DNA of 21,880 nucleotides from a virus. Shown here one piece after another: positions 1-21,880 of the stretch; the first letter of the stretch is position 1, and each line of letters begins with the position of its first letter. Position numbers and translations under genes: made by a program. The notes below the pieces were generated by a model, which worked only from the letters and a program-made list of their open reading frames with translations, searched no databases and was not told where the DNA came from. The DNA lies in the IMG/VR virus record IMGVR_UViG_3300042474_001561, positions 1-21,880 of that record, one strand, 5' to 3'.

Positions 1-609
1 GGTATGGAGGCAGACGACCTGGTTGCCGCTGCTACGGTCGAGGCTAAGGAAGCGAATGCACAGACGGAAGTGTTCATTGCCTCATCCGACAAGGACTTTG
101 CCGTTCTCTTATCAATTCCCAGTGTGACGCTAATGCGCCCTGGCACCGGCAGCATGCAGTGGGATCGCATGGATGCCACCAAGGCGAAGGCCAAGTGGGG
201 AGTCAATCCGCACCATTTCACGCAGTACCTTGCACTGACTGGAGACAAGTCGGATGGGTTCAACGGCATTGACAAGGTGGGGCCGAAGACGGCGGCGAAG
301 CTGCTGGATGAATACGGAAACCTTGCTAACATTTGGCAGGCCGTGCAATGCGGAGCGGTTCGACCCACCGGGCTGCAGGAGCGCCTGCACAGAGACTGGT
401 CGCTGGTGGAACGAAACCTGCAGCTGGCCGAGTTCGACGACATTGCTGAGCCAGTGTTGGCTGATGATGAACGGATATGGATTCAGCGCGGTTGGGCGGG
501 CGAGGTACCACTGCGTGGAGACTATGTCGCATGCTCCAAGCTCCTTGCTGAGTGGGGCTTGAGCGGACACTTTAGTAAGTTGAAACGCATACCGGCATTC
601 GCTGACTAA
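1..609 (+). CDS. 5'-3' exonuclease / flap endonuclease, 5'-truncated by the window edge
   Basis: This is the C-terminal part of a PolA-type 5'-3' exonuclease (T5 D15 / T4 RNase H / flap endonuclease family), which removes RNA primers and 5' flaps during DNA replication and repair. The reading frame is open to base 1, so the true start lies upstream. Visible family motifs are GMEADDLVAA at the very beginning (metal-binding acidic cluster), SSDKDF near residue 30 (second acidic cluster) and ALTGDKSDGFNGIDKVGPKTA around residues 78-98, which is the DNA-binding helix-3-turn-helix with its GxxGxGxKTA-like core. About 201 residues are present; full-length family members have about 250-320. It is followed after 2 nt by a small membrane protein gene. 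The family call is secure. Whether the phage uses it in replication or recombination is inference. Confidence 0.93.
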   Translation, partial: GMEADDLVAAATVEAKEANAQTEVFIASSDKDFAVLLSIPSVTLMRPGTGSMQWDRMDATKAKAKWGVNPHHFTQYLALTGDKSDGFNGIDKVGPKTAAKLLDEYGNLANIWQAVQCGAVRPTGLQERLHRDWSLVERNLQLAEFDDIAEPVLADDERIWIQRGWAGEVPLRGDYVACSKLLAEWGLSGHFSKLKRIPAFAD

Positions 610-611
610 TC

Positions 612-755
612 ATGCGCCTTTTGAACCTGCTGATCGCCGTTATCCTTGTCTGCGTGTCGTACCTGTCGTTCAGCTACATCGTGCACTCGCTCCGCCACCC
701 GGAGAAGCCCCTCACATGCTCGGATGATTGGTGGCGTATGCTTAGCCTCCAATAA
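612..755 (+). CDS. small single-pass membrane protein, 47 aa
   Basis: The ORF starts at an ATG 2 nt after the exonuclease stop and encodes 47 residues. Residues 3-24 (LLNLLIAVILVCVSYLSFSYIV) form one strongly hydrophobic segment preceded by Arg2, followed by a short polar tail with HSLRHPEK and a DDWW cluster. This suits a single transmembrane helix or an uncleaved signal anchor. The gene is translationally close to the exonuclease and ends 11 nt before the -35 box of the next promoter, so it is probably the last gene of the upstream operon. No homologous family is recognised. Small membrane proteins of phages include superinfection exclusion and lysis factors, but nothing here decides between them. 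Confidence 0.55.
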   Translation: MRLLNLLIAVILVCVSYLSFSYIVHSLRHPEKPLTCSDDWWRMLSLQ

Positions 756-765
756 CTATGATAAC

Positions 766-794
766 TTGACAAGCGGCGGACGGCCTGCTATGGT
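766..794 (+). promoter_or_regulatory. promoter P1 (leaderless type)
   Basis: TTGACA at 766-771, a 17-nt spacer ending in TGC (extended -10) and TATGGT at 789-794. ATG 801 begins 6 nt after the -10, so transcription should start at or next to the start codon. The stretch CTTGACAAGCG is shared with the promoters at 2288 and 21620. Confidence 0.7.
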
Positions 795-800
795 TCCGGC

Positions 801-1736
801 ATGAACTTTATTCCCTTAATCGTCAACGGCGCGCTCGGCAGGCTCACGACATTCTCCGCACCATGCACGGCGAGTCACCGCCAGCAAGACCAGCGAGCAT
901 TCCTCCGGGAGGTAATTATCAGCATGAAAAACCTCGATGAAGCCACTTACCGTCTGCCCGGTTCCGGGCGCATGGCCTTTTACGATCTATACGCACTCTC
1001 CGCTCTGCAATGGATGATTGGCGGAGGCAAGGCTCAGCAGGGATACGCGGACCCCAACATCGTGCCGGAGCGCCGCCGGGAGATCATTGAAGGAGCCTTT
1101 GATGCATGTGTTCGAGATCTGGCCGCGCGCATGGTGGATGATATCAAGTTGCTAGCGTACGACGAGGCGGAGAGCGCCGTAGATGAATACCTGGTGGCAC
1201 CACACGCATTTAACGCGTGGTTGCAGAATGAAGCATCTCCGCGTCTGCGGCAGGCCTTCATCCCGCGTGAGAAGGGGGAGGATGGCGAGCAGCTTTGGGA
1301 CCTGGCAGAACCATCCATTTTTTGGTCTAATGCCGGGTTTCCCGGTGCCATGCAGTTATTTGCCGCGCCGTTTTGGGCAGCAGATGCCGACCAGTATGGC
1401 GGGCCGCGTTGGGCAGATATTGTGCAGGTAGCCATGCGGCTGCTGCGCAGTATTAAGGAGCACGACCCCGCCTTACGTATGATGCTGCTGGTGGATCGGC
1501 TGTTCGACATCGAGCATAATACCGGCAGCCTGTTCAGCAAGTCGGTGAGCACCATTAAGGTTGGCAAGGCCGATCTGGATCGCCGCGCCAGCATTCGGAC
1601 GGTGGTAGAGTTCCTGCCGTTGGTCAGCCCGTTTGTACGGAACATCATCCAGTCTTCCCGTAATTACCTTGAGGCTCCGGTGCCTGTGCAGGAATCAATG
1701 ACCCCGGCGGAGTTTGATGCTATGGTGCGTGTATGA
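801..1736 (+). CDS. hypothetical phage protein, 311 aa (or 270 aa from an internal ATG)
   Basis: I do not recognise this protein. It is predicted soluble and mixed alpha/beta, with no signal peptide; the C-terminal half is rich in charged helices. Two starts are credible. ATG 801 sits 6 nt after the P1 -10 box and would be read from a leaderless mRNA, as at the other four promoters of this type. ATG 924 (start of MKNLDEATYRL) is preceded by GGGAGG at 907-912, one of few good Shine-Dalgarno matches here, with an 11-nt spacing. The 41 residues between them are low in conserved-looking character. The stop codon overlaps the start of the next ORF as ATGA. A structural or assembly role is possible but unsupported. 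Confidence 0.75.
   Translation: MNFIPLIVNGALGRLTTFSAPCTASHRQQDQRAFLREVIISMKNLDEATYRLPGSGRMAFYDLYALSALQWMIGGGKAQQGYADPNIVPERRREIIEGAFDACVRDLAARMVDDIKLLAYDEAESAVDEYLVAPHAFNAWLQNEASPRLRQAFIPREKGEDGEQLWDLAEPSIFWSNAGFPGAMQLFAAPFWAADADQYGGPRWADIVQVAMRLLRSIKEHDPALRMMLLVDRLFDIEHNTGSLFSKSVSTIKVGKADLDRRASIRTVVEFLPLVSPFVRNIIQSSRNYLEAPVPVQESMTPAEFDAMVRV
896..912 (+). promoter_or_regulatory. AGCATTCCT motif fused to a self-complementary CCTCC-G-GGAGG site
   Basis: AGCATTCCT (896-904) is followed by CC and GGGAGG (907-912), upstream of ATG 924. CCTCCGGGAGG (902-912) is an exact inverted repeat, so the ribosome-binding sequence could be masked by its own complement. This copy lies 19 nt from the ATG, unlike the other copies (6-9 nt). 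Confidence 0.4.
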
Positions 1737-1861
1737 ACCCGCCATGCAGGCCGTGGAAGCGGAAGCAGACCTGGCGAGTGGTAACATTGCGTTCCATTGG
1801 ACATGCCACACCCACGCCCACAGATACCTCCACCAGCACCGCAGGAAGCCGACTTGACTGA
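1733..1861 (+). CDS. small ORF, 42 aa, coupled to the preceding gene
   Basis: The ORF begins with an ATGA overlap on the stop codon of the 311-aa protein, the usual arrangement for translational coupling. It encodes 42 residues with a basic N-terminal half (RPWKRKQTWR) and a Thr/Pro/Ser-rich C-terminal half (ATPTPTDTSTSTAG). No known family is recognised. It was kept because of the exact stop/start overlap and because several other genes here are joined the same way. The low-complexity tail leaves open that it is not expressed. Confidence 0.4.
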   Translation: MNPPCRPWKRKQTWRVVTLRSIGHATPTPTDTSTSTAGSRLD

Positions 1862-1994
1862 CCTTAGCCCGATGCTTCGGCAACGGCAACTAGCTTGACT
1901 GGCAGCGAACCGTCCCGCTGCTCATCCGGTATTGCTCCGGCTCGGCAGCGAAGCAGTTCCGGCGAGGGTTTCAAGACACGCGCCGGGGTTGATG

Positions 1995-2127
1995 AAAGCT
2001 GAATTGCGGGCTCGGAATGGTCGGAAGCGAGTTCGATTCTCGTACAGTCCAATTTACGGGCTGGCATGGTGCTAGGGGGATACCCCGCCTCGGGTTCGAG
2101 TCCCGACGAGTCCACAATTCAGCCTTT
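1995..2127 (+). ncRNA. tRNA-like structured element with two T-arms in a long helix
   Basis: Two perfect T-arm signatures are visible. The first is GCGAG-TTCGATT-CTCGT (2027-2043), followed by ACAGTCC-A. The second is TCGGG-TTCGAGT-CCCGA (2090-2106), followed by CGAGTCC-A. The second acceptor strand (2107-2113) pairs in all seven positions, one G-U, with GGGCTCG at 2008-2014. That helix continues outward: 1995-2006 pairs with 2115-2127 (12 bp, one bulged C, one C/A mismatch at the junction), giving about 19 bp. A GGGG/CCCC hairpin (2075-2086) resembles a class II variable arm. From 2008 to 2114 is 107 nt, too long for a normal tRNA, and I cannot place a standard D-arm or an anticodon loop with U33. 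It could be one aberrant tRNA, two overlapping degenerate tRNAs, or a distinct tRNA-like RNA. 1862-1994 shows nothing else I can support. Confidence 0.45.
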
Positions 2128-2153
2128 ATCTTCCGAACAATGCCCGGCAGAAG

Positions 2154-2291
2154 GTGTTGCGCGGCCCCGTGCCGATTATAGGCGAAACGCTGGCTGAACG
2201 AATTGAGCAGGCTCGTCGCATGGTCGTGGTGTTCTGCAACCCAATGGTGCAACCATCTGAGCTGGCCCACTTGGTGATCTCCGGGACTTGA
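2154..2291 (+). CDS. possible small ORF, 45 aa
   Basis: A GTG-initiated frame encodes 45 residues with a protein-like composition, including ETLAERIEQARRMVVVFCNP and a C-terminal SELAHLVISGT. The frame is open further upstream to 2076 without an ATG, through the tRNA-like element. The stop TGA (2289-2291) lies inside the -35 hexamer of promoter P2, the same arrangement as the GIY-YIG gene and promoter P3. No ribosome-binding site or family is seen. It may be a real minor gene, or a gene remnant truncated by insertion of the tRNA-like element. Confidence 0.3.
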   Translation: MLRGPVPIIGETLAERIEQARRMVVVFCNPMVQPSELAHLVISGT

Positions 2292-2316
2292 CAAGCGTTC
2301 GTTGAGCTGCTATTAT
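2288..2316 (+). promoter_or_regulatory. promoter P2 (leaderless type)
   Basis: TTGACA at 2288-2293, a 17-nt spacer ending in TGC and TATTAT at 2311-2316. ATG 2323 follows 6 nt later. This is one of the two best copies of the shared promoter. Confidence 0.8.
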
Positions 2317-2322
2317 AGCAGC

Positions 2323-2523
2323 ATGATCGCAACCCTGCCCGCTCCCACAATTGAAGCAGACGACGTCCCGTTTGCCAACTTCGTCCCACTCTCACCTGCT
2401 CCGCGCTTCCGCCGCCAGAGCCTCGTACAGTGCGGGATGTGCGAGTATGAGCCGGATGCGAACTGTCTCTGTCATCAGGCTGCGGAGCGCATGATAGCCA
2501 ATGCTCTCGCAATTCTCGACTAA
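2323..2523 (+). CDS. small Cys-rich protein, 66 aa, leaderless
   Basis: The start chosen is ATG 2323, 6 nt after the -10 box of promoter P2; an upstream in-frame TTG at 2302 lies inside the promoter and can be excluded. The 66-residue product has an N-terminal Pro/Ala-rich part and a central cluster CGMCEYEPDANCLCH with two CxxC/CxC pairs and a following His, which could bind one zinc ion as a zinc-ribbon or knuckle. Its position as first gene after a strong promoter suggests early, strong expression. No family is recognised, and a nucleic-acid or protein-binding role is only inference from the cysteine pattern. Confidence 0.65.
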   Translation: MIATLPAPTIEADDVPFANFVPLSPAPRFRRQSLVQCGMCEYEPDANCLCHQAAERMIANALAILD

Positions 2524-2549
2524 TCTCCTCACTAAAACCACCAGCGACT

Positions 2550-2864
2550 ATGACACTGAAGAAAATACTCACCGAGATCACTCCGCTGCCGTGGCGGGAC
2601 TGCGCTACCACTGTCACATCCGGGGCGGGCGGGGCGCGGGATCAAATCGCACAGACTGGCTGCGAGGATGTATCCGCAGATCTGCAAGAGGATCGGGATT
2701 GCTTCAATGCGAAGTATCTCACCCATTCTGCAAATCTCCTCCCGCAGCTTGTGGAGGCGATGGAGCACGTTCTGATCGCCTCTGAGAATAATGGCGACAT
2801 GAATGACATCAACTGGGGCCTTCTGCGCTCCGTCCTCAAGAAAGCAAAAAGCGTCGCAGCGTAG
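2550..2864 (+). CDS. hypothetical phage protein, 104 aa
   Basis: The protein begins MTLKKILTEITPLPW and has a C-terminal amphipathic helix region. The segment FNAKYLTHSANLLPQLVEAMEHVL resembles a stretch common in small phage and prophage proteins of unknown function (pattern NAxYIxxAxNxxPxLlEALE). The reading frame starts 26 nt after the Cys-rich gene and ends 8 nt before the next gene, with no Shine-Dalgarno sequence, so it is probably part of the P2 transcript. An overlapping frame (2501-2785) was judged a shadow. The resemblance is remembered, not computed, and no function is known. Confidence 0.65.
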   Translation: MTLKKILTEITPLPWRDCATTVTSGAGGARDQIAQTGCEDVSADLQEDRDCFNAKYLTHSANLLPQLVEAMEHVLIASENNGDMNDINWGLLRSVLKKAKSVAA

Positions 2865-2872
2865 TTATTCGC

Positions 2873-3373
2873 ATGAAGACAACCGCAACCTCTGTACTCG
2901 CCAGCGTAAAACTCTTGCTGGAGGGGAAATATATTGTTTGGGTAAAGGACCGCAGCGACTCCGAGTGGGAACCAAACGGCGATGGCCCTATGACGCAGAA
3001 GGACGCAGATCGCGTGGTTCGGGAACTGCGCGGCACCTGTCGGGCTCGGGCACTGCCGGTCGGTATGGACCTTCCGCTGCAGGCTCAGCATCGTCGGGAG
3101 GAATCTGGTCCTCCGGCGGCTTATCCGGGCATGCCGGGTCACCAGCCAGCATCTGGTGAGTTTCACATGGACCCGGCGGAGGCAGAGTGGACCAAATCGA
3201 AGGTGGTTAACTGCCTAATTGGTGCAACGACGGCTCTGCGGGACGTGGACCCGATTCAGGCCATTCGTTACCTGCTAAACGGTTTATCTCGTGAACAGTT
3301 AATTGCTATGTACAATGAGCGGTGTGGTATGGACCACGACGGTATCATTGCAGCCATCGAGAGAACCAGGTGA
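2873..3373 (+). CDS. hypothetical protein, 166 aa
   Basis: The gene lies 8 nt after its neighbour and encodes 166 residues in two visible parts. Residues 1-55 are alpha/beta with an aromatic, charged segment (KYIVWVKDRSDSEWEP) and a helix with KDADRVVRELRG. A Pro/Gly-rich linker follows (about 60-100), then a helical C-terminal half with DPIQAIRYLLNGLSREQLIAM. No known domain is recognised. It probably belongs to the same P2-driven operon. Composition matches its upstream neighbours but not the AT-richer gene that follows 31 nt later, so this gene marks the edge of that insert. Confidence 0.6.
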   Translation: MKTTATSVLASVKLLLEGKYIVWVKDRSDSEWEPNGDGPMTQKDADRVVRELRGTCRARALPVGMDLPLQAQHRREESGPPAAYPGMPGHQPASGEFHMDPAEAEWTKSKVVNCLIGATTALRDVDPIQAIRYLLNGLSREQLIAMYNERCGMDHDGIIAAIERTR

Positions 3374-3404
3374 ACCCGCGCTTGGGCTTACCCTACACCG
3401 ACTA

Positions 3405-3932
3405 ATGAAATTCCAAGACATACCCCAGTTTACACGCTCAGCCTCTTATCAGGTGAATGTATCTTGGAGAAGTTTAGAACGCCAACTGGAGCAGTTCAAT
3501 GATCGTAATGGTATGTTGGACTTGGACCCCGATTTCCAAAGGGGGCATGTGTGGTCACCTGAAAAGCAGATAGCCTATGTAGAATTCATTCTTCGAGGCG
3601 GGAATTCCTCAAAGACGCTCCAATTCAATTGTTCTTCTTGGCAAAGAGAATACAATACCCCGCTTCAATTGGTGGATGGAAAACAAAGGCTGGAAGCGGT
3701 GAGGAAGTTTCTTAGGAATGAGTTGCCCATTTTCGGGGGTAGTTTCTTAGCTGATTTTACGGATGAGCTCCCCCATTGTCAGGTGGACTTTATCTTCTGT
3801 GTGAACAATCTCAAGACACGTTCGGAAGTTCTTCAGTGGTATTTGGAACTGAATTCAGGCGGGGTAGTTCACACTGAAGAGGAACTTAACAAGGTGAGAA
3901 AGATGTTGGATGATACTATGACCTACAAATGA
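3405..3932 (+). CDS. DUF262-like (GmrSD / ParB-nuclease-like fold) protein, 175 aa
   Basis: DUF262 domains are the NTP-dependent or ParB-like halves of GmrSD-type modification-dependent restriction enzymes, and also occur alone in phages and mobile elements. The family pattern is clear: LDLDPDFQRGHVWSPEKQ (residues about 40-57, matching the typical pPxfQRxyVWs motif), then LVDGKQRLEAVRKFL (about 87-101, matching the DGQQRLtTl motif). At 175 residues it holds essentially one domain and lacks the HNH domain (DUF1524) that GmrSD fusions carry. ATG 3405 is preferred over an upstream start at 3303, which would overlap the preceding gene in another frame. The gene is visibly AT-richer than the rest, a sign of transfer. 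Function in the phage is unknown; defence or counter-defence is inference. Confidence 0.8.
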   Translation: MKFQDIPQFTRSASYQVNVSWRSLERQLEQFNDRNGMLDLDPDFQRGHVWSPEKQIAYVEFILRGGNSSKTLQFNCSSWQREYNTPLQLVDGKQRLEAVRKFLRNELPIFGGSFLADFTDELPHCQVDFIFCVNNLKTRSEVLQWYLELNSGGVVHTEEELNKVRKMLDDTMTYK

Positions 3933-3948
3933 ACACGGAAACTTTGCC

Positions 3949-4440
3949 GTGAGCTCGGTTGTCCATTGCAAGAAGGCACCTTTCAATGTGTATATCGGTC
4001 GCCCTTCTCAATGGGGCAACCCATTTACAATAGGGAAAGATGGAACACGTGAAGAGGTAATTGCTAAATACCGTGAGTGGATTTCTGATCAACCTTTGAT
4101 GATAGCACGGCTGCGAAACTTGAAAGGGAAGATACTAGGGTGTTGGTGCCACCCAAAACCTTGCCACGGCGATGTGCTAATAGAGTTGATCAAATTACAT
4201 CGGGCAGGGTTGTTCATTCCTTCGTGCATCAATGGTGATTCGACGATGCTTCGTTTATATGGTACTGTGCAAGGATGGCTCCCATTACACCGGATGGACC
4301 ACAGACCCAACGTCACGCACCAAGGCCCACAACGACGGCAACGGAGCGAAGTACTGTCGGTCCCGATCCCCGGTGACGCTGGTGTACGTGCTGGAATGCC
4401 GGTCGATGAACGAAGCACTGATTTTGGAGGCTGCCATTAA
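3949..4440 (+). CDS. DUF4326 family protein with an out-of-frame C-terminal extension
   Basis: Residues about 1-88 match DUF4326, a small phage and bacterial domain of unknown function. Visible motifs are VVHCKKAPFNVYIGRPSQWG (residues 4-23), NPFTIGKDGTREEVIAKYREW, and LKGKILGCWCHPKPCHGDVL (about 59-78) with its conserved Cys and His cluster. The start is GTG 3949, 16 nt after the DUF262 gene; no ATG is available. The family normally ends shortly after the CHGDVL helix, but here the frame stays open for about 70 more residues, of which nearly all lie on the coding sequence of the GIY-YIG gene in another frame. That tail (MDHRPNVTHQGPQRRQRSE...) is probably not conserved. Composition is AT-rich like the DUF262 gene. 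Confidence 0.82.
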   Translation: MSSVVHCKKAPFNVYIGRPSQWGNPFTIGKDGTREEVIAKYREWISDQPLMIARLRNLKGKILGCWCHPKPCHGDVLIELIKLHRAGLFIPSCINGDSTMLRLYGTVQGWLPLHRMDHRPNVTHQGPQRRQRSEVLSVPIPGDAGVRAGMPVDERSTDFGGCH

Positions 4441-4519
4441 GAAGCTGAGCCCAACCTCGAAGCGGAAGCTAGCCAGCACTTTCACAACGGACGGAGGACA
4501 CGAGCATTGGCGTACTTGA
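4232..4519 (+). CDS. GIY-YIG nuclease-superfamily protein (YhbQ/UPF0213-like), 95 aa
   Basis: This is a single GIY-YIG endonuclease-like domain, the fold of homing endonucleases, UvrC and the short YhbQ group. Residues 7-17 (FVYMVLCKDGS) and 18-21 (HYTG) supply the two tyrosine strands; TTDPTSRTKAHNDGNGAKYCRSRSPVTLVYV carries the Arg and the HNxGxGAKYTRxRxPV-like signature of the YhbQ group. ALILEAAIKKLSPTSKRKL gives the Glu metal ligand and the following basic helix. The start overlaps the DUF4326 frame by 209 nt. The stop TGA (4517-4519) lies inside the -35 box of promoter P3. The domain is complete, so the protein may cleave or bind branched or damaged DNA; the target is unknown. Confidence 0.87.
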   Translation: MVIRRCFVYMVLCKDGSHYTGWTTDPTSRTKAHNDGNGAKYCRSRSPVTLVYVLECRSMNEALILEAAIKKLSPTSKRKLASTFTTDGGHEHWRT

Positions 4520-4543
4520 CAAGTACACCCCGTATGCTATTCT
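4516..4543 (+). promoter_or_regulatory. promoter P3 (leaderless type)
   Basis: TTGACA at 4516-4521, a 16-nt spacer ending in TGC and TATTCT at 4538-4543. ATG 4550 follows 6 nt later. The spacer differs from the other copies apart from AAG at its start and TGC at its end, which marks those as the conserved parts. Confidence 0.72.
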
Positions 4544-4549
4544 TCCGTC

Positions 4550-4978
4550 ATGTCTAATATCAACACTGAAAAGCGCAAGGAACACTTTGTCTCCCAACAG
4601 TCCGGTGACTGTGAGAGCTGGATCAGGGAACAACGTCGTGGTAATACGCAGGAAGAACTCGATGCCGTACATCAGAAGTACGAGATGTGCTTCGACCCCA
4701 CCACCAGACTGTTCAGCGTTTATCGTCGCCGTCACAAAGCGAACCGCACTATTCGCAAACCGTTGACCCGGTTTACCAATCAGCTCTTCCAACGCCGCCA
4801 GATCGCCGTAACCATCGGTCCCGGTGATGTGATCAGCTTCCGGATGAAGGGGTGCCGCAAGGTGACAACCGTCCCGATTGAGAAAGTGTATCGCACAGCT
4901 CTGTGGTGGGAGGCATCTGCCATCGCAAACCAGAAGCGAGCTGACCGCGCTCAGAAGAAGAAGAAGGTGCGCCGATGA
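4550..4978 (+). CDS. hypothetical basic protein, 142 aa, leaderless
   Basis: The first gene after promoter P3 starts at the ATG placed where transcription should begin. The product is 142 residues and strongly basic towards the C-terminus (RADRAQKKKKVRR). The middle part, PGDVISFRMKGCRKVTTVPIEKVYRTAL, looks like a small beta-barrel or SH3-like segment followed by a helix, a pattern common in phage proteins of unknown function. No catalytic motif is seen. The basic tail suits nucleic-acid binding, but that is inference. Its stop overlaps an ATG at 4977 that is not followed by an ORF worth keeping; the AGCATTCCT motif lies 3 nt downstream. Confidence 0.65.
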   Translation: MSNINTEKRKEHFVSQQSGDCESWIREQRRGNTQEELDAVHQKYEMCFDPTTRLFSVYRRRHKANRTIRKPLTRFTNQLFQRRQIAVTIGPGDVISFRMKGCRKVTTVPIEKVYRTALWWEASAIANQKRADRAQKKKKVRR

Positions 4979-4980
4979 TG

Positions 4981-4989
4981 AGCATTCCT
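4981..4989 (+). promoter_or_regulatory. AGCATTCCT intercistronic motif
   Basis: Copy 2 of the nonamer. It lies 2 nt after the stop codon of the upstream gene and 8 nt before ATG 4998, which opens a 6-codon ORF coupled to the next gene. Confidence 0.45.
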
Positions 4990-4997
4990 TACCACCT

Positions 4998-5018
4998 ATG
5001 AAGACAGAACTAGCATGA
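4998..5018 (+). other. 6-codon upstream ORF (MKTELA)
   Basis: ATG 4998 lies 8 nt after the AGCATTCCT motif, the same spacing the motif has to the true start codon at 18158. The frame ends after six codons with TGA overlapping the next start as ATGA (5015-5018). It may deliver ribosomes to the 60-aa gene by termination-reinitiation. Confidence 0.35.
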
Positions 5019-5197
5019 CCATCCGGAATTATCGCATACGCAACAAGCAGAACAAGGGTCACTGGCGTGCGGCCACAGATGGGTGGACAACGGCCACTCA
5101 GGCAACGGCGTATACTAGCGATGAGGCCATGACTGAGCTGACCCGGCTCCTGCGCAAACCCAAGTATCATGACAAGCTTGAGGTGGTGCAGCTCTGA
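5015..5197 (+). CDS. hypothetical protein, 60 aa
   Basis: The ORF encodes 60 residues, basic at the N-terminus (MTIRNYRIRNKQNKGHW) and ending with a helix TSDEAMTELTRLLRKPKY. This resembles small phage proteins in which a tyrosine- or tryptophan-rich strand region precedes a helix, but I do not recognise the family. The start overlaps the stop of a 6-codon upstream ORF, and the stop TGA overlaps the first base of the next AGCATTCCT motif. It lies in the P3 operon, between a basic protein and a MazG-like enzyme. Confidence 0.55.
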   Translation: MTIRNYRIRNKQNKGHWRAATDGWTTATQATAYTSDEAMTELTRLLRKPKYHDKLEVVQL

Positions 5198-5205
5198 GCA
5201 TTCCT
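5197..5205 (+). promoter_or_regulatory. AGCATTCCT intercistronic motif
   Basis: Copy 3 of the nonamer. Its first base is the last base of the upstream stop codon, and it lies 9 nt before ATG 5215 of the MazG-like gene, which has no Shine-Dalgarno sequence. Confidence 0.5.
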
Positions 5206-5214
5206 CCAACCACA

Positions 5215-5778
5215 ATGTGCAAATACCCTATCGCCCTCGCCACGCTGTTCAACGAGCTTACGCCACAGATTGGTGCATGGGCGGATCAACAATTTGATGC
5301 TTCTGACGCCCGGCTTGGAGTGGTGGAGGAGACGGGCGAGGTAACGCACTGCATTCTCAAGCGCATGCAGCGTATTCGTGGATTCGACAATTTCGAGCAC
5401 TTCATTACTAAGCTTGCGGACGGTCTGGCTGACACGCTCGTGTACCTGGCACATGTTTGCTGGGTGACCAAAGACGCGCTTGGCAATCCAGCGACTGTTG
5501 GGGTTGAACCCGTATGCGGACTCGGTGACTGCTGGGCTCCGAGCGGGTATGCTGCCATCATTGCCAAGTCCTTGCGGACGCAGGCAGACCTGCTGGAGCA
5601 AAATGACTACAGGTTTGTTCAAACACGGGTCGAGATTGTGTTACATGCTACTTCGGCTCTGGCACAAATGTACGAGATTGATATTGTTGCTGCTTTGAGC
5701 TACACGTGGAAGAAAGTAGCAACCCGTAACTGGCGGGCTGATGCAGTACATGCTGCTGCTATTGCAGATCGAGGTTAG
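5215..5778 (+). CDS. MazG-like nucleotide pyrophosphohydrolase, 187 aa
   Basis: The all-alpha NTP pyrophosphohydrolase (MazG/dUTPase-2) superfamily hydrolyses NTPs or dNTPs to monophosphates using an acidic metal site. Here residues 33-41 (LGVVEETGE) give the ExxE helix, and KLADGLADTLVYLAHVC (about 66-82) gives the second helix with its two Asp residues spaced DxxAD, as in many phage MazG-like proteins. A loop of about 50 residues follows, then ALSYTWKKVATRNWRAD, which matches the usual WxKVxxRdW ending. Phage versions are thought to adjust the nucleotide pool or (p)ppGpp during infection; the substrate here is unknown. It is probably the last gene of the P3 operon. Confidence 0.75.
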   Translation: MCKYPIALATLFNELTPQIGAWADQQFDASDARLGVVEETGEVTHCILKRMQRIRGFDNFEHFITKLADGLADTLVYLAHVCWVTKDALGNPATVGVEPVCGLGDCWAPSGYAAIIAKSLRTQADLLEQNDYRFVQTRVEIVLHATSALAQMYEIDIVAALSYTWKKVATRNWRADAVHAAAIADRG

Positions 5779-5794
5779 CGGCAGATCGAGGTTA
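5764..5794 (+). repeat. short tandem repeat, two copies of a 14-nt unit
   Basis: GCAGATCGAGGTTA occurs at 5764-5777 and again at 5781-5794, period 17. The first copy contains the MazG-like stop codon TAG. The second lies in the spacer before the tail fibre gene. The role is unknown; it may be a slippage product. Confidence 0.6.
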
Positions 5795-5892
5795 ACGTCG
5801 CGCGAGGGGTAGGGCAGGTTCCAGGGTTGCTGGTCACGGTATGGCAGGTTGATGCTTGCCATCTGGATGCTTGCTCCGTTTCACCACTAGTT

Positions 5893-8800
5893 ATGGGAAT
5901 GGGAAGAAAGACCACAGACCTGGCAACTGGTATTCCAGCAGTCACTGACTGGATGGAGTACATCGATCGTGCTGATACCACGATGTCACCGAGTGGTACG
6001 AATAAGAAGGCCTTATTTAGCAATATCAGTGCGATTGATACGGATGGTACTCTCGCGGCAAATAGCGATACCAAGATCGCAAGCCAGAAGGCCACTCGCA
6101 CCTATATTGCTAACGTACTGGCCGGTGTCTCCAAAAACAAGGGTACATTGGATTGCAGCGCCAACCCGAATTATCCGGTGGCGCTAAATGGAGACTTCTA
6201 TCGTTGCTCCGTTGCGGGAAAAGTCGGCGGTGCATCGGGCATCGTCGTGGAAGTGGCCGACCTGATCATGTGCGTGGCAGACAATGCGGGCGGCACGCAG
6301 GCGAGCGTGGGCACGAGCTGGATCGTCGGGCAGGCCAATATCGCAGGCATCACCGCCGCCGGGCTTGCGATGCTCCAGGCGGCGGATGCGACGGCGCAGG
6401 CAGCGTTGCTGGCCGCTGTCACGGAGACACTCACGAACAAGCGCATCACCCCGCGCGTCGGCTCCGCGACTTCCTCGGCCACTCCGACGATCAACACCGA
6501 CAACGTGGATCGCTACGACCTCACGGCGCAGGCGGAGGACATCACATCCTTCACCAGTAATCTCAGCGGCACGCCGACGAACGGACAGCCGCTCTGGATT
6601 TCCGTCAAGGGCACGGCGGCACGGGCCATCACATGGGGCGCATCCTTCGAGAATGGTGCAGCCGCCCTGCCGACCACGACCGTCTCTACCGACCGGCTCG
6701 ACGTGCTGTTCGTCTGGAATGCAGTCACGTCCAATTGGCGCTGCGTGCTCACGACTGCGAGCAGCGGCGGCGGCGACGCCACCAAGCTCCCTCTCGCGGG
6801 CGGCACGATGGACGAGAACGCCATCGTCAATCTGTCCAACGGTTCCAAGTGGCAGCAGAGCACGTCCAACAAAGGCATTGCCGGAGACGCAGGATTCTCG
6901 ATCATCTGCTCGGCTGGCTACGAATACAAATTCGCAAATGGCTTCCTGTTCATTCTGTCCGATGGCAGTTCGACGGTTCGCAAGGTGCTCTACGCACCCG
7001 TTGCCCCTACCGTCACCGACGACACCACGCTCGGCTACACCACGGACACGACGTGGGAGATGGCGGATGGAACCAGGTATGAATGCACGGACGTGACCGA
7101 AGGTGCGGCAGTGTGGGCGGTAGTGCCGACCGTTTCTGCCACCAGCACGACGACGCTCACCAACAAGCGCATCACGCAGCGCACCGGCACCGCTACATCC
7201 AGCGCGACACCGACGATCAACACCGACAACGTGGATCGCTACGACCTCACGGCGCAGGCGGCGGACATTACATCCTTCACCAGCAATCTCAGCGGCACGC
7301 CGACGAACGGACAGCCGCTCTGGATTTCCGTCAAGGGCACGGCGGCACGGGCGATTACTTGGGGTGCATCCTTCGAGAATGGTGCAGCCGCCCTGCCGAC
7401 CACGACCGTCTCTACCGACCGGCTCGACGTGCTGTTCGTCTGGAACTCCGTCACATCTAAATGGCGTTGCACTCTCACGGCTGCGCCCGCCACCGATGCC
7501 ACCAAGCTCCCCCTCGCGGGCGGCACGATGGATGAGAACGCAGTCGTCAATCTGTTCAATGGCTCAAAGTGGCAGCAGAGCACGCCTGATATGGGCATTG
7601 CCGGAGACGCAGGATTCTCGATCATCTGCTCGGCGGGCTACGAGTATAAGTTTGCAAATGGCTACTTGTTCGTCCTGTCGGACAATAGCGCGACGGTTCG
7701 CAAGGTGCTCTACGCCCCGGCAACTCCAACTGCCACCGACGACGAAACGCTCGGCTACACCACGGACACGACGTGGGAAATGGCGGATGGAACCAGGTAT
7801 GAATGCACGGACGTGACCGAAGGTGCGGCAGTGTGGGCGGTAGTGCCGACCGTTTCCTTCGCCACGACCGCCACGGCAGCGGGCACCACCACGCTCACCG
7901 TGACGAGTGCGACATTCCAAGAGTTCACGGGATCGACGACGCAAACGCTCGTCATGCCCGACGTGACGACCCTTGTGCTCGGTTGGGAAGTCACCATTCA
8001 CAATCTGAGCACGGGCTTTGTGACGGTGCAGGCGAATGATGCCTCTGAGATCATTCAACTCGGCCTCAATCAGCGCATCACGATCTCCACCAACTCCATC
8101 GTCACCAACACCTCTGCGTCGTGGTCGGTGGATAGCTTTAACCACATCAGTGGTAGCGGTAACTCATCTTCCGGCACCCACTCCCAGATCAGCGGCTCCG
8201 GCAACTCCAGCAACTCCGGCGACTACTGCCAGATCAGCGGCTCCGGCAACTCCGGCAACTCCGGCAACTTCTGCCAGATCAGCGGCTACAGCAACCACAC
8301 CAACATCGGCACCCACTGCCAGATCAGCGGCTCCGGCAACTCCAGCAACTCCGGCGCCCGCTGCCAGATCAGCGGCTCCGGCAACTCCGGCAACTCCGGC
8401 AGCTACTGCCAGATCAGCGGCTCCAGCAACTCCGGCAACTCCGGCAGCTACTGCCAGATCAGCGGCTCCGGCAACTACAGCAACTCCGGTAGCGCCTGCT
8501 CGATCAGCGGCTACAACAACTACAGCAACACCGGCAGCCGCTGCCAGATCAGCGGCCAAGGCAACCACACCAACACCGGCAGCTACTGCCAGATCAGCGG
8601 CTACAGCAACTCCGGCAACACCGGCACCTACTGCCAGATCAGCGGCTACAACAACAGCAGCAACACCGGCAGCCGCTGCCAGATCAGCGGCCAAAACAAC
8701 TACAGCAACACCGGCAGCTACAGCCAGATCAGCGGCTACGGCAACTACAGCAACAGCGGCGGCTACTGCCAGATCAGCGGCCAGACCAACCACAGCAACT

Positions 8801-9684
8801 CCGGCAACTGGTGCCAGATCAGCGGCTACGGCAACTCCAGCAACTCCGGCATCTACAACCAGATCAGCGGCTACGGCAACTCCGGCAACACCGGCAGCCG
8901 CTGCCAGATCAGCGGCCAAAGCAACACCGGCAACTCCGGCAACTGGTGCCAGATAAGCGGCCGCAGCAACTACAGCAACACCGGCAACTACTGCCAGATC
9001 AGCGGCCAAAGCAACCACAGCAACACCGCCGGCCACTGCAACCAGATCAGCGGCTACGGCAACCACACCAACAGCGGCCGCTACTGCCAGATCAGCGGCT
9101 ACAGCAACACCAGCAACACCGGCTACTACTGCCAGATCAGCGGCTACAGCAACCACACCAACTCCGGCAGCCGCTGCCAGATCAGCGGCCAAAGCAACTA
9201 CAGCAACACCGGCGACTGGTGCCAGATCAGCGGCTACAACGCGAACGGCAACACCCTCGACTACGCCCGTGTCCACGGCGGCGGGGAGTTTGCCCGCATC
9301 ATCGACGTAGTAGCCAAAGCCTCCACGACCGACGCCACCCCGACCACACTCACCCTTGGTGGTAGCGCGGAGGGTGCGACGAACCGCATCAACATCCCGG
9401 CTAACTCCACTTGGTCTTTCGTGGCGATAATTGTGGCGCGGGAAACCGCCACGGCCAATGCAAAGACATGGACTCGTCGCGGTCTGATCGGCAACAACGC
9501 CGGGGCGGTGACAATCTCGGCTCTCGACACCATCGGGACGGATAACGTGCTGGGTGGTGGACTAACTGCGACCATCGCCATTACGGCTGACAACACCAAC
9601 GACGCACTCAAGATCGAAGGCACTGGAGTTGCGGCGACCAACATCAAGTGGACGGCGCAGGTCAATATCACTCAAGTCGGGTAA
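5893..9684 (+). CDS. modular tail fibre / tail spike protein, 1263 aa
   Basis: This is a long host-recognition fibre. Start: ATG 5893 (MGMGRKTTDLATG) is preferred to ATG 5827, because the 22 extra residues are Cys/His-rich and unlike a fibre N-terminus; no ribosome-binding site helps. Order of parts: residues 1-175, N-terminal virion-attachment and spacer modules with DGTLAANSDTKIASQKA, a phrase typical of phage fibres; residues about 176-655, two tandem 240-residue units, each with LTNKRIT...SATPTINTDNVDRYDLTA and KLPLAGGTMDEN; about 659-746, an LTVTSATFQEFTGS beta module; 751-1124, about 25 QISGxxNxxNxGxxC repeats; 1130-1263, a C-terminal domain with STTDATPTTLTLGG and NRINIPANSTW that is widespread at fibre tips. 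The fibre probably trimerises. The receptor is unknown. Confidence 0.9.
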   Translation: MGMGRKTTDLATGIPAVTDWMEYIDRADTTMSPSGTNKKALFSNISAIDTDGTLAANSDTKIASQKATRTYIANVLAGVSKNKGTLDCSANPNYPVALNGDFYRCSVAGKVGGASGIVVEVADLIMCVADNAGGTQASVGTSWIVGQANIAGITAAGLAMLQAADATAQAALLAAVTETLTNKRITPRVGSATSSATPTINTDNVDRYDLTAQAEDITSFTSNLSGTPTNGQPLWISVKGTAARAITWGASFENGAAALPTTTVSTDRLDVLFVWNAVTSNWRCVLTTASSGGGDATKLPLAGGTMDENAIVNLSNGSKWQQSTSNKGIAGDAGFSIICSAGYEYKFANGFLFILSDGSSTVRKVLYAPVAPTVTDDTTLGYTTDTTWEMADGTRYECTDVTEGAAVWAVVPTVSATSTTTLTNKRITQRTGTATSSATPTINTDNVDRYDLTAQAADITSFTSNLSGTPTNGQPLWISVKGTAARAITWGASFENGAAALPTTTVSTDRLDVLFVWNSVTSKWRCTLTAAPATDATKLPLAGGTMDENAVVNLFNGSKWQQSTPDMGIAGDAGFSIICSAGYEYKFANGYLFVLSDNSATVRKVLYAPATPTATDDETLGYTTDTTWEMADGTRYECTDVTEGAAVWAVVPTVSFATTATAAGTTTLTVTSATFQEFTGSTTQTLVMPDVTTLVLGWEVTIHNLSTGFVTVQANDASEIIQLGLNQRITISTNSIVTNTSASWSVDSFNHISGSGNSSSGTHSQISGSGNSSNSGDYCQISGSGNSGNSGNFCQISGYSNHTNIGTHCQISGSGNSSNSGARCQISGSGNSGNSGSYCQISGSSNSGNSGSYCQISGSGNYSNSGSACSISGYNNYSNTGSRCQISGQGNHTNTGSYCQISGYSNSGNTGTYCQISGYNNSSNTGSRCQISGQNNYSNTGSYSQISGYGNYSNSGGYCQISGQTNHSNSGNWCQISGYGNSSNSGIYNQISGYGNSGNTGSRCQISGQSNTGNSGNWCQISGRSNYSNTGNYCQISGQSNHSNTAGHCNQISGYGNHTNSGRYCQISGYSNTSNTGYYCQISGYSNHTNSGSRCQISGQSNYSNTGDWCQISGYNANGNTLDYARVHGGGEFARIIDVVAKASTTDATPTTLTLGGSAEGATNRINIPANSTWSFVAIIVARETATANAKTWTRRGLIGNNAGAVTISALDTIGTDNVLGGGLTATIAITADNTNDALKIEGTGVAATNIKWTAQVNITQVG
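6418..7857 (+). repeat. 720-nt tandem duplication inside the tail fibre gene
   Basis: Two near-identical units of 720 nt (about 6418-7137 and 7138-7857) encode 240 residues each. Long stretches are the same at the DNA level, for example around 6596/7316 and 7078/7798, while linkers differ (TTASSGGGD against TAAPATD). This points to a recent in-frame duplication. Exact ends are approximate. Confidence 0.85.
8143..9264 (+). repeat. about 25 tandem 45-nt repeats encoding a 15-residue cysteine-ladder motif
   Basis: The unit is QISGxxNxxNxGxxC, 15 residues. The first is 14 residues and one near the end is 16. The glycine, serine and asparagine positions are nearly fixed and 21 of 25 units carry Cys at the last position. 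The x positions vary among S, Y, Q, G, H, T and N. The 14-16 residue spacing and the xISGxGNxxxxG pattern resemble the left-handed beta-roll of YadA-type adhesin heads (AIGxxAxAxG); that structural reading is inference. Confidence 0.9.
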
Positions 9685-9692
9685 ATACTTTC

Positions 9693-10523
9693 ATGAAAAA
9701 AATCCTGTTCAACTCATCAATGCCCCGCAGCGGCTCCGAATTGCTGCAAGTCCTGCTTCACCAGAACCCGGACATCTACGGCTCCGCTACCTCACCCCTG
9801 TTGGAGTTCCTTTACGGGATGCGGGCCAACACCGGGCTGACCGAAGTGCAGTCCCAACCCCGCGACCTCATGCGGACAGCGTTTGCCCGCACCTGCAAGG
9901 CCGCTGCCGAGGGCTACTACTCCGCCATCACCGACCGCCCTATCGTGTGCGACAAGAATCGTGGCTGGGCCGCGAACTACAACTGGACGAGCACATGGGC
10001 CGACCAGCCCAAGATGATCGTCATGGTGCGCGACCTCCGGGGCATCATCGCCAGCATGGAGCGCCTCTACCGAAAGAACACCGACACCACGGAGTGCGCG
10101 GCCCTTCCGCTGCAACTCGATGCACGGGTTTTCAACTGGCTCAATTTGAACGCCCAGCCGATTGCCAACAACCCGAACGTAGGAGCGCCTCCGGTCGGCC
10201 TTGCCCTCAATCGTTTGCGCGGACTGTTCATGGACGGCACCGCCGAGAAGGTTCTTTTCGTGAAGTGCGAGGACTTGACCAAAGCTCCAGCGGCCACGAT
10301 GAGCCGCATCTACGCCTACCTCAAGCTCCCGGAGTTCGCCCACGACTTCGACAACATCAGGAAAGAAGTCGAGGAGGACACCAAGCAGTATGGGGTGTTC
10401 GGGGATCACAACGTCGTCGGCAAGATTGCCCCTCTGAAAGACTGGAATGGCGTGCTGCCCGACAAGCTCTCCGATGTCATCCGCCAGGACTTCGACTGGT
10501 ATTTCTCCGCCCTCGGCTATTAA
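9693..10523 (+). CDS. sulfotransferase family protein, 276 aa
   Basis: Sulfotransferases move sulfate from PAPS to a hydroxyl or amino group. The N-terminus ILFNSSMPRSGSELLQVLL (residues 4-22) carries PRSGSELL, the 5'-phosphosulfate-binding loop, and MIVMVRDLRGIIASMERL (about 108-125) matches the 3'-phosphate-binding strand and helix, with the typical RDlRgiiaS core. SPLLEFL after the loop resembles bacterial and marine phage members of the Sulfotransfer family. Length is normal. The gene starts 8 nt after the tail fibre stop, so the two are almost certainly co-transcribed. Acceptor candidates are a host surface glycan, altered to block superinfection, or a virion protein; the sequence does not decide. 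Confidence 0.87.
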   Translation: MKKILFNSSMPRSGSELLQVLLHQNPDIYGSATSPLLEFLYGMRANTGLTEVQSQPRDLMRTAFARTCKAAAEGYYSAITDRPIVCDKNRGWAANYNWTSTWADQPKMIVMVRDLRGIIASMERLYRKNTDTTECAALPLQLDARVFNWLNLNAQPIANNPNVGAPPVGLALNRLRGLFMDGTAEKVLFVKCEDLTKAPAATMSRIYAYLKLPEFAHDFDNIRKEVEEDTKQYGVFGDHNVVGKIAPLKDWNGVLPDKLSDVIRQDFDWYFSALGY

Positions 10524-10555
10524 AATCAACCGCAGTAATACAATCAACCACATAT

Positions 10556-10891
10556 ATGTCCCTACTCGATCCGATCGAAAACACCGTCTCGCCCGCCGCT
10601 CAGAAAGCCCGCCAGCTTCGTCAGAGCACCGTGCAGATCTTCAACCAGACCCTCCACCAGTGGGAGCAGGGGATCAATCTCCTCTGGGACGACGCCAACC
10701 CGCAGGCCGTGCTCGACGCACTGGAAGCCGATGGCGGCTCCTCGGTGGAACTCTTCACGCGCTCCAAAGAGCTGGTAGAGTTCCTCGTCGCGCAGAATCC
10801 GCCCGCGTCGGAGCTGGCTCTCATCAACGCGGCCATTGCGAAGGTGAAGCCGTTCACGGTGGTGGACGGGAAAATCCTGATCACGGTTTAA
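10556..10891 (+). CDS. hypothetical protein, 111 aa, in the tail fibre operon
   Basis: The product has 111 residues, mostly helical: residues about 10-45 (SPAAQKARQLRQSTVQIFNQ and following), a break with DDANPQAVLDALEADGG, then helices ending in INAAIAKVKPF and a terminal strand VVDGKILITV. ATG 10556 is the first ATG after the sulfotransferase stop, with a 32-nt AT-rich gap and no Shine-Dalgarno sequence. Small helical proteins next to tail fibre genes are sometimes fibre chaperones or baseplate parts, but no known family is recognised here. Confidence 0.65.
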   Translation: MSLLDPIENTVSPAAQKARQLRQSTVQIFNQTLHQWEQGINLLWDDANPQAVLDALEADGGSSVELFTRSKELVEFLVAQNPPASELALINAAIAKVKPFTVVDGKILITV

Positions 10892-10897
10892 TCGCCG

Positions 10898-11428
10898 ATG
10901 TTCACACCCGCCAAACTCCTGCCGTGGCCCTGGTGGCGTAGATGGCTCATGCGACTGAAAATCACATGGGGTTACGTCATCGGGCGCGGCTACTGCTGGT
11001 GGGATCTGGAGACCGGCGAACTCTACGGCAACACGGCGATCTGCCGGGTGTATGGGCTGCCGCCTGGAAAATACCCTACGACCTACGAGAGCTTCGACGC
11101 GATGCTGTGGGCGGACGATGACCGTGTGACGGTGCGGCGTTCTGTGGACAAATCCAAGGAGTTGCGCGCCGTGTTCCACGACACGTTCTGCGCGAAGGAT
11201 CAGACGACCGGCGCGATGATTTTGATCAAAGCAAAGGGCTGGTGGCTCTACCGTGACGGAGAACCCGTCGCGATGCTCGGCTGGAACGAGCGAATGCCTT
11301 ACTCCCGCAGAAATGAAAACGTGATCCGATTCTCGCAGAGCATGGAACGCAAGTTCGTCGAGGGTGATCGAACGGAGTGCATCGTCATGCTGAAAGCCTG
11401 CCTACCTAGACAATATGCCCGGAAATGA
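10898..11428 (+). CDS. PAS-like domain protein, 176 aa
   Basis: Residues about 30-135 read like a single PAS fold, the ligand- or redox-sensing module of bacterial signalling proteins. WWDLETGELYGNTAICRVYG (about 34-53) matches the first strands and the 'xxlfGlpp' turn, ESFDAMLWADDDRVTVRRSV matches the usual 'esfxalihPDDrexvxxxl' segment, and GWWLYRDGEPVAMLGWNERM matches the final strands (W-xRDxxGxPvxxxG). A short Trp/Arg-rich N-terminus (PWPWWRRWLMRLK) could touch the membrane. No kinase, GGDEF or DNA-binding domain is attached. The gene starts 6 nt after its neighbour and overlaps the next by 14 nt. The PAS call rests on pattern memory; the function in a phage is unclear. Confidence 0.5.
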   Translation: MFTPAKLLPWPWWRRWLMRLKITWGYVIGRGYCWWDLETGELYGNTAICRVYGLPPGKYPTTYESFDAMLWADDDRVTVRRSVDKSKELRAVFHDTFCAKDQTTGAMILIKAKGWWLYRDGEPVAMLGWNERMPYSRRNENVIRFSQSMERKFVEGDRTECIVMLKACLPRQYARK

Positions 11429-11759
11429 AGAAATCCTCCAACTCTTGCGGGAGATGCGGACGAACGCAAACGGCAAAAAAGAAACCGTTGCGTATCTCGG
11501 CATCGCCGTCGGCATCCTCTCCGGGTTCCTGTCGTTCTGGGCCGGGCATGCGGTCACGGGAGAACGGGTCTCCCGGCTGCAGCATGACTTCATCGAAGCG
11601 AAAAGGATGCAAACCGAACTGCACGCCCGGATTGAGAAAGTTGACCGTGAAAACGATAAGGCCATCTCGGAACTGCGGACCAGTGTCGCTGCACAGCAGA
11701 CCCAACTGGCGGAAATACGTGCAGATCTGAAGGAACTGTGGCGTACGGTGAAGCCCTAA
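11415..11759 (+). CDS. membrane protein with coiled coil, 114 aa (possible i-spanin-like)
   Basis: The protein has a short polar N-terminus, one transmembrane segment at residues about 25-48 (VAYLGIAVGILSGFLSFWAG) and a long charged helix predicted as coiled coil from about 55 to 110 (heptads in EKVDRENDKAISELRTSVAA and AEIRADLKELWRTV). An N-in, helix-out topology with a periplasmic coiled coil is that of an inner-membrane spanin. The next gene, 16 nt downstream, encodes a small lipoprotein, the expected partner. The pair is not next to the endolysin, so the role is inference. The start overlaps the PAS-like gene by 14 nt. DUF-type phage membrane proteins of other function are the alternative. 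Confidence 0.6.
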   Translation: MPGNEEILQLLREMRTNANGKKETVAYLGIAVGILSGFLSFWAGHAVTGERVSRLQHDFIEAKRMQTELHARIEKVDRENDKAISELRTSVAAQQTQLAEIRADLKELWRTVKP

Positions 11760-11760
11760 A

Positions 11761-11769
11761 AGCGTTCCA
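11761..11769 (+). promoter_or_regulatory. degenerate AGCATTCCT-like motif (AGCGTTCCA)
   Basis: Seven of nine bases match the nonamer, the site begins 1 nt after the upstream stop codon, and it lies 6 nt before ATG 11776. Position agrees with the exact copies; sequence agreement alone would be weak. Confidence 0.3.
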
Positions 11770-11775
11770 GTACCA

Positions 11776-12045
11776 ATGAAGCTGCATTATATTCTTATCT
11801 TAACCATGGGGTTGGCTGGATGTCGCACCACGGGCGGAACCGAAACCGCAGTACTACAGCAGAACATCGCACGCATCAATGAGGCAAGCCGGGCGTCCAG
11901 GGCGGATGCCAAGAAGATTAAGGAGCTTAGCCGAACCATTGCTAAAGCAACAGACCATCAGGGTCGGAGCCTCGACATAGCAGACCACAAGCAGGCTATC
12001 CTTGAAGGCTACTTCAAGTGGCTGATGCAACGGAGGAATCAATAA
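11776..12045 (+). CDS. small lipoprotein, 89 aa (possible o-spanin-like)
   Basis: The N-terminus MKLHYILILTMGLAGC is a short type II signal peptide with lipobox LAGC, so Cys16 should be lipidated and the mature protein anchored in a membrane. The mature part is mostly one helix with coiled-coil character (LQQNIARINEASRASRADAKKI) followed by a charged C-terminus. Outer-membrane spanins are small lipoproteins encoded just after, or inside, the gene of a coiled-coil inner-membrane partner, which is the arrangement here. Spanins are often Pro-rich and this one is not, so the assignment is tentative. The stop codon overlaps the next start as TAATG. Confidence 0.65.
   Translation: MKLHYILILTMGLAGCRTTGGTETAVLQQNIARINEASRASRADAKKIKELSRTIAKATDHQGRSLDIADHKQAILEGYFKWLMQRRNQ
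12032..12036 (+). promoter_or_regulatory. Shine-Dalgarno GGAGG
   Basis: GGAGG lies 8 nt before ATG 12045. It is the clearest ribosome-binding site in the window and stands out because most neighbouring genes have none. It fixes the start of the downstream membrane protein. Confidence 0.7.
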
Positions 12046-12665
12046 TGTGTGGCAATTGTGAATATCGGCACGCGTCCGGCGTCAACTGTAGGTACCGCCT
12101 CGGCAGGGCTCCGGCTCGAGTGTGGATGCTCATCATCACAATCTTCACGCTGGCTGGTGCGTTCGCACAGGAACCAGCCCCACCAATGCCAGCCATTGAC
12201 TTTTCCACGTTTACACCGAAAACCGTGGCTCGCATCTTTGACGGTATGCGCAATGCACTTGCGGAGGCGCACCGGCAGCAGAGTATTATCGTACAGGCGA
12301 ACGTGGAACTCGGCAAGCGGGCGGCAGACGCAGAGGAGCAGGCTAATATCGCAATCGCGGCAGCTGCCATGGCGGAGAAGGAGGGTGAAACGCTGCAGGG
12401 TACAATTATCGGACTGAGGCAGGAAGTACTGGAACTGGAAGCGAAGATGGCAGCATTACGCAGGTTCTGTCATGCCGTGTTGATAGCTATCTTCGTGACG
12501 GTAACCGCCTTCGTTTGGAGCGTACTGCAGAAGTTCGATGTGGGGCGAATCCCGTTAATTGGTGGGTGGCTGTCCGGGTACGCCGCCATTGCCAGAGTGA
12601 TCATTGCTATTGCGGCGGGGTCGGCAGCTGCCACCACCGCATGGGTGATCCTATCCAGAATCTGA
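12045..12665 (+). CDS. membrane protein with coiled coil and two C-terminal TM segments, 206 aa
   Basis: The N-terminus has a CxxC pair (MCGNCEY) and then a hydrophobic segment VWMLIITIFTLAGAFAQ (about 26-42), either a signal peptide cut after AFA or a membrane anchor. Residues about 60-140 are a long Ala/Glu-rich helix with coiled-coil heptads. Two further hydrophobic segments follow, about 143-163 (FCHAVLIAIFVTVTAFVWSVL) and 178-206. The gene overlaps the lipoprotein stop (TAATG) and has a strong GGAGG. With the two preceding genes it forms a membrane-protein cluster that could include a holin; large size and the central coiled coil make a simple holin unlikely. No family is recognised. Confidence 0.6.
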   Translation: MCGNCEYRHASGVNCRYRLGRAPARVWMLIITIFTLAGAFAQEPAPPMPAIDFSTFTPKTVARIFDGMRNALAEAHRQQSIIVQANVELGKRAADAEEQANIAIAAAAMAEKEGETLQGTIIGLRQEVLELEAKMAALRRFCHAVLIAIFVTVTAFVWSVLQKFDVGRIPLIGGWLSGYAAIARVIIAIAAGSAAATTAWVILSRI

Positions 12666-12704
12666 AGTTCGCGGTTGCTGGCCGCACTCCCTAATTATCT
12701 GGGC

Positions 12705-13271
12705 ATGCGTCCTGCCACTTTCATATCACTGCTCGAAGCAGCGGTTCCTAACCCGAAGTTCCGGGAAGTGGCTCTATGGCTGAAGGTGCACCGCAATGCG
12801 TGTGACGTACTCCCACCAGACTGGGAAGAACTGACGTTACCGCATGTTGAGATTGAGCACAATACGCCGCGCGTGCCCAAGCGATGTTATGATAATGCGC
12901 TGGCACTGGCAAGGTTCGACCCACGTTACCAGTTATACGGAGGTTGCGTGGTATGGGACCACAACTACCAGCAGGTTGTGAATTTCGATATCAATAAGTA
13001 CTGGGGTACCAGAACCTGTCGAATAGTGCACGCCTTTTGTGTCATTGATGGTAAGATTGCTGACCCAACGTTCGGACTGAACTCGGACGACCACTACTTC
13101 GGAAAGCTTCTCGATCCCGCACAGTTTAAGGATGATGCGGCGCTGGAATCGTTCCTATATAAATGCTCCGCCGCCTACGATGCAACCTTCCCACACGATG
13201 AAGCCGTGTTAACGCGCACGTGGGAAGAATGGAATGCAAAGACGAGCAAAAGCAGCACCAATAATACCTAA
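12705..13271 (+). CDS. hypothetical protein with a Cys/His/Asp pattern, 188 aa
   Basis: ATG 12705 is taken as the start; a TTG at 12675 would add ten residues. The protein contains RCYDNALALARFDPRYQLYGGCVVW (around residues 61-85) and, further on, RIVHAFCVIDGKIADPTFG (around 110-128). The order Cys in a 'RCYxNA' helix, His in a 'xHAfxVxdG' strand and Asp in 'xDPT' is the layout of papain-fold or transglutaminase-like proteins, and resembles phage hypothetical proteins with CYxNA...HAW...DPT. A peptidase or transglutaminase-like activity is therefore possible but not shown. It directly precedes the portal gene (stop/start overlap TAATG) and could be a head-maturation factor; that is inference. 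Confidence 0.6.
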   Translation: MRPATFISLLEAAVPNPKFREVALWLKVHRNACDVLPPDWEELTLPHVEIEHNTPRVPKRCYDNALALARFDPRYQLYGGCVVWDHNYQQVVNFDINKYWGTRTCRIVHAFCVIDGKIADPTFGLNSDDHYFGKLLDPAQFKDDAALESFLYKCSAAYDATFPHDEAVLTRTWEEWNAKTSKSSTNNT

Positions 13272-15289
13272 TGACTAAGAATCTCGGCAAATCATACTCG
13301 CTCTGGTCACTTGCAGGCTGGTTTAAACCGGCTCCAACCAATCTCAGCAAGCAGGAACGGGAAACGGTTAACCGTATGCAGAATGGTCTGTCGTCACCAT
13401 TGCAGGGTGGGATGCAGGAGTATTACATGGGGCAGACGTCACGGAACTCGGACCCACAACAGCACTTTGGAGAAATGGAAGAAATGGCTGGGCACGAGAT
13501 TGTTGCTCCGGTTCTCGCCATTTACGCGGAAGAAGCGACGCAGCCAGACTCTTCAAACGGAAAGGTGATCTGGTACGAGTGTGATGATAGTGAGGTGGAG
13601 GAAGATCTCAACAAGATGCTGGAACGGGTCAATGCAGACGATGACGCCTATGCCATCCACTGGGACCTCGCTGCATTCGGTAACAGCTTTCGGCGGCTCC
13701 TGCGTACCGAGGCGAATGGTATCGAGCACATTGTACCGATCCCGGTTTCGCACATTCGCCGCATTTACGACCTCACTACCAAGCGCTTGCTGGGGTTTAA
13801 GTGGGCCGGGCACGAACCCATGCCTGAGCAAGCGGTTCGCCTGACCTCCGGCAGCAAGTCTGAGAACATTTTCCCACCTTGGGACTTTCTCCACTTCCGC
13901 CGCATTACCAGCCGAACAACCTCGGAGTCCGAGTACGGCACGTCCATGGTGGAGCACCTGTTCACGCTCTACCGTCGCATCAAGCTCTCGGTGGATCAAA
14001 TGGTAGTATACAGACTTCACGCCATGCCAAGCCGCTGGATTTGCTGGGTAGATACCGGCACACAGACAGCGGCAGAACAGTCGGATACGCTGACCATTTA
14101 TAGGAACTTCCTGCGATCCACCATGGCGCTCGATGAAAACAAGTTCGAAAGCCGGTTCAACCCACCGGCAATGGACTCCATCCTCTTTTTCCCGAAGCCA
14201 ACCGGCGACGAATCGAAGATTGATCAGATGCAGGGTACCAACGATGTGCCAGATGTGCCAGATATTGACCTGTTGACCAAGATGTTCTTCGGTGGTGCAC
14301 GCGTACCGCGCAGTTATGTTGGATTCGGCGAAGACGACGGAAGCCTTGCCAACAACTCCCTTGCCAGCAAGGATATTCGTTTTGCCCGGTTGATCCGGGT
14401 GCTCCGGCAGCCTGCCATCAGCGGATACGCCCGGCTGGCTGATATTCAGATGGTGCTCAAGGACAAGGACCCCAGCAAGTACAAGGTAACCGTGCAGATG
14501 AGCAGTATCTCCGCCATCGAGGATGAGGTGAAGGCCGCGACCATTTTGAAGCAGGCCGAGGTTGCCAACGTGGTCTCCGACATTTGTCAGAAGCTGACCA
14601 TTCCAAATAAGGAAATTATCGATCTCGTGTTCCGGGAGTACCTGCACGTTCCGCGCAAGTTTGCAGACGTGGCTAAACTGGCTGCCGCCGTGCAACAGGT
14701 GGTTGGCGGACCGGAGGGTGCTCCTGGAGGCGGCGGGGGCATGAGTGGGATGCCGATGGGAGGTGGTGGCGGAATTGGTGACGATCTTGGTCTCCCACCA
14801 GAAGAACCAGAGGGCGCTCCGGAGGTGGAGGTAGACGGTGACCAGCCACCGCCTATCGCCACGACCGGGCAGGAATCGGTAACGGCACTTCAGCACACTA
14901 TGCTACTGGAATTGCGCACGGCCATTAAGGGGAAGCACAAGCAGCTCATTCCGGAGATGAAGCGCCTCTCCAACACCATGCGGTCCCTGTATCGCATCCA
15001 CGCGACCGGGCGGGTTAGCCTCGTTGAAACCAGCCGAGTGCTACGATCCAAGGACGCCCTGCCGACTGGCAGACGTCTAACCGAAGGCGCGGACGCGTCC
15101 ACAATTTACAGTGGTACGGTTCTGACACCGGTTGGCCTCGCTGAGGCTGAGGGCAATACCACCGTGGCGGAGAGTCACCCCGCTGTAAAGGCCGTGCACG
15201 GGATGCGCAAGGCCGCGAGCGGATCGCAGCCGCTGACCGAGCAGGTCAAGGCGGGAAAGATTCGCGTTACCGCACAACTCCACGAATGA
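13271..15289 (+). CDS. portal protein (T4 gp20-like), 672 aa
   Basis: The portal is the dodecameric ring at the head vertex through which DNA is packaged and to which the tail attaches. Visible gp20-like features are EIVAPVLAIYAEEATQPD (about 76-93), a stem and wing region with NSFRRLLRTEANGIEHIVPIPVSHIRRIYD, FLHFRRITSRTTSESEYGTSMVE, and the crown part FNPPAMDSILFFPKPTGDES-KIDQMQG followed by LLTKMFFGGARVPRSYVGF. Length is slightly above the family's usual 500-550 residues because the C-terminus carries a Gly-rich linker (about 476-515) and an extra helical tail of about 150 residues. It shares a TAATG overlap with the gene before and is followed after 1 nt by the tail tube gene. Confidence 0.9.
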   Translation: MTKNLGKSYSLWSLAGWFKPAPTNLSKQERETVNRMQNGLSSPLQGGMQEYYMGQTSRNSDPQQHFGEMEEMAGHEIVAPVLAIYAEEATQPDSSNGKVIWYECDDSEVEEDLNKMLERVNADDDAYAIHWDLAAFGNSFRRLLRTEANGIEHIVPIPVSHIRRIYDLTTKRLLGFKWAGHEPMPEQAVRLTSGSKSENIFPPWDFLHFRRITSRTTSESEYGTSMVEHLFTLYRRIKLSVDQMVVYRLHAMPSRWICWVDTGTQTAAEQSDTLTIYRNFLRSTMALDENKFESRFNPPAMDSILFFPKPTGDESKIDQMQGTNDVPDVPDIDLLTKMFFGGARVPRSYVGFGEDDGSLANNSLASKDIRFARLIRVLRQPAISGYARLADIQMVLKDKDPSKYKVTVQMSSISAIEDEVKAATILKQAEVANVVSDICQKLTIPNKEIIDLVFREYLHVPRKFADVAKLAAAVQQVVGGPEGAPGGGGGMSGMPMGGGGGIGDDLGLPPEEPEGAPEVEVDGDQPPPIATTGQESVTALQHTMLLELRTAIKGKHKQLIPEMKRLSNTMRSLYRIHATGRVSLVETSRVLRSKDALPTGRRLTEGADASTIYSGTVLTPVGLAEAEGNTTVAESHPAVKAVHGMRKAASGSQPLTEQVKAGKIRVTAQLHE

Positions 15290-15290
15290 T

Positions 15291-15869
15291 ATGAGCGTCA
15301 AGTCTCCATATGGTGTTCTGGTGCCCGGCGCTGGTGGTAGGATTTTTGAACCAGCGTTGAAGCACCGGTTCGAGGTGGAATTCGAAAACATGGGTGGAAT
15401 TAAAGGGTGGGATGCCAATCAGGCGTGGGCGGTTCGCACCTTTAACCCCGGTGGATCTCAAATTGAGGCTGGAGTCGTGCAGGTGCTCAATCAGCAAATT
15501 CGATACCCAAAGAATCTGAGCGCCGGAGATGCGGCGGAATTGGAGTTGATCATGCTCGATGGCAGTACCGCACTGGACGTGATGTGGCGATGGCATATGG
15601 CGGTTGGCAATCGCAATCTGACAACAGGTGGAAGCATTGGTCTGCTAACCGATTCATCTTCAAACGGTATCGGGGGCAGTGCTACCGTATATGCCCTTGG
15701 GCCAGATGGTGCGACCAAGATCGGCGGATGGTTACTGGAGAACATTTGGCCATGTTCTATCATTGCTGGTACCTTCGACCAAAGCTCGGAGTCTGACCCG
15801 CTTGTTCACCGTGTTCGGTTCGAAGTAAATCGCGTCACCTTGCTTGGGCGCGGTGGGAGGTCGGTATGA
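15291..15869 (+). CDS. tail tube protein (T4 gp19-like), 192 aa
   Basis: gp19-like proteins stack as hexamers to form the inner tube of a contractile tail. The pattern is recognisable: LKHRFEVEFENMGG (about 23-36), a central strand-rich part with QVLNQQIRYPKNLSAGDAAELELIMLDG, then STALDVMWRWHMAVGN, the typical sALdalyrWhxxv segment, and GGWLLENIWPCSIIAGTFDQSSESDPLVHRVRFEVNRVTL, the usual ending WxlxgaWPxsidfgxldyssxexvexsvtlrydr. Length is normal for the family. The start lies 1 nt after the portal stop. No sheath gene is visible beside it, so the tail module is not in the standard order. Contractile tail type is inferred. Confidence 0.85.
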   Translation: MSVKSPYGVLVPGAGGRIFEPALKHRFEVEFENMGGIKGWDANQAWAVRTFNPGGSQIEAGVVQVLNQQIRYPKNLSAGDAAELELIMLDGSTALDVMWRWHMAVGNRNLTTGGSIGLLTDSSSNGIGGSATVYALGPDGATKIGGWLLENIWPCSIIAGTFDQSSESDPLVHRVRFEVNRVTLLGRGGRSV

Positions 15870-16012
15870 AGGCTGACCCGTCCTGCCACCCCGTATTTCC
15901 GAAGGAGCCGTCCGCTGTATATCGGTCGATGAAGCCGATACGGATGCGCATGCGCGTAGGCAAGCTGATTAAGGAGATTCGGCGCATCACGGCGGACCCG
16001 CCTCGGAAGTAG
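15866..16012 (+). CDS. small basic protein, 48 aa
   Basis: The ORF overlaps the tail tube stop as ATGA and encodes 48 residues with a strongly basic centre (KPIRMRMRVGKLIKEIRR), so it probably folds as a short amphipathic helix. The stop TAG lies 4 nt before the -35 box of promoter P4. It has no recognised family. Its coupling to the tube gene suggests a tail-related helper, for example an assembly factor; this is inference from position only. Confidence 0.5.
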   Translation: MKADPSCHPVFPKEPSAVYRSMKPIRMRMRVGKLIKEIRRITADPPRK

Positions 16013-16016
16013 GTAC

Positions 16017-16045
16017 TTGACAGGCGTTCGTTCTTCTGCTAAGGT
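16017..16045 (+). promoter_or_regulatory. promoter P4 (leaderless type)
   Basis: TTGACA at 16017-16022, a 17-nt spacer ending in TGC and TAAGGT at 16040-16045. ATG 16053 follows 7 nt later. The spacer is identical to that of promoter P5 except at its first base, far beyond what promoter function needs. Confidence 0.72.
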
Positions 16046-16052
16046 ATGCAGT

Positions 16053-16439
16053 ATGAACAAAACACTTCAAATCGCGCAGGAATTCAAGACACTCGCCGAA
16101 GCGGTTGCCGCAGCGGTCGCCAACCAATCACTCGATCTGAGCTACAACCCGGCAGAGGCTGCCCGCAAGGTGAAGGACTGCGACAGTGGATATCACCGGG
16201 ATCGTGGCGTTACCGCTGCCTTTCTCACTGATGACGGCGTCTATTACGTTTATGAGTCCGGCGGCATGAGCCTGCTACACAAATTCGAACCATTCATCTC
16301 CTGCCTGAGCGACAGCGGGTTCCACATTGCGCAGATTGCGCCGGGTCGCACGAGCATCGTGATCAGCGAGTTTGTTATCAAGAAGACTGCCGAAGGGCGC
16401 GACTTCTTTCGTGGTCACCCTGAATTCCTCGCCGCCTGA
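16053..16439 (+). CDS. hypothetical protein, 128 aa, leaderless
   Basis: The first gene after promoter P4; an upstream in-frame TTG at 16017 lies in the -35 box and is excluded. The product has an N-terminal amphipathic helix (MNKTLQIAQEFKTLAEAVAAAVANQ) and an alpha/beta remainder with GVTAAFLTDDGVYYVYESGG and APGRTSIVISEFVIKK, which looks like a small globular domain of strands. No catalytic motif or family is recognised. By analogy with the other leaderless first genes it is probably expressed strongly and early, but nothing in the sequence shows timing. Confidence 0.65.
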   Translation: MNKTLQIAQEFKTLAEAVAAAVANQSLDLSYNPAEAARKVKDCDSGYHRDRGVTAAFLTDDGVYYVYESGGMSLLHKFEPFISCLSDSGFHIAQIAPGRTSIVISEFVIKKTAEGRDFFRGHPEFLAA

Positions 16440-16450
16440 CCGTGACTAAC

Positions 16451-16459
16451 AGCATTCCT
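16451..16459 (+). promoter_or_regulatory. AGCATTCCT intercistronic motif
   Basis: Copy 4 of the nonamer, 6 nt before ATG 16466 and 11 nt after the upstream stop. Its position argues for ATG 16466 over the in-frame GTG at 16442. Confidence 0.5.
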
Positions 16460-16465
16460 CCGCGT

Positions 16466-16750
16466 ATGATTATTGCTATTGCAGATTCCAGCACCTCAAG
16501 CATCACGAACGGTGATGTTATCAATGGTGTTGTGCGGCATTGTTACACTCACGCCGATATTGATTCCAGTCATTGGTTGGCCGTAGTATACGACGACGGC
16601 TCCGACGAAACGTTAACTGCGAACATCCTGAACCGCATTCAGGCGCGTCATAACCCTCGCCGATTTACGCATTCTGGATTACTGCCGAGGTTAGCAAAGC
16701 TTCCGGATCGTCCCAACCGGTGGCTAACTCCAACCTATGCAAAAATCTAA
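16466..16750 (+). CDS. hypothetical protein, 94 aa
   Basis: The start is taken as ATG 16466 because the AGCATTCCT motif precedes it by 6 nt; GTG 16442 would add eight residues and place the motif inside the gene. The product has a strand-rich first half (MIIAIADSS, DVINGVVRHC, HWLAVVYDDGSDETL), suggestive of a small beta-barrel of the SH3 or Tudor kind, and a basic C-terminus (RIQARHNPRRF, RPNRWLTP). No known family is recognised. The stop overlaps the next start as TAATG, so it is coupled to the 410-aa gene. Confidence 0.55.
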   Translation: MIIAIADSSTSSITNGDVINGVVRHCYTHADIDSSHWLAVVYDDGSDETLTANILNRIQARHNPRRFTHSGLLPRLAKLPDRPNRWLTPTYAKI

Positions 16751-17982
16751 TGAAAAATGCCGTCGACGAGTACCAGAGACTGGTCTCCAAATCTCAGCAA
16801 GCGGGTTTGTCGATCCACAGGTACTGTATATCTGAGGGACGGGCGGGAACCTACGCCTCGGCGTTCTCCTACATTGCGTACTTGTCGAACCTCGCTGCAA
16901 CACTGCGCCGCTTAGGTATAATTGGTCGCAAAGAGGCAATGACACTTTCAACGATTAACTACGAGGCACAGGACAAGGTGATCGCGTACACGTTGTCGCA
17001 ACGCAAGCAACGGCGGAAGGATCGCATTGCCACAGTGGAGCGCATCTGCGCCAAGTTTCCGCAGGTGGTGAAGAATTCGTCACCGTGGTCGTTGAAGCTA
17101 TTGGTAGACCCGATCCCGCGAGAGCTATGGGAGTCCCACGTGTGGCAGGAGTCTGAGCTCGGCCTTCCCATGTGCGTTGAAGAGCGCGTTGAGGCACCAT
17201 TGCCAGTTTCCTTCGCGCCCGAAGGAGATGAGGTGATCTACACTGGTCATGGCCGGTCGGTGCGAGTAACATGCGACGACGACGTGGACGGTCACGTGTT
17301 CCAGCGCGTGAGGGAGGAGCACAAAGAATTTTGCCAGGAACCGTTTACGGTGAAGGAACTTGAGCAATTTCACCGGGAGCTGAAGATTCCGAACCATCGA
17401 GTAATACTGACACCGGACCTCGGTCACGGCCCCCTGCACGTGCTGATCAGTTGCTGCGCGGAACCAGAGCCGGAAAAGCCAGTCTCGAACCCTCCAAACT
17501 CCAGCGAGCGGTTCCACGAGCTGCGTGACTCTCTGACCGAGGACTATAGTAACCTTTCCATGCACATGGAAGGAGGTATCCTGCCACCGGAGGTTTCCAA
17601 GCTTATATTTGGTAACTGGTACGGAGACTTTACTCCCGCGCCGAAGCACCCCTCGCGAGCTACCGCAACACGACGCGTGCCGGAACCGAAGCCTGCGAGG
17701 CCGGAACCGAAGCCTGCGAAGCTGGCACCAACCAGCCTGCCTGCGTTTCAACCATCATCAGCTGGAATCAACAACCAAAAGGTGCAAGCCGTGGCGTGGG
17801 TTCTTGGGCGCATCAACACACTGACGCAACAGCTTCTAAACATTCCCGGTACCGTGCTGGAGGAGGTTACATTCCACCCCGGAGACTTTGAACGCATGCA
17901 GGCGTTGTCCGTCTCCGCCTCCGACACGCTCACCAAGTTTGATGCCATTCTTGCTACCGTTCGAAACTTTCATAACCAATGA
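16750..17982 (+). CDS. hypothetical protein with Pro-rich linker, 410 aa
   Basis: ATG 16750 overlaps the upstream stop (TAATG). The protein shows three parts. Residues about 1-140 are helical and basic (QRKQRRKDRIATVERICAKF). The middle, to about 300, is mixed alpha/beta with an acidic patch (TCDDDVDGHVFQRVREEHKEF) and PDLGHGPLHVLISC. Then comes a Pro-rich linker with a tandem RPEPKPA repeat (about 311-324), encoded by a near-exact 21-nt duplication at 17680-17721. The C-terminal 80 residues are helical. No catalytic motif or family is recognised. Place in the genome, between tail and terminase genes, permits a virion or scaffold role, but this is only position. Confidence 0.65.
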   Translation: MKNAVDEYQRLVSKSQQAGLSIHRYCISEGRAGTYASAFSYIAYLSNLAATLRRLGIIGRKEAMTLSTINYEAQDKVIAYTLSQRKQRRKDRIATVERICAKFPQVVKNSSPWSLKLLVDPIPRELWESHVWQESELGLPMCVEERVEAPLPVSFAPEGDEVIYTGHGRSVRVTCDDDVDGHVFQRVREEHKEFCQEPFTVKELEQFHRELKIPNHRVILTPDLGHGPLHVLISCCAEPEPEKPVSNPPNSSERFHELRDSLTEDYSNLSMHMEGGILPPEVSKLIFGNWYGDFTPAPKHPSRATATRRVPEPKPARPEPKPAKLAPTSLPAFQPSSAGINNQKVQAVAWVLGRINTLTQQLLNIPGTVLEEVTFHPGDFERMQALSVSASDTLTKFDAILATVRNFHNQ

Positions 17983-18137
17983 GTGTTCGCCGTCATAAAG
18001 CTGTGAAGGCGTGCCAACGAGCTGAACGGGCCGAAAGCATCCGCTTCTGGTTGTCCCGGCTCCGTCCACTGGATTACGTGCTGATGCTCTTTTTCCTGCT
18101 CGGCGTTGTCATGATCGTTTACTGCCTCCTCCGGTAA
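17979..18137 (+). CDS. small single-pass membrane protein, 52 aa
   Basis: The ORF overlaps the preceding stop as ATGA. Residues 1-30 are basic (RRHKAVKACQRAERAESIR); residues about 33-51 (YVLMLFFLLGVVMIVYCLL) form one transmembrane segment near the C-terminus, giving an N-in, tail-anchored type topology by the positive-inside rule. No known family is recognised. It could be a small phage membrane effector or lysis accessory. An AGCATTCCT motif follows its stop by 3 nt. Confidence 0.55.
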   Translation: MSVRRHKAVKACQRAERAESIRFWLSRLRPLDYVLMLFFLLGVVMIVYCLLR

Positions 18138-18140
18138 CAT

Positions 18141-18149
18141 AGCATTCCT
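18141..18149 (+). promoter_or_regulatory. AGCATTCCT intercistronic motif
   Basis: Copy 5 of the nonamer, 3 nt after the upstream stop and 8 nt before ATG 18158. The downstream gene has no Shine-Dalgarno sequence. Confidence 0.5.
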
Positions 18150-18157
18150 ACAGATCT

Positions 18158-18430
18158 ATGAATCGCCCAAATCTCACCGCCAACGCCGCCGTCCGCCAAG
18201 CCGGAATGACCGTATCTGGCTACCTCGCATCTGCCATCGAGTCCATCGACGGGCAGTTTGGTGCTGGATACGCCACATCAAACCCAGCACTGGTTGCCGC
18301 TTTTATCCATGCAGCCACACTGGACTTTAACAACTGCGCGATGCACAGCGTTCTCGGCGAGATTGCCGATGCCATCAGCGAACTGGCGCATCGCATTGGC
18401 GAACCGGCAGACACCGCAGCTGTCGCCTAG
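18158..18430 (+). CDS. hypothetical protein, 90 aa
   Basis: The 90-residue product is Ala-rich and mainly helical, with VRQAGMTVSGYLASAIESID near the start and EIADAISELAHRIGEPAD near the end. It has no charged catalytic cluster and no membrane segment, and no family is recognised. It closes the plus-strand operon: its stop TAG and the terminase stop TAG on the other strand share the palindrome CTAG at 18427-18430, so the two transcription units converge with no terminator space between them. Confidence 0.6.
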   Translation: MNRPNLTANAAVRQAGMTVSGYLASAIESIDGQFGAGYATSNPALVAAFIHAATLDFNNCAMHSVLGEIADAISELAHRIGEPADTAAVA

Positions 18431-20493
18431 ATCGTGTGCACGGGGTCCGGCTTCCGAACGAACTCGCTTGGCCACGCGTCCACCGCCGGGTCTGATATGC
18501 GCCGGATCGCTTCGGACCGCTGTGCCAGCGTATAATCATCCATCTTGACGCTATCGTCTTGACTGGCATTGAATACCGCACCACAAATGCCGTCTGCAAG
18601 ATCCTTGCTGCCCTGGAGGTTAAGAAGCTGGACGCCGTTATGAATCACTCGGATGAACTGGTCCGGATGGTCGATTTTATCGGGCCGGTCCTCAAGGTGT
18701 TCTAGCTCGGTCATGAGGTAGTCATGTCGGAACATGCTGAACCGACCCTCATCGAAGGTTTGCTTGAGCTGCACGTACTGATCCTTCTTCCGGTCCACGG
18801 AGGTGTAGCAGGTCTTGAACCCGTTGCTTTCGAGAATGTTCCGCATCTCTAGTGACATGGCAGCTAAGTCGCAGCTAACCATCTTGATGTCGAAGTTGCG
18901 CTTCTTGAGCCACCATATGAACTCCCGGATACGCCCGAAGTCGATTGGGTCGGAACCGGAGGCACTACGGATCACCCGAAACGCTATGTCGAGTTCGAAC
19001 ACTGGTCGCATGGACTTAACGACCCGGTGCGTCAACCTGTCGATGACGTCCGTTTCCGCGTTACCGGTTGGGTGAATCATGGCAAACCCAAGGGCATCCA
19101 TGGCCCCGGATGCCATATCAAGATGAATGAACCGCCCGGCGTCCGGGTGTCTTCTGGGAACGATACGGGACGAACGGCGCTGAAGCAACCGTTCGAGGTT
19201 TACGAAGTCCGAAATCTGGCTGGATGTGGATCGGACGCTAAGTGGGATGGAGTCCGTACGCATCGGATCAGCCAGTTCGTCCGATATGGAGTTCAAGATT
19301 GGCAGGGTGCTGGCAAACAGCTTGGATACGCGACCCGTACTGATTCCGGCTAGGTCACGGATGGAGCCGGGCAGGTCGCGCTCAAACTCCGGGCGATGTT
19401 CGACGGGCGGAAACAGAAGCCGTGACGGCGGCACGTCGAGCGCCAACGTGGGGTCGTCAATGATCCTTGGCGGCACGATGGCATCCCCTATATCTACGGT
19501 GAACGTCTTGCCGCAGTACGACATCTTAACCGGGCCAACCACCTCCCACCATGCGAAGTCATATACTCGGACCTTAGGGTCATTGCGATACTTGCGGACG
19601 TATTCTACGAGGAAGTCATCTTCGGACTTGGCCGATGACATGAGGATAAGCAATCCGGGGTGGCTGGCCCCTGTCACCTCGCCCTTATCTCGCTTGAACC
19701 GGGAGGTAATACGGCGCTGAATAGCCTCAACCAGCTCGTGGGCAGCCTTGGCAGCATCCTTTTCCAGCCGGAAGTTTACCTCGTCCACGCAGCTAACCAG
19801 TACGTTACGCCCCAACGCCTCATGAATTTTGGAACCAGCCTCAATAGCAAGGTTACCGGCAATGTCCACGCGCATACCGGAGAATTTCTGGTCCAGCCGG
19901 GTAATGGATCGCTCCCGGAAGAACGGACTAAGCCGCATGAACCGGATGGCGTCCGCAAAGGTGCCATCCTTGACCTGTTCCTGCGTCACCGAAAAGAAGC
20001 TGTAGGTAATAGCGGACGCAGCGGACAACCCGAAGTACTGTACAGGGTTGCGCAGACATAGGGCGTACGCCAGCCGATAGAGCAGGACGACCGACGCCAT
20101 GAAGCTCTTACCTAAACCAATGGCACCGGTCAGTACCAGCTGTTGCACCTGTGAATCCGGGCCGAAGTCCCGCAGGAGCATTTCCCGCCACTTGGGGTAA
20201 AGGCCGTCCTGCCCGTTATCTGGGTCGGACCGACATGCCACGCCGAGGTAATAGTCGTCCTCGATGAACTCCTTCATTGTTGGCGGAGTGCGCAGGAAGT
20301 CGGCGGCGTTTAGCTCGTGGAGCAGCGGGGAGGTACCATCACCCTCGAACTGATGGAGGATGCGGGCAATGAGAGCCTTGGCATCCTGCGACGGCATATA
20401 TCCACACTCGGCCAGCAGTTCGGCTGCTACCCGTTCCCGTTCCAGCGTTGCTTTGTCGGCTACGGATTCGATCCGATCAAGAACGCACCTCAC
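18427..20493 (-). CDS. terminase large subunit, 688 aa
   Basis: TerL is the ATPase motor and nuclease that packages DNA through the portal. The ATPase half shows Walker A GAIGLGKS (residues 123-130), Walker B with catalytic Glu in NVLVSCVDEVNF (230-241; D237, E238) and a coupling segment LLILMSSAKSEDDFL (281-295). The RNase H-like nuclease half shows the three acidic positions: D459 in FIHLDMASG, D542 in MVSCDLAAMS and D631/D634 in SKDLADGICGAV. Length is within the range of large-phage TerL (about 600-750). The start is GTG 20493, since an in-frame TAA lies just upstream; no Shine-Dalgarno sequence is seen. It lies on the strand opposite to the portal and tail genes, 41 nt after the endolysin. 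Confidence 0.92.
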   Translation of the reverse strand: MRCVLDRIESVADKATLERERVAAELLAECGYMPSQDAKALIARILHQFEGDGTSPLLHELNAADFLRTPPTMKEFIEDDYYLGVACRSDPDNGQDGLYPKWREMLLRDFGPDSQVQQLVLTGAIGLGKSFMASVVLLYRLAYALCLRNPVQYFGLSAASAITYSFFSVTQEQVKDGTFADAIRFMRLSPFFRERSITRLDQKFSGMRVDIAGNLAIEAGSKIHEALGRNVLVSCVDEVNFRLEKDAAKAAHELVEAIQRRITSRFKRDKGEVTGASHPGLLILMSSAKSEDDFLVEYVRKYRNDPKVRVYDFAWWEVVGPVKMSYCGKTFTVDIGDAIVPPRIIDDPTLALDVPPSRLLFPPVEHRPEFERDLPGSIRDLAGISTGRVSKLFASTLPILNSISDELADPMRTDSIPLSVRSTSSQISDFVNLERLLQRRSSRIVPRRHPDAGRFIHLDMASGAMDALGFAMIHPTGNAETDVIDRLTHRVVKSMRPVFELDIAFRVIRSASGSDPIDFGRIREFIWWLKKRNFDIKMVSCDLAAMSLEMRNILESNGFKTCYTSVDRKKDQYVQLKQTFDEGRFSMFRHDYLMTELEHLEDRPDKIDHPDQFIRVIHNGVQLLNLQGSKDLADGICGAVFNASQDDSVKMDDYTLAQRSEAIRRISDPAVDAWPSEFVRKPDPVHTI

Positions 20494-20534
20494 ATCTTAA
20501 ACCGTTCAACGGCCTAAAACAGCACCCGCATGGT

Positions 20535-21491
20535 CTACAACGGCGAACGGTGAACTGCAGGCATTCCGGCAAACCCACACGTAGCACGGATGGCGAGCAG
20601 ATGCTGCTGGAATGCCGGGCCGGGATCATTCTTGCGCTGCGTAATTCTGTCGTGACCAGTCACGTCACGCAGTCCGTAATGCACGACCAGCAGCTTGCTG
20701 AGCGCCAGCACCGAGGCGATCTGTGCCGGATAGAAAATCTCCCACTCATCCCCGCCGTTCTGTTTTCCCGACCAATGAGTAGAGAGAAGAGTGGCGAAGC
20801 CGGGGACGTTTTTGCGCCCCCACCCGAATGCTCCCTTGGAGTCGCCCAGGTTGGCGATCTCGATTCCGATGGCTTCATCGTTGCCACCTTTACCGTTGGA
20901 GGAACTGTAAAGTATGCCGGTCGTGGGATCGACCCACTGGCTCCTGCCCGCATGGGATGCTTTCTGATTGCAGGGAACGTGCTGCACGATTGTTCCGTCG
21001 CGGTCCACGGTGAAATGTGCCGAGACGCCTCGCGCCTTCATAACGTCCACGGTACCGTCGACGTCCTTGATGAAGTCGCCGTTCAGATCTCCGTCACCAT
21101 CCGCACCCCCGGTGAAATGCTCGACAAGGTAGCGCGGCTTCAGAGGGCCTCCCCCAGGAAGCGGCTGACGCCACACACCAACGAGCCAATGATCGGACCC
21201 CATGTTCAACCCTCCGGGAGTCAGGACCGGCGCGGGCGTGTTACCATGTGGAGCTTCAGTGGGAGCTTCTTTTCCTGCAATCGCCGCCTGCAGACGACCC
21301 TCCGACAGCACGCCCCACCTTCCATCTACATCGTTACCTACGAACCCGAGGACGGCCTGCACGAGCTTGATCGTTGCCCTGTCGGCCTGGTTGAGGGCCG
21401 TGCGTGACTTCCTCCCGAAGTCGTTGTCGACCTTGAAAGGGTAAACTCCTGCGTCTTTCAGGACTTGTTGGATGCGTTCGATTTTGGTCAT
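20535..21491 (-). CDS. endolysin: N-acetylmuramoyl-L-alanine amidase with peptidoglycan-binding domain, 318 aa
   Basis: The enzyme should cut the amide bond between muramic acid and the stem peptide at lysis. Residues about 1-75 form a PG_binding_1-like domain (IERIQQVLKDAGVYPFKVDN, then FGRKSRTALNQ and DGRWGVLSEGRLQAA). A Pro-rich linker leads to an Amidase_2 domain from about residue 100. Zinc-ligand candidates are the His of LVEHFTGG, the His of VTGHDRITQRKNDPGPAF and the Asp of DPGP, with Lys of QRKNDPGP as the catalytic lysine, as in AmpD-type enzymes; SAHFTVDRDGTIVQHV is the usual core strand pair. No signal peptide is present, so a holin would be needed. It is co-directional with the terminase and follows a small ORF by 15 nt. 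Confidence 0.92.
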   Translation of the reverse strand: MTKIERIQQVLKDAGVYPFKVDNDFGRKSRTALNQADRATIKLVQAVLGFVGNDVDGRWGVLSEGRLQAAIAGKEAPTEAPHGNTPAPVLTPGGLNMGSDHWLVGVWRQPLPGGGPLKPRYLVEHFTGGADGDGDLNGDFIKDVDGTVDVMKARGVSAHFTVDRDGTIVQHVPCNQKASHAGRSQWVDPTTGILYSSSNGKGGNDEAIGIEIANLGDSKGAFGWGRKNVPGFATLLSTHWSGKQNGGDEWEIFYPAQIASVLALSKLLVVHYGLRDVTGHDRITQRKNDPGPAFQQHLLAIRATCGFAGMPAVHRSPL

Positions 21492-21506
21492 AATAATATA
21501 CGTAGT

Positions 21507-21602
21507 CTACCGGGGCTGCTCATAGGTCAGGTAAGCGATACAGCGTTCACGGGCGGTGATGCTGGGTGCCGAAAACAGCTCGGTATTGTCAAGGTTGCCC
21601 AT
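21507..21602 (-). CDS. small ORF upstream of the endolysin, 31 aa
   Basis: A 31-residue frame (MGNLDNTELFSAPSITARER and eleven more) ends 15 nt before the endolysin start, on the same strand. Its composition looks protein-like, with a charged helix SITARERCIAYLTYEQ. A weak GGGA precedes the ATG. It would be the first gene of the minus-strand unit small ORF, endolysin, terminase. No family is recognised. The promoter of this unit would have to lie in 21603-21655, which overlaps the divergent promoter P5. Confidence 0.4.
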   Translation of the reverse strand: MGNLDNTELFSAPSITARERCIAYLTYEQPR

Positions 21603-21619
21603 ATTCCCAAGAACGCAAC

Positions 21620-21648
21620 TTGACAAGCGTTCGTTCTTCTGCTATTAT
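21620..21648 (+). promoter_or_regulatory. promoter P5 (leaderless type)
   Basis: TTGACA at 21620-21625, a 17-nt spacer ending in TGC and TATTAT at 21643-21648. ATG 21655 follows 6 nt later. With P2 it gives the consensus: TTGACAAGCGTTCGTT, seven variable or partly shared bases, TGC, TATTAT. Confidence 0.82.
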
Positions 21649-21654
21649 TCTTTC

Positions 21655-21720
21655 ATGACATCCGAACACGATCAAGTCACCCCGGCCCCGTTGGGCAAGG
21701 TCCGCGCCCGTCGCCGGTAA
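21655..21720 (+). CDS. leaderless mini-ORF, 21 aa
   Basis: ATG 21655 has the same 6-nt distance to the -10 box as the first genes at the other promoters of this type, but its frame stops after 21 codons (MTSEHDQVTPAPLGKVRARR and a final R). It may be a true tiny gene, or a leader ORF that loads ribosomes on the transcript before the gene at 21732, 11 nt downstream. No known leader-peptide pattern (runs of one codon) is seen. Confidence 0.35.
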   Translation: MTSEHDQVTPAPLGKVRARRR

Positions 21721-21731
21721 TGCCCGGCCTG

Positions 21732-21880
21732 ATGAGTCCACGAAACAACCAACAACCCGACAAAATGAAATACACCACTCAAAACAAACTCCGCAAAATC
21801 GCCCGCCGCGCTGCCAAGGTTGGCCTCACCGACGCGGCCATTACTCGCATGTCGTTTTACCAAACGATTTCGCAACTGCG
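21732..21880 (+). CDS. hypothetical protein, 3'-truncated by the window edge
   Basis: The frame opens at ATG 21732 (MSPRNNQQPDKMKYTTQNKL) or ATG 21765 (MKYTTQNKLRKIARRAAKVG) and runs to the end of the window, at least 49 codons. The visible part is basic, with RKIARRAAKVGLTDAAITRMSFYQTISQL, which could be a DNA-binding helix-turn-helix of about 25 residues (A-x-x-x-G-L-T-x-A-x-I turn), as in small phage regulators. That reading is weak without the rest of the gene. It belongs to the transcript from promoter P5. Confidence 0.45.
   Translation, partial: MSPRNNQQPDKMKYTTQNKLRKIARRAAKVGLTDAAITRMSFYQTISQL

What the first reader, a model, noticed from the sequence alone, without database searches (positions are those of the whole stretch)
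1995..2127. tRNA-like RNA with two T-arms enclosed by a 19-bp helix
Seen: two T-arm and acceptor-end signatures 63 nt apart, both followed by AGTCCA, and a long outer helix joining 1995-2014 with 2107-2127. The outer helix continues the acceptor stem of the second T-arm, which ordinary tRNA genes do not do. The distance (107 nt) and the absence of a U33 anticodon loop exclude a standard tRNA. It may be a decoy of tRNA, a degenerate tandem tRNA pair, or a new structured RNA that holds tRNA T-arms at a multi-way junction.
Basis: partly seen in the sequence, partly recalled or inferred. Interest (0 to 1): 0.75.

Follow-up and report, generated by a model that had tools for sequence, protein, structure and literature searches.

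The report
Phage RNA with two interlocked tRNA-ends
A bacterial virus (phage) encodes a small RNA built from two tRNA-like ends, one nested inside the other and without any anticodon; at least five other phage contigs carry the same RNA with different letters but the same base pairs, which makes it a real and apparently undescribed form of tRNA mimic.

Summary
At 2008-2114 (+) a 7-bp acceptor stem encloses T-arm 1, a second acceptor stem closed by a 7-nt loop (3' strand before 5' strand, i.e. permuted), a small hairpin and T-arm 2. ARAGORN and Rfam find nothing. It is conserved: five further phage contigs (L158, L207, L215, L225, L228) hold the same five-helix junction, and three element sequences from other phages (L091, L168, L126) a sub-type. 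On nine sequences 22 of 29 pairs show compensatory changes (0/500 shuffles). Acceptor strands pair between units, not within them. In all six main members both acceptors have G3:U70 and A73, the alanine identity of tRNA and tmRNA, against 8% of tRNAs in the same DNA. Most members sit in tRNA arrays; four encode CCA at the outer end. The 15 base pairs outside the acceptor are special to this window. Most likely: an anticodon-less, alanine-type double tRNA mimic, matured like a tRNA, acting as a decoy of the tRNA/tmRNA machinery; function is inferred. By test it is neither tRNA, tmRNA nor YrlA, but the inner module has the YrlA/permuted-tmRNA layout, and Ro60 genes lie beside it in two phages.

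The parts
1991..1996 (+). 5' strand of distal 6-bp leader/trailer helix (pairs 2125-2130)
   Evidence: fold; not seen in homologues
1998..2006 (+). 5' strand of 9-bp leader/trailer helix GCTGAATTG (pairs 2115-2123)
   Evidence: fold; specific to this window
2008..2014 (+). outer acceptor stem, 5' strand GGGCTCG; its third G pairs with U2111 (G3:U70)
   Evidence: covariation
2015..2026 (+). D-loop-like linker 1 GAATGGTCGGAA (motif ATGG)
   Evidence: ATGG in the four sequences of A3 and in L228; TAGG in L158
2027..2043 (+). T-arm 1
   Evidence: sequence; covariation
2044..2051 (+). inner acceptor stem, 3' strand ACAGTCC plus discriminator-like A2051
2052..2057 (+). inner intervening loop ATTTAC (where two-piece tmRNA precursors are cut; the same place encodes CCA in L091 and L168)
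2058..2064 (+). inner acceptor stem, 5' strand GGGCTGG; G3:U70 again
2065..2074 (+). D-loop-like linker 2 CATGGTGCTA
   Evidence: CATGGCGCTA in L158; TGG shared by the others
2075..2086 (+). 4-bp hairpin GGGG-GATA-CCCC in the place of an anticodon arm
   Evidence: GGAC/GTCC, GTGC/GCAC, TGGC/GCCA in homologues
2090..2106 (+). T-arm 2
   Evidence: sequence; covariation
2107..2114 (+). outer acceptor stem, 3' strand CGAGTCC plus discriminator A2114 (A73)
2115..2123 (+). 3' strand of 9-bp leader/trailer helix CAATTCAGC
2125..2130 (+). 3' strand of distal 6-bp helix TTTATC

Best explanation
The element is a phage-encoded non-coding RNA of about 107 nt made of two anticodon-less tRNA-like domains joined back to back. 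The outer domain has the normal order (acceptor 5' strand, D-loop-like linker, ... T-arm 2, acceptor 3' strand, A73). The inner domain is circularly permuted (T-arm 1, acceptor 3' strand, loop, acceptor 5' strand, D-loop-like linker). Each sits where the other's anticodon arm would be. I infer that the outer end matures as a tRNA does (RNase P, RNase Z or exonuclease, CCA) and is charged with alanine by AlaRS through G3:U70 and A73. The inner loop may be cut in the same way, as in two-piece tmRNA, giving a two-headed alanyl RNA, or may stay closed, as in YrlA. Having no anticodon and no tag frame, the RNA most likely works as a decoy that titrates a protein recognising tRNA or tmRNA elbows and alanine acceptor stems (AlaRS, EF-Tu, SmpB). 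Shown: sequence, structure, conservation, identity elements, tRNA-array context. Inferred: transcription, processing, charging, decoy action.
For: Covariation in an unfitted alignment of four members (8 double-changed pairs, 0/500 shuffles, slid controls 0-2) and in nine (22 of 29 pairs, 43 cells); RNAalifold gives four of the helices without being told them. Between-unit acceptor pairs (outer+inner of 7) are 7+6, 6+5, 7+7, 7+6, 7+6, 7+7; within-unit pairs 5+6, 5+5, 5+4, 4+4, 4+4, 4+4. G3:U70 with A73 in 12 of 12 class-1 acceptors, against 68 of 830 tRNAs (53 of 56 tRNA-Ala); the outer U70 was never part of a search pattern. L207, L215, L225, L158, L228, L091, L168 lie in tRNA arrays; a tRNA or tmRNA 3' end lies 2-5 nt before L207, L215, L225; CCA is encoded at the outer end of L207, L228, L091, L168 and also at the inner end of L091, L168. 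Tests for an ordinary tRNA fail. Precedent: mycobacteriophage DS6A encodes little more than a tmRNA tRNA-like domain, and a similar molecule inhibits tmRNA, perhaps by titrating SmpB (PMC4131195, PMC11915505). L207 carries the element 5 bp after a tmRNA gene.
Against: No expression, processing or charging data. No SmpB gene in any of 14 records (it would be the host's). Affinity to tmRNA is weak (window 13.6 bits against gathering 47). L126 lacks G3:U70 and A73 at the outer end and L092 lacks G3:U70 there. In the window itself leader and trailer pair for 15 bp, which could hinder end processing. Ro60 beside two members would fit a Y-RNA-like role as well.
Confidence: 0.42

Rival explanations
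1. It is a divergent phage Y RNA: the inner permuted module is the YrlA-type tRNA-like effector module, the outer stem is the basal stem, and the partner is a Ro60 protein (phage or host).
For: YrlA has the layout basal stem, T-arm, acceptor hairpin closed by a loop, D-arm, basal stem, the same order as the inner module. TROVE/Ro60 genes lie about 0.6 kb (L207) and 1.3 kb (L225) downstream on the same strand. The window's long terminal helix resembles a basal stem.
Against: Rfam YrlA scores 9.6 bits on the window, T-arm only; the class-1 model scores true YrlA at 12-18 bits. Other YrlA-like RNAs lie between the element and Ro60 in L225 and L207. No Ro60 in the records of L158, L215, L228, L091, L168, L232, L126 (several are fragments). 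A second T-arm, terminal CCA and G3:U70 are not features of the four YrlA copies seen.
Confidence: 0.2
2. It is a tag-less permuted tmRNA: a two-piece tmRNA reduced to its tRNA-like domain with an added second T-arm, possibly still active in ribosome rescue.
For: Inner order T-arm, acceptor 3' strand, intervening loop, acceptor 5' strand, AUGGU D-loop equals that of permuted tmRNA (L294 alignment); G3:U70; permuted tmRNAs occur in the same search output (L097, L122, L145, L155, L176).
Against: No tag frame, no pseudoknots, no P2 helix; 13.8 bits in the window and at most 22.8 in relatives against a gathering score of 47; the second T-arm and outer acceptor have no counterpart.
Confidence: 0.15
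3. It is a decaying tandem pair of tRNA genes that lost D and anticodon arms.
For: Both units begin GGGCT.GG.ATGGT and end T-arm-AGTCCA; most relatives sit in tRNA arrays.
Against: Compensatory changes in all helices over divergent phages; between-unit pairing kept, within-unit pairing lost; near-constant spacings.
Confidence: 0.04
4. It is an attachment site made of tRNA-end fragments, or a terminator.
For: tRNA 3' ends are common attachment sites (general knowledge); the outer helix is a long inverted repeat.
Against: No integrase was recognised among the ORFs examined; no T-run terminator is called there; the element is conserved as RNA structure over divergent phages, not as an identity block.
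Confidence: 0.03

Closest known systems
tRNA-like domain (TLD) of tmRNA, notably two-piece permuted tmRNA (Rfam RF04321) and the TLD-only form of mycobacteriophage DS6A
   Same: no anticodon; G3:U70, A73; T-arm plus stem-less D-loop with AUGGU; permuted order with an intervening loop between acceptor strands; phage-encoded
   Different: two TLDs instead of one, nested, without a P2 helix; no tag frame or pseudoknots; below the Rfam cut-offs
Bacterial Y RNA YrlA (Rfam RF02553)
   Same: tRNA-like module permuted by closing the acceptor stem with a loop; 5' and 3' ends paired; near Ro60 in two phages
   Different: extra T-arm 2 on the outer helix, tRNA-like terminal acceptor with CCA, no canonical D-arm; model scores far below the cut-off both ways
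Phage T4 stable RNA rnaC (species 1 RNA)
   Same: stable RNA of unknown function in a phage tRNA cluster, ending in a T-arm
   Different: one T-arm only, no swapped second acceptor; fold differs; 24.4 bits with the class-1 model, inside the tRNA background
mascRNA/menRNA (Rfam RF01684)
   Same: small tRNA-like RNA without a real anticodon, cut out by tRNA enzymes
   Different: eukaryotic, single domain; 15-24 bits against a gathering score of 42.5

Membership tests
tRNA | cloverleaf with anticodon arm detectable by a tRNA finder | tested here: not met
   ARAGORN 0 genes in window and elements; RF00005 not listed at E<=10
tRNA-Ala identity | G3:U70 and A73 in the acceptor stem | tested here: met
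   both acceptors in the window and five relatives
tRNA-Ala identity | charged with alanine | not testable with these tools
   needs biochemistry
tmRNA (standard or permuted) | covariance-model score above gathering | tested here: not met
   13.6-13.8 bits in the window, up to 22.8 in relatives, gathering 47
tmRNA (standard or permuted) | tag reading frame | tested here: not met
   no room: the 107 nt are helices and short linkers
tmRNA (standard or permuted) | SmpB binding | not testable with these tools
   no SmpB gene in the phage records; host unknown
YrlA bacterial Y RNA | covariance-model score above gathering (69 bits) | tested here: not met
   9.6 bits, T-arm only
YrlA bacterial Y RNA | permuted module (T-arm, loop-closed acceptor, D-arm) closed by a basal stem | tested here: inconclusive
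   T-arm, closed acceptor and D-loop order met; no D-stem, and the closing stem carries a second T-arm
YrlA bacterial Y RNA | Ro60 gene nearby | tested here: inconclusive
   in 2 of 6 class-1 records; none in the window fragment

The most novel reading that the evidence does not exclude
A new family of phage RNAs that are two-headed tRNA mimics: two interlocked anticodon-less tRNA domains, one permuted, both cut out by tRNA enzymes and both charged with alanine, used by phages with large tRNA arrays against or within the host's alanine, trans-translation or Ro60 machinery.
Probability: 0.35. Interest if true: 0.85.

Novelty: new variant of a known kind. Interest (0 to 1): 0.7.

Why it matters
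tRNA mimics are a recurrent viral strategy, but the ones I know of carry a single tRNA-like domain. A conserved RNA with two, joined where the anticodon arms would be and both bearing the alanine signature, is a new way to build a tRNA mimic and gives a concrete, testable entry to what phages gain by such mimics. It also shows that phage tRNA arrays hide structured RNAs that tRNA finders and Rfam miss.

Tried and rejected
The first pattern scan had a spacing error and could not match even the window. BLAST of the element or of window 1-8000 against 50,697 phage records found only T-arm ends or nothing; elements of L091, L092, L225, L228, L168, L158 likewise. Flanking-protein searches gave no relative covering the region: the 99.98% identical contig G002 starts at window 9497, so conservation inside the phage's own species could not be tested. 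The class-1 pattern in 84,980 bacterial and archaeal genomes gave 43 loci, none with the architecture, and the model found nothing in 398 genomes (no positive control there). MAFFT misaligned L228, so it entered through the model. Pairs of ordinary neighbouring tRNAs score up to about 34 bits with model R1, so weak hits (L166, L186, L191, L209) were discarded; L191 is a tandem of tRNA-Ala genes. T4 rnaC and rnaD were checked and rejected as members. A Vibrio phage D419 candidate turned out to be a D-armless tRNA-Ala(UGC). DS6A itself is not in the collection.

Full report
WHAT IS IN THE WINDOW. The window is a fragment of an uncultivated tailed phage (exonuclease, portal, tail tube, terminase, endolysin; G000 is a virus record). 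Between the end of an ORF at 1736 and a strong sigma-70-type promoter at 2288-2316 lies a stretch without a convincing gene. In it, 1991-2130 folds at -64.1 kcal/mol, z -4.3. The core, 2008-2114, reads: acceptor GGGCTCG, linker GAATGGTCGGAA, T-arm 1, ACAGTCC-A, ATTTAC, GGGCTGG, linker CATGGTGCTA, hairpin GGGG-GATA-CCCC, GCC, T-arm 2, CGAGTCC-A. Outside the core, leader and trailer pair for 9 and 6 more base pairs. The minus-strand ORFs over the element read RRDSNPRRG and TVRESNSLP, in my knowledge the usual false peptides of antisense T-arms.

HOMOLOGUES. No BLAST relative exists in the annotated phages. A degenerate pattern for T-arm / AGTCCA / short loop / GGGCT in 2.9 million viral contigs returned 12 stretches, a relaxed one at least 120 stretches, and a pattern for outer GGG - ATGG - T-arm - TCCA returned 7. 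A script that asks for a second T-arm whose 3' neighbour pairs with the segment before T-arm 1 left class 1: window, L207, L215, L225, L228; the covariance model added L158 (59 bits, E 4.7e-14). A sub-type with a 6-nt first linker and a 40-43-nt second linker is found in L091 (same element in L093, L095, L098), L168 (same in L232) and L126 (same in L196, L200, L230, L231). In 3.1 Mb of tRNA-rich DNA the geometry fits only these, plus one tandem of tRNA-Ala genes, and the reversed DNA gives none. The 43 bacterial and archaeal loci found with the same pattern contain no case.

STRUCTURE SUPPORTED BY COVARIATION. On the sequence-only alignment of four members, 95.7% of cells pair, 8 pairs change on both sides, 0/500 shuffles reach this, and sliding the partners by 1-3 columns drops pairing to 34-52%. 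On nine members aligned to the model, 22 of 29 pairs change on both sides (0/500); this alignment leans to the structure, but RNAalifold without the structure gives the same four large helices. Single-sequence folds of window, L207, L215 and L091 show the same junction and L228 most of it; L158, L225 and L168 prefer other folds by energy alone. The acceptor stems are domain-swapped: GGGCUCG:CGAGUCC, GGGCAUG:CAUGUCC and GGGGUGU:ACACUCC outside; GGGCUGG:ACAGUCC, GGGCUGA:UCGGUCC and GGGUUUG:CAAAUCC inside.

ALANINE SIGNATURE. All six class-1 members have G3:U70 and A73 at both acceptors; among 830 scoreable tRNAs in the same loci only 68 have G3:U70, 53 of them tRNA-Ala. Part of this is ascertainment: the patterns asked for TCCA inside and in part for GGG, and L158 was found by the model. 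The outer U70 was never asked for by a pattern and is present in all class-1 members and in L091 and L168; it is absent in L126 and L092. The phages of L207, L225 and L228 also encode an ordinary tRNA-Ala, so the RNA does not replace it.

CONTEXT. L207, L215, L225, L228, L158, L091 and L168 lie in tRNA arrays. In L207 the element begins 5 bp after a tmRNA gene; in L215 and L225 it begins 2 nt after the CCA of a preceding tRNA-like 3' end. CCA is encoded at the outer end of L207, L228, L091 and L168, and at the inner end of L091 and L168. This is the context of something cut out by tRNA-processing enzymes. In L207 and L225 a Ro60 (TROVE) gene follows on the same strand, with YrlA-like RNAs in between. 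The window element stands alone: no tRNA is found in the window or in G002 and G003.

MECHANISM. What the anatomy allows: an RNA with two tRNA elbows and two alanine acceptor ends, unable to decode. The nearest tested precedent is the TLD-only tmRNA of phage DS6A; a similar molecule strongly inhibits tmRNA whether or not it can be charged, perhaps by titrating SmpB (PMC4131195; PMC11915505). By analogy I favour a decoy that titrates a tRNA- or tmRNA-binding protein, with processing as in two-piece tmRNA (cleaved by tRNA enzymes, held together by pairing: PMC11915505). The rival is a Y-RNA-like role: YrlA has a terminal stem plus a tRNA-like domain with D, T and acceptor arms (PMC8394870), might compete with an anticodon nuclease (PMC7790460), and the inner module has its layout. 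Neither family model accepts the element, and the class-1 model does not accept YrlA.

NOVELTY. Rfam 15 has no such family, and literature searches for permuted, anticodon-less or T-arm-bearing phage RNAs found none described (open-access papers only, so a description elsewhere is possible). I file it as a new variant of a known kind, the tRNA-like RNAs, because every module is known while their interlocked doubling is, to my knowledge, not.

Noticed in passing
window 2286-2316, 16015-16041, 21618-21648: The same ~30-bp sigma-70-type promoter (TTGACA-17-TATTAT) recurs three times in the window and again in the related contigs G002 and G003; probably a phage promoter of one expression class.
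   Followed up: partly
L206, L213, L216, L223, L118, L184, L102, L101, L193: Phage RNAs with YrlA topology (T-arm, loop-closed acceptor, TAGCTCA..GGTAGAGC-like D-arm) that score 23-41 bits, far below Rfam's 69-bit cut-off: phages seem to hold many unrecognised Y RNAs, some in tandem.
   Followed up: partly
L207:3270-4820 (-) and L225:7131-8441 (+): Phage Ro60 (TROVE plus vWA) genes downstream of the double RNA and YrlA-like RNAs, inside tRNA arrays; L158 has a vWA-only protein at 1754-2773.
   Followed up: partly
L278:1967-2024 (Roseobacter phage DSS3P8, KT870145): Unannotated 58-nt anticodon-less mini-tRNA with GGGCCGG/CCGGTCC (G3:U70) and ACCA in a cultured phage.
   Followed up: no
L142:5953-6030 (-) and L140:505-582 (-): Single tRNA-like domains with alanine acceptor GGGCGTG/CACGTCC, stem-less D-loop (TAATGGTTTCGAC in L142) and one long stem instead of an anticodon arm: they look like tag-less tmRNAs.
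   Followed up: no
L092:8373-8511 (-): Nested variant in which the inner permuted domain is closed by its own 9-bp stem inside an outer acceptor plus second T-arm; outer acceptor without G3:U70.
   Followed up: partly
L219:8003-8130 (+): Related element with three T-arms between GGGTGTG and CACACCC and the same GGGGGATACCCCGCC hairpin as the window.
   Followed up: no
window 8170-9262: Tail-fibre-like ORF (5827-9684) with a long 45-bp tandem repeat (QISGSGNSSNSG), copies about 80-88% alike.
   Followed up: no
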